Source: Intestinimonas massiliensis (ex Afouda et al. 2020) (GTDB lineage: Bacteria > Bacillota > Clostridia > Oscillospirales > Oscillospiraceae). Taken from it: a stretch of DNA of 64,000 nucleotides. The translations under genes and the position numbers were made by a program. A model generated the notes under the pieces. That model was not told the origin of the DNA, ran no database searches, and saw nothing but the letters and a program-made list of their open reading frames with translations. Numbering within the stretch: the stretch's first letter is position 1; each line of letters begins with the position of its first letter. This document shows, in pieces, positions 1-64,000 of this stretch. The DNA is taken from contig NZ_LN869529.1 in assembly GCF_001244995.1 (NCBI RefSeq), positions 255,454 through 319,453 on the forward strand. The letters run 5' to 3'.

Positions 1-46
1 CTCCCTGTGACGTTGGTGACTATCTTCCAGCGGAGTGTGAGCATGA

Positions 47-412
47 GTGGACAACAGCGTGAAGCGCGGAGATATCTTTTATGCCGATCTGAGCCCGGTG
101 GTGGGCAGCGAGCAGGGCGGGGTACGCCCGGTGCTCATCGTACAGAATGACACCGGGAACCGGCACAGTCCCACCGTCATCGCGGCAGCCATCACCTCAC
201 AGACCGGCAAGGCGAAGCTCCCCACCCACATCGAGCTGTCCGCCCGGAGCTATGGTCTGCCCAAGGACTCGGTGGTCCTGCTGGAGCAGATCCGGACCCT
301 GGATAAGAAGCGGCTGCGCGAAAAAATGGGCAAGCTGGACGACAAGCTGATGCACCAGGTGGACTCGGCCATCGCGGTGAGCTTTGGGCTCCATCCGGAG
401 CAGTTGATCTGA
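47..412 (+). CDS. mazF: MazF/PemK-family mRNA interferase toxin (EndoA type)
   Basis: A 121-residue protein closely resembling Bacillus EndoA/NdoA, a sequence-specific endoribonuclease that cuts mRNA and is held in check by a small antitoxin. Visible family signatures are [20 protein letters not shown] near the N terminus, RPVLIVQND, and [10 protein letters not shown] in the C-terminal half. The chosen start is GTG at 47; a GGAG about 11 bases upstream could serve it. A second GTG at 59 is possible. The antitoxin would lie upstream, outside the window; an open frame (frame 3) entering from the left edge stops at 60-62, overlapping this start, and could be its tail, but it is too short to identify. 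Confidence 0.93.
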
Positions 413-470
413 AGCGTGGGGGCCGCCCGAACGGCGGCCCTCCCCCTTTTTGACCTAGGAGGTTTTACGG

Positions 471-1013
471 ATGAGAAAAAGCAGGACCAGACGTATTTTG
501 GCGGCTGTGCTGGCGGTGGGAGCGGCGGCGGTGTTTCTGGGGGCGTCCCAGGGGACCCAGACCGACCCGCTGGTGACCATGAGCTACATAAACGAAGTGA
601 CGGCGCCCCAGATTCTCTCCGACGTAGATGCCAGACTGGACCAGCGGGAGCAGGCGCTGGTGGACCGGCTGGACGCCTCCATCGCCCGGTACGAGCGGGA
701 CATGGAGCAGAAGCTGTCCGGCTCGGCTGGGACGGGCACGGCGGGGACCTCCTCCGCCTTTACGGTGGTGAATGTGGCGGCGGGTCGGCAGCTCACCGGC
801 GCCACCGGCTTCGAGTTCCTGCTGCGCTCCGGCTCGGCCACTGCGGTGGCGGCCTCGGCCCCGGGGCTCATCGATACCACCGGCGGCGGCACCCTGGCCT
901 CCGGCGGGGCGGTGGAGCCCAACCACCTCTATCTCACCACGGCCGAAGGCAGGGGCCTGAAGGCCGTCACCGACCTCACCGTGCTGGTCCGGGGGAGCTA
1001 TACCCTAACCTGA
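471..1013 (+). CDS. exported hypothetical protein with coiled-coil segment
   Basis: A 180-residue protein of unknown function. The N terminus (RKSRTRR then a long Ala/Val/Leu stretch to about residue 28) is a signal peptide or single anchor. Residues about 48-85 are highly charged and heptad-like (LDQREQALVDRLDASIARYERDMEQK), suggesting a short coiled coil, followed by a Gly/Thr/Ser linker and a C-terminal domain rich in small residues. An AGGAGG site sits 9 bases before ATG. It is 58 bases after mazF and ends at a strong hairpin, so it may be cotranscribed with mazF, although no functional link is evident. Confidence 0.75.
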   Translation: MRKSRTRRILAAVLAVGAAAVFLGASQGTQTDPLVTMSYINEVTAPQILSDVDARLDQREQALVDRLDASIARYERDMEQKLSGSAGTGTAGTSSAFTVVNVAAGRQLTGATGFEFLLRSGSATAVAASAPGLIDTTGGGTLASGGAVEPNHLYLTTAEGRGLKAVTDLTVLVRGSYTLT

Positions 1014-1027
1014 ATGGAATGGAGCGG

Positions 1028-1060
1028 AAAAACACCCGGGACATCTGTCCCGGGTGTTTT
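1028..1060. terminator. bidirectional intrinsic terminator
   Basis: Near-symmetric hairpin with arms AAAACACCCGGGAC and GTCCCGGGTGTTTT and a 4-base loop, sitting between two convergent genes. The A-run on one side and T-run on the other make it usable from both strands. Confidence 0.85.
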
Positions 1061-1074
1061 GGCGTGTGGACCGT

Positions 1075-1506
1075 TCAGATTACGTAGTCGTTTCCCGGCT
1101 GGGTGGAGGCCGCCAGGTCGGCCAGCGTGATGCCGTCGAAGAAGTCCTGGATCAGGCCGTCCAGCTTCCGCCACATGGGCAGGGTGCGGCACTGGGCCAT
1201 GCGGGGGCATTCGATGGGCTCCTGCTCCAGGCAGGCCACCGGTGCCAGACTGCCCTCCGTCAGACGCAGGATGCTGCCCACCGTATACTGCTCCGGCACT
1301 CTGGTCAGGCGGTATCCGCCCCCCTTGCCCCGCAGGCCGGTCAGGAACTTGTGCTTGACCAGGACCTTGAGGATGCTCTCCAGGTATTTTTCCGAGATAT
1401 CCTGCCGCTCCGCGATCTCCTTCAGAGGGAGATAGCCCTCGGCCTGGTGCTCCGCCATGTCCACCATAACGCGCAGGGCATAGCGCCCCTTGGTCGAGAT
1501 CATCAT
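1075..1506 (-). CDS. Rrf2-family transcriptional regulator (IscR-like)
   Basis: A 143-residue winged-helix regulator. The N-terminal MISTKGRYALRVMVDMA and ISEKYLESILKVLVK segments are typical Rrf2 features, as is LRGKGGGYRL in the wing. Three cysteines are spaced C-x7-C-x5-C (residues about 91-105), the region where Rrf2 proteins such as IscR and NsrR bind an Fe-S cluster; the first spacing is wider than in E. coli IscR, so cluster binding is inferred. Start: two adjacent ATGs at 1506 and 1503 follow a GGGAGGG site; longer in-frame starts lie upstream of the promoter. No isc/suf genes are adjacent, so the targets are unknown. Confidence 0.88.
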   Translation of the reverse strand: MMISTKGRYALRVMVDMAEHQAEGYLPLKEIAERQDISEKYLESILKVLVKHKFLTGLRGKGGGYRLTRVPEQYTVGSILRLTEGSLAPVACLEQEPIECPRMAQCRTLPMWRKLDGLIQDFFDGITLADLAASTQPGNDYVI

Positions 1507-1537
1507 GTGGATCGCCCTCCCTTTCTTATATAAACCC

Positions 1538-1566
1538 ATTATATAGCCAGGTAAATAGGAAATCAA
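1538..1566 (-). promoter_or_regulatory. sigma-A promoter of the Rrf2 gene
   Basis: On the minus strand TTGATT (1566-1561), 17-base spacer, TATAAT (1543-1538). It lies 32 bases before the chosen Rrf2 start and excludes the longer upstream start codons from the transcript. Confidence 0.75.
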
Positions 1567-1606
1567 CGGGGCTGCTGCAAAAATTTTCGCTCCCCGGAAC
1601 ATACAG

Positions 1607-1630
1607 CAGGAGCCCCATGCGGGGCTCCTG
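1607..1630 (-). terminator. hairpin after the DUF5317 gene
   Basis: Ten-base-pair stem (CAGGAGCCCC / GGGGCTCCTG) with loop ATGC, just beyond the stop of the minus-strand DUF5317 gene. The T-run comes late (AATTTTTGC about 25 bases on), so strength is uncertain. Confidence 0.6.
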
Positions 1631-1642
1631 TCACAGCGAGGA

Positions 1643-2212
1643 TTATCCGGTTGTAAGCCACATGGGCAGGCGGGAAGGCCGCATACAGGCCATCAGGCAG
1701 AAAAAGACGCCCGCAGCCAGCAGAATGTCGCCCAGGCTGGCCAGACCGCCGAACAGCGGCAGGGGGCAGTAGAGGATGTCACCTAAAAACAACAGCCGGG
1801 TGGACGCGTCGGCGGCGCGGTACATGGGAATCTCCCCGGCCAGCAGGGCGGCCGCCCCCTGCTCGGAGAGCAGCGCCGCGGCCCAGGAGGCCACGGGCAT
1901 CCTCCAGCCGTTGGCGGCGATGACCGCCAGATTGCACGCTCCGCCGGCCCCCACCAGGAGGCAGGTTTTTTTCAGATGCCGGTTTTGCCACAAAAAGAGG
2001 AAGATGAGCCCATAGGAGAGCAGCAGCGGCAGCCAGGCCCAGGCCTCAAAGGGCAGGGAGATACGGCCTGCCAGAGCGTTCATGGCCTGCTGGCAGGCGA
2101 AGGCTAGGACGGGCAGGGGAAGCAGCCGGAGGTACGCCTCCTCGAAGCGGGAGAGCCGGCCGCCGGTGCACCAGCCCAGGAGCAGGGCGAGGATCACGGA
2201 GAGCATCAGCAT
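1643..2212 (-). CDS. DUF5317-family membrane protein
   Basis: A 189-residue polytopic membrane protein with five or so hydrophobic segments. It carries the features I associate with DUF5317: an N-G-x-R-M-P motif in mid-protein, then ADASTRLLFLGDI and a C-terminal LGDILLAAGVF segment. Function is not known. It follows the HD-GYP gene by 12 bases on the same strand, a pairing often seen in Clostridia, so the two probably form one operon. The call rests on motif recognition only. Confidence 0.75.
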   Translation of the reverse strand: MLMLSVILALLLGWCTGGRLSRFEEAYLRLLPLPVLAFACQQAMNALAGRISLPFEAWAWLPLLLSYGLIFLFLWQNRHLKKTCLLVGAGGACNLAVIAANGWRMPVASWAAALLSEQGAAALLAGEIPMYRAADASTRLLFLGDILYCPLPLFGGLASLGDILLAAGVFFCLMACMRPSRLPMWLTTG

Positions 2213-2224
2213 CGGCGCGCCTCC

Positions 2225-3553
2225 TCAGACCTGGACGGCCGCGCCGGCTTCGGCCGCCGCTTCGCCGTCGGGAGCCAGCTCGCCGGCCTCGGCCATCTTG
2301 GCCACCACCCGGGCCACCTCGGGGTGGAACTGCCTGCCGGCCTCCGCCCGCAGAATGCGGGCGGCCTCCACGGGGGTGCGGCCTTTCCGGTAGGGGCGGT
2401 CGCTGGTGATGGCGTCGTAGGCGTCCGCTGCACCCAGAATGTAGGTCTCCAGCGGCAGATCGTCGCCGGAGGTGCCGTCGGGATAGCCCCGGCCGTCAAA
2501 AAACTCATGGTGGTGGAGCACCAGAGGGATGATGTCCTCATAGGTGTCCATGTTCTGGAGAATGGATACGCCGGTGGCGGGGTGGCGCTGGATGACGGCC
2601 CGTTCCTCCGGGGTGAGCATGCCGGGCTTGCCCAGGATCGAGTCGGGTACGCCGATCTTGCCGATGTCGTGGAAGATGGCGGCGGTCTCCAGCCGGCGGA
2701 CCCGGGCGCCGGACAGCCCCATTTTCTGGGCGATCCGGACGGAGTACAGGGACACCCGGGAGGAGTGGCCCTCGGTATAGGTGTCTTTGGCCTCCAGCGC
2801 GGTGGCAAAGGCCCGGATGATGTTGTATTGCTGCTTCTGGGCGGAGAGATAGAGCCGGAAGGAGAACCGGGTCATCAGCAGCGGCAGGACAAAGAGGATA
2901 GCGGGCCAGAAGGTGGGCATAGACAGCAGCATGGCCAGAAAATAGCCCAGCGTGGCGCTGCACAGCAGACTGGGGACCATGCCGATGGCCATCTGACCGA
3001 AGGTGACGAAGAAGGCCGCCCGGTACTCCAGATAGTAGAGAAAGGCCACGAACACAGCGTTGAGGCCCACGGCGCAGACGATATAGAGGATGCCGGGGGC
3101 CAGTACGGAGGGGAAGGTGATGGTGCCGGGCACGCCGCCCACGGCATGATAGACCACGCCCGCCGCCGCCATGGACAGATTCAGGTTGGCGGTGTTGAAC
3201 AGGAGCTTGCTGGGGGCGGTGTTAAAAATATGATAAAAGCCCTTGCCGTCCTCGGTGGGTATGACCTCCAGAGGGGTAGTAAGGAAGATGATGGCCACAG
3301 CGGCCTCCGGCCCCAGCAGGAGGACCACGGCCAGAATGCTGATAAAGGACATATCAATGGTGCAGTCGTCCCGGACATAGAGGGGCAGACATCGGCAGAG
3401 GATGCACAGCACCGTCAGCACCACCAGCACCCCCAGCTCATGGGGGCTCCAGTTCTGCCTCTGACGGAAAAGCCAGGACCAGACCACATAGATACCGACG
3501 CCGATTCCGACGATGGAGAGCAGCGCCATATATCTTTTTGTAACCGGCTGCAT
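2225..3553 (-). CDS. membrane-anchored HD-GYP domain phosphodiesterase
   Basis: A 442-residue protein. The N-terminal ~240 residues form a polytopic membrane sensor of about seven segments. The C-terminal ~190 residues are an HD-GYP domain: HSSRVS, FHDIGKIG, a second HH pair (LVLHHHEFF) and GRGYPDG are all present, so metal ligands and the GYP signature are intact. Such domains hydrolyse c-di-GMP or related dinucleotides. I chose ATG at 3553 because GGAGG stands 6 bases before it; the longer TTG start would include the ribosome site in its coding sequence. It heads a two-gene unit with DUF5317. Confidence 0.92.
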   Translation of the reverse strand: MQPVTKRYMALLSIVGIGVGIYVVWSWLFRQRQNWSPHELGVLVVLTVLCILCRCLPLYVRDDCTIDMSFISILAVVLLLGPEAAVAIIFLTTPLEVIPTEDGKGFYHIFNTAPSKLLFNTANLNLSMAAAGVVYHAVGGVPGTITFPSVLAPGILYIVCAVGLNAVFVAFLYYLEYRAAFFVTFGQMAIGMVPSLLCSATLGYFLAMLLSMPTFWPAILFVLPLLMTRFSFRLYLSAQKQQYNIIRAFATALEAKDTYTEGHSSRVSLYSVRIAQKMGLSGARVRRLETAAIFHDIGKIGVPDSILGKPGMLTPEERAVIQRHPATGVSILQNMDTYEDIIPLVLHHHEFFDGRGYPDGTSGDDLPLETYILGAADAYDAITSDRPYRKGRTPVEAARILRAEAGRQFHPEVARVVAKMAEAGELAPDGEAAAEAGAAVQV

Positions 3554-3639
3554 AAAAACCTCCAATGATCGTGGGGGCCGTGGGATCGACCGCGGTACTC
3601 GAGACAGAACGCGGGAGCTATGGAAGGGCGAAGGGGAAA

Positions 3640-3669
3640 GCGGGCAGCCGGCCGTCGCCGGCTGCCCGC
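3640..3669 (-). terminator. strong hairpin after the 27-residue peptide gene
   Basis: Perfect 13-bp stem (GCGGGCAGCCGGC and its complement) with a 4-base loop. On the minus strand it is followed by TTTCCCCTT, a weak T-rich tract. It separates the small peptide gene from the HD-GYP gene. Confidence 0.65.
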
Positions 3670-3695
3670 ACCTCAGAGCTTGGGCTTCAACGCTT

Positions 3696-3779
3696 TCAAC
3701 GGATCTTGAAGAATGCGCCGCAGGTAGCCAGCATAGAAGCCAGCGCGGTGAGGGCCATCATGATCTTCGCCTTTTTCAT
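3696..3779 (-). CDS. 27-residue hydrophobic peptide
   Basis: A very short reading frame with a good GAGGAGG site 9 bases before ATG and a strong hairpin 27 bases beyond its stop. The peptide starts MKKAKIMM, continues with a hydrophobic helix (ALTALASMLA), then TCGAFFKIR at the end. It could be a small secreted or membrane peptide; the K-rich start and hydrophobic core fit a leader, and the single Cys near the C terminus recalls lipobox or autoinducer-type peptides, but no processing partner is adjacent. Function unknown. It lies 79 bases after the hypothetical gene at 3859 and may share its transcript. Confidence 0.5.
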   Translation of the reverse strand: MKKAKIMMALTALASMLATCGAFFKIR

Positions 3780-3858
3780 CGAATACAGCCTCCTCGTGAC
3801 AGTACTCTGCCATCCGCTAAGACAGGCTATATCCGCTTCGCTCAGTTGATGCGGGAGG

Positions 3859-4530
3859 TCAGGGAGTCTGGACCTCCTCGTGCTCCTCCGGAGAAGGAAG
3901 GGCGGACAGCCGCCGGTTGACGGCGTCCAAGGTGGCCAGCGCCACCGAGAAATTGGGGTCCTCCCCCTCGTAGCAGGCACCCAGCAGGGGCTCGGCCTTG
4001 CCGCCGCTTTTGAGGAGAAGCCCCACAAGCACGGCCTGGTGTTCCCCCATGGCCGTGCGCCGGACCTCGTCCAGAGAGAAGACGAAGCCGGGGGCCAGCA
4101 GTTGGTTCAGAGCCGACACGGTGGCCTGGGCGATGGCGCGCCACCGTCCGCCCACCGAAAGGTCGCAGCCGGCCCGACCCACATAGCGCTTCCCGTCCGC
4201 CAGCAGATGGACCGAGGCGCTGGCCCCCTCCCGGCTGGTGGAGAGCTCCAACTGCTCGCAGCGCAGGCGCCGGGAGGGACGGTGTACCGCCGAGCCCGGA
4301 ATCTGGGCCACGCTGACGATCCGATGGTCCAGCTCCACTTGAAACTTGGCCAGCATAGCCGACTGCACGTCCCGGACAATCTGCTTGGGGCTGCGGGACT
4401 GGTCGGAGAGAATATGGACCTCGCGAACGGTCCCGTTCTCCAGAGTGAATTCGGCCCCCAGCACGCCGGGCAGACGGGTGACGAGGGCCTTCCAGGATTC
4501 CGTGGCAGTATTGCTGTGCGGTTCGCTCAT
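3859..4530 (-). CDS. conserved hypothetical protein
   Basis: A 223-residue soluble protein I cannot name. The N-terminal part has a recognisable conserved pattern: RLPGVLGAEF, REVHILSD, SPKQIVRDVQSA, then VELDHRIVSVAQI; similar sequences occur in varied Gram-positives without known function. The second part (from about residue 95) looks like a separate alpha/beta domain ending in a charged tail. ATG at 4530 is chosen because GGAG precedes it; an in-frame extension to 4614 has no ribosome site. Divergent from the gene at 4783. Confidence 0.7.
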   Translation of the reverse strand: MSEPHSNTATESWKALVTRLPGVLGAEFTLENGTVREVHILSDQSRSPKQIVRDVQSAMLAKFQVELDHRIVSVAQIPGSAVHRPSRRLRCEQLELSTSREGASASVHLLADGKRYVGRAGCDLSVGGRWRAIAQATVSALNQLLAPGFVFSLDEVRRTAMGEHQAVLVGLLLKSGGKAEPLLGACYEGEDPNFSVALATLDAVNRRLSALPSPEEHEEVQTP

Positions 4531-4681
4531 GGGCTGGACTCCTTTCCCGCAGGAGATAGAATGGGAGGACCCACCGCGGCAGCGATGGGAGGAAAAATCA
4601 GGAGCTTTTTTCAATAGACTCTATTATACAGAATCCGACGGGGCAAAGCAAGGGAAAAGCAAATTAAGTTTCCATAATGAA

Positions 4682-4710
4682 GGAATTCCCAATGCAAATT
4701 TTGGGATTCC
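4682..4710. promoter_or_regulatory. imperfect palindrome in divergent promoter region
   Basis: Arms GGAATTCCCAA and TTTGGGATTCC around a 7-base centre form an imperfect inverted repeat between two divergent genes. A possible -10 TAGAAT for the rightward gene is at 4737-4742. The position suits an operator or shared regulatory site, but no regulator is known. Confidence 0.35.
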
Positions 4711-4782
4711 CCGCGCATTGGGGCCGGGGTGTGGCATAGAATAGCAGTGAAAGTGCCGGAGCGGGGAGAGGAGGGCGATGAA

Positions 4783-5328
4783 TTGGAACAGCGGATCGCG
4801 CTGGCGGGGGGGCTTGGCAGCCTGACCCTGCGGGAGGAGGGGCCGCGGCTGTGGGCCCGGGCCGAGCTGCCGGACGATGGCCGGGGGCTCTACAAGGTCT
4901 GGCTGAGCGGGCGGAACGGACGGGCTTTGCTGGGTACGCTGGTGCCGGAGCCCGGCGGCCGGCTGGCAGCGGAGCGGACCTTTACAGCCGACGCCCTGCG
5001 CCGGCAGGGGACATGGCCGGTGACCGGCGGGACGGCGGAGCTCACCTTCTCCTTCCATAACGACGGGCCGCCCGCCGGCTGGAACTGGGAGCGGCCGAAC
5101 GGAGAGGCCTTTCGGGACCGATGCATCCGTTCGGCGGCGGCGGGGCTGGACCGGGTTCTGGTCCGCCGGGAGGGGGAGCGGTGGACCATGGCGTGCCCCT
5201 TTGCCTTCGACCGGGAATTTCCCCTGCTGCCCCTGTTCTGCTTCTCCCGGCTCAAGCAGTGGGACGAGGGCCTGTTCTGCCTATTTTCCTTTGACGCCGA
5301 TGGGGCTCCCCTCATGCCGGGGAAGTGA
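4783..5328 (+). CDS. conserved hypothetical protein
   Basis: A 181-residue protein of unknown function, predicted soluble, with a beta-rich N-terminal half (LYKVWLSGRNGRALLGTLVPEPGG) and a C-terminal half rich in aromatic residues and Arg (FDREFPLLPLFCFSRL). I chose TTG at 4783, 8 bases after a GAGGAGG site; an in-frame GTG at 4729 would give 199 residues but lacks such a site. It precedes the spore coat genes by 60 bases, but a separate sporulation-type promoter may lie in that gap. Confidence 0.6.
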   Translation: MEQRIALAGGLGSLTLREEGPRLWARAELPDDGRGLYKVWLSGRNGRALLGTLVPEPGGRLAAERTFTADALRRQGTWPVTGGTAELTFSFHNDGPPAGWNWERPNGEAFRDRCIRSAAAGLDRVLVRREGERWTMACPFAFDREFPLLPLFCFSRLKQWDEGLFCLFSFDADGAPLMPGK

Positions 5329-5355
5329 ATAAATGCCAGCCGCCGTGGGATACTA
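5329..5355 (+). promoter_or_regulatory. possible sigma-E/K type promoter of the coat genes
   Basis: GAATAAA at 5329-5335 and GGATACTA at 5348-5355 resemble the -35 (ATA) and -10 (CATANNNTA) elements of mother-cell sigma factors with a 12-13 base gap. It would give a leader of about 30 bases before the coat gene ATG. No good sigma-A alternative is visible here. Confidence 0.3.
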
Positions 5356-5388
5356 GGACCGCAATCTCAAAAAGGAGTGTGATCCAAG

Positions 5389-5574
5389 ATGGTCAATCTC
5401 ACCGGCAAGGAGCTGTCCGCTCTGGAGGATCAGTTGGGCTTTGAAAAGGTCCTGTACTGTAAATACCAGGCGGCGGAGCAGGAGTGCACCGATCAGGAAC
5501 TGAAATCCTGCTTCCAGCAGTATGCCCAGCAGCACAAGCAGAACTACGACTGCCTGCTGACCTATCTGAACTAA
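5389..5574 (+). CDS. small spore coat-associated protein
   Basis: A 61-residue protein of the short clostridial spore coat type: it begins MVNLTGKELSALEDQLGFEKVL, continues with a helical segment (KYQAAEQECTDQELKSCFQQYAQQHKQNYD) and ends in LLTYLN. This is the ferritin-like two-helix part of CotF-family proteins. AAGGAG precedes ATG. The next gene, 15 bases on, encodes the longer partner, so the pair probably contributes to the outer spore layers in the mother cell. Confidence 0.8.
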   Translation: MVNLTGKELSALEDQLGFEKVLYCKYQAAEQECTDQELKSCFQQYAQQHKQNYDCLLTYLN

Positions 5575-5589
5575 GGAGGAAACGCCCAC

Positions 5590-5844
5590 ATGAACGATCA
5601 GGAGCACGTCACAGACCTTATCTTCACGGAGAAGAAGATGTCCGCCAACTACGACACCTATGCTTCCGAATGCGTGAATACCAAGCTGCGGGACGATTTT
5701 CTGCGCATGCTCAATCAGGGCCACGTGACCCAGAGCGAGCTGTTCCAGAAGGCCCAGGCCAAGGGCTGGTATCAGGTGGAGCCCGCCCCCGCCAGCAAGG
5801 TCCAGCAGGCCCAGACCAAGTTCCAGAACCAGAAGCCCCAGTAA
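5590..5844 (+). CDS. CotF-like spore coat protein
   Basis: An 84-residue CotF-family protein. HVTDLIFTEKKMSANYDTYASEC is the usual first helix and RMLNQGHVTQSELFQKAQAKGWYQVEPA the second, followed by a Gln-rich tail (SKVQQAQTKFQNQKPQ). It is preceded by AAGGAGG and follows the first coat gene at once. Together they mark the organism as a spore former. Confidence 0.85.
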   Translation: MNDQEHVTDLIFTEKKMSANYDTYASECVNTKLRDDFLRMLNQGHVTQSELFQKAQAKGWYQVEPAPASKVQQAQTKFQNQKPQ

Positions 5845-5851
5845 AAAAGCC

Positions 5852-5884
5852 ACAAGAGGGCCGCGCAGTGCGCGGCCCTCTTGT
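5852..5884. terminator. hairpin after the coat genes
   Basis: Fifteen-bp stem (ACAAGAGGGCCGCGC and complement) with a 3-base loop. There is an A-run on the left side and only a poor T-tract on the right, so it would work better leftward. Confidence 0.65.
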
Positions 5885-5910
5885 CATAGAGCGGGGAACT
5901 GTGATAAACT
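5881..5910 (+). promoter_or_regulatory. promoter of the DUF4430/ECF pair
   Basis: TTGTCA at 5881-5886, 18-base spacer, TAAACT at 5905-5910. The -35 overlaps the end of the preceding hairpin. Confidence 0.5.
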
Positions 5911-5942
5911 GAGGAAAAACCGAGAGGGAGGGAACGAACCGG

Positions 5943-6344
5943 ATGAAAAACCAAAAAGCCCGGATCGGCGTCTTGATCCTGCTGGCGGCGGCCGCGCTGC
6001 TGGCGGCGGTCTACTACTTTGCCCGGCCCCAGCCGATGGCCGGAGCCAAGACCGTCACTGTGGAGGTAATCCACGGGGACGGCAGCATCAGGACGGCGGA
6101 GCTCCACACCGACGAGACGTACCTGGGCCCCGCCCTGCTGTCCAGTGAGGAGCTGGGCGTGGAGGGAGAAAACGGGCCCTACGGCCTGTATATCCAGACG
6201 GTGGACGGGGAGACCGCCTCCGACGCCGACCGGACCTACTGGAGCCTGTCCAAGGACGGGGAGATCACCCTCAACGGGGCCGACCTGACCCCCATCGCCG
6301 ACGGGGAGCGCTATGAGCTGACGCTGACCAAGGGGAGCTGGTGA
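5943..6344 (+). CDS. membrane-anchored DUF4430 (transcobalamin-like) protein
   Basis: A 133-residue protein with an N-terminal membrane anchor or signal (residues about 8-28) and a DUF4430-type domain: YGLYIQTVDGETASDADRTYWSL, then PIADGERYELTLT. In this family the fold resembles the C-terminal domain of the cobalamin carriers intrinsic factor and transcobalamin, so extracellular ligand binding is likely. Its stop overlaps the start of the S-component gene (TGATG), indicating translational coupling. It probably hands a ligand to that transporter. Confidence 0.85.
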   Translation: MKNQKARIGVLILLAAAALLAAVYYFARPQPMAGAKTVTVEVIHGDGSIRTAELHTDETYLGPALLSSEELGVEGENGPYGLYIQTVDGETASDADRTYWSLSKDGEITLNGADLTPIADGERYELTLTKGSW

Positions 6345-6856
6345 TGGAACGGGGGCGTCTGGGGGCCAGGGGCATTGTGGTGCTGGGGCTGCTGGGGGCC
6401 CTGCTGGTGGTCTTGCAGGTTGCCATGGCCCTGCTGCCCAACATCGAACCGGTGTCGCTGCTGGTGATGGTCTACACCGCGGTGCTGGGGCGGCGGGCCG
6501 CCTATCCCATCGCGGTGTTCGTGGTGCTGGAGGCCCTCATCTGGGGCGTCAGCACCTGGGTCCTGAGCTACCTGTACGTCTGGGCCGTGCTGGCCGTACT
6601 GGCCTGGCTGCTGCGGGGTATGGAATCCCGGGTGGGCTGGGCCGTCCTTTCCGGCGCCTTCGGCCTGGCCTTCGGAGCCCTGTGCGCTCTGGTGTACCTG
6701 CCCGTGGGGGGATGGCGGATGTTCGCCGCCACCTGGGTGGCGGGCATCCCCTTCGACCTGCTCCACGGGGCGGGGAACTTCGCCATCGCCCTGGTGCTGT
6801 TCCAGCCCTGCCGGAGGGTGCTGGCCACCCTTTGTGCCAAAGTGTTTCCCCCGTGA
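6344..6856 (+). CDS. ECF transporter S component
   Basis: A 170-residue integral membrane protein with about six hydrophobic segments. Features matching ECF S components are the YTAVLGRRAAYP region, the Trp-rich periplasmic loop and the C-terminal WVAGIPFDLLHGAGNFAIALVLFQP, where the conserved Pro-x-Asp and Asn sit. No ATPase or T component is nearby, so it would use a shared ECF module encoded elsewhere. The coupled DUF4430 partner suggests a cobalamin-like substrate; that is inference. Terminated by the hairpin at 6864. Confidence 0.8.
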   Translation: MERGRLGARGIVVLGLLGALLVVLQVAMALLPNIEPVSLLVMVYTAVLGRRAAYPIAVFVVLEALIWGVSTWVLSYLYVWAVLAVLAWLLRGMESRVGWAVLSGAFGLAFGALCALVYLPVGGWRMFAATWVAGIPFDLLHGAGNFAIALVLFQPCRRVLATLCAKVFPP

Positions 6857-6863
6857 AAAATGG

Positions 6864-6900
6864 TCCGCGGCGCGCCGGAGGATACCCGGCGCGCCGCGGA
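6864..6900. terminator. terminator between convergent ECF and SOD genes
   Basis: Fifteen-bp GC-rich stem (TCCGCGGCGCGCCGG and complement) with a 7-base loop, 5 bases before the SOD stop codon. Confidence 0.75.
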
Positions 6901-6905
6901 TGCTT

Positions 6906-7526
6906 TCATTTGCAGCAGCCGTCATAGCGGCTTTCGACAAAGGGCCAGTTGATGAGGCTGAACCAGGCGTCCACGTAATCCGCCCGGCGGTTTTGGTAGC
7001 CCAGATAGTAGGCGTGCTCCCACACGTCCACGCACAGAAGGGGGTACTGCCCCTTGGACAGGGGACAGTCCTGGTTGGCGGTCTGGACCACCGACACGCA
7101 GCGGGAGGAGTCGCAGACCAGCCAGGCGTAGCCCGAGCCGAACTGCCCCACGGCGGCGGCCTTCATCCGGGTTTTCCAGTCCTCGTAGGAGCCGAAGGCG
7201 GTGTCCATGGCCCGGGCCAGCGCGCCGGAGGGGCGGGAGCCGCTCCGGGGGGCCATGCAGTCGAAATACAGGTAGTGGTTGTATACCCCGCCGCCGTTGT
7301 TGCGCACGGGGATGCGCTTGTCCGCGGGCAGGGCGTCCAGGTTCTGGAGCAGCTCCTCCAGGGTCATGCGCTGGCACGGAGCGCAGTCGGCCAGGGCCTT
7401 GTTTAGATTGTCCACATAGGTCTGCAGATGCTTGTCGTGGTGGAAGTGGAGGGTGGTGTCGCTGATTTCGGGGCACAGGGCCTCATAGCTGTAGGGCAGG
7501 GGACGAAGGGTGAAGGGATACGGCAT
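6906..7526 (-). CDS. superoxide dismutase family protein (Fe/Mn type)
   Basis: A 206-residue protein of the Fe/Mn SOD fold, normally converting superoxide to peroxide and oxygen. Metal ligands can be traced: His in LHFHHDKH, His in YNHY, and Asp/His in DVWEHAYYLGY. The TANQDCPL and FGSGYAWLV segments match the family. Several usually conserved positions differ: GGGH becomes GGGV, the FW pair after the second ligand becomes YF, and HH-Q-T-Y becomes HL-Q-T-Y; it is also rich in cysteine. ATG at 7526 follows AAAGGAG. It may be a divergent SOD or a paralogue with altered chemistry. Confidence 0.85.
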   Translation of the reverse strand: MPYPFTLRPLPYSYEALCPEISDTTLHFHHDKHLQTYVDNLNKALADCAPCQRMTLEELLQNLDALPADKRIPVRNNGGGVYNHYLYFDCMAPRSGSRPSGALARAMDTAFGSYEDWKTRMKAAAVGQFGSGYAWLVCDSSRCVSVVQTANQDCPLSKGQYPLLCVDVWEHAYYLGYQNRRADYVDAWFSLINWPFVESRYDGCCK

Positions 7527-7548
7527 AGAGAGGGCTCCTTTCGAATGA

Positions 7549-7577
7549 TTGTGTTTTGGCGTGGTTTGCGGTATACT
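7549..7577 (+). promoter_or_regulatory. promoter of mrnC-rqcH
   Basis: TTGTGT (7549-7554), 17-base spacer, TATACT (7572-7577), 38 bases before the mrnC start. Confidence 0.65.
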
Positions 7578-7615
7578 GATATTCATATGATTTCTATTTT
7601 GCAGGAGAAAATACC

Positions 7616-8017
7616 ATGACAGATTATTTTCATCTGGATGCTGCGCCCGACCATATCCGGGCCATCAGCAATCTGGGTCTGGCCCACCTGGGAGACGCGG
7701 TCTTTGAGGTGATGGTCCGCTCCTGGCTGTGCCTGCGCGGCAAGGCCACCTCCAAAGGCCTGCACCGGGCCACCGTCCACTTTGTGGCCGCTCCCGCCCA
7801 GGCCGCCATGGCGGAGAAGATCCTGCCGCTCCTGTCGGAGGAGGAGGGGGACGTCTTCCGCCGGGGGCGCAACGCCAGCCCCCACTCCATCCCCAAGGCG
7901 GCCAGCCGGGAGGAGTACCAGACCGCCACCGCCCTGGAGGCTTTGTTCGGCTGGCTGTACCTCCAGGGAAGGACGGAGCGGCTTAACGCGCTATTTTCGA
8001 CCATGATGGGGGACTGA
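7616..8017 (+). CDS. mrnC: Mini-ribonuclease III
   Basis: A 133-residue single-domain RNase III homologue lacking the dsRNA-binding domain, as in Bacillus MrnC, which matures 23S rRNA in the 50S precursor. The signature LAHLGDAVFEVMVRS holds one acidic catalytic residue and YQTATALEALFGWLYL the other; HRATVHFVAA lies between. Length is normal. It precedes the rqcH homologue by 2 bases, an operon of translation-related functions. Confidence 0.92.
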   Translation: MTDYFHLDAAPDHIRAISNLGLAHLGDAVFEVMVRSWLCLRGKATSKGLHRATVHFVAAPAQAAMAEKILPLLSEEEGDVFRRGRNASPHSIPKAASREEYQTATALEALFGWLYLQGRTERLNALFSTMMGD

Positions 8018-8019
8018 AC

Positions 8020-9648
8020 ATGCCTTTGGACGCGATCTGCCTGACGGCAGTGGTGGAAGAACTGAAAAAGACCCTGGTGGGGGGCAAGGTGGACAAAATC
8101 TACCAGCCCACCCGGGATGAGGTGATCCTCAACATCCGGGCGGGGGAGAACGTAAAGCTGCTCCTCGCCGGCAGCCCCACGGCCCCCCGGCTCCACCTGA
8201 CCCGGCTGCCCCGGGAGAACCCGGCCCAGCCCCCCATGTTCTGTATGCTCCTGCGCAAGCATCTCACCGGCGGGCGCATTCTGGCCATCGAGCAGCCGGA
8301 GCTGGAGCGCATCGTCCTGCTCCGGCTGGAGGTCATCGACGAGCTGGGGGACCGGGTGCCCCGCACCCTGGTGCTGGAGGCCATGAGCCGCCGGGCCAAC
8401 CTCATCCTGTTGGACGCCGAGGGGCGCATCGTGGACTGCATGCGCCGGGTGGACGCCGACATGTCCGCCCAGCGGCAGGTGCTGCCCGGCCTGTTCTACC
8501 GGTTGCCGGAGCCCCGGCCCGGCCTGTCCCCCCTCATCGAGCGGGAGCTGGCCTTCCGGGGCGGGGTGGAGAGCGTGAAGGACCTGCCCCTGGAGAAGAA
8601 GCTGGAGCAGCTCTCACGGGCTGTGGGGGGAGCTTATGTTCCCACTCTGCTGGTGCGGGACGGCAAGGCCGCCGACTTCACCTTTCTGCCCATTTTACAG
8701 TACGGTCCGGGGACGGAGTCGAGGCCCTATCCCAGCTTTTCCGAGCTGCTGGAGGACTTTTACGCCACCCGGGAGACCGCCCAGCGCACCGGGCAGAAGG
8801 GGCAGGAGCTTTTGAAGGCGGTGGGCCGGATACGGGATCGCACCGCCCGCCGGGTGGGCCAGCAGGAGCTGGAGCTGGCGGCCACGAAGGACCGGGAGCG
8901 CAAGCGGGAGCTGGGGGACATCCTTACCTCCAACCTGTACGCGCTGGAGAAGGGAATGCGCACGGCCCGGCTGACGGACTACTACGACCCCGAGGGGCGG
9001 GAGGTGGACATCCCGCTGGACCCGCTTCTCACGCCCCAGCAGAACGCCGCCAAGTATTACAAGGAATACAACAAGGCCAAGACCGCCGAGCGGGTGCTCA
9101 CGGAGCAGATCGAGAAGGGCCGGCGGGAGCTGGACTATCTGGACAGCGTACGGGAGGCTGTCAAGCTGGCCGAGGGGGAGCGGGACCTGCTGGAGATCCG
9201 GCAGGAGCTCACCGGCACCGGCTATCTCCGCAAGGGGAGCAAGGCCGGCCAGCGGAACCTGAAGGTGCAGACCCGGCCCATGGAGTTTCGGTCCTCGGCG
9301 GGGCTGCGGATTTCGGTGGGCAAGAACAACACCCAGAACGACGCCCTCACCACCAGGCAGGCGGGCAAGGGAGAGCTGTGGTTCCACACCCAGAAGATCC
9401 ACGGCTCCCACGTCATCCTGTGGACGGACGGGCAGGAGCCTGACCTTCAGAGCGTCACCGAGGCCGCCCAACTGGCTGCCTGGTTTTCCCAGGGCCGGGA
9501 GGGCAAAAAGGTGCCGGTGGACTACACCCCGGTGAAATATGTGAAAAAGCCCGCCGGGGCCCGGCCGGGGATGGTGGTCTACACCACGTACCAGACGGCC
9601 TATGTGGACCCGGACGGGGAACTGGCCAGGAAGCTGCGGGTCAAATAA
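8020..9648 (+). CDS. rqcH: RqcH/NFACT family ribosome quality-control protein
   Basis: A 542-residue protein of the NFACT family (older name FbpA, fibronectin-binding). In Bacillus, RqcH binds stalled 50S subunits and adds alanine tails to nascent chains. The N-terminal NFACT-N domain starts MPLDAICLTAVVEELKK; the middle is a helical and coiled-coil stretch (residues about 260-400); the C-terminal NFACT-R domain has WFHTQKIHGSHVILW. Where B. subtilis RqcH has an essential Asp-Arg pair, this protein appears to have Glu-Arg (ELERIVLL). Slightly shorter than usual (about 570). Confidence 0.9.
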   Translation: MPLDAICLTAVVEELKKTLVGGKVDKIYQPTRDEVILNIRAGENVKLLLAGSPTAPRLHLTRLPRENPAQPPMFCMLLRKHLTGGRILAIEQPELERIVLLRLEVIDELGDRVPRTLVLEAMSRRANLILLDAEGRIVDCMRRVDADMSAQRQVLPGLFYRLPEPRPGLSPLIERELAFRGGVESVKDLPLEKKLEQLSRAVGGAYVPTLLVRDGKAADFTFLPILQYGPGTESRPYPSFSELLEDFYATRETAQRTGQKGQELLKAVGRIRDRTARRVGQQELELAATKDRERKRELGDILTSNLYALEKGMRTARLTDYYDPEGREVDIPLDPLLTPQQNAAKYYKEYNKAKTAERVLTEQIEKGRRELDYLDSVREAVKLAEGERDLLEIRQELTGTGYLRKGSKAGQRNLKVQTRPMEFRSSAGLRISVGKNNTQNDALTTRQAGKGELWFHTQKIHGSHVILWTDGQEPDLQSVTEAAQLAAWFSQGREGKKVPVDYTPVKYVKKPAGARPGMVVYTTYQTAYVDPDGELARKLRVK

Positions 9649-9662
9649 GAGGAGGAACGACT

Positions 9663-9986
9663 ATGAAGTGGATCTGCTGGAGCTGCGGACGGGAAAATCC
9701 CTTTCGCCCTCTCAAGGCGGTGCAGGACAAGTGCCCCAAGTGCGGGGACGAACTCAGGACCGGCCGGGCGCCCCTGGCCACCACCACCAACATCGCCGGC
9801 TTTCTGCTGATGATCGGCGGCGTATTCTGGGGCATGGACCATCTGGTCCCCGCGCCTCTGAGCCTGCCCGTGTTTACCGTGCTGGCCGTCCTGTTCGCGG
9901 TGGCCGTAGGGGCCGGTATGGTGGCGGCGGGGCTGCATCTCTATAACCGGGCGGCCGAGGCCCGCCGGGAGGAGGCGAACCGATAG
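9663..9986 (+). CDS. zinc-ribbon membrane protein
   Basis: A 107-residue protein with an N-terminal zinc ribbon (C-W-S-C-G, then C-P-K-C-G, residues about 5-28) and two membrane helices (residues about 41-60 and 68-90), ending in a short charged tail. AGGAGG precedes ATG. Function unknown; it lies between rqcH and the two-component regulator with a 1-base gap to the latter, so it may be cotranscribed with either. Confidence 0.7.
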   Translation: MKWICWSCGRENPFRPLKAVQDKCPKCGDELRTGRAPLATTTNIAGFLLMIGGVFWGMDHLVPAPLSLPVFTVLAVLFAVAVGAGMVAAGLHLYNRAAEARREEANR

Positions 9987-9987
9987 C

Positions 9988-10680
9988 ATGGCGACCTATC
10001 ACATCCTGGTGGTGGAGGACGATCCGGACATCAACCGCCTGCTGTGCCGCATTCTTACCGACGGGGGCTACGACGTGCGGCCCGCCTTCTCCGGCAGCGA
10101 GGCCGTGCTGTGGGCCGAGCAGTACGAGTACGACCTGGTGCTGCTGGATCTGATGCTCCCCGGTCTGACCGGCGAGGAGTTCATCGCCCAGATGCGGCGG
10201 AAAAAGACCATGCCCATCCTGGTCCTCTCCGCCAAGGCGGGATTGGAGGACCGGGTCAACGTCCTGCGGCTGGGGGCCGACGACTTCATCTCCAAGCCCT
10301 TCGACAACGCCGAGGTGCTGGCCCGTGTGGAGGCCCAGCTCCGCCGTTACCGGCAGTTCTCCGCCCCGGCGGAGGCGGGGGAGGTGCTCCGGCTGGGGGA
10401 CCTGGTTCTGGACCGGGAGGCCGTCCGGGTGACGGCCGGGGGGAAGGACGTGGCCCTCACCGCCCGGGAGTTCGAGATCCTGGCGCTGCTGCTGTCCCAC
10501 CCCAAAAAGGTCTACACCCGGGAGCAGCTCTATGAGAACGTCTGGGGCGGGGAGTACATGGGGGACGACAACACCGTCAACGTCCATATCTCCAACCTGC
10601 GCTCCAAGCTGGGAAAGGTCAGCGACCGGGAGTATATCAAAACGGTGTGGGGCATCGGGTTCAAAATGAACGAACTTTAA
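9988..10680 (+). CDS. OmpR/PhoB-family response regulator
   Basis: A 230-residue response regulator. The receiver domain has the acidic pair EDD (residues 9-11), the phospho-accepting Asp in LVLLDLMLPG and the Lys in ISKPF; the C-terminal winged helix has LTAREFEILALLLSHP and TVNVHISNLRSKLG, ending in VWGIGFKMNEL. It begins a regulator-ATPase-permease-permease-kinase set, the layout of Cpr/Spa-type antimicrobial peptide resistance systems. Probable direct-repeat binding sites lie right after its stop codon. Confidence 0.93.
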   Translation: MATYHILVVEDDPDINRLLCRILTDGGYDVRPAFSGSEAVLWAEQYEYDLVLLDLMLPGLTGEEFIAQMRRKKTMPILVLSAKAGLEDRVNVLRLGADDFISKPFDNAEVLARVEAQLRRYRQFSAPAEAGEVLRLGDLVLDREAVRVTAGGKDVALTAREFEILALLLSHPKKVYTREQLYENVWGGEYMGDDNTVNVHISNLRSKLGKVSDREYIKTVWGIGFKMNEL

Positions 10681-10685
10681 GGATT

Positions 10686-10729
10686 CTTCACCTTTGCTTT
10701 ACGGGGATTTGTTGCTTCTTCGATAGAAT
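10686..10729 (+). promoter_or_regulatory. activator-type promoter with direct repeats before the ABC genes
   Basis: CTTCAC (10686-10691) and CTTTAC (10697-10702) are direct repeats 11 bases apart, one helical turn, as bound by OmpR-family dimers. A -10 TAGAAT lies at 10724-10729, while the -35 position (ACGGGG) is poor. This is the geometry of regulator-dependent lantibiotic promoters. Confidence 0.5.
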
Positions 10730-10762
10730 GGCATCACAATCCAACAGAAAGGCTGATGCCAC

Positions 10763-11686
10763 ATGGCAGAATATGTACTGGTCACCCGGGCCCTGACCAA
10801 GCGGTACGGCGCCGCCGCGGCGGTGGACGGGGTAGACCTGGCCGTCGAGAAGGGCCAGATCTACGGCCTGGTGGGCCGCAACGGGGCGGGCAAAACCACC
10901 ATTATTCGGATGCTCACCGCCCAGACCGTACCCACCACTGGGGAGATCGAGCTCTTCGGACAGACCACGGAGAAGGGGCTGGCCGCCGCCCGGGCCCGCA
11001 CTGGGGCTATGGTGGAGACCCCCAGCTTTTACCCCTATCTGACCGCCCGGGAGAATCTGGAATACTACCGCCGCCAGCGGGGCATCCCCGGGGCGCAGTG
11101 CGTGGACCGGGCCCTGGAGCAGGTGGGGCTCCACGACGCGGGAAAAAAGAAGTTCAAGCAGTTTTCCCTGGGCATGAAGCAGCGGCTGGGGCTGGCCCTG
11201 GCCCTGATGAACCACCCGGACCTGCTGCTGCTGGACGAGCCCATCAACGGCCTGGACCCCGAGGGGATCGTGGAGTTTCGCAACATCCTGCTGGAGCTCA
11301 ACCGCCAGCGGGAGACCACCATTCTCATCTCCAGCCACATCCTCTCTGAACTGAGCAACATCGCCACCCATTACGGCTTTCTGGACGGGGGCCGGATGCT
11401 GGAGCAGGTCTCCGCCGCCCGTCTGCGGGAAAAGTGCCGGGCGTGTCTCCAGCTCACCGTGGACGACGCCGCCCGGGCCGCCCTGGTGCTGGAGCAGGAG
11501 CTGGGCATCCGGGACTACGAGGTGCTGCCGGGGAACCTCCTGCGGCTCTATGACCGGCTGGACCGGCCCCAGACCGTCACCGCTGCCCTGATGGGGGCGG
11601 GGGTGGCCCTCATCGGGGCAGAGAATAAGAACGCCAACCTGGAGGACTACTTCCTGGGCCTGATCGGAGGTGTCCGCCATGGCTGA
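10763..11686 (+). CDS. ABC transporter ATPase, peptide-resistance type
   Basis: A 307-residue ATPase of the BcrA/CprA type. Walker A is GRNGAGKTT, the signature FSLGMKQRLGLA, Walker B LLLLDEPINGLDPEG and the switch His ISSHI. The C-terminal ~80 residues form the extra domain usual in bacitracin/lantibiotic exporters. It would power the two permeases that follow. ATG at 10763 has a moderate AAAGG site. It overlaps the next gene by 8 bases. Confidence 0.92.
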   Translation: MAEYVLVTRALTKRYGAAAAVDGVDLAVEKGQIYGLVGRNGAGKTTIIRMLTAQTVPTTGEIELFGQTTEKGLAAARARTGAMVETPSFYPYLTARENLEYYRRQRGIPGAQCVDRALEQVGLHDAGKKKFKQFSLGMKQRLGLALALMNHPDLLLLDEPINGLDPEGIVEFRNILLELNRQRETTILISSHILSELSNIATHYGFLDGGRMLEQVSAARLREKCRACLQLTVDDAARAALVLEQELGIRDYEVLPGNLLRLYDRLDRPQTVTAALMGAGVALIGAENKNANLEDYFLGLIGGVRHG

Positions 11687-12440
11687 CTACCTGAGTGCCG
11701 AGCTCTATAAGGTGGTACACCGGAAATACACCTGGATCGCCCTGGGACTGTTTCTGGGCTGTGTGGTGCTGCTGACCGCCCTGTGGTGGGCGACGAACTC
11801 CCACGGCGGCTTCGTCCCCCTGTCCGGGGCCCTGTATACCCTGGTGATGCTTCTGTCCGTGGGGCTTTACGCCCCCCTCATCACCACCGATCTGGTCTTT
11901 TCCGAGCAGTACAAGATCGGCACGCTGAAAAACGAGATCTCCTATGGCATCCCCAGAAGCCGCATCTATCTGGGCAAGCTGGTGCTGGAGATTGCCGTGG
12001 CGGTGCTGGCCTGCGCGCTGGCGGTGGGACTGTACCTGGCCCTGTGCGTGCCCACCCTGCCGCTGGAGGCGGACCCGGACGGCATGCTTATGGCGGAGAC
12101 GGGCCGGATGTGGGAGCTGGTGGGCCGGTGCCTGCTGTCCGCCTTTCCCCTGTGGCTGGGAGCCCAGGGGGTGGCTCACCTGTGCTTTTTCCTGTTCCGC
12201 GGCGGCGTGGCGGCTCCCTTCGCCGCCGTCGGCGTGGTGGCCGGAATCCCGGGGCTGCTCAAGCTGCTGGGGCTGCTGCTGAACCCCCTGTTCCTGACGG
12301 CGCTCCGCCGCTTCACCCTGGTGGCCCCCATGGACAACTGGGACTACCCCATCTGGGAGTGCTGGCTCATCGGCCTGGGGTGGCTCGCCGCCAGCACTCT
12401 GCTGGGCCTGCTGCTGTTCCAACGCAGGGAGATCAACTGA
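11679..12440 (+). CDS. ABC-2 type permease, first of two
   Basis: A 253-residue membrane protein with six hydrophobic segments and the start typical of these permeases, ADYLSAELYKVVHRKYTW. LKNEISYGIPRSRIYLGK is the cytoplasmic coupling segment shared with the next permease. ATG at 11679 has GGAGG 9 bases upstream. It is the CprB/SpaE-like subunit by position. Confidence 0.85.
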   Translation: MADYLSAELYKVVHRKYTWIALGLFLGCVVLLTALWWATNSHGGFVPLSGALYTLVMLLSVGLYAPLITTDLVFSEQYKIGTLKNEISYGIPRSRIYLGKLVLEIAVAVLACALAVGLYLALCVPTLPLEADPDGMLMAETGRMWELVGRCLLSAFPLWLGAQGVAHLCFFLFRGGVAAPFAAVGVVAGIPGLLKLLGLLLNPLFLTALRRFTLVAPMDNWDYPIWECWLIGLGWLAASTLLGLLLFQRREIN

Positions 12441-12464
12441 TGCCGAACCGGGGAGGCGGAGAAG

Positions 12465-13211
12465 ATGCTCAACTACATCAGCGCGGAGCTCTATAAGGTC
12501 CGCCGCCGCAAGAGTACCTGGGCGCTGCTGGCTCTGCTCCTGGGGCTGGAGAGCCTCTACATCCTCCTGTTCGCCCACGGTGAGTGCTACGAGCTGCTGA
12601 ACGCCTTCGTCACGACCCTGACTCTGGGCCTGCCTATGGCCATGCTGCTCTCCGCCCTGGTTTGCTCGGACATGGGCCGCAGCGGCACGCTGAAAAACGA
12701 GCTCTCCGCCGGCCTGCCCAGGAGCCGCATCTACCTGGGCAAGCTGCTCTCCGCCCTGATAGTGGCTCTGATCGCTCTGGCGCTGGTGGTGGGCCTGTGT
12801 CTGGCGGCAGGCGGGCTCCTGTTCCGCCATTCCGACCCGGCGCAGGACCGGGCGGCGCTGGCCGTCGTCGGCTACTGCCTGGCGGCGGCTTTGCCGCTGT
12901 GGGTGGGGGGGCTGGGCCTGGCCCAGATGCTGTTCTTCCTGGTGCCCAGTTCCGGCGCGGCGGAGAGCCTGTATTTCGTTTGGTTCGTCTTTCTGGACTG
13001 GATGGCCTCCCTCATCACCTGGAACGCCCAGGGGCCCCTGGCCCAGGCGGCCGCGGCCCTGCAGTCCCTGCTGCTGAGCTGGACCTTTGGTCAGCTTGAG
13101 GGCGTTTTGACCCGGGAGCTGCTGGCCCATAGCTGGCTGGTCGGCCTGGGGTGGCTGGCGGTCACCTCGTCGGTGGGCGTTTGGGTGTTCCGGCGGCGGG
13201 AACTGCGCTGA
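12465..13211 (+). CDS. ABC-2 type permease, second of two
   Basis: A 248-residue membrane protein, paralogous to its neighbour: MLNYISAELYKVRRRKSTW at the start and LKNELSAGLPRSRIYLGKLL in the same place, so the pair arose by duplication. Six hydrophobic segments. With the ATPase it should form an exporter or membrane-clearing pump for cationic peptides. GGAGGCGGAGAAG precedes ATG. Confidence 0.85.
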   Translation: MLNYISAELYKVRRRKSTWALLALLLGLESLYILLFAHGECYELLNAFVTTLTLGLPMAMLLSALVCSDMGRSGTLKNELSAGLPRSRIYLGKLLSALIVALIALALVVGLCLAAGGLLFRHSDPAQDRAALAVVGYCLAAALPLWVGGLGLAQMLFFLVPSSGAAESLYFVWFVFLDWMASLITWNAQGPLAQAAAALQSLLLSWTFGQLEGVLTRELLAHSWLVGLGWLAVTSSVGVWVFRRRELR

Positions 13212-13229
13212 GAGAAAGGGGAGAGGACT

Positions 13230-14114
13230 TTGGTGATTGCGGCGGTGATTCTGGCGGCGCTGTGCGCCGTGCTGGGCCTGCGGCTCTACGCGCTGGAAAA
13301 GGATATCCGCTCCTGCGCCCGGCAGCTCCGGGAGGATGAGGGTGCCCGGGTGCGCATGGCCGCGCCCAACCGGGCGGCGGAGGACCTGCTCTCCGCCGTC
13401 AACCGCCTGCTGGAGCTGCGGGAGGCCGACGAGGCCGAGCACCGGCGGCAGGAGCACGCCATCCGGCAGCAGATCTCCAACATCTCCCACGACCTGCGCA
13501 CGCCGCTGACCTCCATTCTGGGCTATCTCCAGCTCCTGGAGGGGGACAGCCTGACGGTGGAGGAGCGGCGGGAGTATCTGGGCATCGTCCGGGGCCGGGC
13601 TAAGGCCCTCCAGAGCCTCATCACCAGCTTTTACGACCTGTCCCGGCTGGAGGGGGGCGAATACCCCCTCTCCCGGGAGAAGGTGGACCTGTACCATGTG
13701 CTCAGTGAGCTGGTGGCCGAATTTTACAACGACTTCGAGCAGTCCGGCTTCGATATGACGGTGGAGCTGGCCCCGGGGCTGCCCGCCGTCACCGCCGATC
13801 CGGCGGGCGTGCTGCGGGTATTCACCAATCTGATCCGCAACGCCCTGGAGCACGGGCAGAAGCGGATGTCCATCCTCCTGTACCGGCAGGAGGAGACGGT
13901 GGTCTCCGCCTTTTCCAATGACGCGGCCGGGCTGACCCGGGAGGATGTGGAGCACGTCTTCGACCGCTTCTTTACCGCCGACAAGATGCGCACCGGCCAG
14001 TCCACCGGGCTGGGTCTGGCCATCGTCAAGGCTCTGGTCGGGCAGATGGGCCATCGGGTCACCGCGGCGCTGGACGGAGAGATGTTCACCGTGCAGGTGC
14101 GGTGGCGGATTTGA
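13230..14114 (+). CDS. sensor histidine kinase of the peptide-resistance module
   Basis: A 294-residue kinase. It has a single N-terminal membrane helix (residues about 2-20), no sizeable outer sensor domain, the HisKA box ISNISHDLRTPLTSILGYLQ, an N box LIRNALEHG and a G box GLGLAIVK. Its regulator partner lies at the other end of the cluster. The start is either TTG at 13230 or GTG at 13233, both after AAAGGGGAGAGG. Kinases with one or two helices and no input domain often sense through their ABC permease; that is inference here. The stop codon abuts the inverted repeat arm at 14115. Confidence 0.9.
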   Translation: MVIAAVILAALCAVLGLRLYALEKDIRSCARQLREDEGARVRMAAPNRAAEDLLSAVNRLLELREADEAEHRRQEHAIRQQISNISHDLRTPLTSILGYLQLLEGDSLTVEERREYLGIVRGRAKALQSLITSFYDLSRLEGGEYPLSREKVDLYHVLSELVAEFYNDFEQSGFDMTVELAPGLPAVTADPAGVLRVFTNLIRNALEHGQKRMSILLYRQEETVVSAFSNDAAGLTREDVEHVFDRFFTADKMRTGQSTGLGLAIVKALVGQMGHRVTAALDGEMFTVQVRWRI

Positions 14115-14134
14115 AAAACACCCCTGCGGCGCAT
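14115..14134 (+). repeat. left arm of a 20-bp inverted repeat flanking an AT-rich insert
   Basis: AAAACACCCCTGCGGCGCAT, beginning right after the kinase stop codon. Its exact reverse complement lies at 15288-15307, next to the stop of the convergent SLH gene. The A-run/T-run form matches other bidirectional terminators of this window (for example 1028-1060). Confidence 0.85.
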
Positions 14135-14154
14135 CGGGTGGTGTCCGTAAAACA

Positions 14155-14194
14155 GTAAATCCTCCGTATGGTTACGACCATACGGAGGATTTAC
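14155..14194. repeat. perfect 18-bp stem-loop
   Basis: GTAAATCCTCCGTATGGT, loop TACG, then the exact complement. No T-run follows, so it is more likely an element end or processed RNA structure than a terminator. Confidence 0.7.
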
Positions 14195-14216
14195 ATGTCT
14201 GATCTTCAGGCTTGCT

Positions 14217-14390
14217 GACAGTCATAAAACGGGGGATAGCCGCCTTAGCGGTGCAAGGTGTGCGGTCACCTTGACGGCAGGAAGAGGCGAAATATTCTTG
14301 GTCATGCATGTTCTTTCTGCTGAGGTCGAATAAAGCGGCCGGGACGCACGATACTCCCGATAAGAGAGTATAGAAGTGCGCCTTTTAGTT
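14217..14390 (+). other. structured noncoding stretch inside the insert
   Basis: No convincing reading frame. Nested hairpins can be drawn: CCGC/GCGG with loop CTTA, CAAGGTG/CACCTTG with a 6-base loop, and ATACTC/GAGTAT inside CGCAC/GTGCG near 14345-14382, followed by CCTTTTAGTT, which resembles a rightward terminator. It could be a small RNA or a remnant of a mobile element end. Confidence 0.3.
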
Positions 14391-14409
14391 CCTAAAGGGA
14401 ATTCTTTGC

Positions 14410-14853
14410 TTAGTACTTTTTCATCAGCTTATTGAAAATGGCAATGTCTGCGATAACTTGAAACAGCAAATAGCTGCTGAGATAGAGCACGATCATACGA
14501 GCATGGCCTATGACCTCCAATGCCCCGAGGATACCGAAAACCAAAATAGAGAAACAAATGACCAGCAGCCCCAAGCTGTAAGTATATCTCCCGGCTCTAT
14601 CTCTGATTATTGTTTTCAACTCGTCATGCTGTTCAATTCGTTCATTCTCCAAACGCTCCTCGTATCGTCCTTTATTCTTTGGGGAACTCCAATAGAAATA
14701 TTTGCATATCATCATGATTCCGGGGAAGATACCTGCACCAGCAAATCCCCATAAAATGCTCTCTAACTTTGTTTCAAGCAATAGCGCAACGATCAAACAA
14801 GCTGCGCCGAAAAGCACATACAGTATCCCGGTTATGAAATTACCTTTTTTCAT
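14410..14853 (-). CDS. four-helix membrane protein of the insert
   Basis: A 147-residue protein with four hydrophobic segments arranged as two pairs around a charged cytoplasmic loop (SSPKNKGRYEERLENERIEQHDELK). The family is not recognised for certain; small membrane proteins of this shape often accompany compact XRE repressors in Clostridia. ATG at 14853 is used, with AGAGGTG before it; the gene start overlaps the end of the XRE gene by 14 bases, so they are coupled. Codon use is AT-rich, unlike the flanking genes. Confidence 0.65.
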   Translation of the reverse strand: MKKGNFITGILYVLFGAACLIVALLLETKLESILWGFAGAGIFPGIMMICKYFYWSSPKNKGRYEERLENERIEQHDELKTIIRDRAGRYTYSLGLLVICFSILVFGILGALEVIGHARMIVLYLSSYLLFQVIADIAIFNKLMKKY

Positions 14854-15055
14854 TTTCTGCACCTCTTTCATAGATGAAGATTTCTTCTATTCGTTTGCCG
14901 AAAAAATCTGAAATTGCAAAAGCTAACTCCAATGATGGATTATACTTCCCTGTTTCGATTGAACTAATGGTTTGTCTTGAGACACGGAGTATTTTTGCAA
15001 AATCATCTTGATTCAAACCTTGCTCCTTTCGTAACTGTTCAACTCTATTCTTCAA
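14840..15055 (-). CDS. XRE-family compact repressor
   Basis: A 71-residue protein almost entirely one helix-turn-helix domain: RVEQLRKEQGLNQDDFAKILRVSRQTISSIETGKYNPSLELAFAIS, ending in FFGKRIEEIF. The start is TTG at 15055, 8 bases after AAGGAG; the in-frame ATG upstream at 15124 lies on the -35 element and cannot be used. It probably represses its own promoter and that of the overlapping membrane protein gene, through the palindromes described separately. Confidence 0.85.
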   Translation of the reverse strand: MKNRVEQLRKEQGLNQDDFAKILRVSRQTISSIETGKYNPSLELAFAISDFFGKRIEEIFIYERGAENEKR

Positions 15056-15072
15056 AAGACCATCTCCTTCGT

Positions 15073-15135
15073 GTAAAGCTTCCTTTACATCTCGTATGAT
15101 AGCACAGCACGTGTCTATTGTCAAGTTTCCTTTAC
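15073..15135 (-). promoter_or_regulatory. autoregulated promoter of the XRE operon
   Basis: On the minus strand TTGACA (15124-15119), 17-base spacer, TATCAT (15101-15096). Palindrome 1, GTAAAGGAAACTTGAC (15135-15120), overlaps the -35; palindrome 2, GTAAAGGAAGCTTTAC (15088-15073), covers the start point. Both sit in the longer direct repeat ATGTAAAGGAA, so two dimers would bracket the promoter. Confidence 0.75.
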
Positions 15136-15188
15136 ATTATTTCGCCAGTTCATCACAGAAAAGTGACAAATTATTTATATTCATATAA

Positions 15189-15225
15189 AGAGGAACGCCC
15201 AGAGCATTAGTCCGGGCGTTCCTCT
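15189..15225 (-). terminator. terminator downstream of the SLH gene
   Basis: Twelve-bp stem (AGAGGAACGCCC and complement) with a 13-base loop; on the minus strand it is followed by the T-rich TTATATGAATATAAAT. Confidence 0.7.
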
Positions 15226-15287
15226 CGGTATGCAGATAACTGCTTCTTTTACCTCATATTCCATTACTGTTTTATGACTGTCTGCCT

Positions 15288-15307
15288 ATGCGCCGCAGGG
15301 GTGTTTT
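15288..15307 (-). repeat. right arm of the 20-bp inverted repeat
   Basis: Exact reverse complement of 14115-14134, ending 3 bases before the SLH gene stop codon. Confidence 0.85.
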
Positions 15308-15310
15308 CGT

Positions 15311-16633
15311 TTACCAGCGGAACAGCCCGCCGGTCTCACGGGCGTCCAGGACCTCCAGCGCGCCGCAGAGCATCTCCGCGGCTTCGGCGCGGGTCAGGCC
15401 GCGGTTCAGGGAAAGGGAGCCAGTGGCGTCGGCGCGGATCACGCCTACCGTTTCCAGGTTGACCGCCGCCTGGTAGGCCCAGGCGGGGGTGGAGTCGGCG
15501 TCGGTAAAGAAGGTGGGGGTGGTCACGTCGGTGACCTGGAGCAGGCGGTTGAGCAGTACGGTGGCCTCCGCCTTGGTGATGGTGGCGTCGGGATGGAAGA
15601 CCACGCCCTGGTCGCTGACGCTGCCCTGCACCACGCCGGACTTCAGGGCGGAGGAGACGTAGGGCTTGGCCCAGGTGGCGATGGAGGCGTCGTCGGCAAA
15701 GCCCGTGCGGGTGATGTCCTCCAAAGCCTCCAGGCCCACGGTGTGCATGGCCAGGGCAGTGAATTCATCCCGGCTGACGGGCAGGTCGGGCTGGAAGAAG
15801 TACTGCCCGCCCATGCACTCGCCGATGAGGATGCCCTCTTCGGCCAACCGGATGGCCGCCCGGTGGGCGGCGTGGCCGTCCAGGTCGGCGTAGGTCACCT
15901 TGGTGTTGGCTTTTTCAATTTTCACCTTGACGGTGGCGGGGGCGGAGGTGTTGCCCACGGCGTCCACGGCCACGTAGGTGAAGGTGTCCTTGCCGGTTTT
16001 GTTCTCATAGGGGGTGTAGACGAATGTGGCGGAGCCGTCCTCGGGCAGAGTGACGGAGCCCCGGGCGGGCTTGTTCGCCAGACGGAAGGTGAGGATGTCA
16101 CCCTCCGGGTCCACGGCGGCGAACTGGGCGGTGACGGCCACGTTTTTATAAGTGGTCAGCTCCAGATTTTCCGCGATGGGGGAGCCGTTCTCTGCAGTGA
16201 GCAGATAGAGGTTCACCGTCGTGTCCGCCCCGGCGGAGCCGTCGGAGAACACGGGGGTGAAGGAGAAGGACGTGGTGGCCACGGTGGGGGTGGCCAGCGG
16301 GGTGAAGCGCAGGCCGGCCACGGCGCTCATACCCACCACGTCGCCCACCGCCAGCTCCACGTTCCCCATGGTCAGGATGCCGGCGTTGGCATCGGGCAGG
16401 GCGGTGAGCACGATGGAGTCCAGCTCCAGGTCGGTGTTCTCCACCAGGAAGTCGGCGGCCGAGAAGGTAAAGACCTCCTGCACGGTGCCGTTTTTGCCGA
16501 AGGTGGCCACCGCGGGCCCTTCCTCCTGGACGGTGGCGAGCAGTTGGGCAGAGGCGGGGATGGCGGTCAGGGCGGCCAGCACGGACGCCAGCGTCAAAAG
16601 GGTCATGCGGCGCAGGATCTGAGTTCGTTTCAA
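15311..16633 (-). CDS. secreted S-layer homology (SLH) domain protein
   Basis: A 440-residue exported protein. Signal peptide residues 1-29 end at IPASAQ. Then beta-rich repeats, including a bacterial Ig/cadherin-like module (VDPEGDILTFRLANKP ... FTYVAVDAVGNTSAPATVKVKI, about 170-245), then three SLH repeats (starting near YADLDGHAAH, GFADDASIATWA and FTDADSTPAWAY) that should anchor it to secondary cell wall polymer. Start TTG at 16633 follows AAGGAGG by 8 bases; ATG at 16654 lies on the far side of that site. Role likely structural. Confidence 0.88.
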   Translation of the reverse strand: MKRTQILRRMTLLTLASVLAALTAIPASAQLLATVQEEGPAVATFGKNGTVQEVFTFSAADFLVENTDLELDSIVLTALPDANAGILTMGNVELAVGDVVGMSAVAGLRFTPLATPTVATTSFSFTPVFSDGSAGADTTVNLYLLTAENGSPIAENLELTTYKNVAVTAQFAAVDPEGDILTFRLANKPARGSVTLPEDGSATFVYTPYENKTGKDTFTYVAVDAVGNTSAPATVKVKIEKANTKVTYADLDGHAAHRAAIRLAEEGILIGECMGGQYFFQPDLPVSRDEFTALAMHTVGLEALEDITRTGFADDASIATWAKPYVSSALKSGVVQGSVSDQGVVFHPDATITKAEATVLLNRLLQVTDVTTPTFFTDADSTPAWAYQAAVNLETVGVIRADATGSLSLNRGLTRAEAAEMLCGALEVLDARETGGLFRW

Positions 16634-16751
16634 AGGGATGACCTCCTTGTACATTCGGGTCTTGTGATACCAGTACGGTGTGGTCTTATTCTTGACACAT
16701 GCCAGACAAATATTCCAGCACAGCAGGAAAATTACAGGGACGCCGGATGAC

Positions 16752-18086
16752 TCAGAGCGGACCGCGCCGGCGCCACCGCCCCAGCCGGAACCAAAGCAGG
16801 CCCAGCAGGGCCGAGGGAATGGGGGCCAGCATCTCGGCCCAGCACAGCCCGGAAAAGCCCAGCGCGCCGCCCAGCCACCAGGACAGGGCCAGGCGCATTA
16901 CCACCGAGTGCAGCATGGCGTTGCCCATGGCCAGGCCCGCGGCTCCCACGCCGGTGGCCAGGGAGTCAAAGAGATACATGGCGGCGTAAAAGGCGAAGTT
17001 TACCGAGCAGCAGATGCGCAGATAGGTCACCCCCGCCGCCACCACGGCGGGATTCGGGTCAAAGAGGGCCACGATGGGCCCGGCAAAGAGCTGGACCAGC
17101 GCCACGGTGCCGGCGCACAGGGCCAAAGAGAGGTGCAGGCCCCAGCGGAGCGCCCCGGCGGCCCGGTCCGGGTCCCCGGCCCCCATGCACTGGCCGGCCA
17201 TGGTGGTCACCGCCATCCCCACCGCCCAGCAGGGCATGGCGGCGAAGGTGTTCACCTTCAGCCCCACCCCCGCGGCGGCGGCCGCTGCGGTACCGTGGAG
17301 GTTGAACCATCCGGTGACCAGCAGATAGGACAGATTGACCACTGAGAGCTGTACGGCGGTGGGCAGGCCGATGCGCAGCAGGGCGATGGACAGGGCCCGG
17401 CCGGGGAGAAAGTGCCGGGGCTGGAGGCCGGAGAATAGGCCCCTGCGGAAGCAGAACCTTAAGGCGGCCAGGCAGGAGACCGCCTGGGAGCAAACGGTGG
17501 CCAGGGCGGCGCCTACGGTCCCGAGACCCAGCGCGCCCACCAGCAGCAGGTCCAGCGCGACGTTGACCGCGGTGGCCAGGGCCACGAAGAGGAGAGGGCT
17601 GACGGAATCCCCCAGGCCTCGCAGCACGCCGCACACGGCGTTGTAGCCCAGCACGAAAAAGGTGCCGCCGCAGATGACCAGCAGATAGCCGTGGGCCAGG
17701 GCCAGGGCCTCGCCGGGTACGTGCATGGCCCGCAGGATGGGCCCGCAGGTCAGCAGGCCTAGGGCGGTGACGGCCAGAGCGATCAGGCCGGAGAGGGTGA
17801 ACAGGGCGCCGATGACCCGGCGGAGGCCCTCCGGGTCCCCGGCCCCCTGGCGCTGAGCCACCAGCACCGAGCCGCCGGTGGCCGCGCCGGAGCAGAGGGA
17901 GGTGATGACGTAGCAGAGCATGGCGGCGCTGCTGACGGCAGCTAGGCCGGGGCTGCCCAGAAAGCGGCCCACCACCAGCATATCCACCAGTTGGTAGAGG
18001 GATTGGAGCACGTTGGCGAACAAAAGGGGCAGGGCAAAGCGGAACAGGCGCTTGGGCACGCTGCCCGTGGTGAGATCGGATGTCAT
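16752..18086 (-). CDS. MATE-family efflux transporter
   Basis: A 444-residue, 12-helix MATE (multidrug and toxic compound extrusion) protein. Family features: LPLLFANVLQSLYQLVDMLVVGRFLG in helix 1, the repeat of this motif in the second half (LRIGLPTAVQLSVVNLSYLLV) and GLGDSVSPLLFVALATAVNVALDLLLV. It would export cationic drugs using an ion gradient. GAGG stands 8 bases before ATG. It is preceded by a 265-base leader with a short peptide gene and two terminators, indicating attenuation control. Confidence 0.93.
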   Translation of the reverse strand: MTSDLTTGSVPKRLFRFALPLLFANVLQSLYQLVDMLVVGRFLGSPGLAAVSSAAMLCYVITSLCSGAATGGSVLVAQRQGAGDPEGLRRVIGALFTLSGLIALAVTALGLLTCGPILRAMHVPGEALALAHGYLLVICGGTFFVLGYNAVCGVLRGLGDSVSPLLFVALATAVNVALDLLLVGALGLGTVGAALATVCSQAVSCLAALRFCFRRGLFSGLQPRHFLPGRALSIALLRIGLPTAVQLSVVNLSYLLVTGWFNLHGTAAAAAAGVGLKVNTFAAMPCWAVGMAVTTMAGQCMGAGDPDRAAGALRWGLHLSLALCAGTVALVQLFAGPIVALFDPNPAVVAAGVTYLRICCSVNFAFYAAMYLFDSLATGVGAAGLAMGNAMLHSVVMRLALSWWLGGALGFSGLCWAEMLAPIPSALLGLLWFRLGRWRRRGPL

Positions 18087-18133
18087 ATCGGGTTTCCTCG
18101 CTTTGTATCAGATTGGGCCGGGACCGGAAAAGC

Positions 18134-18166
18134 AAAAAGGCCGCGGACGAGCCATCGTCCGCGGCC
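18134..18166 (-). terminator. second attenuator terminator of the MATE leader
   Basis: Twelve-bp stem GGCCGCGGACGA with loop TGGC and complement, followed on the minus strand by TTTTTGC. The opposite side also has a T-run (AAAGTTTTTT). Confidence 0.8.
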
Positions 18167-18251
18167 AAAGTTTTTTCCCGTCCCGGCGGAGGGCGCATTC
18201 CACCAGACGCGGCCGAAAGCCGCGCCTGCTGCGCCCTACTCGCCGATGAAG

Positions 18252-18299
18252 AGAAAAAGCAGCTCCGAACAATGCTTCATCGTTTCCGTTGTCCGGAGC
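18252..18299 (-). terminator. first attenuator terminator of the MATE leader
   Basis: GCTCCGGACAA pairs with TTGTTCGGAGC (one G-U), followed by TGCTTTTTCT. The left arm is inside the leader peptide coding sequence, so a ribosome there would prevent the hairpin. Confidence 0.75.
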
Positions 18300-18321
18300 C
18301 AAGTCTGATACACAGCTTCAT
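18277..18321 (-). CDS. leader peptide of the MATE attenuator
   Basis: Fourteen codons, MKLCIRLGSGQRKR, with a purine-rich AGGAAAGGA about 11 bases upstream. The end carries an Arg-Lys-Arg run, an R-x-R pattern of the kind at which macrolide-bound ribosomes stall in some Erm leaders. The stop codon falls in the loop of the first terminator. Drug-dependent stalling is an inference. Confidence 0.55.
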   Translation of the reverse strand: MKLCIRLGSGQRKR

Positions 18322-18351
18322 ACCCAAGGGGTCCTTTCCTGAGCTGAGGTC

Positions 18352-18380
18352 ATTATAGCCAAAGAAGCCGAAATTGTCAA
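18352..18380 (-). promoter_or_regulatory. consensus sigma-A promoter of the MATE leader
   Basis: TTGACA (18380-18375), 17-base spacer, TATAAT (18357-18352): a perfect consensus pair. A rightward -10 TATAAT for the MBL lipoprotein gene is at 18411-18416 without a clear -35. Confidence 0.85.
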
Positions 18381-18448
18381 ATTGGGGGTGCCAAACCGGG
18401 ATGGGTGCGGTATAATGGACAGGCGACATTGCATAAAGAGAGGTACTT

Positions 18449-19492
18449 ATGAAACGACTGCTGACATTGCTGCTAGGGCTGCTGCTGGCCCTGTCCCTCG
18501 CCGGGTGCGGAACATCTCGCCCCCAGGCGTCCGCCTCCGCCGGGCCGGCAGGGGGTACGCTGGAGGTCCATTTCATCGACGTGGGCCAGGCCGACGCCGC
18601 CCTGCTCCTGTGCGGGGGGGAGACCATGCTCATCGACGGGGGCAACGTGGACGATTCCGACCTCATCGTGTCCTACCTGTCCGGCCAGGGGGTGGAGAGG
18701 CTGGACTATGTGGTGTGCACACACGCCCATGAGGACCATGTGGGCGGGCTGGCCGGGGCGCTGGCCGCCTACCCGGCGGGGATGGTATACAGCCCCGTGA
18801 TCCAATACGATTCCCGGGCCTTCGGGAATTTTGACAAGTATGTCGAGCAGCAGGGGCTGGAGCTCACCATCCCGGAGTCCGGCGACGCCTGGACGCTGGG
18901 GGAGGCCGCTGTCACCGTGCTGGGCCCCCGGAAGGAGTACGAGCAGACCAATAACACCTCCATCGTCCTGCGGGTGGACTTTGGGGAGACCTCCTTCCTC
19001 TTTACCGGCGACATGGAGCGGGACGCCGAGGCCGACCTGCTGGATGCGGGCGCGGACCTGAAGGCCGACGTGCTCAAGGTGGGGCACCACGGCAGCAGCA
19101 CCTCCACCAGCTATCCTTTTCTGCGGGAGGTCCTGCCGGAGTACGCCGTCATCTCCTGCGGGACGGGCAACAGCTATGGCCACCCCCACGACGAGACCAT
19201 GAGCCGCCTGCGGGACGCCGACGTGACGGTCTACCGCACCGATCTGCAGGGGCACGTCGTCTGCACCAGCGACGGGACCGGCCTGACCTTTACCACCCAG
19301 AAGAACCAGGACGCGGACACCAATCCCGATGAAGCGGAGGGGGCGGGGACCTATATCGGGAACAAAAACTCCCAGGTGTTCCACCGCCCGGACTGCACCG
19401 GCCTGCCCGCCGCGCAGAACCAGGTGGTCTTCGACAGCCGGGCCGAGGCGGTGGCGGCAGGCTATACCCCCTGCGGGCGGTGTAAGCCGTGA
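18449..19492 (+). CDS. secreted MBL-fold lipoprotein (ComEC-like hydrolase domain)
   Basis: A 347-residue lipoprotein: signal peptide with lipobox LAGC (Cys 20), a ComEC/Rec2-type metallo-beta-lactamase domain (HFIDVGQADAALL, THAHEDHVGG, LFTGDMERDAE, KVGHHGSSTSTS), then a C-terminal Ada-type metal-binding module (FHRPDCTG ... GYTPCGRCKP, last ~45 residues). The stand-alone hydrolase part of ComEC degrades one DNA strand during uptake; extracellular nuclease or phosphodiesterase activity is likely, the substrate unproven. Confidence 0.88.
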   Translation: MKRLLTLLLGLLLALSLAGCGTSRPQASASAGPAGGTLEVHFIDVGQADAALLLCGGETMLIDGGNVDDSDLIVSYLSGQGVERLDYVVCTHAHEDHVGGLAGALAAYPAGMVYSPVIQYDSRAFGNFDKYVEQQGLELTIPESGDAWTLGEAAVTVLGPRKEYEQTNNTSIVLRVDFGETSFLFTGDMERDAEADLLDAGADLKADVLKVGHHGSSTSTSYPFLREVLPEYAVISCGTGNSYGHPHDETMSRLRDADVTVYRTDLQGHVVCTSDGTGLTFTTQKNQDADTNPDEAEGAGTYIGNKNSQVFHRPDCTGLPAAQNQVVFDSRAEAVAAGYTPCGRCKP

Positions 19493-19501
19493 AAAGAAAG
19501 A

Positions 19502-19530
19502 CCGGGCGCGAGGGTTTCCCTCGCGCCCGG
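19502..19530. terminator. bidirectional terminator between convergent genes
   Basis: Thirteen-bp stem CCGGGCGCGAGGG with loop TTT; A-rich on the left, CCTTTG on the right. Confidence 0.75.
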
Positions 19531-19544
19531 CCTTTGCAATCCCA

Positions 19545-20738
19545 TTACAACTGACTGCGGTCCCGGAGCCAACTGGGCAGGGAGCGCATCTTGACGCCGG
19601 AGACGATGCCCATGCAGGCGAAGAGGGTGAGGATGGAGGAGCCGCCGTAGCTGAAGAAGGGCAGGGTCAGCCCCACCAGAGGAAAGATATAGAGGCAGGA
19701 GGCCACGTTGACGAAGGTCTGGATGAGGAGCATCCCGCCGTAGCCCATGGCCACATAGGCGCTCATAGGGCTGCTGGCGTGGCGGGCCACCCACAGGCAG
19801 CGCAGGATGATGGCGGTCAGCAGCAGCAGGACCAGAAGGCATCCCACGAGGCCCAGCTCCTCCCCGCAGACGGCAAAGATCTCGTCGGTATAGCGGGCGT
19901 TCAGGGCCTCCTCCGCCGTGCTCTGGGTCTGTGTGCCCTGGAGGTAGCCCTGCCCGGTGAGGCCGCCGCTGCCGATGGCCAGGATGCTGCGGCTCTGCTG
20001 CCAGCCCTTGCCCTGGGTCTGTTCCAGGTAGCTGGCAGGCTCGGTGACGCCCAGGATGTGGTCGATGACGACGGTAAAGCGCAAAGTGATGTACTGGGGC
20101 AGGTGGGGCCACACCAGCGCCAGCCCGCCCGCGGCGGCCCCGCCGCCCAGGAGGAACCACCGCTTTTTGACCCCGGCGGTCCAGGCCATGACCACGAACA
20201 GGAAGAGATAGACCAGCACCATACCGAAATCGCCCGAGACCACCGCGATGAGCCCGGCCATGAAAAGCGTGTGGCCGGCCAGCAGAAAGACCGGGCCGGG
20301 GCGGCTGATGCCCCACTCCTGATAGCGGGCGCACTGCCAGGCCAGCACGAGGATGAAGAAGATCTTGGCCACCTCGGCGGGCTGGATGTTCACCGGCAGG
20401 AAGGGAAAGTCCAGCCAACTGTTGTTGCCGGTCTCCTCCTTGCCCACGCCGAAGGGGGTGAGCAGCAGCAGGATGAGGAAGACGTTGAAGACCAGCATCC
20501 ACTTCCAGGACCGCTCGGTGAACAGCTCGATATCCACGAAGGACATGACGGCGTAGGCCACCACTCCGAGGCAGATAGCCGCGAGCTGGATGGGGACGAA
20601 CCGGGAGCCGGCCTCGCCCAGATAGCGGGTGGCGCTGTAGATCAGCACCACGCCGAACAGGGAGGCCGCCACGCACAGCCCCAGAAGCAGCAGGTCAGCC
20701 TTATGGAAAAATTCGCGCAGGGCGTCCCGGAACCACAT
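19545..20738 (-). CDS. SEDS-family peptidoglycan polymerase (RodA/FtsW/SpoVE type)
   Basis: A 397-residue, roughly ten-helix SEDS glycosyltransferase that polymerises lipid II, working with a class B PBP. Signatures: NIQPAEVAKIFFILVLA, SGDFGMVLVYLFLFVVMAW, the large loop with QQSRSILAIGSGGLTGQGYLQGTQTQ, and the C-terminal GLTLPFFSYGGSS. The NSWLDFPFLPVNIQPAE stretch and GQGYLQGTQTQ loop look closer to RodA than FtsW. No PBP is adjacent. ATG at 20738 follows GGAGG; an upstream in-frame start at 20771 does not. Confidence 0.92.
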   Translation of the reverse strand: MWFRDALREFFHKADLLLLGLCVAASLFGVVLIYSATRYLGEAGSRFVPIQLAAICLGVVAYAVMSFVDIELFTERSWKWMLVFNVFLILLLLTPFGVGKEETGNNSWLDFPFLPVNIQPAEVAKIFFILVLAWQCARYQEWGISRPGPVFLLAGHTLFMAGLIAVVSGDFGMVLVYLFLFVVMAWTAGVKKRWFLLGGGAAAGGLALVWPHLPQYITLRFTVVIDHILGVTEPASYLEQTQGKGWQQSRSILAIGSGGLTGQGYLQGTQTQSTAEEALNARYTDEIFAVCGEELGLVGCLLVLLLLTAIILRCLWVARHASSPMSAYVAMGYGGMLLIQTFVNVASCLYIFPLVGLTLPFFSYGGSSILTLFACMGIVSGVKMRSLPSWLRDRSQL

Positions 20739-20784
20739 GGACACGGCCCTCCTTTTGGTATTCAGCAGCAAACGCGGATATATT

Positions 20785-20846
20785 ATTGTACCACCTTCCC
20801 GCCGGTTCGTAAACCGTTTTACAAAAGCGGAAAGCTGTGATATAAT
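20785..20846. promoter_or_regulatory. divergent promoters of the SEDS and tsaE genes
   Basis: Leftward: TTTACG (20813-20808), 17 bases, TACAAT (20790-20785). Rightward: TTTACA (20818-20823), 17 bases, TATAAT (20841-20846). The two -35 boxes are only 4 bases apart, so polymerases would compete. Confidence 0.75.
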
Positions 20847-20879
20847 ACCTCAGAATTTTGAACGGAAGGGGGCGGGCGC

Positions 20880-21308
20880 GTGGACTATCTCTCCAACAGC
20901 GTGGAGGAGACCGAAGCCCTGGGGGCGGAGCTGGCCGGCCGGCTGGAGCCGGGAGACGTGGTGGCCTTCACCGGGGACCTGGGGGCGGGCAAGACCGCCT
21001 TTGTCCGGGGTCTGGCCCGGGGCCTGGGCATCCCGGACCGGGTGACCAGCCCCACCTTTACCATCGTCAACGAGTACGAGGGGGGGCGTCTGCCCCTGTT
21101 CCACTTTGACATGTACCGCCTGGGTTCGGCCGACGAGCTGTATGACATCGGCTGGGAGGACTATCTGGCCCGGGGCGGGGTATGCGCCGTGGAGTGGAGC
21201 GAGATCGTCCGCGACGCCTTGGAGCCCGGCTGTATCCGGGTGGACCTGCGCCGCGGGGAGCGCGACGGGCAGCGGCGGATCACCGTCACAGAGGAGGAAC
21301 CCACATGA
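20880..21308 (+). CDS. tsaE: tRNA t6A synthesis ATPase TsaE
   Basis: A 142-residue P-loop protein, Walker A GDLGAGKT at residues 32-39, with the family segments [20 protein letters not shown] and the acidic VEWSE. TsaE binds the TsaB-TsaD complex and drives cycles of N6-threonylcarbamoyl-adenosine formation on tRNA. GTG start after GAAGGGGG. It overlaps tsaB by 4 bases (ATGA). The third partner TsaD is not in the window. Confidence 0.94.
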
Positions 21309-22033
21309 AGATACTGGCGCTGGAGTCCTCCGCCGTGGCCTGCTCGGTGTGCCTGTGGGAGGATGGGCGGCTGCTGGCCCAGTCCTTCCAGAACAGCGGC
21401 CTGACCCATTCCCGCACCCTGATGTCTCTGTGCGGGGACCTGCTGAAAAACGGTGGGTACACCCTGGATGAGGTGGACGTGGTGGCCGTGGCGGCGGGAC
21501 CGGGGTCCTTTACCGGCCTGCGCATCGGCGTGGCGGCGGCCAAGGGGCTGGCCTGGGCAGGGGACAAGCTCTGCGCCGGGGTGTCCACTCTGGAGGCCAT
21601 GGCCTGGCCCCTGGCGCATCTGGAGGGGGCCGACCTCTGCGCCGTCATGGACGCCCGGCGGCAGCAGGTCTACAACGCCCTGTTCGAGGTGCGGGGCGGC
21701 GCGCTGCTGCGCCGGTGCCCCGACCGGGCCGTGAGCGTCGAACAACTGGCAGCCGAGCTGGAGGTGCGGAAAAAACCGCAGATTTTGGTTGGAGACGGGA
21801 CGAAGCTGTGCTATAATGAGCTCACGAAGCGCGGTCTTCCTATGGGGCCCGCACCGCCTCACCTGGTGTTTCAGAGCGCCTGGGGGGTTGCCCTGGCGGC
21901 GGCGGAGCTGGCTGGCCGGGGCGGACTGGTGACGGCCGCCGGGCTGGAGCCGGTCTACCACCGGCTCTCCCAGGCGGAGCGGGAGCGGCTTGCGAGACAA
22001 GGAAAAGCTGAAAAATGTAAAGGGGACAACTGA
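21305..22033 (+). CDS. tsaB: tRNA t6A synthesis protein TsaB
   Basis: A 242-residue member of the ASKHA fold, the inactive partner that scaffolds TsaD and TsaE. Start [21 protein letters not shown], then [24 protein letters not shown], both typical. C terminus runs into a basic stretch ([14 protein letters not shown]). ATGA overlap with tsaE argues for translational coupling; upp follows after 1 base. Confidence 0.93.
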
Positions 22034-22034
22034 C

Positions 22035-22667
22035 ATGGACGAAATGGTACACATTTTTGATCACCCGCTGATCCAGCATAAACTGGCCATCCTCCGGGAT
22101 GAGTGCACCGGCGTAAAGGAGTTCCGGGAGATCGTCTCCGAGATCGCCTCCCTCATGTGCTACGAGGCGACCCGGGACCTGCCCACCGAGGAGGTCACCA
22201 TCAAGACCCCCGTGGCCACCGGCAAATTCAAGACCCTGGCGGGCAAAAAGCTGGCCATTGTCCCCATCCTGCGGGCCGGACTGGGCATGGTGGACGGCAT
22301 TCTCACCCTCATTCCCTCCGCCAAGGTGGGCCATATCGGTCTGTACCGGGACCCCGACACCCTGGAGCCTGTGGAATACTACTGCAAGATGCCCTCCGAC
22401 ATCGCCGAGCGGGACGTGATCGTCCTGGACCCCATGCTGGCCACCGGCGGCTCGGCCTCCGCGGCCATCCAGTTCATCAAGAACTATGAGGTCAAGCACA
22501 TCAAGCTGATGAACATCATCGCCGCTCCCGAGGGTGTGGAGCGCATCCGCAAGGACCATCCCGACGTGGCCATCTATTGCGCCGCGCTGGACGAGAAGCT
22601 CAATGACCACGGCTACATCGTTCCCGGCCTGGGCGACGCCGGCGACCGCATCTTCGGCACGAAGTAA
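22035..22667 (+). CDS. upp: uracil phosphoribosyltransferase
   Basis: A 210-residue type I PRTase making UMP from uracil and [18 protein letters not shown] is the usual start, [14 protein letters not shown] the substrate loop, [18 protein letters not shown] the PRPP-binding motif, and [17 protein letters not shown] the end, which binds uracil. A reasonable AAAGGGG site precedes ATG inside the end of tsaB. Confidence 0.95.
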
Positions 22668-22671
22668 GCCG

Positions 22672-23217
22672 GTGCAGCCAGTCTATGAGACGCGGCGGCT
22701 GCGCCTGATGCCGGCCGGACCGGAGTTGGCCGGGGCGGCGGCGGATTACTATCGCCGGAACCGGACCTTTCTGGCCGCTTTCGAGCCGGCGCGGGAGGAG
22801 AGCTTCTTCACGCAGGAGGGGCAGCGCTCCCTGCTGACGGAAGAGGCGCGGCTGGCGGAGGAGGACCGTTCCTACCGCTTCTACCTCGCCCTGCGGGAGG
22901 CGCCGGAGCGGATTGTGGGCCTGGTGGGACTCAACAATCTGGTCCGGGGGGCCTTTCAGTCTTGTTTTCTGGGCTACAAGCTGGACGGCGGGCTGCTGCG
23001 CCGGGGCTATATGACCGAGGCGGTGGAGGAAGCCGTCCGCATCGCCTTCACCGTGCTGGGGCTCCACCGGATTGAGGCCAACATTATGCCCCGGAACACG
23101 GCCTCCCTGGGCGTGGCCCGAAAGGCTGGCTTCCAAGAGGAGGGGCTGGCCGTCCGGTACCTGCGGATCAACGGGGTGTGGGAGGACCACATCCACATGG
23201 TCCGGCGCGACGAGTGA
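22672..23217 (+). CDS. GNAT-family N-acetyltransferase (RimJ/RimL type)
   Basis: A 181-residue acetyltransferase of the ribosomal-protein-acetylating group: YETRRLRLMPAGPE at the start, an acetyl-CoA loop region GYKLDGGLLRRGYMTEAVEEAV, then HRIEANIMPRNTASLGVARKAGFQEEG, the usual end motif. GTG at 22672, 4 bases after upp; the ribosome site would be the AAGTAAG at the end of upp, which is weak. Substrate unknown. Confidence 0.85.
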   Translation: MQPVYETRRLRLMPAGPELAGAAADYYRRNRTFLAAFEPAREESFFTQEGQRSLLTEEARLAEEDRSYRFYLALREAPERIVGLVGLNNLVRGAFQSCFLGYKLDGGLLRRGYMTEAVEEAVRIAFTVLGLHRIEANIMPRNTASLGVARKAGFQEEGLAVRYLRINGVWEDHIHMVRRDE

Positions 23218-23237
23218 GCCCTCCATGCACCCCAAAG

Positions 23238-23269
23238 AGCGCCGGGCCGGAGCTTTGCCTCCGGCCCGG
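23238..23269 (+). terminator. terminator of the tsaE-GNAT operon
   Basis: Thirteen-bp stem CGCCGGGCCGGAG, 6-base loop, complement, then TTTGTTG. Confidence 0.8.
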
Positions 23270-23287
23270 CGTTTGTTGCGGTTAGGA

Positions 23288-23316
23288 TTGAGATTTTTTT
23301 CCGGCTGTGGTAAAAT
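23288..23316 (+). promoter_or_regulatory. promoter of ddl-murF
   Basis: TTGAGA (23288-23293), 17-base T-rich spacer, TAAAAT (23311-23316), 50 bases before ddl. Confidence 0.7.
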
Positions 23317-23366
23317 AAAAAATCAGGCGTACAATGGTAATATCTCTCTTGATAAAGGAGTTTCCT

Positions 23367-24422
23367 ATGAAAATTGTTGTTTTAGCCGGGGGACTGAGCC
23401 CGGAGCGCAATGTCTCCCTCTCCTCCGGCACCATGATCGCCGAGGCCCTGCGGAGCCGGGGACACCGGGCGGCGCTGGTGGATCTGTACTTCGGCCTGGA
23501 GGACTACAACGGCCCAACAGAGGCCTATTTTGACGCGCCCCTGTCCGGCGCGGGCAGACGGGTACAGCGGGAGGCTCCCGATCTGGAGCAGGTGAAGGCT
23601 GCCCGGAAGTGGAAGGGCAAGAGCCAGTTCGGCCCCGGCGTGCTGGAGCTGTGCGCGTTGGCCGACGTGGTGTTCCTGGCCCTGCACGGCCAGTGCGGCG
23701 AGGACGGCCGGGTCCAGGCCGCCTTCGATCTGATGGGCATCCCCTATACCGGCGCGGGCTATCTGGGCTCCGCTTTGGCCATGGACAAGGACCTGACCAA
23801 GCGGCTCATCTCCGGCCTGGGGGTGGATACCCCCAAGTGGCGGACCGTTCGCTACACCGAGGCTGATGTGGACCGCCTGACCAGCACCACCCCGGCGCCC
23901 TGCGTGGTCAAGCCGGTGGACAGCGGTTCCTCCATCGGGGTCTCCATCGCCCACGACAAGAAGGAGCTCCACGCCGCCCTGCTGGAGGGCCTGCGCTTCG
24001 GCGGCCACTGCGTGCTGGAGCAGTATGTCCGGGGCCGGGAGGTCCAGGTGGGCGTCCTGGAGGACCGGGGCCTGCCCTCCATCGAGATCATCCCCAAGCA
24101 GGGCTTTTACGATTATGCCAACAAGTACCAGCCCGGCGCGGCGGTGGAGGTATGTCCGGCCCCCATTCCGGCGGAGGTCGAGGAAAAGCTGCGCAAGGCC
24201 ACCCTGACGGTCTACCACGCCCTGGGCCTGAGCGTTTACTCCCGGGCCGACTTCATTCTGGACGAGGGCGGCACGCCCTGGTTTTTGGAGATCAACACCC
24301 TGCCCGGTATGACCCCCACCAGCCTGCTGCCCCAGGAGGCCGCCGCCGTGGGCATCGGCTATCCGGAGCTGTGCGAGCGCATCATCACCGCCTCCCTGGA
24401 GGCCAGAAAACAGGGAAAGTAG
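23367..24422 (+). CDS. ddl: D-alanine--D-alanine ligase
   Basis: A 351-residue ATP-grasp ligase that joins two D-alanines for the peptidoglycan stem. Features: VVLAGGLSPERNVSLSSG, LHGQCGEDGRVQ, VKPVDSGSSIGVS, the omega loop GFYDYANKYQ with the Tyr that marks D-Ala rather than D-lactate ligases, and FLEINTLPGMTPTSLLP with the Mg-binding Glu-x-Asn. AAAGGAG precedes ATG. It lies directly before murF, which uses its product. Confidence 0.94.
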   Translation: MKIVVLAGGLSPERNVSLSSGTMIAEALRSRGHRAALVDLYFGLEDYNGPTEAYFDAPLSGAGRRVQREAPDLEQVKAARKWKGKSQFGPGVLELCALADVVFLALHGQCGEDGRVQAAFDLMGIPYTGAGYLGSALAMDKDLTKRLISGLGVDTPKWRTVRYTEADVDRLTSTTPAPCVVKPVDSGSSIGVSIAHDKKELHAALLEGLRFGGHCVLEQYVRGREVQVGVLEDRGLPSIEIIPKQGFYDYANKYQPGAAVEVCPAPIPAEVEEKLRKATLTVYHALGLSVYSRADFILDEGGTPWFLEINTLPGMTPTSLLPQEAAAVGIGYPELCERIITASLEARKQGK

Positions 24423-24430
24423 GGACTGTT

Positions 24431-25822
24431 ATGGAGCCCATTACCGTTCGAGAGATCGCTGAGGCCGCGGGAGGCAAGCTCCTGGGGACGTTCGACGACC
24501 TGGACCGGACCGTCACCCATGTGTTTACCGACAGCCGGGAGCCCGACCCCGGCGCGCTGTTCATCCCCCTGGTGGGGGAGCGGTTCGACGGACACGCCTT
24601 CATCCACGACGCCCTCACCGGCGGGGCGGCGGGCTGCTTCACCCAGCGGGAGCGGGAGACCTATCTGCCCGGCAAGTTCTACATCAAGGTGTCCTCCACC
24701 CAGAAGGCCCTGCGGGATCTGGCCCGGCATTACAAGCAGAAGTTCAAGATCCCCTTCGTAGGCGTCACCGGCAGCGTGGGCAAGACCACCACGAAGGACA
24801 TGGTGGCCGCCGTGCTGGGGGAGAAGTTCAAGGTCCTCAAGACCGAGGGCAACTTCAACAACGAGGTGGGCCTCCCCCTGACCCTGCTGCGGCTCAACCG
24901 CCAGCATGAGCTCTGTGTGCTGGAGATGGGGATGAACCATTTTGGAGAGATCGAGTACCTCAGCGGCATCGTGGAGCCCGACGTGGCCCTCATCACCAAC
25001 ATCGGGGACGCCCACATCGAGAACCTGGGCTCGAGGGAGAACATCCTCAAGGCCAAATGCGAGATCTTCTCCCACATGAAGCCGGGGGGGCTGGCGGTGC
25101 TCAACGGAGACGACGCGCTGCTGACCACCCTGCGGGGCGGGCTGCCCTTCCAGACCGTGTTCTGCGGTACGGCGGAGGGCCTGGAATACCGGGCCAGCCA
25201 GGTGTGGAGCGACGGGGAGCACAAGGTGGACTGCCGGGTGGACACCCCAGAGGGGGGCTTTCCGGTGGAGATCCCCGCTCTGGGCAACCACATGCTCTAC
25301 CCCACCCTGATGGCCGCGGCGGTGGGACAGCACTTCGGCATGACCGGCGAGGAGATCGCCCGGGGCGTGCTCCGCTTCGCCCCCACCAAGATGCGCATGA
25401 ACATCCTGCGCCGGGGGGACGGCATCACCATCCTGGACGACGCCTACAACGCCAATCCCCAGTCCATGCGGGCGGCGGTGGAGGTCCTGTCCAAGACCGG
25501 CGGGACCTATAAGATCGCCGTTTTGGGCGACATGTTCGAGCTGGGGCCCCTGGCCCCCACCCTCCACGCCGGTGTGGGCGCCTATCTGGGCAGGGCGGGC
25601 ATCGACTGTCTGGTGGCCGTCGGCCCCCTGGCCCGGCACATCTATACTGCCGCCAAGGAGGCCCTGGTCCCCGGGGTATACTGGTTTGAGACGAAAGAGG
25701 AGGCCCGGGCCGCACTGCAGCAGGAGCTTCAGCCCCATACGACCGTGCTGGTCAAGGCCTCCCGTGGGATGGCGTTTGAAGAGATCGTGTCCTATCTGAA
25801 GAGCATTACGCCCGAGCCGTAG
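24431..25822 (+). CDS. murF: UDP-MurNAc-tripeptide--D-Ala-D-Ala ligase
   Basis: A 463-residue Mur ligase. The N-terminal domain has FTDSREPDPGALFIPLVGERFDGH; the ATP site is VTGSVGKTTTKDM; TEGNFNNEVGLPLTLLRL and LEMGMNHFGEIEYLS are MurF markers, as is DDAYNANPQSMRAA in the third domain. It adds D-Ala-D-Ala to the nucleotide precursor in the cytoplasm. Length is usual. The ribosome site is weak (GGGACTGTT), suggesting coupling to ddl. Its stop is 4 bases from the end of the convergent mtnA with no terminator between. Confidence 0.95.
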   Translation: MEPITVREIAEAAGGKLLGTFDDLDRTVTHVFTDSREPDPGALFIPLVGERFDGHAFIHDALTGGAAGCFTQRERETYLPGKFYIKVSSTQKALRDLARHYKQKFKIPFVGVTGSVGKTTTKDMVAAVLGEKFKVLKTEGNFNNEVGLPLTLLRLNRQHELCVLEMGMNHFGEIEYLSGIVEPDVALITNIGDAHIENLGSRENILKAKCEIFSHMKPGGLAVLNGDDALLTTLRGGLPFQTVFCGTAEGLEYRASQVWSDGEHKVDCRVDTPEGGFPVEIPALGNHMLYPTLMAAAVGQHFGMTGEEIARGVLRFAPTKMRMNILRRGDGITILDDAYNANPQSMRAAVEVLSKTGGTYKIAVLGDMFELGPLAPTLHAGVGAYLGRAGIDCLVAVGPLARHIYTAAKEALVPGVYWFETKEEARAALQQELQPHTTVLVKASRGMAFEEIVSYLKSITPEP

Positions 25823-25826
25823 CGGC

Positions 25827-26852
25827 TCAGCCGAACCGCTCGGCGAGCTGCTCGGCAAAGGGCGGATGGATGACCCCCTTCTCGGTGATGATGCCGGTGA
25901 GCAGCCGGTGGGGCGTCACGTCGAAGGCGGGGTTATAGACCCCCACGCCCTCCGGCGCCGTCCGCACCCCGGCAAAGTGGGTGACCTCCGAGGCTTCCCG
26001 CTGTTCGATGGGGATGTGGCTGCCGTCGGGGATGGACAGGTCGATGGTGCTGGAAGGCAGCACCGAATAGAAGGGGATGCCGTGATAGTGGGCCAGCACC
26101 GCCACGCCGTAGGTGCCGATCTTATTGGCAAAGTCCCCGTTGGCCGCCATCCGGTCGCAGCCCAGAAGCACCAGGTCGATCTTCCCCTGGGCCATCAGGC
26201 TGGCGGCCATGTTGTCGGTGATGAGGGTGGCGGGGATGCCGTCCTTCACCAGCTCCCAGGCGGTGAGCCGGGCCCCCTGTAAAAGCGGCCGGGTCTCGTC
26301 ACAGTAGACCATCTCCACCTTGCCCTGGGTAAAGGCCGAGCGCACCACCCCTAGGGCGGTGCCGTAGCCCCCGGTAGCGATGGCCCCGGCGTTGCAGTGG
26401 GTGAGGATGCGGGCCCCATGGGGGACGATCGCCGCCCCGGCCGCGCCGATGGCCCGGTTCATGGCCACGTCCTCCCGGTGGATGGCCTCGGCCTCCCGGA
26501 TCAGGATGGGCAGGGCCTCTGCACCGCACCCCGCCGCCCCCAGGGCCAGGCCCATCCGGTCCAGGGCCCAGAACAGATTGACGGCGGTGGGGCGGCTGGC
26601 GGCCAGCTCCGCCGAGGCTGCCGCCATGCTCTTCTGGAATTCCTCCGGGTTTTGGCCCTTATATTCCATGGCGGCCAGGCACAGCGCATAGGCCGCCGCC
26701 ACGCCGATGGCGGGCGCGCCCCGCACCACCAGACGGCGGATGGCGTCCGCCACCTTCCGGTAATCGGTATAGGTGTTCCAGACCTCCTCCACCGGGAGCC
26801 GGGTCTGGTCCAGCAGCGCAAGGGAATTCCCCTGCCAGCGAATGGCATCCAT
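25827..26852 (-). CDS. mtnA: methylthioribose-1-phosphate isomerase family (MtnA)
   Basis: A 341-residue isomerase turning the ring form of methylthioribose-1-P into the ribulose form in methionine salvage. RRLVVRGAPAIGVAAAYAL, ILTHCNAGAIATGGYGTALG (catalytic Cys) and LLGCDRMAANGDFANKIGTY (catalytic Asp) are intact, as is the end GIITEKGVIHPPF. No other salvage genes are nearby; such lone copies may act in 5-deoxyribose disposal (the DHAP shunt). Divergent from the ABC-F gene. Confidence 0.92.
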   Translation of the reverse strand: MDAIRWQGNSLALLDQTRLPVEEVWNTYTDYRKVADAIRRLVVRGAPAIGVAAAYALCLAAMEYKGQNPEEFQKSMAAASAELAASRPTAVNLFWALDRMGLALGAAGCGAEALPILIREAEAIHREDVAMNRAIGAAGAAIVPHGARILTHCNAGAIATGGYGTALGVVRSAFTQGKVEMVYCDETRPLLQGARLTAWELVKDGIPATLITDNMAASLMAQGKIDLVLLGCDRMAANGDFANKIGTYGVAVLAHYHGIPFYSVLPSSTIDLSIPDGSHIPIEQREASEVTHFAGVRTAPEGVGVYNPAFDVTPHRLLTGIITEKGVIHPPFAEQLAERFG

Positions 26853-26880
26853 CGTAGAAACCCTCCAATCAAAGATATCG

Positions 26881-26919
26881 GTCTGTTGTTATCATACCAC
26901 AACAGACGGCGGGAGTAAA
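26881..26919. promoter_or_regulatory. mtnA promoter with inverted repeat
   Basis: Leftward TTTACT (26919-26914), 17 bases, TATGAT (26896-26891). The -10 lies in the loop of a perfect 9-bp inverted repeat, GTCTGTTGT (26881-26889) and ACAACAGAC (26899-26907), which might be an operator. Confidence 0.5.
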
Positions 26920-26922
26920 CGA

Positions 26923-28830
26923 ATGATAGACATCTCCGTGTCAAGCCTCAGGAAAGAGTTTGAGGTTGGCAACAAAATATTGGACGGCCTCTCCTTCCAG
27001 GTGGACACCGGGGAGCGGGTGGGCCTTCTGGGCAAGAACGGGGCGGGCAAGACCACCCTGTTCAAGATCCTCACCGGGGAGCTGGACCACGACGGGGGCC
27101 AGGTCTCCATCGCCCCGGGCAAGCGGTTGGGCCTCATCTCTCAGATCCCCGTCTACCCGGCGGGCCACACCGTGGATATGGTGCTCCGCTCCGCCTTCGA
27201 CCGGCTGGGGGACATGGAGCGCGAGATGGCGGGCCTCACCCGCCGCATGGAGGCCGGGGAGGACGACCCGGCCCTGCTGCGGCGCTACGACAACCTGGTG
27301 GCCGCCTTCGAGGCGGGAGGCGGCTACGACGTGGAGACCCCCCTCAACAAGGTGTGCAACGGTCTGCAGATCTCCCGGGACATGCGGGAGCAGCTTTTCT
27401 CCAGCCTGTCCGGCGGGGAGAAGACCCGGGTGAACCTGGGCCGTCTCATTTTGGAGGACACCGACATCCTCCTGCTGGACGAGCCCACCAACCACCTGGA
27501 CCTGCGGGCCACCGAGTGGCTGGAGGACTACCTGGCCCGGTTCAAGGGCACCGTGCTGGCCATCTCCCACGACCGCTGGTTCTTGGACCGGGTGGTCACA
27601 CGGGTCATTGAGCTGGTGGACGGAAAGGCGGAATTCTATTCCGGCAACTACAGCTTTTATGTGGAGGAGAAGGAGCGCCGCTACGAGGAGCGCAGAAAGC
27701 AGTATGAAAAGGAGCAGGCCAAGATCGAGCAGCTCCAGGAGGCGGCGGACAAGTTGCACCTGTGGGCCTTCATGGGGGCGGACAAGCTCCACAAGCGGGC
27801 CTTCTCCATGGAAAAGCGCATCGAGCGCCTGCGCCAGACCGACCGGCCCAGGAAGGAGCGGAAGCTGGACATCCGCTTTGGAGAGCGGGAGTTCCGGGGG
27901 GACGAGGTCCTGGTGGTGAAAGACCTCAGCAAGTCCTTCGATGGGCGGCGGCTCTTCTCGGACGTGAACCTGCTGGTGGAGGGGGGCGAGCGCATCGCCC
28001 TGCTGGGGGACAACGGCACGGGTAAGTCCACCCTTTTGAAGATCCTTCTGGGGGAGGAGGAGGCCGACACCGGCAAGGTCCGTATGGGCCCCACCGTCCG
28101 GCTGGGCTACCTGCCCCAAATCATCCATTTCGACCACCCGGAGCGCAGCCTGGTGGATACCATGCTCTACGACCTGGGCTGCTCCACCCAGGAGGCCCGG
28201 GACCGGCTGGCCGCCTTCAACTTCCGGGGAGAGGACGTGTTCAAGCCCGTCTCCGCCCTGTCCGGCGGGGAGCAGTCCCGGCTGCGGCTGTGTATGCTTA
28301 TGGATGAGAAGATCAACCTGCTCATCCTGGACGAGCCCACCAACCATCTGGACCTCAGCTCCCGGGAGTGGATCGAGGAGGCGGTGGCCGACTACGGCGG
28401 CAACCTGCTCTTTGTCTCCCACGACCGCTACTTCATCCACCAGTTCGCCAACCGCATCTGGATGCTGGAGGACGGGCACATCACGGATTTCGTGGGCACC
28501 TTTGCCGAGTACAACGAGTTTCAGGAGCGGCGGACCAGGGGCCTGCCGCCCACCGCGCCGGTAAAGGAGGAGCCGCCGAAAAAGGAGAAGCCCAGGCGCA
28601 CCGGCGGCACCAAGAATCTGGAAAAAGAGGTCAACGCCGCCGAGCGGGCCGTCACCAGGGCGGAGGAGCAGATGTACGACCTGACCTGTGAGATCGAAGA
28701 GGCCGCCAGCGACTATCTCCGGCTCACCGAGCTCTACGCCCGGCGGGATGCACTGGAGGACGAGATCGCCCACCTCTATGCGGTCTGGGAGGGCCTGGCG
28801 GCGGAGCTGGAGGAGGCGAAGGCGGAATGA
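26923..28830 (+). CDS. ABC-F family ATPase
   Basis: A 635-residue protein with two ABC domains and no membrane part: Walker A GKNGAGKT and GDNGTGKS, signatures SLSGGEKTRVNL and ALSGGEQSRLRL, Walker B DEPTNHLD twice. The arm between the halves is charged (ERRYEERRKQYEKEQAKIEQLQEAADKL). A Lys/Pro-rich linker leads to a C-terminal coiled coil (last ~75 residues), as in Uup/YdiF-type members. Such proteins bind the ribosomal E site and relieve stalling, or give antibiotic resistance; which applies here is not shown. Confidence 0.92.
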   Translation: MIDISVSSLRKEFEVGNKILDGLSFQVDTGERVGLLGKNGAGKTTLFKILTGELDHDGGQVSIAPGKRLGLISQIPVYPAGHTVDMVLRSAFDRLGDMEREMAGLTRRMEAGEDDPALLRRYDNLVAAFEAGGGYDVETPLNKVCNGLQISRDMREQLFSSLSGGEKTRVNLGRLILEDTDILLLDEPTNHLDLRATEWLEDYLARFKGTVLAISHDRWFLDRVVTRVIELVDGKAEFYSGNYSFYVEEKERRYEERRKQYEKEQAKIEQLQEAADKLHLWAFMGADKLHKRAFSMEKRIERLRQTDRPRKERKLDIRFGEREFRGDEVLVVKDLSKSFDGRRLFSDVNLLVEGGERIALLGDNGTGKSTLLKILLGEEEADTGKVRMGPTVRLGYLPQIIHFDHPERSLVDTMLYDLGCSTQEARDRLAAFNFRGEDVFKPVSALSGGEQSRLRLCMLMDEKINLLILDEPTNHLDLSSREWIEEAVADYGGNLLFVSHDRYFIHQFANRIWMLEDGHITDFVGTFAEYNEFQERRTRGLPPTAPVKEEPPKKEKPRRTGGTKNLEKEVNAAERAVTRAEEQMYDLTCEIEEAASDYLRLTELYARRDALEDEIAHLYAVWEGLAAELEEAKAE

Positions 28831-29468
28831 GACGAAAAGGGGTATACCGTCCCTACGGCGGGCGGCGGAGGCGCTGGCTGCCCAGAGTGCTACTGTGCCT
28901 GCTCCTGGCCGGCGCTTTGGTATTCGGCGCTTTGGAGGCGCTGATCTTATCCGGCAGCCGGGACCAACTCCAGGGGGAACCACAGGTGATGGTGGTTTTT
29001 GGCTGCCAGGTGAAGCCCTGGGGACCGTCGGTGCTGCTGCAGGACCGACTGGACACCGCTCTGGCCTATCTGGAGGAGCATCCTGAGATGACGGTGGTGG
29101 TCACCGGCGGCCAGGGGGACGACGAGCCGGTCTCCGAGGCCCAATGCATGTACGACTACCTGACGGAGCACGGGGTGGACGGCTCCCGGATCGTAAAGGA
29201 AGACCGGTCCCGGAATACCTGGCAGAACATTAACTATACCCTGACGCTGTTTCAGGACGGGACAGTAGCGCCCGCAGAACAGATTCTGCTGGTGTCCAGC
29301 GGCTTCCACCTGACCCGCATCCGGATGCTATGGGAGCGGGTGTGGCCGGGGACCTATACCCTGTCCGTTCTGGCCGCGCCGGTGAGCCACGCGCCGTCGG
29401 CGGTGCAGATGTTTTTCCGGGAGCCGCTGGCCCTGGTGAAATCCTGGCTGCTGGACCGGCCGGGCTGA
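28827..29468 (+). CDS. YdcF/SanA-like DUF218 membrane protein
   Basis: A 213-residue protein: basic N terminus, one membrane helix (residues about 18-40), then a DUF218 domain (VMVVFGCQV, RLDTALAYLEEHPEMTVVVTGGQGDDE, EDRSRNTWQNINYT, LLVSSGFHLTRIRML). Proteins like this are tied to envelope barrier function, with possible nucleotide-binding or transferase activity. It overlaps the ABC-F gene by 4 bases (ATGA) and prfA follows after 10 bases. Confidence 0.88.
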   Translation: MRRKGVYRPYGGRRRRWLPRVLLCLLLAGALVFGALEALILSGSRDQLQGEPQVMVVFGCQVKPWGPSVLLQDRLDTALAYLEEHPEMTVVVTGGQGDDEPVSEAQCMYDYLTEHGVDGSRIVKEDRSRNTWQNINYTLTLFQDGTVAPAEQILLVSSGFHLTRIRMLWERVWPGTYTLSVLAAPVSHAPSAVQMFFREPLALVKSWLLDRPG

Positions 29469-29478
29469 GGAGGAACGT

Positions 29479-30549
29479 ATGTTAGAAGAGAAGCTGAAGG
29501 CCCTGGACCGGCAGTATGCCGAGCTGGAGGCCCGTCTGGCCGCGCCGGAGACCTACGACGACCCGACCCGGGTAGCCCGGCTCAACAAGGAGCAGCGGGA
29601 TCTGGAGCCGGTGGTCACCGCCTACCGGACCTACGTCCGGCGGCAGAAGGACCTGGCCGACGCCCAGGCCCTGATGAGCGACCCGGACATGAAGGAGCTG
29701 GCTCAGGAGGAGTACCAGGCGGCCAAGGCTGACCTGGAGCGGCTGGTGGAGGAGATTCGGATTCTGCTGCTGCCCCGGGACCCCAACGACGCCAAGAACG
29801 TCATTGTGGAGATCCGGGCCGGGGTGGGCGGCGAGGAGGCCGCCCTCTTTGCCAACTCCCTCTATCGCATGTACTGCATGTACGCCGAATCCCGCCGCTG
29901 GCAGGTGGAGGTGGACAGCGTCAGTGAGACCGAGCTGGGCGGCGTGAAGGAGATCTGTTTCACCATCCAGGGGGACGGGGCCTACAGCCGCTTGAAATTC
30001 GAAAGCGGCGTCCACCGGGTCCAGCGGGTGCCCGAGACCGAGTCCGGCGGGCGCATTCACACCTCCACCGTCACGGTGGCGGTGCTGCCCGAGGTGGACG
30101 AGGTGGACTTTGCCCTCAACCCCGCCGACATCGAGATGCAGGTCTTCCGCTCCTCCGGCGCGGGGGGCCAGCACGTCAACAAGACCTCCTCCGCCGTGCG
30201 CCTGATCCACAAGCCCACCGGCACGGTGGTGGAGTGCCAGCAGGAGCGCAGCCAGTTCCAGAACCGGGACCGGGCCATGCAGATTCTGCGCTCCCGGCTC
30301 TATGAGGAGAAGGTGCGGGAGCAGGCCGATGCCGTCACCAGCCAGCGCCGCAGCCAGGTGGGCACCGGCATGCGCAACGAGCGCATCCGCACCTATAATT
30401 TTCCCCAGGGACGGCTCACCGACCACCGGGTGGGGCTGACCCTCTACCGGCTGGACAGCGTGATGAATGGAGACATTGACGAGATCATCGACGCCCTCAT
30501 TACGGCGGATCAGGCGGAGCGCCTGAAGCACCAGGAACAGGGCGGTTAA
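29479..30549 (+). CDS. prfA: peptide chain release factor 1
   Basis: A 356-residue RF1 reading UAA and UAG. The GGQ motif is in SSGAGGQHVNKTSSAVR and the codon-recognition P-x-T tripeptide reads PET in RVQRVPETESGGRIHTS. RQRRSQVG-like and NFPQGRLTDHRVGLTLY segments complete the match; length is normal. GAGGAACG precedes ATG. Confidence 0.96.
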   Translation: MLEEKLKALDRQYAELEARLAAPETYDDPTRVARLNKEQRDLEPVVTAYRTYVRRQKDLADAQALMSDPDMKELAQEEYQAAKADLERLVEEIRILLLPRDPNDAKNVIVEIRAGVGGEEAALFANSLYRMYCMYAESRRWQVEVDSVSETELGGVKEICFTIQGDGAYSRLKFESGVHRVQRVPETESGGRIHTSTVTVAVLPEVDEVDFALNPADIEMQVFRSSGAGGQHVNKTSSAVRLIHKPTGTVVECQQERSQFQNRDRAMQILRSRLYEEKVREQADAVTSQRRSQVGTGMRNERIRTYNFPQGRLTDHRVGLTLYRLDSVMNGDIDEIIDALITADQAERLKHQEQGG

Positions 30550-30562
30550 GGAGGAAACACCC

Positions 30563-30820
30563 ATGGAACTGCGGATTCACTTCCAGTCTCTGCCCACGGA
30601 CATGACCCTGGAGAGCCTGAAGGCCGGGCTGGACGACATTCTGGAGGACGACGGCTGGCTCACCGGCTCCGGCGCGGACTACGTGGAGCTGGAGCTGGAG
30701 GACGAGCGCATGAACCCCAAATATGGCATCATGGCCGTCAAGAGCTACCTCCAGCGGGCCCGGTTCGCCCCGGACACCACCATCGAGCTGGCGGGCGTGC
30801 CCGTGGGCATCTACGAATAA
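30563..30820 (+). CDS. small conserved hypothetical protein
   Basis: An 85-residue acidic protein, probably a single alpha/beta domain (MELRIHFQSLPTDMTLESLKAGLDD... ending in TIELAGVPVGIYE). A strong AAGGAGG stands before ATG. No family recognised. It sits between prfA and the Sua5 gene in a tightly packed run, so it is likely expressed with them. Confidence 0.7.
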   Translation: MELRIHFQSLPTDMTLESLKAGLDDILEDDGWLTGSGADYVELELEDERMNPKYGIMAVKSYLQRARFAPDTTIELAGVPVGIYE

Positions 30821-30842
30821 CGCGGAAATCAGGTGAACCGGA

Positions 30843-32330
30843 TTGGAGACAAGGCGCTTCACGGCGGAGGAGATCGGACCCGCCGCCGACATCATACGCC
30901 GGGGCGGCCTGCTGGGAATCCCCACCGAGACGGTCTACGGCCTGGGGGCCAACGGCCTGGACCCGGCGGCGGTCCGGCGCATTTTTGAGGCCAAGGGCCG
31001 GCCACAGGACAACCCCCTCATCCTGCACGTCCCCGCGATGGATTGGCTGGAGCGGTACTGCAAACATATCCCGGCCGCCGCCTATACGCTTGCGGAGCGG
31101 TTCTGGCCGGGTCCGTTGACCATGATCCTGGAGCGGCGGGAGATGGTGCCCGACGTGACCACCGCCGGCCTGGAGACGGTGGGGATGCGCTGCCCCGACC
31201 ACCCGGTGACCCGGGCCATCCTTACCGCGGCGGACCTGCCGGTGGCGGCCCCCTCGGGGAACACCTCGGGGCGGCCCAGCCCCACCAGCGCCGCCGATAT
31301 GCTGGAGGATATGGACGGTAAAATCGACGGTATCGTAGACGGCGGGCCCTGCTCCGTGGGGGTGGAGTCCACCATCGTGGATCTGACCGTGACGCCGCCA
31401 CGGCTTCTGCGCCCCGGCGGCGTCACCCTGGAGCAGCTCCGGGCGGCGCTGGGGGAGGTGGCGGTGGACCCGGCGGTGACCCGGCTCATGGGGGCGGGAG
31501 AGCAGCCCCGGGCTCCCGGCATGAAGTACCGCCACTACGCCCCCAAGGCCCCCGTCACGGTGGTGAAGGGGGAGCCCTCCGCCGGGGCGATCTTCATCGC
31601 CAGGCACGTCCGGGAGGGCGAGGGGATGATCTGCTTCGACGAGTACGCCCCTCTGTTTGAGGGACTGCCGGTGGAGCGGCTCGGCCCCGCGGCCGACAAG
31701 GCCGAGCAGGCGAGGAGGGTCTTTGACGCCCTGCGCCGCTTTGACCATACCGACGTGACCGGAATCTGGGCCCAGTGCCCCGACGACCACGGCATCGGTC
31801 TGGCCATCACCAACCGGCTCAACAAGGCGGCGGGCTTTCACATCATCGACCTGGACCGGGACGGGCCCACCGCCTCCGCCCCGATTTGCGGCAGGGCGCC
31901 GGATTATCGGGAGTGGGACGCCTTTCTGGACCGGGCGGCTGGGCGGGTCACACCCAACGCCCGCCCCCTGGCGGAGGTGATGGCGTGTCTGGAGCGGGAC
32001 CGGGGCCTGACGCCCTATCAGCCCACGGCGGCCGAGCGGGTCCGCTTTCGGGGCCAGGTGCTGGAGTGGCTGAACCTGGACGGCCGCCCGGCGGACGCCC
32101 CCTTCCCGGAGATGGACCTGCGGTGCTGGCGGGTGCCGGGACAGCCCGAAGAGGGCAGACTTTGGCAGGATATGATCAGCGGCAAGGGCCTGGGAAGGGG
32201 TGCGGCCTGCCGGGGTCTGCTGGAGGAACTCGCCCTGCTGGAGGGTGTGACGGAAGAGGACATCCGAACCCGCAGCCCCCGCTTCCTCAACTATGCCTAT
32301 ATTTTGAAGCGCAGAGGTGCGATATGCTAG
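30843..32330 (+). CDS. extended threonylcarbamoyl-AMP synthase (Sua5/TsaC)
   Basis: A 495-residue protein. Residues 1-200 are a TsaC/YrdC domain (IPTETVYGLGANG, KGRPQDNPLI, APSGNTSGRPSPTS) that makes threonylcarbamoyl-AMP from Thr, bicarbonate and ATP for tRNA t6A. Residues about 215-335 are a Sua5 domain with APGMKYRHYAPKAP. Ordinary Sua5 ends near 340; here ~150 more residues follow without a stop, ending in SPRFLNYAYILKRRGAIC. That part is helical, Arg/Leu-rich and unrecognised. Start TTG at 30843 after AGGTGA. Overlaps the next gene by 7 bases. Confidence 0.88.
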   Translation: METRRFTAEEIGPAADIIRRGGLLGIPTETVYGLGANGLDPAAVRRIFEAKGRPQDNPLILHVPAMDWLERYCKHIPAAAYTLAERFWPGPLTMILERREMVPDVTTAGLETVGMRCPDHPVTRAILTAADLPVAAPSGNTSGRPSPTSAADMLEDMDGKIDGIVDGGPCSVGVESTIVDLTVTPPRLLRPGGVTLEQLRAALGEVAVDPAVTRLMGAGEQPRAPGMKYRHYAPKAPVTVVKGEPSAGAIFIARHVREGEGMICFDEYAPLFEGLPVERLGPAADKAEQARRVFDALRRFDHTDVTGIWAQCPDDHGIGLAITNRLNKAAGFHIIDLDRDGPTASAPICGRAPDYREWDAFLDRAAGRVTPNARPLAEVMACLERDRGLTPYQPTAAERVRFRGQVLEWLNLDGRPADAPFPEMDLRCWRVPGQPEEGRLWQDMISGKGLGRGAACRGLLEELALLEGVTEEDIRTRSPRFLNYAYILKRRGAIC

Positions 32331-32815
32331 ACAACGTCAGGCAAAAGGTTTATGATACGCTGGAGGCTGCCGGCATACCCTATCAGGTGTGGGAGCATCC
32401 GGCGGTGTTCACCATCGAGGAGATGGATGCGCTGCACCTGCCCCGGCCGGAGATCATCGCCAAGAATCTCTTCCTCCGGGACGCCAAGGGGAAGAAGTTT
32501 TTTCTGGCGGTGCTGCCAAAGGACAAAAAGGCGGATCTGAAGGCCCTGGGCGGCCGCCTGGGGGTCAGGCTAAGCTTTGCCTCTGAAGAGCGGCTGGAGG
32601 AGCATCTGGGTCTCACCAGGGGTTCCGTCACCCCCTTCGGCGTACTCAACGACGAGGCGCGGGCGGTGACGGTGCTGCTGGACGCCGGGCTGTGGGAGCT
32701 GCCCCTGGTGGGAGTCCACCCCAATGAAAACACCGCCACCGTGGTGCTCTCGCCCGACGATTTGGAGCGAGTGGTGCGGGAGCACGGCGGACCCGTGGAG
32801 CGGATCGAGCTGTAG
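32324..32815 (+). CDS. YbaK/ProX-type aminoacyl-tRNA deacylase
   Basis: A 163-residue single-domain editing protein (PrdX/ProX group): YQVWEHPAVFTIEEMDAL, AKNLFLRDAKGKKFFLAVLPKDKKADLKAL, and TPFGVLNDEARAVTVLLD. Such enzymes hydrolyse Ala-tRNA(Pro) or Cys-tRNA(Pro). Start ATG 32324 overlaps the end of the Sua5 gene, after AGAGGTG. Confidence 0.9.
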   Translation: MLDNVRQKVYDTLEAAGIPYQVWEHPAVFTIEEMDALHLPRPEIIAKNLFLRDAKGKKFFLAVLPKDKKADLKALGGRLGVRLSFASEERLEEHLGLTRGSVTPFGVLNDEARAVTVLLDAGLWELPLVGVHPNENTATVVLSPDDLERVVREHGGPVERIEL

Positions 32816-32836
32816 CAAAGGAGAGGGGGACCTGCC

Positions 32837-32914
32837 ATGTGGACTCTGGCTATGGCGCCGGGGCTGGTCGTTCGGCTGCGGGAGTCCTCCGGACAAACGG
32901 AGGCGTTTGTATGA
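32837..32914 (+). CDS. possible 25-residue peptide coupled to coaE
   Basis: AAAGGAGAGGGGG stands before this ATG, and the frame ends in an ATGA overlap with coaE. The peptide begins MWTLAMAPGLVVRLRES. It may only serve translational coupling; similar sequence elsewhere would be needed to call it a gene. Confidence 0.3.
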   Translation: MWTLAMAPGLVVRLRESSGQTEAFV

Positions 32915-33507
32915 AGATCCTCGGCATCACCGGCCCCACCGGGGCGGGCAAGACCACGGCGCTCAACGTGCTCACCAGCCTGGGAGCCTGCATCCTGGAC
33001 GCGGACGCGGTGTATCACGACCTGCTGGAGCAGAGCCGTGCGCTGCGGGAGGCTTTGACCGGCCGATTTGGGGATATCTGCGATGAAACGGGCAAAATAG
33101 ACCGCAAGAAGCTGGGCGGCGTGGTGTTCACCGACCCTGCGGCTTTGGCGGACCTGAACGGCATAACCCACCGCTTTATGGAGGCGGAGTTGGACCGCAG
33201 GCTGCGGGAGGCGGAGCAGGAGGGCCGTCCGGCGGCGGCCATCGACGCCATTGCCCTGCTGGAGAGCGGTTTCGGGACCAAGTGCGACGCCACCGTGGCG
33301 GTGGTGGCCCCGGCGGAGCTGCGGGTGCGGCGCATCATGGCCCGGGAGGGCATCCCGGAGGACTACGCCCGCAAGCGGGTGAACGCCCAGAAACCGGAGT
33401 CCTTCTTCCGGGAGAGCTGCGACTATGTACTGGAAAACAACGAGGACGACACGCCCGAGACCTTCGGGGCCCGGGCGCTGGCCCTTTTTCTCACCATATT
33501 AGAATGA
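32911..33507 (+). CDS. coaE: dephospho-CoA kinase
   Basis: A 198-residue kinase for the last step of coenzyme A synthesis. P-loop GPTGAGKT (residues 8-15), LDADAVYHDLLE, and a lid region RVRRIMAREGIPEDYARKRVNAQ. The KIDRKKLGGVVFTDPAALADLNGITH segment is characteristic. GGAGGCG precedes ATG. Confidence 0.92.
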   Translation: MKILGITGPTGAGKTTALNVLTSLGACILDADAVYHDLLEQSRALREALTGRFGDICDETGKIDRKKLGGVVFTDPAALADLNGITHRFMEAELDRRLREAEQEGRPAAAIDAIALLESGFGTKCDATVAVVAPAELRVRRIMAREGIPEDYARKRVNAQKPESFFRESCDYVLENNEDDTPETFGARALALFLTILE

Positions 33508-33524
33508 AACTGGAGGGTTAACCC

Positions 33525-34937
33525 ATGGAAGACAAGAAAAAGACCCCCGGCGAGCTGCGCCGGGAAGCCCTGTGCTGCAGCCCCAAGAACGGCTATGACC
33601 GTCTGACCCCCGCCGACGAGGCCGCCATGAAGGGCTACTGCGACGACTACAAGAAGTTCCTGGATAACGGCAAGACCGAACGCGAGGTGGTAGATACGGT
33701 GGTGGCCCTGGCCGAGAGCAAGGGCTTCCGGGCCTTTGTCCGCGGGATGGAGATCAAGCCCGGCGACAAGCTCTACCGGGTCAACCGGGGCAAGGCGATC
33801 ATGCTGGCCGTGGTGGGGACCGCCTCCCTGGCCGAGGGCGTCAACATCGGCGCCGCCCACATCGACTCCCCCCGTCTGGACCTGAAGCAGAACCCTCTGT
33901 ACGAGGACGCCGAGCTGGCCTTCCTCAAGACCCACTACTACGGCGGCATCCGCAAGTACCAGTGGGTGACCATCCCCCTGGAGCTCCACGGCGTCATCGC
34001 CCTCAAGGACGGCTCCAGCGTCAAGGTGGCTATCGGCGCCGGGGCAGGGGACCCCCTGTTTACCATCGACGACCTGCTGCCCCACCTGGGGGCGGAGCAG
34101 TCCAAAAAGCCCCTGGGCGAGGCCATCCCCGGCGAGAACCTCAACCTCCTGGTGGGCAGCCGTCCCTTCAAGGACGACGAGGGCGCCGAACGGGTGAAGC
34201 TGGCCGTTCTGGACCTCCTCAATCAGAAGTACGGCATCACGGAGACCGATTTTATTTCCGCCGAGCTGTGCGCTGTGCCGGCCTTCCACGCCTGCGACAT
34301 CGGCTTCGACCGCTCTCTCATCGGAGCCTACGGCCACGATGACCGGGTGTGTGCCTACGCCTCCCTGGCCGCCCTGCTGGACTTGACGGGCGCCCCCCGC
34401 AGGACCGCCGTGTGCATGCTGGCCGACAAGGAGGAGATCGGCTCCGAGGGCGTGTCCGGCATGAAGTCCGCCGCCTTCGACACCTTTATGTCCGACCTGT
34501 GCGACAGCCAGCGGGTGATGCTTAAGACCTGCTATGAGAAGTCCTTCTGCCTGTCCGCCGATGTGACCGCCGCCTTCGACCCCAACTTCCCCGAGGTCTA
34601 TGAAAAGCGCAACAGCGCCCGCATCAATTACGGCATGGGCCTGTGCAAGTACACCGGCGCCCGGGGCAAGTCCGGCGCGTCCGACGCCTCCGCAGAGGTG
34701 GTGGCCTATGCCAGACGGGTGCTGGACGACTACGGCGTGATGTGGCAGATGGCCGAGCTGGGCAAGGTGGACGCCGGCGGCGGCGGCACCGTGGCCTGCT
34801 ATATGGCCGAGCGGGACATCGACACGCTGGACGCCGGCGTACCGGTGCTCAGTATGCACGCCCCCTTCGAGACGGTGTCCAAGCTGGACTGCTACATGAC
34901 CTATAAGGGCATGAAGGCGGTCTATGAGGCGAAATAA
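33525..34937 (+). CDS. M18-family aminopeptidase (larger form)
   Basis: A 470-residue zinc aminopeptidase. IGAAHIDSPRLDLKQNP has the first metal His and Asp; CMLADKEEIGSEG the catalytic and metal Glu pair; SADVTAAFDPNF and LSMHAPFETVSKLD (second metal His) the rest. M18 enzymes form dodecamers and clip acidic or neutral N-terminal residues from peptides in the cytoplasm. A second, different M18 gene is at 53800. GGAGG precedes ATG. Confidence 0.92.
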   Translation: MEDKKKTPGELRREALCCSPKNGYDRLTPADEAAMKGYCDDYKKFLDNGKTEREVVDTVVALAESKGFRAFVRGMEIKPGDKLYRVNRGKAIMLAVVGTASLAEGVNIGAAHIDSPRLDLKQNPLYEDAELAFLKTHYYGGIRKYQWVTIPLELHGVIALKDGSSVKVAIGAGAGDPLFTIDDLLPHLGAEQSKKPLGEAIPGENLNLLVGSRPFKDDEGAERVKLAVLDLLNQKYGITETDFISAELCAVPAFHACDIGFDRSLIGAYGHDDRVCAYASLAALLDLTGAPRRTAVCMLADKEEIGSEGVSGMKSAAFDTFMSDLCDSQRVMLKTCYEKSFCLSADVTAAFDPNFPEVYEKRNSARINYGMGLCKYTGARGKSGASDASAEVVAYARRVLDDYGVMWQMAELGKVDAGGGGTVACYMAERDIDTLDAGVPVLSMHAPFETVSKLDCYMTYKGMKAVYEAK

Positions 34938-34953
34938 ATAAGACGATCCCAGC

Positions 34954-34988
34954 GGGAGGGGGGCGGCGGAAGCCGCTCCCCGTTTTTT
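34954..34988 (+). terminator. terminator after the M18 gene
   Basis: GC-rich stem (GGGG-CGGC / GCCG-CT-CCCC with small bulges, loop GGAA) followed by GTTTTTTC. Confidence 0.75.
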
Positions 34989-35081
34989 CACTGTTTACAA
35001 AATATTTGTAGTTTTCCGGGGAAACATTTGATATCCTGGGAGCGTCTATAAAGACATACACCCGGCGAAAGGAGGGTCTGC

Positions 35082-36509
35082 ATGGACCCCAAGGAGGACA
35101 AAGAGCGGGAGCAATCCCCTAAAAACCCCCTGTCCCGGCGGGACAGGGCCCTGCGCATCCTGCTGATCGTACTGGCGGCCCTGGCTGTCACCGCCGTGGC
35201 GGCTGTGGCCGTCTGGAACTTGGTGGTGGTCAAGCCCAGCGTGGCGCCCAAGCCCACCGCCCGGCCGGATACGCCTGTCGAGACCGACGGGGCGGACTAT
35301 GAGGACCTGTGGATGCCCTATATCCCCGAGGGCGGGCGGAAGGACGATTTTTACACCTTTCTGATCGTGGGACGGGACACCGGCGGCGGCGGAAACACCG
35401 ACACCATCCTGCTGGCGGCCTACGATCTGGCCAACCAGAAGCTGGCCGCCATGAGCCTGCTGCGGGACACCATGGTCAACGTATCCTGGGACATTAAGAA
35501 GATCAACTCGGTCTACAACGTCTATGGCGGCGGCGTAGACGGCATCGAGGCCCTCAAGCAGGAGGTGGGGCAGTTGGTGGGCTTCGTCCCCGACTTCCAC
35601 GTGGTGGTGGAGTGGGAGGCCGTGGGCGAGCTGGTAGACGCCATCGGCGGCGTGACCTTCGACGTGCCGCTGGACATGAGCTACGACGACCCCACCCAGG
35701 ACCTGCACATCCACGTGGACAAGGGGGAACAGAAGCTAGACGGCGACAAGGCCATGCAGCTTCTCCGCTGGCGCAAGAACAACAAGCTGGTCAACGGCCA
35801 TGTGGTGAACTACGACGCCGAGGGCGGAGACGTCCGCCGCATCCAGATCCAGCAGGACTTTTTGAAGGCCACCCTCCAGCAGTGCCTGGAGAAGGTGCGG
35901 GACCTGCCCACCATTCTCCGGCTGGGCCGCATTTTTCTGGAGAATGTAGAGACCGATCTGCCGCTGAACAGCGTGGCCTACCTGGCCCAGAGCGCCGTAC
36001 TGGGCGGGCTGTCCATGGAGGACGTGACCTTTTTGACGATGCCCTACCAGGGCGGGATGGTGTGGAGCCGCTCTCTCCGGGGGATGCAGGACTATGTGAC
36101 CCCCAGGGCGGACGAACTGCTCAAGCTGGTCAACCAATATCTCAACCCCTATAACGCCGATCTGACCAGGGACAGTCTGGACGTCATGTCCATCCAGGCC
36201 GACGGCACCATCGCCTCCTCCACCGGTCGGTTGGCCGACACCAAGCACAACGCCCTGTGGCTGGAATATCAGGCGGCACAGAACGCACCCCCGGAGGAGA
36301 CCGAGCCTCCGGCGCCGGAGGAGACGCCGCCGGAGGAAAGCGGCGGGCCGGAGACGCCGGAAGAGACGGCTCCGCCGGAGACGCCGGCACCCGGGGATAC
36401 GTCCCCCACCGCCACGCTGCCCGTGGAGCCGGCGCCGACCGAGGCGCCGGCGGTCCAGACTCTTCCGGTGGAGTCCCGGCCGCTGCCCGACGGCATCCCC
36501 ATTGCGTAG
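35082..36509 (+). CDS. LytR-CpsA-Psr (LCP) family phosphotransferase
   Basis: A 475-residue membrane-anchored protein: cytoplasmic N terminus, one helix (residues about 24-48), then an LCP domain (FYTFLIVGRDTGGGGNTDTILLAAYD, MSLLRDTMV, KINSVYNVYG, AMQLLRWRKN, RRIQIQQDFLKA). LCP enzymes attach teichoic acids or other polymers to peptidoglycan. The last ~75 residues are low-complexity Pro/Glu/Thr, probably a wall-spanning spacer. GGAGGG stands before ATG; a weak promoter (TTGTAG-17-TGATAT) is near 35007-35035. Confidence 0.9.
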   Translation: MDPKEDKEREQSPKNPLSRRDRALRILLIVLAALAVTAVAAVAVWNLVVVKPSVAPKPTARPDTPVETDGADYEDLWMPYIPEGGRKDDFYTFLIVGRDTGGGGNTDTILLAAYDLANQKLAAMSLLRDTMVNVSWDIKKINSVYNVYGGGVDGIEALKQEVGQLVGFVPDFHVVVEWEAVGELVDAIGGVTFDVPLDMSYDDPTQDLHIHVDKGEQKLDGDKAMQLLRWRKNNKLVNGHVVNYDAEGGDVRRIQIQQDFLKATLQQCLEKVRDLPTILRLGRIFLENVETDLPLNSVAYLAQSAVLGGLSMEDVTFLTMPYQGGMVWSRSLRGMQDYVTPRADELLKLVNQYLNPYNADLTRDSLDVMSIQADGTIASSTGRLADTKHNALWLEYQAAQNAPPEETEPPAPEETPPEESGGPETPEETAPPETPAPGDTSPTATLPVEPAPTEAPAVQTLPVESRPLPDGIPIA

Positions 36510-36518
36510 AGCAGAATG

Positions 36519-36550
36519 AAGCAGCCGCCCGGCGCTCCGGGCGGCTGCTT
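36519..36550 (+). terminator. terminator after the LCP gene
   Basis: Fourteen-bp stem AAGCAGCCGCCCGG with loop CGCT; only a short T-run follows. Confidence 0.7.
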
Positions 36551-36624
36551 TGCCGGAAGTTTGAGAATGGGCCGGGGGATTTCTGCGCATGCTAACCCAA
36601 AGCAACATGGGGAGGCAGTTTCAT

Positions 36625-37347
36625 ATGGCAGAGGAAAAGCGGGAGACTCTGGAGACCGGAAACGAGGACAACAGCAATCCGTCGGAGCGGCAGCAGCAGA
36701 TCGTGGACATGGGGTCGGCTACCATCAAGACCGACAAGGGGACCATCCACACCCTGACCATCGTGGGGCAGATTGAGGGCCATCAGATCCTGCCCCCCAC
36801 CAGCAAATCCACCAAATACGAGCACGTTATGCCCCTGTTGGCCGCGGTGGAGGAGAGCGACGATGTGGACGGCCTGCTGGTGCTGCTCAACACCGTGGGG
36901 GGCGACATCGAGGCGGGACTGGGCATCGCCGAGCTCATCTCCAGCATGTCCAAGCCTACCGTCTCCCTGGTCCTGGGGGGCGGGCACTCCATCGGCGTGC
37001 CCCTGGCGGTGTCGGCCAAGACCTCCTTCATCGCCCCGTCCGCCGCCATGACCATCCATCCGGTGCGGCTGTCCGGCACGGTGATCGGCGTGTCGCAGAC
37101 TTTCCACTACTTTACCCGCATCCAGGACCGCATCACCTCCTTCGTCACCCGCAACAGCCACGTCGCCCGGGAGACCTTTACCAAGCTCATGCTCCAGACG
37201 GGGGAGCTGGCCGCCGACGTGGGCAGCGTCATCTACGGGGAAGAGGCGGTGAAGATCGGCCTCATCGACCATATCGGGGGGCTGGCGGATGCGCTGGAGT
37301 GTCTGCACGGCATGATGGAGGAGCGCAAGCGGGAAAAGACCCAATAG
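36625..37347 (+). CDS. ClpP-like serine protease, TepA type
   Basis: A 240-residue protein of the ClpP/crotonase fold most like TepA, thought to degrade signal peptides or act on envelope proteins. VDGLLVLLNTVGGDIEAGLGIAELI precedes the nucleophile Ser in GGGHSIGVPLAV, and AAMTIHPVRLSG carries the expected His. ATG at 36625 follows GGAGG; an in-frame earlier ATG at 36589 has no site. The N-terminal 35 residues are acidic and probably disordered. Confidence 0.88.
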   Translation: MAEEKRETLETGNEDNSNPSERQQQIVDMGSATIKTDKGTIHTLTIVGQIEGHQILPPTSKSTKYEHVMPLLAAVEESDDVDGLLVLLNTVGGDIEAGLGIAELISSMSKPTVSLVLGGGHSIGVPLAVSAKTSFIAPSAAMTIHPVRLSGTVIGVSQTFHYFTRIQDRITSFVTRNSHVARETFTKLMLQTGELAADVGSVIYGEEAVKIGLIDHIGGLADALECLHGMMEERKREKTQ

Positions 37348-37350
37348 CGG

Positions 37351-37377
37351 AAGCGGCGGGGAGAGGCCCCGCCGCTT
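37351..37377 (+). terminator. terminator before uppP
   Basis: Eleven-bp stem AAGCGGCGGGG with complement, followed by TGTTTTAC. Confidence 0.75.
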
Positions 37378-37459
37378 TGTTTTACATAAAACAATGGAAA
37401 TATCATGCGGCTTGTGTTAATATAATATTCGTATCTTTCTGCGTATAGGAGGGCTTTTC

Positions 37460-38299
37460 TTGACCTATCTCTTTTCCGTCCTGATGGGGGTGCTGCAGGG
37501 GGTCGCCGAGTTCCTACCCATCTCCAGTTCCGGACATCTGGCCCTGTTCCAGCACTTTTTCGGCGTGGAGAACTACGAGGAGACCCAGATGTTTTTCACG
37601 GTGCTGCTCCATCTCGGCACGCTGATCTCCGTGTGCGTCTATTACTGGCGGGATGTCATCGACATGATCCGGGAGTTCTTCCTGGGCATCCGGGACCTGA
37701 CCGTCCGGCGGGGCGGGGGCGCTCCGCCGCCCCCCACCCGGCGGCTGGTAATGATGATTATCGTGGCCACGCTGCCGCTGTTCGCCATCCTGCCGGTGAA
37801 GGGCCTGGTGGAGGACGCCATGAGCAACGTGACTTTTGTCTCCGTCGCCCTGCTGGCCACCGGCTTCATCCTCTTTTTCTCCGACCGGATGGCCAGGGGC
37901 CGCAAAAACGCCCGGAACGCCACCGTGGCGGACGCCCTGCTGGTGGGCTGCGCCCAGGCGGTGGGCACGCTGCCGGGCATCTCCCGGTCGGGCATCACCA
38001 TCTCCGCCGGACTGCTCCGGGGCTTTGACCGCACCTTTGCCGTGCGCTTCTCCTTCCTCATGTCCCTGCCCGCCGTGCTGGGAGCCAACATCCTCAGCCT
38101 GAAGGACGCCCTGGAGGCGGGGGTCGACCTGGAGATGCTGCCCATCTACCTGGTGGGCATGGTGGTCTCCGGCGTGGTGGGCTATTTTGCCATCCGGCTG
38201 GTGAACTTGCTGGCCGACAAGGGCAAGTTCGGCAATTTCGCCTACTATTGCTGGGTGGTGGGCCTGGGCTCCCTCATCGCCAGCTTCGTGGTGAAGTAA
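37460..38299 (+). CDS. uppP: undecaprenyl-diphosphatase
   Basis: A 279-residue, eight-helix BacA/UppP enzyme that recycles the lipid carrier for peptidoglycan and teichoic acids and can give bacitracin resistance. Active-site segments: GVLQGVAEFLPISSSGHL and GCAQAVGTLPGISRSGITISAGL. TTG start after GGAGGG. A -10 TATAAT is at 37421-37426 without a clear -35. The gene precedes ftsK by 23 bases and is likely cotranscribed. Confidence 0.95.
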   Translation: MTYLFSVLMGVLQGVAEFLPISSSGHLALFQHFFGVENYEETQMFFTVLLHLGTLISVCVYYWRDVIDMIREFFLGIRDLTVRRGGGAPPPPTRRLVMMIIVATLPLFAILPVKGLVEDAMSNVTFVSVALLATGFILFFSDRMARGRKNARNATVADALLVGCAQAVGTLPGISRSGITISAGLLRGFDRTFAVRFSFLMSLPAVLGANILSLKDALEAGVDLEMLPIYLVGMVVSGVVGYFAIRLVNLLADKGKFGNFAYYCWVVGLGSLIASFVVK

Positions 38300-38322
38300 G
38301 ACTCCTGAAAGGATGGACCTAC

Positions 38323-41043
38323 ATGGCATCGACACAAAAGAAATCCACCGGAGGAAAGCGGACGGCCCCGTCCTCCTCCGGTAAGCGGGCCGGCGCTTCC
38401 GCATCCCGGAGCGGCGGGAGCCGGAAGGCCGCCCCGGCGCCCAAGCCCATCCGGCGGGAGGTGGGGGCGGGGGTGTGCATCCTTCTGGCCTTCCTCACTG
38501 CCCTGGGCTGCTTCCATGTGGACGCCTGGCTGATCGACCTATTCTGCAACCTGCTGCGGGGCCTGCTGGGCTACGGCTTTTGGGCCGTGCCCGTCATGCT
38601 GGCGGTCGCCGGAGGCATCCTGGCCTTCCACCGGGGCCGCCCGGTCCGGCTGCGGGTGTGGTGCGCCCTGCTGACCCCGGTGCTCTTCGGCTGCCTGCTC
38701 CACCTGTTCCTGGCCTCCGGCGAAGCCCTCGTCTGGGGCTGGTCCCTGTTCCCGGAGCTGTGGAAGAGCGGCGTGGCCATGACCAGCGGCGGCGCAGTCA
38801 GCGGCCTGCTGGCCCAGCTCTGCATCGCGGGCATCAGCAAATACGGGGCCGGCGCGGTTTTCATCGTGGGCACCGCCCTGCTGCTGCTGGCCGCCTTCAA
38901 CCTGACGGTCGTGGATGTGGTGGACTACATCCGCAGCCGCCCCCACCCGGAATATGAGGAAGAGGAGCTCCCCGAGCCACCGCGCTCCCGCAGGACCCAG
39001 CGGCCGGAGCCCACCCCACAGGCCCAGTCCGCAGCCCGGCGGGCCGACATCGATATCCCGGTGGACGACGGGCCCCTGGCCGGGGAGGCCAGACCCCAGC
39101 CGGAGGAGGTCCTTACCCCCCGGAAGGAGCGGCTGTTCAACCGCAAGCCCTCGGTGCGCACTCCCGACCAGGTCCTCACTGGGGCGCGGCCCATGGAGGC
39201 CCCGCCTTCCGCGCCGGCGGCCCCGGCGGAGCCGGCCGTTTCTCCGGAAGTTCCGGACGCCTCCGCCCCCGTGCCGGCACCCTTTGCCCCGGCCCCCGCG
39301 GCCCCGGCGGCCCCGGTTCCCGACCCGACTCCCATGCCGGAGATCCAGCGGGAACCGGCTGTGGAGAAGGTGAAAAAGTCCGACGCCGCCCAGGCTGCCG
39401 CCGAGGTGGCTCAGGAGGTGGAGAAGAAGCTGGAGGAGGGTCGGGCGGCCTATCAGTACCCGCCGGTCTCCCTGCTGCTGGAGGGGGGCGGCGATGTGGG
39501 CGTGGGGGCGGCCAAGGAGCTGCAGGCCAACCAGGCCCGCCTGGCCGACACCATCCAGTCCTTCGGCGTGGAGGCCCGCATGGTCAACGTGGTGCGGGGC
39601 CCCTCGGTGACCCGGTACGAAATGGAGTTGGAGCAGGGGGTCAAGCTCAACAAGATCACCAATCTGGCCGACGACATTGCCCTGGCCCTGGGGGCCACCG
39701 GCGTGCGCATCGCCCCTATCCCCGATAAAATTTCCACCGTGGGCATCGAGGTGCCCAACAAGCTGGTGAGTCCCGTCCACATCCACGAGGTCATCGACTC
39801 CAAGGAGTTCCGGGACCACCCCTCCAAGGTGGCCTTCGCCGTGGGCAAGGACATCGGCGGCAACTGCATCGTGGGCAACATCGCCAAGCTGCCCCACCTG
39901 CTCATCGCCGGCACCACCGGCTCCGGCAAGTCGGTGTGCACCAACTCCCTCATCATCTCCCTGCTCTACAAGGCCACCCCCGAGGAGGTCCGCCTCATCA
40001 TGGTGGACCCCAAGATGGTGGAACTGGGCATCTACAACGGCATCCCCCACCTGCTCATCCCCGTGGTCACCGACCCCAAGAAGGCCGCCGGGGCTCTCCA
40101 ATGGGCGGTGACCGAGATGATGAAGCGCTACCGGGCCTTTTCCGAGGTGGGGGTCCGGGACTTGGCTTCTTACAACGCCCACGCCGCCCGGACCGAGGGG
40201 ATGGACAAGATGCCCCAGGTGGTGGTGGTGATCGACGAGCTGGCCGACCTGATGCTGGTGGCCGCCAAGGAAGTGGAGGAGTCCATCTGCCGGGTGGCCC
40301 AGATGGGCCGCGCCGCCGGGATGCACCTCATCATCGCCACCCAGCGGCCCTCCGCCGACGTGATCACCGGCCTGATGAAGGCCAACATCCCCAGCCGCAT
40401 CGCCTTTGCCGTGGCCTCCTCGCTGGAGTCCCGCATCATTCTGGACACCACCGGTGCGGAGAAGCTGGTGGGCAAGGGCGACATGCTCTACTTCCCCCTG
40501 GGCTCCGGCAAGCCGCAGCGGGTCCAGGGCTGCCTCATCTCGGACGAGGAGGTGGCCGCCGTGGTGGAGTTTATCAAGAAGCAGTCCACCGCCGAGTACG
40601 ACGAGGAGGTGCTCCACGAGATCGAGCAGCACGCCGCCGAGAAGGAGAAGGGCGCCAAGGGCGTGGGCGGCTCCGCCCCCGAAGAGGTGGGGGACGAGTA
40701 CGACGAGCTGCTCCCCGCTGCCATCGAGGTGGTGGTGGACACCGGCATGGCCTCGGTATCCATGCTCCAGCGGCGGCTGAAGCTGGGCTATTCCCGGGCC
40801 GCCCGGCTGGTGGACCAGATGGAGGAGAAGGGCGTGGTGGGCCCCTTCGAGGGCTCCAAGCCCCGGCAGGTCCTCATCACCAAAGAGCAGTGGCAGGAGA
40901 TGCAGTTCCGCCAGGGCATGGTGGACAAGGCCCCCGACCTGCCGCCCGGGATGCCCCCCCTCTCTGAGCCGGTGCCCGACGAGCTGGAATTTGAGGGGGA
41001 CGCCATGCCCCAGAGCCGGGAGGCTCCCCCCTTCGACCTGTGA
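38323..41043 (+). CDS. DNA translocase FtsK/SpoIIIE
   Basis: A 906-residue translocase. Four membrane helices (residues about 48-195), then a long Pro/Ala/Glu-rich linker to about 350, then the motor: GTTGSGKSVCTNSLI (Walker A), VVVIDELADLM (Walker B), and a C-terminal winged-helix gamma domain (VDTGMASVSMLQRRLKLGYSRAARLVDQMEEKG) that reads chromosome polarity. It pumps DNA through the division or sporulation septum; which role dominates cannot be told from sequence. GAAAGGAT precedes ATG. Confidence 0.95.
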   Translation: MASTQKKSTGGKRTAPSSSGKRAGASASRSGGSRKAAPAPKPIRREVGAGVCILLAFLTALGCFHVDAWLIDLFCNLLRGLLGYGFWAVPVMLAVAGGILAFHRGRPVRLRVWCALLTPVLFGCLLHLFLASGEALVWGWSLFPELWKSGVAMTSGGAVSGLLAQLCIAGISKYGAGAVFIVGTALLLLAAFNLTVVDVVDYIRSRPHPEYEEEELPEPPRSRRTQRPEPTPQAQSAARRADIDIPVDDGPLAGEARPQPEEVLTPRKERLFNRKPSVRTPDQVLTGARPMEAPPSAPAAPAEPAVSPEVPDASAPVPAPFAPAPAAPAAPVPDPTPMPEIQREPAVEKVKKSDAAQAAAEVAQEVEKKLEEGRAAYQYPPVSLLLEGGGDVGVGAAKELQANQARLADTIQSFGVEARMVNVVRGPSVTRYEMELEQGVKLNKITNLADDIALALGATGVRIAPIPDKISTVGIEVPNKLVSPVHIHEVIDSKEFRDHPSKVAFAVGKDIGGNCIVGNIAKLPHLLIAGTTGSGKSVCTNSLIISLLYKATPEEVRLIMVDPKMVELGIYNGIPHLLIPVVTDPKKAAGALQWAVTEMMKRYRAFSEVGVRDLASYNAHAARTEGMDKMPQVVVVIDELADLMLVAAKEVEESICRVAQMGRAAGMHLIIATQRPSADVITGLMKANIPSRIAFAVASSLESRIILDTTGAEKLVGKGDMLYFPLGSGKPQRVQGCLISDEEVAAVVEFIKKQSTAEYDEEVLHEIEQHAAEKEKGAKGVGGSAPEEVGDEYDELLPAAIEVVVDTGMASVSMLQRRLKLGYSRAARLVDQMEEKGVVGPFEGSKPRQVLITKEQWQEMQFRQGMVDKAPDLPPGMPPLSEPVPDELEFEGDAMPQSREAPPFDL

Positions 41044-41057
41044 GGAGGGGGAACGAC

Positions 41058-41468
41058 ATGGAACCCTATGCGATCCTGCCTGCCACGGAGGAGGAGGTGG
41101 AGGCGGTCCACGCCGGACTGCGGGCCTATAACCGGAACTACTGTCCCGATGCAGAGGACCTGTCCCGGGCGGTCCGGGACGAGGCGGGCCGGGTCGTGGC
41201 CGGGACAGACTGCTTCCGCATGGGCACCCTGGTGCTGGTGGACGTCCTCTGGGTGGACGAGTCCTGCCGCGGCCAGGGCCTGGGGGCGCGGCTGCTGGCC
41301 GCCGCCGAGACCGACGGGCGCCGCCGGGGGGCCAGAAGGGTGGAGCTGAACACCTTCGGCTTTCAGGCCCCCGGCTTCTATGAGAAGCTGGGATACCGGC
41401 TCATCGGCAGTGTGGAGCCCTCCGTGGGGGACTACGGACACTATTATTATGCAAAAGAGCTGACATAA
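41058..41468 (+). CDS. GNAT-family N-acetyltransferase
   Basis: A 136-residue acetyltransferase. VDVLWVDESCRGQGLGARLLAAAE is the acetyl-CoA binding core (R-G-Q-G-L-G), and APGFYEKLGYRLIGSV the C-terminal motif. Substrate unknown. GAGGAGGGGG precedes ATG; 14 bases after ftsK, so probably read through from it. Confidence 0.88.
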   Translation: MEPYAILPATEEEVEAVHAGLRAYNRNYCPDAEDLSRAVRDEAGRVVAGTDCFRMGTLVLVDVLWVDESCRGQGLGARLLAAAETDGRRRGARRVELNTFGFQAPGFYEKLGYRLIGSVEPSVGDYGHYYYAKELT

Positions 41469-41476
41469 CGGCACAC

Positions 41477-41505
41477 GTCCCCCGGAGGCAGCGCCTCCGG
41501 GGGAC
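41477..41505. terminator. terminator between GNAT and the feo operon
   Basis: Thirteen-bp stem GTCCCCCGGAGGC, loop AGC, then complement and ATTTG. Lies between convergent transcripts. Confidence 0.75.
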
Positions 41506-41544
41506 ATTTGCGGCAGGGGACAAAAAGGAAGAACGAAACCGGGT

Positions 41545-41718
41545 TCAGGAGTGGCCTTTTGGGGGGGAGGCGTGGCAGCCGCCGCAGCAACTGGAACAGC
41601 TTCCGCCGCAGGCGGAACAGCCGCCGCCTCCGGTTTTGTGCCGACGGACCATGTGGCGTACGAGAAGGGTCACGCCGGCCAACAGAAGCAGACCGACGAT
41701 GATGGTAGCAGGGGTCAT
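41545..41718 (-). CDS. FeoB-associated Cys-rich membrane protein
   Basis: A 57-residue protein: one N-terminal membrane helix (TIIVGLLLLAGVTLLV), a basic stop (RHMVRRHK), then a Gly/Cys-rich tail with six cysteines in the pattern C-x2-C-x4-C-x2-CC-x2-C. This matches the small Cys-rich proteins found after feoB in many Firmicutes, which may bind iron or help FeoB assemble. AAAGGAG stands 10 bases before ATG, and the gene follows feoB by 28 bases. Confidence 0.82.
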   Translation of the reverse strand: MTPATIIVGLLLLAGVTLLVRHMVRRHKTGGGGCSACGGSCSSCCGGCHASPPKGHS

Positions 41719-41746
41719 GGAAAAAGCTCCTTTCTAGAGGGAAGGC

Positions 41747-43915
41747 TCAGGCGTGGACGGCGTCCACCGCCCGCAGCCGTTCGCCCTCGCCGCGGTAGCC
41801 CTTGCGGAAGAGCAGCCAGAGGTAGACAGCCAGCACGACCAGGGCGGCCGCCGTTCCGGCGCGGAAGCCGCCGCCGGTGAAGGCCAGGCCAAACTGGTAC
41901 ACCATCAGGGCGATGGTATAGGCGAATACGCACTGATAGCCCACGGCGAAGAGCGTCCATTTGGGGTTGTTCATCTCCCGCTTGATGGCGCCGATGGCGG
42001 CGAAGCAGGGGGCGCACAGCAGGTTGAAGATCAGGAAGGAATAGGCGGACAGGGTGGTGAAATGGGCGGCGATGGGGGCCAGTCCGGCAAAGTCGCCCTC
42101 CTCCACCATGCCGAGGGCGTCGCCCGCTACGCCGTAGAGGGAGCCGAACACACCCACGACCTCTTCCTTGGCCACCAGACCCATGACGGTGGCCACGACG
42201 GGCTGCCAGGTCTCAAAGCCCAGGGGCCGGAAGAGGAACAGGACGGCGGAGCCGATGACGGCCAGCAGGGAGTGGTCCATATCCTCCACCAGGCCGAAGG
42301 AGCCGTCCACGAAGCCCAGATTGGAGGTGACCCAGATGAAGATGGAGGCCAGAACGATGACGGTGCCGGCACGTTTGAGAAAGGACCAGCCCCGCTCCCA
42401 GGTGCCGCGCAGGATGTTGACGGCCTTGGGGGCGTGATAGGGGGGCAGCTCCATGACGAAGGGGGCGGGGTCGCCGGCAAACGGCTTGGTTTTCTTCAGG
42501 ATGATGCCGGAGAGAACAATGGCGGCCACCCCGATGAAGTAGGCGGAGGGGGCCACCCAGGAGGCCCCGCCGAAGATGGCGCCCGCGATCAGGCCCACGA
42601 TGGGCATCTTGGCGCCGCAGGGGATAAAGGTGGTGGTCATGATGGTCATCTTACGGTCGCGGTCCTGCTCAATGGTACGGGAGGCCATGATGCCGGGCAC
42701 GCCGCAGCCGGAGCCGATGAGCATGGGGATGAAGGATTTACCGGATAGGCCGAAGCGGCGGAAGATGCGGTCCATGATGAAGGCAACGCGGGCCATATAG
42801 CCGCAGTCCTCCAGGATGCACAGCATAAGGAAGAGCACCAGCATCTGCGGCACAAAGCCCAGCACGGAGCCCACGCCGCCCACGATGCCGTCCACAATCA
42901 GGCTGATGAGCCAGTCGGCGGTGCCGATGCCGGCCAAGAAGCCGCCCAGGGGGGCTTGAATCCACTCGGCCACGAAGGTGTCGTTGGTCCAGTTGGTGAG
43001 GATGTCGCCTACGGTGCTGATGGAGATGTAATAGACCACGTACATCACTACAGCGAAGATGGGCAGGGCCAGCCAGCGGTTGGTGACGATGCGGTCGATC
43101 TGGTCCGAGAGGGACAGGCCGGAGCGGCCCTTTCTGACGCAGCGGGCCACCAGCTTGGAGATGTATTCGTAGCGCTCGTTGGTGATGATGGACTCCCTAT
43201 CGTCGTCCATGGCGGTCTCACAGATCTTGACGACGGCGGCCACCTGATCCGCGGTCTCGGCGTTCAGGGGCAGGGAGGCGAGCACCTTCTCATCCTGCTC
43301 GAAGAGCTTGACTGCGTACCAGCGGACGCTTTCCGCAGGCACCAGGCCGGAAATGTGGCCCTCGATCTCACCCAGCGCATCCTCCACCGCCGGGGCGAAG
43401 GTGTGCTTGGGGGTGAAAGGCCCGCCGGCGGTGGCCACCTGAGCGGCCTTCTCGGCCGCGGCGATGCAGCCCTCTCCCTTGATGGCGGAGGTCTCTACCA
43501 CCGGACAGCCCAGAGCGGCGGACAGCTTGGCCCCGTCAATTTGGTCTCCGTTTTTCCGCACCACGTCCATCATGTTTAGGGCAATGACCACGGGGATACC
43601 CAGCTCCAGAAGCTGGGTGGTGAGGTACAGGTTGCGCTCGATGTTGGAGGCGTCCACCAGGTTCAGGATGACGTCGGGCTTCTCCTGGATGAGGTAATTC
43701 CGGGCCACCACCTCCTCCAGGGTGTAGGGGGACAGGGAGTAAATGCCGGGCAGGTCCATAATGGACACGTCCTTGCGGCCCTTCAGCCTGCCCTCTTTCT
43801 TCTCCACCGTCACGCCCGGCCAGTTGCCCACGAATTGGTTGGCGCCGGTTAGGGCGTTGAACATGGTGGTTTTGCCGCAGTTGGGATTGCCCGCCAGGGC
43901 AATGGTAATCGACAT
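41747..43915 (-). CDS. feoB: ferrous iron transporter FeoB
   Basis: A 722-residue Fe(II) transporter. The cytoplasmic G-protein domain has GNPNCGKT (residues 9-16), the switch region around TVEKKEG, MDLPGIYSL (G3) and LNMMD (G4); helical GDI-like spacer follows; the membrane part has two gate repeats (VLFLMLCILEDCGYMARVAF and SAYSFLIFNLLCAPCFAAIGAIKREM). GGAGGAGG precedes ATG. A GTTAG-N6-CTAAC box lies just upstream of that site, so it may have its own control besides readthrough from feoA. Confidence 0.96.
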   Translation of the reverse strand: MSITIALAGNPNCGKTTMFNALTGANQFVGNWPGVTVEKKEGRLKGRKDVSIMDLPGIYSLSPYTLEEVVARNYLIQEKPDVILNLVDASNIERNLYLTTQLLELGIPVVIALNMMDVVRKNGDQIDGAKLSAALGCPVVETSAIKGEGCIAAAEKAAQVATAGGPFTPKHTFAPAVEDALGEIEGHISGLVPAESVRWYAVKLFEQDEKVLASLPLNAETADQVAAVVKICETAMDDDRESIITNERYEYISKLVARCVRKGRSGLSLSDQIDRIVTNRWLALPIFAVVMYVVYYISISTVGDILTNWTNDTFVAEWIQAPLGGFLAGIGTADWLISLIVDGIVGGVGSVLGFVPQMLVLFLMLCILEDCGYMARVAFIMDRIFRRFGLSGKSFIPMLIGSGCGVPGIMASRTIEQDRDRKMTIMTTTFIPCGAKMPIVGLIAGAIFGGASWVAPSAYFIGVAAIVLSGIILKKTKPFAGDPAPFVMELPPYHAPKAVNILRGTWERGWSFLKRAGTVIVLASIFIWVTSNLGFVDGSFGLVEDMDHSLLAVIGSAVLFLFRPLGFETWQPVVATVMGLVAKEEVVGVFGSLYGVAGDALGMVEEGDFAGLAPIAAHFTTLSAYSFLIFNLLCAPCFAAIGAIKREMNNPKWTLFAVGYQCVFAYTIALMVYQFGLAFTGGGFRAGTAAALVVLAVYLWLLFRKGYRGEGERLRAVDAVHA

Positions 43916-43935
43916 GTTCGAATTCCTCCTCCTTA

Positions 43936-43951
43936 GTTAGTTTTGGCTAAC
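43936..43951 (-). promoter_or_regulatory. GTTAG-N6-CTAAC box before feoB
   Basis: GTTAG (43936-43940), TTTTGG, CTAAC (43947-43951). Same palindrome as in the feo and ZIP promoters. Confidence 0.65.
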
Positions 43952-43967
43952 CGAATCTGAAATACAT

Positions 43968-43988
43968 GGGGCGGTTTCGGACCGCCCC
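43968..43988 (-). terminator. hairpin between feoA and feoB
   Basis: Eight-bp GC stem (GGGGCGGT / ACCGCCCC), 5-base loop, immediately after the feoA stop; a weak T-run follows. Possible partial terminator that tunes feoB relative to feoA. Confidence 0.5.
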
Positions 43989-43989
43989 G

Positions 43990-44211
43990 TTACTCCACCT
44001 GGATGCTCTCGGCGTCTCCTTTTCGGATGGACAGCTCGTAGCCGCGGACGGTGACCTCCACCGGGTCGCCCAGGGGGGCTACTTTGCGGACATACACCGA
44101 CGTGCCCTTGGTGATGCCCATGTCCATGATGCGCCGCCGGAGGGCACCCTCGCCGCCCAGTCGGACCACCTTGACGGTCTGACCGGGCTTTACGCTTTTT
44201 AAGGTCTGCAT
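43990..44211 (-). CDS. feoA: FeoA-domain protein, promoter-distal
   Basis: A 73-residue SH3-like FeoA protein (LKSVKPGQTVKVVRLGGEGALRRRIMDMGITKGTSVYVRKVAPLGDPVEVTVRGYELSIRKGDAESIQVE is cut here by family blocks: GALRRRIMDMGI, VAPLGDPVEV and GYELSIRK). It is thought to bind FeoB and regulate transport. ATG at 44211 has GGAGG 7 bases upstream. It follows the other FeoA-type gene by 17 bases. Confidence 0.93.
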   Translation of the reverse strand: MQTLKSVKPGQTVKVVRLGGEGALRRRIMDMGITKGTSVYVRKVAPLGDPVEVTVRGYELSIRKGDAESIQVE

Positions 44212-44228
44212 TTCCAATCCTCCTGTAC

Positions 44229-44438
44229 TCACACAAAAATACGGTTGGCCATACTTTTGCTCAGGGCCACCCGGGTGTTCTTCACGTTGACGATCAGGTT
44301 GCCGCCCAGTTCAGAGATCACGGTTACCGACCCGCCCTCCACAAAGCCCAGACTGGCCAGAAATCGCCGGGTCTCGTCCCTCCCGCTGATTTTCCGGACG
44401 GTGGTTTCGGCGCCCGGTACCGCCATAGACAACGGCAT
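44229..44438 (-). CDS. feoA: FeoA-domain protein, promoter-proximal
   Basis: A 70-residue FeoA-type protein (TRRFLASLGFVEGGSVTVISELGGNLIVNVKNTRVALSKSMANRIFV region) less similar to the classic form than its neighbour. Two tandem FeoA proteins before FeoB are common in Clostridia; they may form heteromers with it. ATG at 44438 is 9 bases after AGGAGG. It is the first gene after the controlled promoter. Confidence 0.88.
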   Translation of the reverse strand: MPLSMAVPGAETTVRKISGRDETRRFLASLGFVEGGSVTVISELGGNLIVNVKNTRVALSKSMANRIFV

Positions 44439-44458
44439 GATACAGATCACCTCCTGAA

Positions 44459-44555
44459 TTTAGTCAAGCCTAACTCTCGGGGAAAGGCGTGGAGGTTAGA
44501 AAACGCTAACCTCCGGGAACGTGGATAGTTTACCATCGCTAACCACAGATGTCAA
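44459..44555 (-). promoter_or_regulatory. feo promoter with several metal-repressor-like boxes
   Basis: Promoter TTGACA (44555-44550), 17 bases, TAAACT (44532-44527). Downstream lies a perfect palindrome with arms GGAGGTTAG and CTAACCTCC around AAAACG (44491-44514), then TTTAG-TCAAGC-CTAAC (44459-44474). In the promoter itself GTGGATAG and CTAACCAC (44521-44546) form a wider copy. The layout fits repression by an iron sensor of the DtxR/IdeR kind, whose boxes share TTAG...CTAA. Confidence 0.7.
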
Positions 44556-44592
44556 TCCCTATTTTGGAAAATTGTTTGGAAGCGGCGGATGG

Positions 44593-44644
44593 TTGACAGA
44601 GGAGGGCATATATGATAAGGTAAAAGCGGTTAGCTATATCTAAC
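44593..44644 (+). promoter_or_regulatory. ZIP promoter and GTTAG-N6-CTAAC box
   Basis: TTGACA (44593-44598), 17 bases, TAAGGT (44616-44621), then GTTAG-CTATAT-CTAAC (44629-44644) over the likely start of transcription. Confidence 0.6.
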
Positions 44645-44664
44645 TTTTGAAAGGAGTGAAGTTT

Positions 44665-45456
44665 ATGACGCAATCGCTGCTCTGGGCGGCCGGGGGCACG
44701 GGGTTTACCTTCCTGATGACCTCTCTGGGTGCCGCAGTGGTGTTCTTTTTTCGCAGGCAGGTGACGGCCTCGGCCCAACGGATCTTTCTGGGATTCGCCG
44801 CCGGGGTGATGATCGCCGCATCGGTCTGGTCTCTGCTTATCCCCGCCATTGAGGAGGCCGAGGGGGCCGGGCAGGTGGGGTGGGTCCCGGCGGCGGGCGG
44901 GTTTGTTTTGGGCGTGGCCTTCCTGATGGCGCTGGACGGCATCCTGCCCCACCTCCACCCCGGCGCACGGGAGCCGGAGGGAGCCAGGAGCAAGCTGCAC
45001 CGGACCACCCTGCTCATCTTCGCCGTCACTCTGCACAACATTCCGGAGGGTATGGCGGTGGGCCTGTCCTTTGCCCTGGCGGCCCAGCACAATGACCCGG
45101 CCCTCTACGCCGGAGCCATGGCGCTGGCAGTGGGCATGGGCATCCAGAACTTTCCCGAAGGGGCGGCCATCGCGCTACCCCTGCGGCAGGAGGGCGTGGG
45201 CCGGACGAGAGCCTTCCTGTGGGGCAGCCTGTCCGGGCTGGTAGAGCCGGTGTTCGGCCTCATCACCGTCCTCCTCGCCGGGAGCATCCAGCCCCTGATG
45301 CCCTGGTTGCTCTCCTTTGCGGCGGGGGCCATGCTCTATGTGGTGGTAGAGGAGCTGATTCCCGAGGCCCACCTGGGGGAGCACTCCAACGTGGGCACCC
45401 TGGGGGTCATGGGAGGCTTTTTGGTGATGATGATTCTGGACGTGGCCCTGGGATAG
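44665..45456 (+). CDS. ZIP-family divalent metal transporter
   Basis: A 263-residue, eight-helix ZIP protein. The metal site is visible in helices 4 and 5: FAVTLHNIPEGMAVG and GIQNFPEGAAIALPL; EELIPEAHLGEH in helix 7 is also typical. It would import Zn, Fe or Mn. ATG at 44665 follows GAAAGGAG. Sharing its palindrome with the divergent feo operon suggests iron (or Fe/Mn) as substrate and a common repressor; that is inference. Confidence 0.92.
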   Translation: MTQSLLWAAGGTGFTFLMTSLGAAVVFFFRRQVTASAQRIFLGFAAGVMIAASVWSLLIPAIEEAEGAGQVGWVPAAGGFVLGVAFLMALDGILPHLHPGAREPEGARSKLHRTTLLIFAVTLHNIPEGMAVGLSFALAAQHNDPALYAGAMALAVGMGIQNFPEGAAIALPLRQEGVGRTRAFLWGSLSGLVEPVFGLITVLLAGSIQPLMPWLLSFAAGAMLYVVVEELIPEAHLGEHSNVGTLGVMGGFLVMMILDVALG

Positions 45457-45491
45457 ATGTCTGCGTGCGCCGTCTGAGCCGGGCGGCGCGC

Positions 45492-45520
45492 TTGCATCTT
45501 GACGCCTTGGGCGGTATGAT
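45492..45520 (+). promoter_or_regulatory. promoter of the EndoQ-helicase gene
   Basis: TTGCAT (45492-45497), 17 bases, TATGAT (45515-45520). A weak GC hairpin (45463-45491) just before it may end the ZIP transcript. Confidence 0.65.
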
Positions 45521-45551
45521 AAGGACAAGAAAACGGCGGGAGGGACGCGCC

Positions 45552-48500
45552 ATGCTCATTGCGGATCTGCATATCCACTCCAAGTATTCCCGGGCCACCA
45601 GCAAGGACTGCGGGCCGGAGGCCCTGGACCTGTGGGCCCGGAAGAAGGGCATTGGTCTGGTGGGTACCGGGGACTTTACCCACCCGGCCTGGCGGGCCGA
45701 GCTGCGGGAAAAGCTGCTCCCCGCCGGAGGGGGACTCTATACGCTGAAGGACGGGGGGACGGGCGGTCCGCCGGGGGCGGAGCCGCCCCGGTTCGTGGTC
45801 ACCGGAGAGATCAGCACCATTTACAAAAAAGACGGCAGGACCCGCAAGGTCCACAGCCTGATTCTGCTGCCCTCCCTGGAGGCCGCCGAGGACCTGTCCC
45901 ACCGGCTGGAGGCCATCGGCAATCTCCACTCCGACGGGCGGCCCATCCTGGGGCTGGACTGCCGGGATCTGCTGGAGATCACGCTGGAGTCCTGCCCCCA
46001 GGCGGTGTTCGTCCCCGCCCACATCTGGACGCCCCATTTTTCGGTGTTCGGAGCTTTTTCCGGATTCAGCACGCTGGAGGAGTGCTTCGGGGACCTGACG
46101 GGCCACATCCGCGCGCTGGAGACAGGCCTGTCCTCTGACCCGCCCATGAACGGGCGGCTGTCGGCTCTGGACGGCTATCGGCTCATCTCCAACTCCGACG
46201 CCCACTCCCCGTCCAAGCTGGGCCGGGAGGCCAATCTGCTGGACATCGAGCCCTCCTATTCCGCCCTGGCGGCGGCCATCCAGGAGGGGAAGGGGCTGGT
46301 CGGGACCCTGGAATTTTTTCCGGAGGAGGGAAAGTACCACTTTGACGGCCATCGGAACTGCCAGCAGTGCCTGAGCCCGGCGGAAACGGCGGCGGCGGGG
46401 GGCCGGTGCCCCGTCTGCGGCAGAAAGCTGACCATCGGGGTGCTCCACCGGGTGGAAGAGCTGGCCGACCGACCGGAGGGCGTTGTGAGGCCGGACGCAC
46501 CATACTTTGAAAGCCTGGTCCCCCTGCCCGAGGTCATTGCCGCCTCGGAGGGGTGCTCCGCCGCCTCCAAAAGGGTGGAGGCCAAGTATGAACGCCTGCT
46601 CCATGCGCTGGGGCCGGAGTTTTACATTTTGCGCCAGGCCCCTCTGGAGGACGTCGGCCGGACGGCGGGCCCCTGCGTGATGGAGGGCATTCGCCGCCTG
46701 CGGCAAGGGCGGGTGGAGCGGACCCCTGGCTACGACGGGACCTATGGCAAGATTCAGCTTCTGGACCCGGCGGAGCGGGAGGCCCTGAACGGACAGGTGA
46801 GCCTGTTTGGGGTGTCCCCGGCGGCGAAACGGCGGGGACTGGTGGCCGCCCCAAGCGCCGCCGCCGCGGAGAAACGCCCGGCGGCCGAGGAACCGGAAGG
46901 GGAGGCCGGTCCCCTGGCGGGGCTCAACGCCGAACAGCGCGCCGCCGTTCTGGACGAGAGCCGGGCCGTGGCGGTGGTGGCCGGGCCCGGCACCGGAAAG
47001 ACCAAGACGCTGGTGTCCCGCATCGCCTGGATGATCGGGCAGCGGGGCATCCGGCCTGCCGAGATCACCGCCGTCACCTTTACCAATCAGGCGGCGGGAG
47101 AGATGCGGGCCCGGCTGGAGCAGGAGCTGGGGAAGAGAGCCGTCCGGGGCCTCACCGTGGGCACCTTCCACGCCATTGCGCTGGATCTGCTGAGGCAGAG
47201 GCGAGAGCCGGTCCGACTGCTGGCCGAGCAGGACGCTCTGGCCGAGGCAGCGGGAGTACTGGAGGCCTTGGGGCACAAGGGCTCGCCGCGGAAGCTGCTC
47301 CAGGAGGTCTCCCGTCGGAAAACCGGCCTGAAGCTGGAAGGCGGCGGGGACGAGGCGGCCTGCACCGCCTATGCCGCCCGGCTGAAGGAGCTGGGTGCGT
47401 TGGATTTTGACGACCTGCTCCTGGCTGCCCTGGCGGCGGCGGAGGAGGGCGCGCCGGACCGGCGTTTCCGCCACCTGCTGGTGGACGAGTTCCAGGACAT
47501 CGACGGTCTGCAGCTCCGGCTGGTGGGGGCCTGGAACCGGGAGGGGGAGAGCCTCTTCGTCATCGGGGACCCGGATCAGTCCATCTACGGCTTTCGGGGC
47601 TCCGCCGCCAACTGCTTTGCCGCCCTGGCGGCGGAGTATCCCGGCCTGAGTACCGTCCGGCTGGTGCAGAATTACCGCTCCACCCCGGAGATCCTGGGCT
47701 GCGCCCTGCCGGTCATCGGCAAAAATCCCGGGCCCACCCGTAGGCTGGAGCCCAACCGGGCCCAGGGCGCCCGGCCTCTGCTGGTCACCGCCGACAGCGA
47801 GTGGAGCGAGGGTGCATTCATCGCCAAGGAGATCGGGCGTATGGTGGGGGGCGTGGACATGGTGGAGTCCGACCGCTGCGCGCCCCGGAGCGACCGGGAC
47901 AAGCCCTGGAGCTTCGGCGATATGGCGGTGCTCTACCGAACCCACCGGCAGGCTGAGCTGGTGGAACAGTGCCTGGCCCGGGAGGGCATCCCCTGCGTGG
48001 TCGCCGGCCGGGAGGATTTTTTGAGCCATCCCCGGGTGCGGGCGGCGCTGGACTTCTTCCGGCGGCTGATGGACGGCGGGGTCCGGGAGGGGGAGGAGGC
48101 CTGGGCAGCCCACTTTTTGCCCGGACTGGGGACCGAGAAGCCCCGACGGCTGCTGGAGGACTGGGCGGAGCGGTCGGGCTGCCGGGAGGAAGGCGCGGTG
48201 GAGAAGCTGCTCCACACCGCGGTATTCCACGCCACCATGGCCGAGCTACTCAATACCCTGACATTGGGCGAGGAGGGAGACGTGCGCCGCAGCGGCCGGC
48301 GCCGCTACGAGACCGGGGCGGTTACCCTGATGACCCTCCACGGTGCCAAGGGGCTGGAGTTCCCGGTGGTCTTTCTCTGCGGCATCCGTGAGGGGGTCCT
48401 CCCACTGGAGAGCAAAGGGCGGCCAAGCGATCCGGAGGAGGAGCGGCGGCTGTTTTACGTGGGCATGACCCGGGCCAGGGACGAGCTGATCCTGCTCACC

Positions 48501-48617
48501 GGCCGGGAACCCTCCCCCTTTCTGGCGGACATCCCGGCGGGCCGGGTCCGGAGGCTGGCCGCCAATGGCCGGCACAGGCCGGAGAACAGGCAGCTCAGCC
48601 TGTTCGACCTGCGGTAG
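45552..48617 (+). CDS. EndoQ-like PHP nuclease fused to UvrD-type helicase
   Basis: A 1021-residue fusion. Residues 1-420: PHP-fold nuclease of the EndoQ type, with DLHIHSKYS (His 7, His 9), GTGDFTHP, PAHIWTPHFSVFG, SNSDAHSPSKLG (Asp 216, His 218) and a four-Cys zinc site C270-x2-C273/C286-x2-C289. EndoQ nicks 5' to deaminated bases and abasic sites. Residues 470-1012: SF1A helicase with GPGTGKT (478-484), VDEFQDID (about 644), GDPDQSIYGFRG, QNYRST (706), TLHGAKGLEFPVVFL and FYVGMTRARDEL. Each half ends in a QxSLF motif (Q415-F419, Q1014-F1018) resembling beta-clamp binding sites. The helicase is shorter than PcrA/UvrD. Confidence 0.9.
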   Translation: MLIADLHIHSKYSRATSKDCGPEALDLWARKKGIGLVGTGDFTHPAWRAELREKLLPAGGGLYTLKDGGTGGPPGAEPPRFVVTGEISTIYKKDGRTRKVHSLILLPSLEAAEDLSHRLEAIGNLHSDGRPILGLDCRDLLEITLESCPQAVFVPAHIWTPHFSVFGAFSGFSTLEECFGDLTGHIRALETGLSSDPPMNGRLSALDGYRLISNSDAHSPSKLGREANLLDIEPSYSALAAAIQEGKGLVGTLEFFPEEGKYHFDGHRNCQQCLSPAETAAAGGRCPVCGRKLTIGVLHRVEELADRPEGVVRPDAPYFESLVPLPEVIAASEGCSAASKRVEAKYERLLHALGPEFYILRQAPLEDVGRTAGPCVMEGIRRLRQGRVERTPGYDGTYGKIQLLDPAEREALNGQVSLFGVSPAAKRRGLVAAPSAAAAEKRPAAEEPEGEAGPLAGLNAEQRAAVLDESRAVAVVAGPGTGKTKTLVSRIAWMIGQRGIRPAEITAVTFTNQAAGEMRARLEQELGKRAVRGLTVGTFHAIALDLLRQRREPVRLLAEQDALAEAAGVLEALGHKGSPRKLLQEVSRRKTGLKLEGGGDEAACTAYAARLKELGALDFDDLLLAALAAAEEGAPDRRFRHLLVDEFQDIDGLQLRLVGAWNREGESLFVIGDPDQSIYGFRGSAANCFAALAAEYPGLSTVRLVQNYRSTPEILGCALPVIGKNPGPTRRLEPNRAQGARPLLVTADSEWSEGAFIAKEIGRMVGGVDMVESDRCAPRSDRDKPWSFGDMAVLYRTHRQAELVEQCLAREGIPCVVAGREDFLSHPRVRAALDFFRRLMDGGVREGEEAWAAHFLPGLGTEKPRRLLEDWAERSGCREEGAVEKLLHTAVFHATMAELLNTLTLGEEGDVRRSGRRRYETGAVTLMTLHGAKGLEFPVVFLCGIREGVLPLESKGRPSDPEEERRLFYVGMTRARDELILLTGREPSPFLADIPAGRVRRLAANGRHRPENRQLSLFDLR

Positions 48618-48637
48618 GATTTTTTACACAAGCCGCG

Positions 48638-48666
48638 TTGTATCCGGCGGCGTCCCGTGCTATAAT
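48638..48666 (+). promoter_or_regulatory. promoter of fbp
   Basis: TTGTAT (48638-48643), 17 bases, TATAAT (48661-48666). Confidence 0.8.
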
Positions 48667-48703
48667 CAAACCATAAATTGGAACTCAAAGGGGAGGTCAC
48701 GGT

Positions 48704-50695
48704 ATGAAAAAAACGGAGGCGTACAGCCCGTCCGACTTGCGCTATCTCCAGCTCCTGGCCCGCCAATATCCCACCGTGCAGGCGGCCAGCACCGAGATCA
48801 TCAATTTGCAGGCCATTATGAATCTGCCCAAGGGGACCGAGCACTTCATCTCCGACATCCACGGGGAGTACGAAGCCTTCCTCCACATCCTAAACTCCGC
48901 CTCCGGCGTGGTGCGGGAGAAGATCGACGAACTGTTTGAGTCCACCGTTTCCCGGGCGGACCGGGACCAGCTTGCCACCCTCATCTACTATCCGGCGGAG
49001 AAGCTGGAAGAGCTGCGGGACGAGATCGACGACATGAGCGAATGGTACCGCATCACCCTCCACCGGCTCATCGAGGTGTGCCGCCTGGCCACCTCCAAGT
49101 ACACCCGTTCCAAGGTCCGCAAGGCCCTGCCGCCGGAATACGCCTACATCATTGACGAGCTGCTCAACACCAACTACGAGGTTCACGATAAAAAGGACTA
49201 CTACGAGAACATCATCAACACCATCATCGACATCGACCGGGCCGAGGACTTCATCGAGGCGGTGTGCGGGGTCATCAAGCGCATGGTGGTGGACCAGCTC
49301 CACGTGGTGGGGGACCTGTTCGACCGGGGGCCCCGGGCGGACATCATTCTGGACGCCCTGATGGAGCACCCCAATGTGGACATCCAGTGGGGCAACCACG
49401 ATGTGCTGTGGATGGGGGCCGCCACCGGCAGCCGCACGGCGGTGGCCACCGTGCTGGCCAACTCCATCCATTACAACAACCTGGAGGTCATCGAGACGGG
49501 CTACGGCATCTCCCTGCGGCCCCTGGCCCTCTTCGCCAACGAGGTGTATAAGGACTGCGACTGCTCCTGCTTCCAGGCCAAGTTTGCCGGGGACGACGCC
49601 GAGCACTACACCGAGAAGGACAAGGCCCTGGCCGCCCGGATGCACAAGGCCGTCACCGTCATCCTCTTCAAGCTGGAGGGGCAGAAGATCCTGCGCAACC
49701 CCGGCTTCGGCATGGAGGACCGGCTGCTGCTGGACAAGATCGACTACGACAGCCAGACCATCGCCATCGGCGGCCACACCTACGCGCTGGCGGATACCGA
49801 TTTCCCCACGGTGGACCGGGAGCACCCCTATGAGCTGTCCGGGGAGGAGTCAGAGCTCATCGCTCAGCTCACCGCCTCCTTCCAGCGCAGCGAGAAGCTC
49901 CAGCGCCATGTCCGGTTCCTGTACTCCAAGGGCGGGCTGTATAAGGTGTGCAACGGCAACCTGCTGCTCCACGGCTGCGTCCCCCTCACCGCCGACGGCA
50001 AGCTCCAGACCTTCTCCATCGGCTGCAGGGACTTGGGGGGCAGGGCCTTTCTGGACCACGCCGAGCGGGTGGCCCGTCAGGGCTACTATGCCAAACCGGG
50101 CTCGCCCGAGCGCATTCTGGGCCAGGATTTCCTGTGGTTCCTTTGGGCCGGGCGCAACGCGCCCACCTTCGGGCGGGACCGGATGACCACCTTTGAACGG
50201 CGGCTCATCAAGGACGAGTCGGCCTGGACCGAGCCCAAAAACGCCTACTATACCTACTACAACGACCCGGAGGTCTGCGACCGGCTGCTGCGGGAGTTCG
50301 GCCTGCAAGGGCCCCACTGCCACATCATCAACGGCCACATCCCAGTAAAGTCCAAAAAGGGGGAGAGCCCCATCAAGGGGGGCGGCAAGCTCATCGTCAT
50401 TGACGGCGGCTTCTGCCGGGCCTACCAGCCCACCACCGGCATCGCCGGGTACACGCTGATCTATAACTCCAACTGCATCCGCATCGTCTCGCACCAGCCC
50501 TTCGCCGGCCGGCGGAACGCCATCCGGGAGAATGTGGATATCGCCTCCTCCTCCGAGGTTTTTGAGCGGATGGAGAAGCGCATCAAGATCGCCGAGACCG
50601 ACGTGGGCGCCCAGCTCCAGAAGCAGGTGGACGACCTGAAGGCCCTGCTGCGGGCCTACAGGATGGGCGCGGTCACCGAGGACCACAAGAGCTGA
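48704..50695 (+). CDS. fbp: class III fructose-1,6-bisphosphatase
   Basis: A 663-residue gluconeogenic phosphatase of the Firmicute-specific class. It is a metallophosphatase: FISDIHGEYEAFLHIL, VGDLFDRGPRADIILDALM, IQWGNHDVLWMGAA hold the metal ligands; IVIDGGFCRAYQPTTGIAGYTLIYNS is near the end. Length matches Bacillus Fbp. GGGGAGG precedes ATG. Ends at a bidirectional terminator shared with the convergent GntR gene. Confidence 0.95.
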   Translation: MKKTEAYSPSDLRYLQLLARQYPTVQAASTEIINLQAIMNLPKGTEHFISDIHGEYEAFLHILNSASGVVREKIDELFESTVSRADRDQLATLIYYPAEKLEELRDEIDDMSEWYRITLHRLIEVCRLATSKYTRSKVRKALPPEYAYIIDELLNTNYEVHDKKDYYENIINTIIDIDRAEDFIEAVCGVIKRMVVDQLHVVGDLFDRGPRADIILDALMEHPNVDIQWGNHDVLWMGAATGSRTAVATVLANSIHYNNLEVIETGYGISLRPLALFANEVYKDCDCSCFQAKFAGDDAEHYTEKDKALAARMHKAVTVILFKLEGQKILRNPGFGMEDRLLLDKIDYDSQTIAIGGHTYALADTDFPTVDREHPYELSGEESELIAQLTASFQRSEKLQRHVRFLYSKGGLYKVCNGNLLLHGCVPLTADGKLQTFSIGCRDLGGRAFLDHAERVARQGYYAKPGSPERILGQDFLWFLWAGRNAPTFGRDRMTTFERRLIKDESAWTEPKNAYYTYYNDPEVCDRLLREFGLQGPHCHIINGHIPVKSKKGESPIKGGGKLIVIDGGFCRAYQPTTGIAGYTLIYNSNCIRIVSHQPFAGRRNAIRENVDIASSSEVFERMEKRIKIAETDVGAQLQKQVDDLKALLRAYRMGAVTEDHKS

Positions 50696-50711
50696 CGCGG
50701 AAAATGAAAAA

Positions 50712-50741
50712 CCGCCCGGAACGGCTTGCCGTTCCGGGCGG
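50712..50741. terminator. bidirectional terminator
   Basis: Thirteen-bp stem CCGCCCGGAACGG with loop CTTG; A-run on the left and GCTTTTTGCC on the right. Confidence 0.85.
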
Positions 50742-50753
50742 GCTTTTTGCCTC

Positions 50754-51485
50754 TTACAGCGCGAAGGTGAACAGGGGGATATCCCTGGCGTCGCCGGGAT
50801 AGGCGGTGTAGGTGGCGGCCATCAGGTCCATGGTGGCGTCGTATACGTCGGTACACCATACCGACATGCTGTCGGCGCCGTCCAGAAAGCGGGAAGCCGA
50901 CTGGAGGAAGTCGTATTGGGGCAGGTTGATAAAGACCTTCAGGAACCTGGGCTCCAGGCCGGGCTGAATGCGCAGATAGTCAAAGACAAAGTGGGAACGC
51001 AGGTAGTCCAGGGTGGGGGTGATGTCGTCAATGAGGGAGCAGGGGATGTAGGTGTAATCCAGCGACTCGTTGCGCTCGCCGTCCTTGTTGGCCAGGATGA
51101 TCTCGTAAAAGGGGGTGCCCTCCTCCACCTTGGCCCGCTCGGCCAGCTCGGGATAGGCCCCCATCACCCGAAACTGGAGGAGCTGATGGTGACGGCTGCC
51201 GGTGACATCCAGCTTGACCGCGGAGGCGAAGGCCTTGGCGCTGGTGGATAGATGGGGGTGGGCGCACACGAAGGTGCCCCGGCCCCGGACCCGCTCCAGC
51301 AGGCCCATGAGGGCCATCTCCTTGATGGCCTTGTTGGCGGTGATGCGGGAGACGGAGAATTGCTCGGCCAGCTCCGTCTCCGAGGGAATCTTGCCGCCCA
51401 CCGGGTATTCTCCGCTGCGGATCTTTTCCGAGACATAATGCTGGATTTTCATATAACCGGGGGTGGCGTTCTCCTGGCTGTGCAT
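50754..51485 (-). CDS. GntR-family regulator of the HutC/UTRA group
   Basis: A 243-residue regulator: winged helix (EKIRSGEYPVGGKIPSETELAEQFSVSRITANKAIKEMALMGLLERVRGRGTFV in blocks: GKIPSETELAEQF, SRITANKAIKEMA, RGRGTFV) and a C-terminal UTRA ligand domain (from about residue 85), which usually binds a sugar phosphate or amino-acid-like effector. ATG at 51485 follows GGGAGATC. It is divergent from the LtaS-like gene and may control it as well as itself. Confidence 0.9.
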   Translation of the reverse strand: MHSQENATPGYMKIQHYVSEKIRSGEYPVGGKIPSETELAEQFSVSRITANKAIKEMALMGLLERVRGRGTFVCAHPHLSTSAKAFASAVKLDVTGSRHHQLLQFRVMGAYPELAERAKVEEGTPFYEIILANKDGERNESLDYTYIPCSLIDDITPTLDYLRSHFVFDYLRIQPGLEPRFLKVFINLPQYDFLQSASRFLDGADSMSVWCTDVYDATMDLMAATYTAYPGDARDIPLFTFAL

Positions 51486-51529
51486 ACCAATGATCTCCCT
51501 TTGGGTTCTGTCTCCGATGTGGAGGCAAA

Positions 51530-51583
51530 AATGGTAGGACCATTCTCTCACAAATATTATATGGCTTCCACGGAATTTGTCAA
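51530..51583 (-). promoter_or_regulatory. GntR gene promoter and putative operator
   Basis: TTGACA (51583-51578), 16 bases, TATAAT (51561-51556). Downstream AATGGT-AGG-ACCATT (51530-51544) is a perfect palindrome sharing TGGT..ACCA with HutC-type operators. The space up to the LtaS-like gene (51584-51730) holds AT-rich GTATA repeats and a weak rightward -10 TACAAT near 51690. Confidence 0.6.
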
Positions 51584-51730
51584 CACAGGCGGCGCCAATT
51601 TGTATATATTTTTGCAGATATGTATAGAGTTTATAGGGCTAAGGAGAGAAAGTGGAGGGAAAGGTTTCCTTTCAGGTGGCTTCGTGTTACAATACATAGC
51701 AACGATTTGACCGGAGAAGGGAGGACGAGC

Positions 51731-53797
51731 ATGGACAGACGGCAGATCGCGGCACGGGCGCTCCAGTTCCCGCTGACCATCCTGTGGCTGGAAGGCGTGA
51801 TCCGGCTGACTTGTGTGGGCGCTCTGGCCGGGCGCGGGTTGGCCTACACCCTCCTGTTCGGCCTGTCCGGCGGGCTGGCCTGCGGGGTTTTGGCCTGCCT
51901 GTGGGGTCCCAGGGGCAACCGGCGGGCTGCCTTTTTCCTCACCGGGCTGCTGACGGTGTGGTATATGGCCCAGGCTGCCTACTTCCGGGTGTTCAAGACC
52001 TTTTTGACGCTGGATACCGTCACCCTGGCGCGAAGCGCCATGACCGACTACTGGCCGGTGGCCCTCTCGGGCATTCTGGGGGCGCTGCCCATCCTGGCCC
52101 TGCTGGCCGTGCCGCTGCTGCTGCTGTGCCTATGGGAGCGGCGGGGCCGCCGGAAGGGGCGCAGGGAGCGGTCCACCCGCCCGTCCTGTTTTGCTCATAC
52201 CCCCCGGGCCCTGGCGGCCTGCCTGCTGGTGGGGGCAGCGGTAGTCCAACTCACCGCCGTACTGGCCGTGGCGGCTGACGACCGGGGTATCCAGTCCCCC
52301 AGCGAGCTCTACCGGGGGCCGGTGGAGCCCGAGCTCTCGGTGTCGCACTTCGGCGTGCTGACCACCCTGCGCCTGGACGCCCAGCAGCTCCTGGCGGGGG
52401 AGCTGCCGGAGCTGGAGCTTGAACCTCCGGTGGGGCGGCCCGCCGCGCCGATGCCCGTCCGCCCGGAGCTGCTGGCCTGGCCGGAGCCCCCGTCGGAGTC
52501 CCGGAAGTCCGCCTATGCGCCCAATGTGCTGGACATCGACTTTGCCGGGCTGCTGGCGGAGGAGACCGACCCCGCGGTGGCGGAGCTGCACCAGTATTTC
52601 AGCCAGCGGCCCCCCACTTTGAAAAATGAGTATACCGGCCGGTTTGCGGGGAAAAACCTGCTGTTCATCACCGCCGAGGGCTTTTGGAAATATGCGGTGA
52701 ACGAGACCTATACCCCCACGCTTTGGAAGCTGGCCCACGAGGGCTTTGTCTTTGAAAATTTCTACACTCCCCTGTGGTGGAAGTCCACCACCGACGGAGA
52801 GTATACGGTGTGCACCTCGCTGATCCCCACCAGCGCCCGGCGGTCCTTCAAGGCCTCGGCCGGGAACGACATGCCCTTCTGCATGGGCTGGATGCTGCGG
52901 GACCAGGGCTATCCTACCGCCGCCTACCACGACCATACCTGGACCTATTACGATCGGAATCTCTCCCACCCCAACATGGGCTACGATTTTTACGCCCTGG
53001 GCCACGGGCTGGAGGTGACGGAGAGCTGGCCGGAGTCCGACCTGGAGATGATGCAGCGTACCATCCCCAAGGCCCTGGCGGGGGAGAAGCCGTTCCATAA
53101 CTACTACATGACGGTCAGCGGCCACATGAACTACAACTTCACCGGCAACGCCATGTCCATCAAGCATCAGGCCGAGGTGGCGGAACTGGACATGAGTGAG
53201 GAGGCCGCCGCCTACCTCGCCTGCAACATGGAACTGGACCAGGCCCTGGCCTATACGCTGGAGGAGCTGAAAAAGGCGGGGGAGCTGGAGAACACAGTGA
53301 TCTGCCTGTCCGGCGACCATTACCCCTACGGCATGGACCCGGCCACCTGGGACGAGTTCTATGGCGGGCATATGGACACCGATTTTGAGGTCTATCACAG
53401 TACGCTGATCCTCTGGTCGGGCGATATGACCGAGCCCGTGGTGATCGAAAAGCCCTGCGAGAGCCTGGACATTCTGCCCACCCTGCTCAACCTGTTCGGG
53501 CTGGAGTACGACTCCCGGCTGCTGGCGGGGCGGGACATCCTGGCCGACGAGCCGGGCCTGGTGATCTTCTCCAACAGGAGCTTTCTCACCGACCTGGGGC
53601 GGTACAACGCCCGCACTGATACCTTTGCGCCCAGCGAGGGGGCGGCGGTGCCGGATGGATACGCCGTGGAGGTCTATCAGCAGGTAAGGGACCTGTTTGC
53701 CTACTCGGTGGCCGTTTTGGACGAGGACTATTACAGCCGGCTGGACCTGTATCCCGGGTGGGCGCGGGTCAGCCGGAGCGATATGGGAGGAATGTAA
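51731..53797 (+). CDS. LtaS-like membrane sulfatase-fold phosphotransferase
   Basis: A 688-residue protein: five membrane helices in the first ~210 residues, then an extracellular sulfatase-fold domain. LLFITAEGFWKYAV has the first metal Glu; WWKSTTDGEYTVCTSL holds the nucleophilic Thr, as in LtaS GKTSDAEF; YHDHTWTYYDRN and CLSGDHYPYG (metal Asp-His) complete the site. It probably transfers glycerol phosphate or a similar group to lipid-linked or wall polymers. ATG at 51731 after GAGGACG. Next gene follows by 2 bases. Confidence 0.88.
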   Translation: MDRRQIAARALQFPLTILWLEGVIRLTCVGALAGRGLAYTLLFGLSGGLACGVLACLWGPRGNRRAAFFLTGLLTVWYMAQAAYFRVFKTFLTLDTVTLARSAMTDYWPVALSGILGALPILALLAVPLLLLCLWERRGRRKGRRERSTRPSCFAHTPRALAACLLVGAAVVQLTAVLAVAADDRGIQSPSELYRGPVEPELSVSHFGVLTTLRLDAQQLLAGELPELELEPPVGRPAAPMPVRPELLAWPEPPSESRKSAYAPNVLDIDFAGLLAEETDPAVAELHQYFSQRPPTLKNEYTGRFAGKNLLFITAEGFWKYAVNETYTPTLWKLAHEGFVFENFYTPLWWKSTTDGEYTVCTSLIPTSARRSFKASAGNDMPFCMGWMLRDQGYPTAAYHDHTWTYYDRNLSHPNMGYDFYALGHGLEVTESWPESDLEMMQRTIPKALAGEKPFHNYYMTVSGHMNYNFTGNAMSIKHQAEVAELDMSEEAAAYLACNMELDQALAYTLEELKKAGELENTVICLSGDHYPYGMDPATWDEFYGGHMDTDFEVYHSTLILWSGDMTEPVVIEKPCESLDILPTLLNLFGLEYDSRLLAGRDILADEPGLVIFSNRSFLTDLGRYNARTDTFAPSEGAAVPDGYAVEVYQQVRDLFAYSVAVLDEDYYSRLDLYPGWARVSRSDMGGM

Positions 53798-53799
53798 GA

Positions 53800-55104
53800 A
53801 TGCAGACGTTGGACCGACTGATGACCTATCTGGAACACAGCCCCAGTCCCTTCCACGCGGCGGCCAGCGCCGCCGCGCTGCTGGAGGAGGGCGGATTTGT
53901 CCGGCTGGAGGAGGGGGATGCCTGGGCCCTGAAGCCCGGGGGACAGTATTATGTTACCCGCAACCAGTTCAGCCTCATCGCCTTCCGGCTGCCCGGCGGC
54001 CCTCTGACCGGCTGGCGCATGACCGCCGCCCACAGCGACTCACCCACCTTCCGGGTAAAGAACGACGGCATGGGCGGGGACAAGCGCTATGCCAGGCTGG
54101 AGGTGGAGGGTTACGGCGGCATGAACTGCGCTTCCTGGCTGGACCGGCCTCTGACGGTAGCGGGCCGGGTGGTGGTGCGCACCCCGGAGGGGGTGGAGAG
54201 CCGCCTGGTGTATCTGGACCGGGACCTGCTCACCATCCCCAGCCTGGCCATCCATCAGCAGCGGGACGTGAACAAGGGCCATGAGTACAACCTCCAGCGG
54301 GACATGCAGCCGCTCTTCGGTCTGAACGGCGCGGGGGAGGACCTGGGGGAACAGCTTGCCCGGGCGGCGGGGGTGGAGTATGGGGACCTGCTCTCCACCG
54401 ACATTGTGCTGTGTCCCCGGCAGAAGCCGGTGCGGCTGGGGGCGGCGGGGGAGCTTTTCCAGGCCCCCCGCATCGACGACCTGGCCTGCGCTTACGCCAC
54501 CTTGGAGGGCCTGCTCCGGGCCGGGCCCAACCCGGCGGCGGGGCAGGTCTACTGCCTCTTCGACAACGAGGAGGTGGGCAGCGGCACCCGCCAGGGGGCC
54601 ATGAGCAGCTTCCTGCCCGACGTGCTCGCCCGGGCGGCTCTGGCTCTGGGCCTGGGGGAGGAGGAGCGGAGGCGGGCCCTGGCCAACAGCCTGCTCCTCA
54701 GCGCCGACAACGGCCATGCCGTCCACCCCAATTTTCCGGAGAAGGCCGACCCGGAGAACCGGGTCTACCCCAATGGCGGCGTGGTGGTCAAGCTCAACGC
54801 CAGCCAGAAGTACACCACAACCGGCCTCACCGCCGGGCTGTTCCGGGCCGTCTGCCAGCGGGCCGGGGTACCGGTGCAGGTCTTTGCCAACCGGGCCGAC
54901 GAGCCCGGCGGCTCCACCCTGGGCAACCTGCTCAGTCACGCCGTCAGCATCCCCATGGTAGACATCGGCATGGCACAGCTCGCCATGCACGCCGCCGTGG
55001 AGACGGCGGGGAGCCAGGACCCGGAGCACCTCTCCCGGGCCTGTACGGCCTTTTTTGAAGCGAACTTCACCCAGTGCGCCGACGGCCGGTATGTACTTGG
55101 CTGA
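53800..55104 (+). CDS. M18-family aminopeptidase (short form)
   Basis: A 434-residue M18 zinc aminopeptidase of the aspartyl aminopeptidase type: MTAAHSDSPTFRVK (metal His and Asp), LFDNEEVGSGTRQGA (catalytic Glu pair), SADNGHAVHPNF, and LSHAVSIPMVDIGMAQLAMHA near the end (last metal His). It differs clearly from the M18 at 33525, so the two are not recent copies. Follows the LtaS-like gene by 2 bases, GGAGG before ATG, so one transcript is likely. Confidence 0.92.
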   Translation: MQTLDRLMTYLEHSPSPFHAAASAAALLEEGGFVRLEEGDAWALKPGGQYYVTRNQFSLIAFRLPGGPLTGWRMTAAHSDSPTFRVKNDGMGGDKRYARLEVEGYGGMNCASWLDRPLTVAGRVVVRTPEGVESRLVYLDRDLLTIPSLAIHQQRDVNKGHEYNLQRDMQPLFGLNGAGEDLGEQLARAAGVEYGDLLSTDIVLCPRQKPVRLGAAGELFQAPRIDDLACAYATLEGLLRAGPNPAAGQVYCLFDNEEVGSGTRQGAMSSFLPDVLARAALALGLGEEERRRALANSLLLSADNGHAVHPNFPEKADPENRVYPNGGVVVKLNASQKYTTTGLTAGLFRAVCQRAGVPVQVFANRADEPGGSTLGNLLSHAVSIPMVDIGMAQLAMHAAVETAGSQDPEHLSRACTAFFEANFTQCADGRYVLG

Positions 55105-55116
55105 GGGGACGGGGAG

Positions 55117-55290
55117 ATGAGACCGGAGCATTATGAGCGGGCCGCTTTGGCGCAGGGCTTTCTGGCTCGTTTGCCCCAAAACCTGGCACCGGAACAAAGC
55201 CAATTGGCGTTGAAGGCCTTGGGATTCAAGCCTTTTCGCTTTGTTCGGTGCGCATTAAAAGAAAGACTGTTGTGTGGCAGAAGTGCGTAA
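55117..55290 (+). other. doubtful 57-codon reading frame
   Basis: ATG 12 bases after the M18 stop with GGGGACGGGGAG before it. It begins MRPEHYERAALAQGFLARLP and its stop lies inside the 44-bp palindrome. No family recognised; it may be a gene fragment, since the next stretch is a decayed MATE gene. Confidence 0.2.
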
Positions 55291-55319
55291 ATCCAAATTT
55301 GGATTTACGCACTTCTGCC
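55276..55319. repeat. 44-bp perfect palindrome, probable terminator
   Basis: GGCAGAAGTGCGTAAATCC with its complement, centre AAATTT, followed by TTTATTCTT. Can act as a rightward terminator after the LtaS-like/M18 operon. Confidence 0.75.
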
Positions 55320-55354
55320 TTTATTCTTATGTCTCGGGAGGTCCTTATCTGGCC

Positions 55355-55531
55355 ACGGAGCCCCTCGGAAAGCTGCCGCTCAAGTTCTCAGCGCCCTGTG
55401 TGCTGTCCATGCGAGGGAGCGATCTCTACCACATCGTGGATCAAATCTTTATCGGGCAGAGCGTGGGCTGTCCGGGCAACGCTGATACCAACGCGGAATC
55501 CATTTGGCTCGCAGTGGAGCGCCTGTTTTGA
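55355..55531 (+). pseudogene. decayed N-terminal fragment of a MATE transporter
   Basis: The frame reads TEPLGKLPLKFSAPCVLSM, then DLYHIVDQIFIGQSVG and GNADTN, which is clearly the first helix region of a MATE protein (usual form: LYNIVDQIFIGQGVG..GNAATN), but it stops after about 58 codons and has lost its start codon. Nothing of the rest remains before the next gene. It is a different MATE subgroup from the intact gene at 16752. Confidence 0.8.
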
Positions 55532-55578
55532 CGGCCGGAACAGCAAACCCGGCCCGGTCCAGTTCATCGCGGTAGAGG

Positions 55579-55611
55579 CATCCCCTCCCGCCGGCAGGGC
55601 GGGAGGGGATG
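55579..55611. terminator. hairpin after the exported coiled-coil gene
   Basis: Fourteen-bp stem CATCCCCTCCCGCC with a 5-base loop, 8 bases beyond the minus-strand stop; no clear T-run. Confidence 0.6.
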
Positions 55612-55619
55612 AAAGACCT

Positions 55620-57980
55620 TTATTTGCGGAACAGGCCGGTGATGGCATTCCAGAAGTCCCGGAACATGGCGGCGACGCGGCTCCAGAAGGTGCCCTGATC
55701 GGCGCTCTGCTGGGAGAGGGTCTGCTGGGATTCCTCCTCGTCCGCCTTGATCTCCTGGGTACGCATGATGTACTGGACGCTCTGGGGATTGCCGTTCTGC
55801 GCCGAGGTGAGGGAGCCCGGGCCCGCCCCGGCGTCCATCAGCAGCAGGTTGTTGTCCCCGCCGGTGTGGCTGTCCCACTCGTCGTCGATGAGGCTGGTAA
55901 TGGTGTCCTTAGCGTTGCGGATGGTGCCGGTCTGCTCCAGTCCGGCGGTGGAGCGCCGCAGGGCGTCGCTGAGCCCGCTGAGGGTCTGGCGGGGACCGTC
56001 ATCCAGGCTGGGGCCGCTCTGCTTCAGCAGGGCTTCTGCCGAGGAGAGAAAGGCATGGGTGTCCTTCAGGGCCGCCTGGGTGGTGTCGGAGAGGGCCTTG
56101 GCGTCGGTCAGGGCCTGCTGGGCCTGGGGCTCGTAGGTGTTCAGGGTGTCGTCCAGCTTCTGGACCAGATCCAGGGCGGTATCGGCGTTTTGGGTCACCC
56201 GGCCGGCCAGGTCGCCCAGCTCGTCCAGGTGGTCCAGCAGTCCGGCGGCATCCCCTTCATGGGCCTTCAAATCCTTTAAGAGGTCGGAAGCCAGCTTGGA
56301 CAGGCGGGTCAGGTCGTCGCTGAGTCCATCCTCGCCCAGAGCGATGGTGAGGCTCTGGAGGTCGTCCACCACGTTGGCGGTGGGCTTGGCCAGGCCGGAG
56401 ACCAGGGAGTTAACCTCGTCGATCTTGTCGTTGACCCCGGGGATGGCGCTGTTGGCGGTGTCCAGCAGCTTGAGCTGCTCTTCAAAGTCGGCTTCCTGGG
56501 ACATCTCCAGCAGCTTTACGGCCAGTTGGGCCTCCTCGGCGGTCTTGCCGGGGCCGCCCATCTCCGTGGGGATCATCAAAAACTGCTCAAAGGTGGTGCC
56601 CTCCGGCAGCAGACCGGCGGCCAGCATCTGGTCGTAGGTGGCCTTTCCGGCCTGGACCTCCTCCAGCTTTTCCAGGATCTGCTCCGAAGAGGTAAAGCCG
56701 CCGATGTGGATGGTATCCACCTCAGAGACCCCCTTGGCGCCCTTCAGAGCGCTCTCCAGCTTGGCCAGGCTGCGCTCCAGGTCCTCCAGGGCGTCGCTCA
56801 TATCGCTGAAGTCGTTCTCCAGGTTCCCGGCGATCTGGGCGGCCTCCTTGTTGTAGGACTCGATGCTGCCCGCCAGCTCCTTGAGCTTTTTGGTGTCGGA
56901 CTGGAGGTTTTGGATGGATTTCCGGGCGGCGGAGAGCTCAGGCTTGAGGGCCACGGCGTTCTCCGTCAGGGCGGTGAGGGTGCCGGTGGTGTCGGTCAGG
57001 GCCTGAGAGGCGGTGTCCAGGTGGCCGTTCAGGGGGGCCAGGGCCCCGTTCAGGGCGTCCAGGTCGGCCAGAGCGGCGTCGGCGCTGTCGTAGACCTGCC
57101 CCTTGCCGCTGGAGATGGTGCCCCGGGCGGCGTTGAGCCGATCCAGGCCGCTGGCGGTGGCGTTGAGGCTGCCGCTCATGCCGTCCAAGGTGTTGAGGAT
57201 CACGTCCATACTGTCGTTGATGGCGTCGTAGGAGTCCTCCACCTTTTCCTTGGCTTCCCGCAGATCCGCGATCTGGTCGAGCTGCTGGAGGGTGGCGGGG
57301 ACGGCCAGCAGCACCAGGCCGGAGAAGGAGAAGTCGTCGCTGCCCACCCGGATGGCAAAGTGCTGCTCCTCGCCGGGCATGACCATGAACAGGACGGTGC
57401 GCAGGTTGCCCACGAGCTGGACCTCGGCCCCCGGAGCCTCCAGGGAGAGGATGTCGTCGGCGTTGAAGGCGGTGGCGGCGGTGAGGACCAGGTTGTTGCG
57501 GCTGTACTCCGAGGCGTTGGGGTTGGGCAGCACGTCCAGGTCGATCTCCACCAGGCCGGTCTTGCCCGCCAGGTCCTCGGCCAGGGCCGGGGCGCCGTTG
57601 AGCTTATAGGATACCGAGAAGGTCCAGGGCAGGTCATGGAAGGGCTGCTGGGTCTTGCCCTCGAAGTAGAACCGGGACGGGGCGTCCTCCCCCAGATCGA
57701 AGGTGACCGTGCCGTCAGACACGGTGGGGGTGCGGTCGTCGGTGAGGTTGATGATGTCGTCGTAGGTGCCGTAATCAGTAAGGCTGGTGTGGCCGTTGGT
57801 CTGGTAGCTCTTGACCACGCTGGCGTCCATCAGGCCGCCGTAGTAGTCCAGGGTGGCGTAATAGGACTCGTCGCAGACGGGCTCCAGCTCTCCCGCGGCC
57901 AGGGCGGAGGTGCACAGCGGGGCGGCGGCCAGAACGGCGGCGAGGAGCAGCGCCAAGGGGCGCCGATAAGGGGTTTTCAT
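55620..57980 (-). CDS. large exported coiled-coil protein, partner of MMPL transporter
   Basis: A 786-residue secreted protein. Signal peptide residues 1-29 end in TSALAAGE. Residues about 30-240 are beta-rich; about 250-690 is almost all helical with repeated D-T-L/A-L-x-x-L patterns, predicted coiled coil, like the YhgE/Pip type of envelope protein. The end (TFWSRVAAMFRDFWNAITGLFRK) is an amphipathic or weak membrane helix. ATG at 57980 follows AAAGGAG. It lies 16 bases after the MMPL gene; together they may form an envelope-spanning export machine. Confidence 0.75.
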   Translation of the reverse strand: MKTPYRRPLALLLAAVLAAAPLCTSALAAGELEPVCDESYYATLDYYGGLMDASVVKSYQTNGHTSLTDYGTYDDIINLTDDRTPTVSDGTVTFDLGEDAPSRFYFEGKTQQPFHDLPWTFSVSYKLNGAPALAEDLAGKTGLVEIDLDVLPNPNASEYSRNNLVLTAATAFNADDILSLEAPGAEVQLVGNLRTVLFMVMPGEEQHFAIRVGSDDFSFSGLVLLAVPATLQQLDQIADLREAKEKVEDSYDAINDSMDVILNTLDGMSGSLNATASGLDRLNAARGTISSGKGQVYDSADAALADLDALNGALAPLNGHLDTASQALTDTTGTLTALTENAVALKPELSAARKSIQNLQSDTKKLKELAGSIESYNKEAAQIAGNLENDFSDMSDALEDLERSLAKLESALKGAKGVSEVDTIHIGGFTSSEQILEKLEEVQAGKATYDQMLAAGLLPEGTTFEQFLMIPTEMGGPGKTAEEAQLAVKLLEMSQEADFEEQLKLLDTANSAIPGVNDKIDEVNSLVSGLAKPTANVVDDLQSLTIALGEDGLSDDLTRLSKLASDLLKDLKAHEGDAAGLLDHLDELGDLAGRVTQNADTALDLVQKLDDTLNTYEPQAQQALTDAKALSDTTQAALKDTHAFLSSAEALLKQSGPSLDDGPRQTLSGLSDALRRSTAGLEQTGTIRNAKDTITSLIDDEWDSHTGGDNNLLLMDAGAGPGSLTSAQNGNPQSVQYIMRTQEIKADEEESQQTLSQQSADQGTFWSRVAAMFRDFWNAITGLFRK

Positions 57981-57996
57981 AGGGAACGATCTCCTT

Positions 57997-60129
57997 TCAG
58001 TGTTTTTCGGCGGCGGTGAGGGCGGCCTCGCCGGTTTTGGATGCTTTGGAGGCCTTGGACGGCTTGGCCTTCCGCCACCACAGGGTGGTTTTGGAGATGA
58101 TGGGCTCAAAGACCACCAACACGGAGGGCAGGATGAACATGCTGATCAGGGCGGAGATGATGGCGCCCCGGGACAGCATCAGGCAGATGCTGCTGACGAT
58201 GTCCATGGTAGAGATCAGCGCAACGCCCAGGGTGGAGCAGAAAAAGACCAGAGCGCTGGTGAGGATGGAGACGTCGGACGAAGCGGCGGCGATCTGGATG
58301 GCCTCCTTGCGGTCCCTCCCCTTTTGCAGCTCCTCCTGGAACCGTGTGGTCATCAGGATGGCGTAGTCCACCGTGGCGCCGAGCTGGACGCAGCCGATGA
58401 CCGTGGGGGCCACGAAGGCGATCACCGTTCCGGTGAAGTAGGGGATGCCCTGATTGATGAAGATGGCCAGCTCGATGGTGGCCACCAGCAGGATGGGAAC
58501 GGTGAGGGAGCGGAAGGTAAAGGCCACGATGATGAGAATGGCGAGGATGGACAGATAGCTTGTGATCCGGAAGTCGGAGTCGGACACGGTGATGAGGTCG
58601 TCGGTCATGGCGGCCTCGCCGGTGATATAGGCGCCGGGGTCGTAGGTGTGGAGCAGCTCGGTCAGCTCGGCGAGCTGCTGGGAGACCTCGTTCGAGGCGG
58701 TGACGTATTCGGAGTTGACCATCAGCATCTGATAGCCCTCCGCCTTGCACAGCTCCTTCACGTCGTCGGGGATGAAGAAGTCCGGGATGGTCCCGCTGAT
58801 GAGCTTGTCGTAGGCCACCACGCTGGTGATGCCGGGGATGTCGTCGATGGCCTCCTCCAGCTCCTTCATTTTGGCCCGGCTCAGGTCGTCCCGCATCACG
58901 ATGAAGTGGGACGAGGCCATGTTGAACTCATCCTTGAGCTTGTCGGTGGCCACGATGGAGGGCATATCCTGGGGCAGGGACTGGTCCAGCTTGTAGTAGA
59001 CCTGCGTGTGGTTGTTGGAATAGACGGCGGGGAGGAACAGAACCAGGAAGAGCCCCACGAAGAAATGCCGGTGCCGGACCACGAAGGCGTTTAGCTTTTC
59101 GAAGTTGGGCTTGAGAGCCGGATGGCGGTATTTCCGGATGGCGCCGTCCATCTGCAGCAGGATGGAGGGCAGCACCAGTACCACGGTGGCCACGCCCAGC
59201 ACCACGCCCTTGGCCATGACGATGCCCAGGTCCATGCCCAGGGTCAACCGCATGAAGCACAGGGCCAAAAAGCCCGCGATGGTGGTCAGGGAGCTGCCGG
59301 ACAGGGACTTGAAGGCGGCCACGATGGAGGTGGCCATGGCGTCCCGCTTGTCCGCGTGGCGGGGGACCTCCTCCACATAGCGGTGGTAGAGGAAGATGGA
59401 GTAGTCCATGGTGACGCCCAGTTGCAGCACCGCCGCGATGGCCTGGGTGATGAAAGAGATCTCACCCTTGAAGAAGTTGGTGCCGAAGTTATAGATCACG
59501 GCCAGGCCGATGCTGCACATCAGGGCCACCGGCAGCGCCCAAGACTCCATCATCACGCACATGGCGATCATGGACAGGGCCACGGCCATCAGTACGTACA
59601 GCGGCATCTCCTGGGAAATCAGGTCCTTGGTGTCTTTGATAAAGACGGAGAAGCCGGCCAGAAAGCAGTTTTTGTTGCACAGGGAGCGGACCTGTTCGAT
59701 GGATTTCATCGTGGCCTCCGAGGCGCCGGGCTGGTCGTACTGGACGATCATCATGGTGGCGTCGCCGGAGAAGAAGATGTCTCGGATGTCCGCGGGGATC
59801 ATCTCCTGGGGGATCTGGATGCCCACCAGGCTGGACAGCCAGATGGCGTTGCTGACGCCGGGGACCTGCTCCACCTCTTTCTGGAGCTGGTTGGTGTACT
59901 CGGGGGGCATATCCTCCACGATCAGCATGGTGGTGGCCGCCATGTGGAAGGGCTCCTCCAGCAGAGCCTCCCCCTTGGCGGAATCCAGATCGTCGGGCAG
60001 ATAGGACAGGATATCGTAGTTGATGCGGGTGGCAACGGCCCCCAGGATGCTGGGGATCAGAAGCAGGACCGCAATCGAAACCACTAGTTTTGGCTTCCGT
60101 GTCAGCGCGTGGGCAATTTTCTCAAGCAA
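57997..60129 (-). CDS. MMPL/RND-superfamily membrane transporter
   Basis: A 710-residue, twelve-helix protein of the MMPL type with two large outer loops and two repeats of the helix bundle (QAIAAVLQLGVTMDYSIFLYHRYVEE and VIGCVQLGATVDYAILMTTRFQEE carry the conserved Asp-Tyr pairs of proton transfer). These proteins export lipids, siderophores or drugs. I chose TTG at 60129, 8 bases after AAGG; longer starts at 60192 and 60222 are on or before the promoter. The partner gene at 55620 follows directly. Confidence 0.88.
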   Translation of the reverse strand: MLEKIAHALTRKPKLVVSIAVLLLIPSILGAVATRINYDILSYLPDDLDSAKGEALLEEPFHMAATTMLIVEDMPPEYTNQLQKEVEQVPGVSNAIWLSSLVGIQIPQEMIPADIRDIFFSGDATMMIVQYDQPGASEATMKSIEQVRSLCNKNCFLAGFSVFIKDTKDLISQEMPLYVLMAVALSMIAMCVMMESWALPVALMCSIGLAVIYNFGTNFFKGEISFITQAIAAVLQLGVTMDYSIFLYHRYVEEVPRHADKRDAMATSIVAAFKSLSGSSLTTIAGFLALCFMRLTLGMDLGIVMAKGVVLGVATVVLVLPSILLQMDGAIRKYRHPALKPNFEKLNAFVVRHRHFFVGLFLVLFLPAVYSNNHTQVYYKLDQSLPQDMPSIVATDKLKDEFNMASSHFIVMRDDLSRAKMKELEEAIDDIPGITSVVAYDKLISGTIPDFFIPDDVKELCKAEGYQMLMVNSEYVTASNEVSQQLAELTELLHTYDPGAYITGEAAMTDDLITVSDSDFRITSYLSILAILIIVAFTFRSLTVPILLVATIELAIFINQGIPYFTGTVIAFVAPTVIGCVQLGATVDYAILMTTRFQEELQKGRDRKEAIQIAAASSDVSILTSALVFFCSTLGVALISTMDIVSSICLMLSRGAIISALISMFILPSVLVVFEPIISKTTLWWRKAKPSKASKASKTGEAALTAAEKH

Positions 60130-60190
60130 AGCAGTCACCTTCCCAAATCGGATACCGGCGGCCGGGCCCGGCCGCCTTAAGGACCCCTCC

Positions 60191-60310
60191 ATCTTAGTGT
60201 CGCGCCGTCCAAGAGTCAACAAAACCGGGCCGATCCTTATAATTCTTAATAAACGGACAGGCTTGACAGCCCGGGGGCAAGCAGCTACTCTAATCTTAAT
60301 GATTCTTCAT
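60191..60310. promoter_or_regulatory. divergent promoters of MMPL operon and two-component genes
   Basis: Leftward: TTGACT (60219-60214), 17 bases, TAAGAT (60196-60191). Rightward: TTGACA (60263-60268), 17 bases, TACTCT (60286-60291). Copies of a C-T-T-A/C-A-T hexamer occur at 60245, 60295 and 60305 (the last two 10 bases apart), possible sites for the adjacent OmpR-type regulator. Confidence 0.55.
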
Positions 60311-60363
60311 GGTTTGGCCTGGCCCGGCTGTGGTATCATCAGAGGGAAAGGAGGCGCGGCGGG

Positions 60364-61077
60364 ATGCATGAGAAGATTCTTTTGGTAGACGACGACGTAT
60401 CCATTCTTTTGCTGGTCTCCGACGTGCTGGAGGAGAAGGGCCTGGAGGTGACGGCCGTCCGCTCCGGGGAGGAAGCGCTCCGGCGTGTGGAGGAGGGGCG
60501 CTTCGACCTGATCTTGCTGGACATTATGATGAAGGGCCTCAGCGGGCTGGAGGTGTGCCGGCAGATCCGGGGACGGGTGGACTGCCCCATTCTGTTCCTC
60601 AGCGCCAAGGATTCGGTAAAGGATATCGTGAAGGGGCTGGACCTGGGGGCGGACGACTATCTGACCAAGCCCTTTGCCCTGGAGGAGCTGGCCGCCCGGG
60701 TGCAGGCCCATCTGCGGCGACAGGAGCGCTCCGCCCCGGGCCGGCCCGCCGGTGGCCCCATCCAGATCGGCGCCATTCGCCTGGACCCGGAAAAGCTGAC
60801 GGTGACCAAGGCGGGGGCTCCGGTGGCCCTGTCCACCCGGGAGCTGGAGCTTTTGACCTATCTGATGCGCCACGCCGGGGAGACCCTGTCCCGGGACCGC
60901 ATCTTCCACGACGTGTGGCGGACCGACTACGGCGACGTAGGCACCGTGGCCATCAACATCAAGAACCTGCGCAGCAAGCTGGACCCGGAGTGGCGCTACA
61001 TCAAGACGGTGTGGGGCTCCGGCTACCGCTTCGTGACCCAGAGCGGGTTCGCGGAGGAAGAGGCGGAGAAGGGGTAA
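60364..61077 (+). CDS. OmpR/PhoB-family response regulator
   Basis: A 237-residue regulator. Receiver: LLVDDDVSILLL, LILLDIMMKGLSG (phospho-Asp), LTKPFALEEL. DNA-binding winged helix: LSTRELELLTYLMRHAGE, GTVAINIKNLRSKLD, VWGSGYRFV. It is cotranscribed with its kinase (1-base gap) and divergent from the MMPL operon, its likely target. AAAGGAGG precedes ATG. Confidence 0.93.
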   Translation: MHEKILLVDDDVSILLLVSDVLEEKGLEVTAVRSGEEALRRVEEGRFDLILLDIMMKGLSGLEVCRQIRGRVDCPILFLSAKDSVKDIVKGLDLGADDYLTKPFALEELAARVQAHLRRQERSAPGRPAGGPIQIGAIRLDPEKLTVTKAGAPVALSTRELELLTYLMRHAGETLSRDRIFHDVWRTDYGDVGTVAINIKNLRSKLDPEWRYIKTVWGSGYRFVTQSGFAEEEAEKG

Positions 61078-61078
61078 C

Positions 61079-62425
61079 ATGGAACAGAAAACGAAACGCG
61101 GGCGTTTTCCCGGCGCAGGCTGGCTGAGCGCCCATCTGTCCCGGAAGATGCTCCTGGCCCTGATAGCGTTGGCGGTGCTGAGCTGGGCCGTGATGTGCGG
61201 GTGCTTTCTGGCCTACCTGGGACGGTACGCCGGGAATACCTACGACCAGGTGCTCTCTGACGCGCAGGAGGACGCCCGGCAGGCCGCCGCCTTTTTGGAG
61301 GGCTGCGACGGAGATTTCCAGGCGCTGGAGCGCTATTTGTCCGAGCGGGACCTCTACGGTACGGTCCGGGGCGGTGGGGAGGAGCTTCTTTACGCCCGAC
61401 TGCCGGAGGAGAGCCAGGCGGGCCTGGTGGCCGCCTCCGCCGTAGAGGTGGAGCTGACCGGCGGGCGGCGGGTGGAGCTGCTGCTGTGGGTGCGGGCCAT
61501 GCAGCGCAACGAGCTGAGCCGCTCCCTACAGCGGGAGGCCCTGATTGGTCTGGCCGCCTTCAACGTCTGCGTGTTTCTGGTGGTGGCGGTCATCATGTAC
61601 CTGGTGCTGGTGGACCCCATCGTCCGGCTGCGCAAGACCATGCGCTGCTACTCGGAAAGGGGAGAGCGGCCCGAGCGCAGCGAGCGGCAGGACGAGGTGG
61701 GCAAGCTGCAAAACGCCTTTGCCGATCTGGCGGGGGTGCTGGAGTGCAAGGAAAAGGCCGAGCACCAGCTCATTGCCTCCATCTCCCATGACATCAAGAC
61801 CCCGCTGACCTCGGTGCTGGGCTATTCCGAGCGCCTGCACTCAGCGGACCTGCCCCCGGAAAAGCAGCGGCAGTACCTGGACCGGGTTTATGAGAAGGCC
61901 CTGCGCATCAAGTCCGTGGTGGATGAGTTCGACGATTACCTGGACGTGGGTTTGCGGGACACGGCCCCTATGCGGCTGATGACGGCGGAGGAGCTGTGCC
62001 GGCGGCTGCGGGAGGAGTACGAGGCCGAGCTCTCCGACGCCGGGGTGACGTTTCAGGTGGACTGCCGGTGTCCCCAGGAGCAGATCATCTGCAACTGGGA
62101 GCACATGCGCCGGTTTCTTGGAAATTTAATTGGGAACAGCTTTCAGCACGCGGAAAGCGACCATCTGGAGCTGCGGCTCCAGTGCCAAAAGGAGGAAGAG
62201 GAGCTGGTGCTGCTGTTTCAGGACAACGGCAGGGGTGTGGCGCCTGCGCTGCTCCAGCAGATTTTCGAGCCGCTGTATACCTCCGACCCGGGGCGGAAGG
62301 TCTCCGGCCTGGGACTGTCCATTTGCAAGAGCATCATCCGGGCCCACGGCGGCAGCATCAGCGCCGAAAATGTCCCCACCGGCGGGCTGCTCATCCGAGC
62401 TAGCCTGCCGTGCGTGAAGTTTTGA
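61079..62425 (+). CDS. sensor histidine kinase
   Basis: A 448-residue kinase with two membrane helices (residues about 24-46 and 155-178) flanking an outer sensor domain of ~110 residues, a HAMP-like linker (VDPIVRLRKTMRCYSE), the HisKA box LIASISHDIKTPLTSVLGYSERL, an N box LIGNSFQHAESD, and a G2 box GLGLSICKSI. The outer domain probably senses an envelope signal handled by the MMPL system. Ends at a perfect 48-bp palindrome. Confidence 0.93.
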   Translation: MEQKTKRGRFPGAGWLSAHLSRKMLLALIALAVLSWAVMCGCFLAYLGRYAGNTYDQVLSDAQEDARQAAAFLEGCDGDFQALERYLSERDLYGTVRGGGEELLYARLPEESQAGLVAASAVEVELTGGRRVELLLWVRAMQRNELSRSLQREALIGLAAFNVCVFLVVAVIMYLVLVDPIVRLRKTMRCYSERGERPERSERQDEVGKLQNAFADLAGVLECKEKAEHQLIASISHDIKTPLTSVLGYSERLHSADLPPEKQRQYLDRVYEKALRIKSVVDEFDDYLDVGLRDTAPMRLMTAEELCRRLREEYEAELSDAGVTFQVDCRCPQEQIICNWEHMRRFLGNLIGNSFQHAESDHLELRLQCQKEEEELVLLFQDNGRGVAPALLQQIFEPLYTSDPGRKVSGLGLSICKSIIRAHGGSISAENVPTGGLLIRASLPCVKF

Positions 62426-62426
62426 A

Positions 62427-62474
62427 GCCCAAAAGACGCCTCTTGCCCCGCGGGGCAAGAGGCGTCTTTTGGGC
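62427..62474. terminator. 48-bp perfect palindrome, bidirectional terminator
   Basis: GCCCAAAAGACGCCTCTTGC continued to CCCG and mirrored exactly; GTCTTTTGGGC on the right gives a T-run within the stem. Between convergent genes. Confidence 0.85.
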
Positions 62475-62481
62475 GTGCCGG

Positions 62482-63237
62482 TCACACGAACAGCTCGTTT
62501 TCCCGCCGGACGGTCCGGAGAGGGGCGAGGCGCTGGTCCACCATGGCCTGGGCCTTGGCCGGATAGGTCCGGGCGTGCTGAGGGCATCGGGCGATGCAGC
62601 GCATGCACAAAAAGCAGCGCTCCGGATCGGTGTGCTTCGGGTCGTCCGGGGAGATGGCCCGGGCGGGGCACTGGGCGGCGCACTGGCCACAGGCGGTGCA
62701 GGTCTCCGACACGGCGGGGACGGCCCGGGAGGGGGTCCACGCCCGGTAGGGACGGTTCCCGGGAACCGAAATATCGCCGCCGGAGGCCAGTTTGCGGAGG
62801 ATGGCGGGGGCAAAGCCCAGAAGCTGCTCCCGGTCCGCCCCGTCGGGCCGCCCGGCGGCCACGGCCCGAGAGATGGAGTGCTCCGCTACCAGCGCGGCGG
62901 AGGCCACCACCCGGAAGCCCTGGGCCGTTACGCAGTCGTTCAGCTCCAGCAGGGCGTCATCAAAGGCACGGTTGCCATAGACGGCGGCGGTGACGGCCGG
63001 CGTACCTTCGCCGGTACAGTTTTTGAGCCGCTGCGTCATGAGGGGGGGCAGCCGGCCGCCGAAGACCGGCCCGGCAAAGAGGACCGCGTCCTGCGGGCCG
63101 AAGGCCCGGCCCGTCGATGTGGGGAGAGTGAGGTCCAGCTCTTCGATGCGCTCGGCCAGCCCCTCCGCCAGCAGCAGAGCTGCCCTGCGGGTGCCGCCGG
63201 TGGGGCTGAAGTGGACAACAGTGAGATGCTTTTGCAC
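62482..63237 (-). CDS. EFR1-type flavodoxin-ferredoxin protein
   Basis: A 251-residue fusion: a flavodoxin-like domain (VVHFSPTGGTRRAALLLAEGL holds the phosphate loop) and a C-terminal two-cluster ferredoxin, C-x2-C-x2-C-x3-CP in CTACGQCAAQCP and again CFLCMRCIARCP. EFR1 proteins are electron carriers of uncertain partner in anaerobes. GTG at 63237 follows AAAGGGG; the longer upstream frame has no ribosome site and crosses the promoter. Confidence 0.9.
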   Translation of the reverse strand: MQKHLTVVHFSPTGGTRRAALLLAEGLAERIEELDLTLPTSTGRAFGPQDAVLFAGPVFGGRLPPLMTQRLKNCTGEGTPAVTAAVYGNRAFDDALLELNDCVTAQGFRVVASAALVAEHSISRAVAAGRPDGADREQLLGFAPAILRKLASGGDISVPGNRPYRAWTPSRAVPAVSETCTACGQCAAQCPARAISPDDPKHTDPERCFLCMRCIARCPQHARTYPAKAQAMVDQRLAPLRTVRRENELFV

Positions 63238-63273
63238 AAAAACGACCCCTTTCGTGATGGGAAGTGTAAGGAC

Positions 63274-63302
63274 AGTATAACACTCCGGGGCCGGGGGTGC
63301 AA
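63274..63302 (-). promoter_or_regulatory. promoter of the EFR1 gene
   Basis: TTGCAC (63302-63297), 17 GC-rich bases, TATACT (63279-63274). Confidence 0.75.
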
Positions 63303-63629
63303 CCTGCTGAGCGATCAGACCTCTCCGGCGGCCCCGGCTGCCGATCCAGGTGCCGATCAGGTGCCGATGACGGTCAGGAAGGTGGACATGAGAGAGACGG
63401 TGCACAGGACGTTGACCACGATGTGGGCGCGGAAGCGTTCCGTCATGCGTGGGGGCGCAAGACAAAAAATCAGCGCGAGATCCGTGCATTGATCTCGCGC
63501 TGAACCATTCTACGCGCCCATATGAACGGCTTTTACTTGATCGGACCGGGGGCCAAAATGCAAAGGCTATTTTGTATGGGAAAAACTATGGTTCAAGCGC
63601 GCGTTCGGTCCATTTTGGTAAAAACAGGT
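63303..63629. other. intergenic stretch, no convincing gene
   Basis: Holds an 11-base tandem near-repeat (AGGTGCCGATC, AGGTGCCGATG at 63348-63369), a 29-codon leftward frame at 63446-63357 (MTERFRAHIVVNVLCTVSLM...) that is hydrophobic but has no ribosome site, and the terminator at 63470. The rest (63504-63629) shows nothing I can name. Confidence 0.5.
63470..63503 (-). terminator. terminator of the inositol monophosphatase gene
   Basis: Thirteen-bp stem TCAGCGCGAGATC with 8-base loop; on the minus strand it runs straight into ATTTTTTGTC. Confidence 0.8.
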
Positions 63630-64000
63630 TCAGAGTCCCTGAATGACGGCCAGAAGCTCCGGGCCGATGGGGCCGTTGGAGGCCACCACAGCTCCGCCGC
63701 GGGACAGAGAGAGGGGCGTTCCCTCCGGGGTGGAGACCGTCCCACCGGCCTCCTGTACCAGCAACATGCCGGCAGCGTAGTCCCAGGGCTTCAGGCCGCC
63801 CTCCACGAAGCCGTCCACCCGCCCGGCGGCCACATAGCACAGGGCGATGGAGGCTGCGCCGATGCGCCGGATGTCGTGACTGCGGTCATAGACGGCCCGC
63901 ATCCAGCGGAAGGTGCGGTCGGCGCCGGGGCGGTCGCTGGGATTGGTCCCCACGTCCACCAGGCTCTCGGCCAGGGTTTGGGCGCCGCTGGTGCGGATGG
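63630..64000 (-). CDS. inositol monophosphatase family protein (C-terminal part)
   Basis: The last ~122 residues of a phosphatase of the SuhB/IMPase fold; the start lies beyond the right edge. RRIGAASIALCYVAAGRVDGFVE and LKPWDYAAGMLLVQEAGGTVS are the hallmark C-terminal motif with the metal Asp, and the end (GGAVVASNGPIGPELLAVIQ) is complete. It removes phosphate from inositol phosphate or a similar small molecule. Confidence 0.92.
   Translation of the reverse strand, partial: IRTSGAQTLAESLVDVGTNPSDRPGADRTFRWMRAVYDRSHDIRRIGAASIALCYVAAGRVDGFVEGGLKPWDYAAGMLLVQEAGGTVSTPEGTPLSLSRGGAVVASNGPIGPELLAVIQGL

Follow-up and report, generated by a model that had tools for sequence, protein, structure and literature searches.

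An EndoQ-UvrD fusion gene

Within the 64,000-nucleotide stretch of Intestinimonas massiliensis DNA analyzed here (the window), one gene encodes a protein, P0001, in which an endonuclease Q (EndoQ)-like nuclease is followed by a superfamily 1 (SF1) helicase (Table 1). Its immediate neighbors are a ZIP transporter gene and a Firmicute fructose-bisphosphatase gene. The ATG start at 45552 agrees with the N-termini of orthologues (MxxADLHIHS), and internal stops are absent from the ORF. An AlphaFold model of the protein has a mean pLDDT of 87.5, with disordered stretches at residues 416-450 and 1007-1021; because its pTM is 0.59, the placement of the EndoQ half against the helicase half is not fixed. 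A Foldseek search with this model returned a UvrD match and a PfuEndoQ match within one chain. A preliminary description of the locus had placed both activities in a single polypeptide, and the two halves are indeed matched by sequence and by fold.

Table 1. Features of the fusion gene, with the Y-family polymerase loci of the same genome.
Feature	Position	Strand	Basis or remark
EndoQ-UvrD fusion gene	45552..48617	+	1021 aa plus stop; uninterrupted frame; architecture recurs in many genomes
EndoQ half, residues 1-405 (PHP, zinc, C-terminal regions)	45552..46766	+	PfuEndoQ alignment, TIGR00375, Foldseek
First PHP metal-ligand cluster, D5-H7-H9	45564..45578	+	conserved in 49/49; aligned with PfuEndoQ residues
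Zinc-site region, C270, C273, C286, C289	46359..46418	+	alignment of 49 fused proteins
Internal clamp-type motif QVSLF, residues 415-419	46794..46808	+	conservation; opens disordered stretch
Variable linker, residues 420-457	46809..46922	+	pLDDT <50 at 416-450; pairwise identity 0.13 at 420-455
UvrD/Rep-type SF1A helicase half, residues 458-986	46923..48509	+	Pfam; Foldseek; motif residues 49/49
Shortened 2B-equivalent region, about residues 841-908	48072..48275	+	spacing in alignments
C-terminal clamp-type motif QLSLF, residues 1014-1018 of 1021	48591..48605	+	conservation; disordered tail 1007-1021
Y-family polymerase loci	G000:C7:677647-678096, 524399-524845, 1023852-1024409		motifs QIDMF, QMDLF, QLDLF

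The nuclease half retains the EndoQ active site

Archaeal EndoQ nicks DNA on the 5' side of uracil, hypoxanthine or an AP site, and PCNA stimulates it through a C-terminal PIP box (PMC4357722, PMC4858679, PMC6202378); the nick leaves a 3'-OH (PMC4357722). Residues 4-405 of the window protein align with PfuEndoQ (5zb8) at an E value of 8e-45, and the modeled fold matches Pyrococcus EndoQ with a Foldseek TMt of 0.85-0.87 (rmsd 2.7-2.9). TIGR00375, a stricter NCBIfam model of EndoQ-like proteins, scores the half at 171 bits, below its curated cut-off of 326.6, which is passed by only 2/399 phylum genomes. All of the PfuEndoQ ligands (DLHxH, E76, H84, H139, E167, SDAH) have aligned counterparts, so that E86, H101, H157, E190, D216 and H218 join the first cluster as PHP metal ligands. 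Each of the 10 PHP-region residues checked is invariant in an alignment of 49 fused proteins, and the PHP assignment made in the preliminary description holds. The four-Cys zinc site described with it stands for the window protein, which has all four residues, but not for the group: C270, C286 and C289 are kept in 49/49, yet C273 is present in only 26/49 and is often Arg elsewhere.

The helicase half has a shortened 2B region

Over residues 458-982, Pfam reports UvrD-helicase (3e-53) and UvrD_C (1e-38), both over their cut-offs, and Foldseek aligns the half with UvrD (2is6, E 2e-40). The UvrD-type motifs recognized earlier in this half are borne out by 12 of 12 residues checked, each identical in the 49 aligned fused proteins; the range first given, 470-1012, is replaced by about 458-986. 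The pcrA equivalog scores 284 bits against a cut-off of 911, and no PcrA/UvrD/Rep equivalog cut-off is reached. The 2B-equivalent region occupies 86 residues between positions 838 and 924 in the window protein and mostly 120-150 in orthologues, as compared to about 160 for Rep 2B by alignment; the window protein therefore has no full-length 2B subdomain. Such a subdomain is typical of SF1A helicases but not required. In Rep and UvrD, 2B holds monomers in check, and the shorter region suggests that the motor could be more active as a monomer.

Two conserved clamp-type motifs

Both halves end in a short motif resembling the bacterial beta-clamp consensus, at the positions first reported. Among the 49 fused proteins of the Bacillota sample (window included), Q1014, L1017 and F1018 of the C-terminal motif are each kept in 48, and in the internal motif Q415 is kept in 44, L418 in 40 and F419 in 41. 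Mean pairwise identity is 0.53 for the internal and 0.74 for the C-terminal motif, as compared to 0.13 in the linker and 0.21 in the tail, where adjoining columns are nearly random. A strict motif (QxxhF) was scored in the last 25 residues of the 127 fused proteins with an intact end; 106/127 have it and 121/127 have a looser form, while it occurs in just 1.1% of other 25-aa windows. Column conservation, the difference between motif and flank, and this low background indicate that the motifs are conserved beyond chance, and a check among orthologues that could have refuted the earlier proposal did not do so. The strict C-terminal motif was found in none of 42 stand-alone EndoQs (0/32 canonical, 0/10 fused-type). 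Shiraishi et al. 2016 (PMC4858679) had already pointed out a C-terminal beta-clamp motif in bacterial EndoQ homologues; it was not seen in the canonical stand-alone Bacillota EndoQs sampled here.

Short motifs by themselves prove nothing about clamp binding. The idea is plausible because the window genome encodes DnaN and carries similar segments on its Y-family polymerases, which also indicates that this type of motif is normal for the organism. The three Y-family polymerase genes each have their clamp-type motif near the C-terminus (Table 1). In the AlphaFold model, the disordered stretches take in the last four residues of QVSLF and all of QLSLF.

The internal motif might instead cap the EndoQ domain structurally or be left over from the ancestral EndoQ C-terminus, leaving only the C-terminal motif to bind the clamp. 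We regard this as possible but doubtful. Conservation of the internal motif is the weaker of the two, and outside the Bacillota it is strict in only 9/20 proteins and fails even the loose form in another 9/20, often with the hydrophobic residues persisting; the C-terminal motif is strict in 13/20 of the same proteins, and most of the remainder are one change off. QVSLF also follows a helix (406-413). Against a purely structural role stand the high retention of its Gln in the Bacillota sample, its disordered, low-confidence context, and its position, which is like that of the archaeal PIP box.

Distribution and origin of the fusion

An EndoQ-half relative is present in 11/121 genomes of the window's family (window included), mostly in frames of >1000 aa, and most of these EndoQ-bearing genomes have the fusion order. 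In the phylum sample TIGR00375 matches 207/399 genomes, mostly through stand-alone proteins of ~400 aa. Fused-type EndoQ occurs in 60 of the 399, the window's included, and 49 of the non-window genomes also carry the helicase (one of these has an in-frame TAG, and a few were assigned from open-frame length or are truncated at contig ends). Among 80 loci recovered by scanning named genomes, 79 are fused in the frames obtained. Fused loci occur in Anaerotruncus, Neglectibacter, Pseudoflavonifractor, Enterocloster, Blautia, Moorella and Desulfonema, and in MAGs labeled Gemmatimonadota, Myxococcales, Desulfobacteraceae, Planctomycetota, Chloroflexota, Caldilineaceae, Elusimicrobia and others; individual MAG labels may be wrong, and the spread across phyla does not depend on any single bin. 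The domain order that the preliminary description proposed to look for in other genomes is thus widespread. No relatives were found in phages, plasmids or viral contigs.

A FastTree tree of 141 fused-type and 32 canonical stand-alone EndoQs (401 columns, archaeal EndoQ outgroup absent) places 0/32 canonical proteins among the fused-type sequences, with a separating branch of 2.15. Local support at the rooted node is 0.254, so the split between the two types rests on branch length and the lack of mixing. Ten stand-alone EndoQs of the fused type are nested within the fused clade, which fits a loss of the helicase. Identities of the EndoQ and helicase halves co-vary (Mantel r 0.91, 1176 pairs, 0/999 permutations), as expected for a long-standing fusion. 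A single origin of the fusion is the simplest reading of these sequence relationships.

Two kinds of variant locus were also observed. The relative in genome G160 (L134, minus strand) has an in-frame TAG between its EndoQ and helicase halves, after which the same frame continues; a pseudogene, an error or readthrough are options. In two genomes of one family (loci L114 and L116), the fused gene has a second fused-type EndoQ copy, without a helicase, no more than about 10 kb away, and an in-frame stop was reported in each of these second copies.

Gene context and uracil-DNA glycosylase

In nine Moorella-like loci (L072, L108, L111, L127, L128, L142, L143, L144 and L197) the fused gene lies directly after uvrB on the same strand; where the sequence extends that far, uvrA follows the fused gene in seven and uvrC in four. 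No conserved neighbors were found outside this uvr lineage. As a candidate conserved neighborhood, an ABC-transporter cluster present at 17 loci was dismissed as paralogue noise.

Uracil-DNA glycosylase (UDG, PF03167) is missing from 18/59 genomes with fused-type EndoQ as compared to 23/338 others (Fisher p 1.6e-6, spread over 13/25 families; phylogeny enters through family counts only, and some genomes are incomplete). Split by EndoQ class, the genomes without it number 18/59 for the fused type, 16/146 where only canonical EndoQ is present and 7/192 where there is neither; this count covers 205 of the 207 EndoQ genomes, leaving aside that of the window and one weak match at order level. Together, the uvr neighbors and the enrichment of UDG loss support a role in DNA repair. 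Replacement of UDG was rejected for the window's family, in which all 11 EndoQ-positive genomes have a UDG; because the window genome retains one, the fusion is not its sole uracil-repair enzyme. Overall, 41/399 phylum genomes lack any PF03167 UDG, and seven of the 41 also lack EndoQ. EndoV was found in 7/399 phylum genomes and not in the window genome, and a partnership of the fused protein with EndoV is not supported, since EndoV is almost absent from the phylum.

A candidate nick-and-unwind mechanism

The fused protein is probably a one-protein initiator of excision repair, recruited by the clamp to nick and unwind deaminated or abasic DNA. By analogy with its family, the EndoQ half would flip the damaged nucleotide, deaminated or abasic, outward and cut just 5' to it, leaving a 3'-OH. 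The nick would then give the helicase half its entry point; translocating along the intact strand in the 3'-to-5' direction, it would displace the strand with the lesion as a 5' flap, and resynthesis primed by the 3'-OH would follow behind. A motor of this polarity on the intact strand would lift the lesion-bearing strand off from its 5' end, in the same direction as synthesis, and this fits well with a clamp loaded at the 3'-OH. The two clamp-type motifs, both on flexible segments, would tether the two activities to DnaN and may occupy two protomers of one ring. Such tethering would direct the reaction to DNA that is primed or newly replicated, where the 3'-OH could be passed to a polymerase. 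Beyond domain identity and motif conservation, every step of this scheme is one that we infer. The pathway first suggested for the locus is supported in part: its domains, active sites, domain order and motifs hold, and the uvr neighbors and the link with UDG loss lend it independent backing.

The nuclease half may instead have changed its substrate, so that the clamp-tethered protein would nick and unwind DNA at mismatches, ribonucleotides or bulky lesions and stand nearer to mismatch or nucleotide excision repair than to the repair of deaminated bases. The substrate of fused-type EndoQ may differ because of the long branch that separates it from canonical EndoQ and its variable fourth zinc ligand; the TIGR00375 score under the cut-off, the adjoining uvr genes of one lineage, and the resemblance of clamp, nick and UvrD-like motor to mismatch repair point the same way. 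We nevertheless consider such a change unlikely, since the PHP ligands and the EndoQ fold are retained, enrichment in UDG-lacking genomes points to uracil, and the window genome has a full mutS1.

It is quite improbable that the halves act separately, with the fusion merely equalizing their amounts and the helicase serving as a generic PcrA/Rep-like motor. A flexible, variable linker, the low pTM and the several lineages that hold fused-type EndoQ without a helicase would fit such an arrangement, but the fusion has been kept across many phyla with co-varying halves, and the stand-alone derivatives also lack the C-terminal motif. A role as an antiphage or mobile-element nuclease-helicase is extremely improbable: the 25 PADLOC matches listed come through the UvrD-type helicase (GajB and similar) and include no EndoQ counterpart, the neighbors in the window are housekeeping genes, phages, plasmids and viral contigs yielded no relatives, and retention is clade-wide.

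Relation to known systems and significance

The clamp-recruited repair initiator that we favor combines parts of several known systems. With Endonuclease Q (Pyrococcus, Thermococcus, Methanosarcina, Bacillus pumilus; TIGR00375) the protein shares PHP ligands, fold and zinc region, and the clamp-type motif after its EndoQ core is the counterpart of the archaeal PIP box. It differs in belonging to a distinct long-branch clade (about 30% identity to PfuEndoQ, under the TIGR00375 cut-off), in its fused helicase and in the second motif at the new C-terminus. With UvrD, PcrA and Rep it shares the 1A, 1B and 2A motifs and the SF1A fold at about 28% identity, but it is far under their equivalog cut-offs and has a shortened 2B, an N-terminal nuclease and a clamp-type C-terminal tail. 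In mismatch repair the MutL nickase and UvrD carry out a clamp-guided nick-and-unwind reaction, and NucS/EndoMS is clamp-binding; the logic is similar, whereas the nuclease fold is different, the activities lie in a single polypeptide and the expected lesion is a modified base. AddAB, AdnAB and RecB also join a UvrD-type motor to a nuclease in one chain. Their nuclease is C-terminal, of RecB type, and acts on DNA ends, whereas that of the fused protein is N-terminal, of PHP type, and a predicted lesion nickase.

No description of an EndoQ-helicase fusion was found in the open-licence literature searched. The parts are known; their combination, its breadth and the two conserved clamp-type motifs appear undescribed in that literature. 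A 2015 model had an unnamed helicase remove the strand after a second cut by EndoV (PMC4357722). For the step after the EndoQ nick, the fusion offers a helicase in the same chain, in a phylum in which EndoV is rare (7/399), and its clamp-type motifs offer a putative route of recruitment for this nuclease-helicase. With the fusion, the pathway also becomes open to direct tests in bacteria, and the protein is a candidate uracil-repair route for Clostridia-like bacteria without UDG. More tentatively, many bacteria may possess a UDG-independent form of excision in which recognition of a deaminated base, incision next to it and strand removal are carried out by one clamp-riding polypeptide, coordinated in some lineages with UvrABC.
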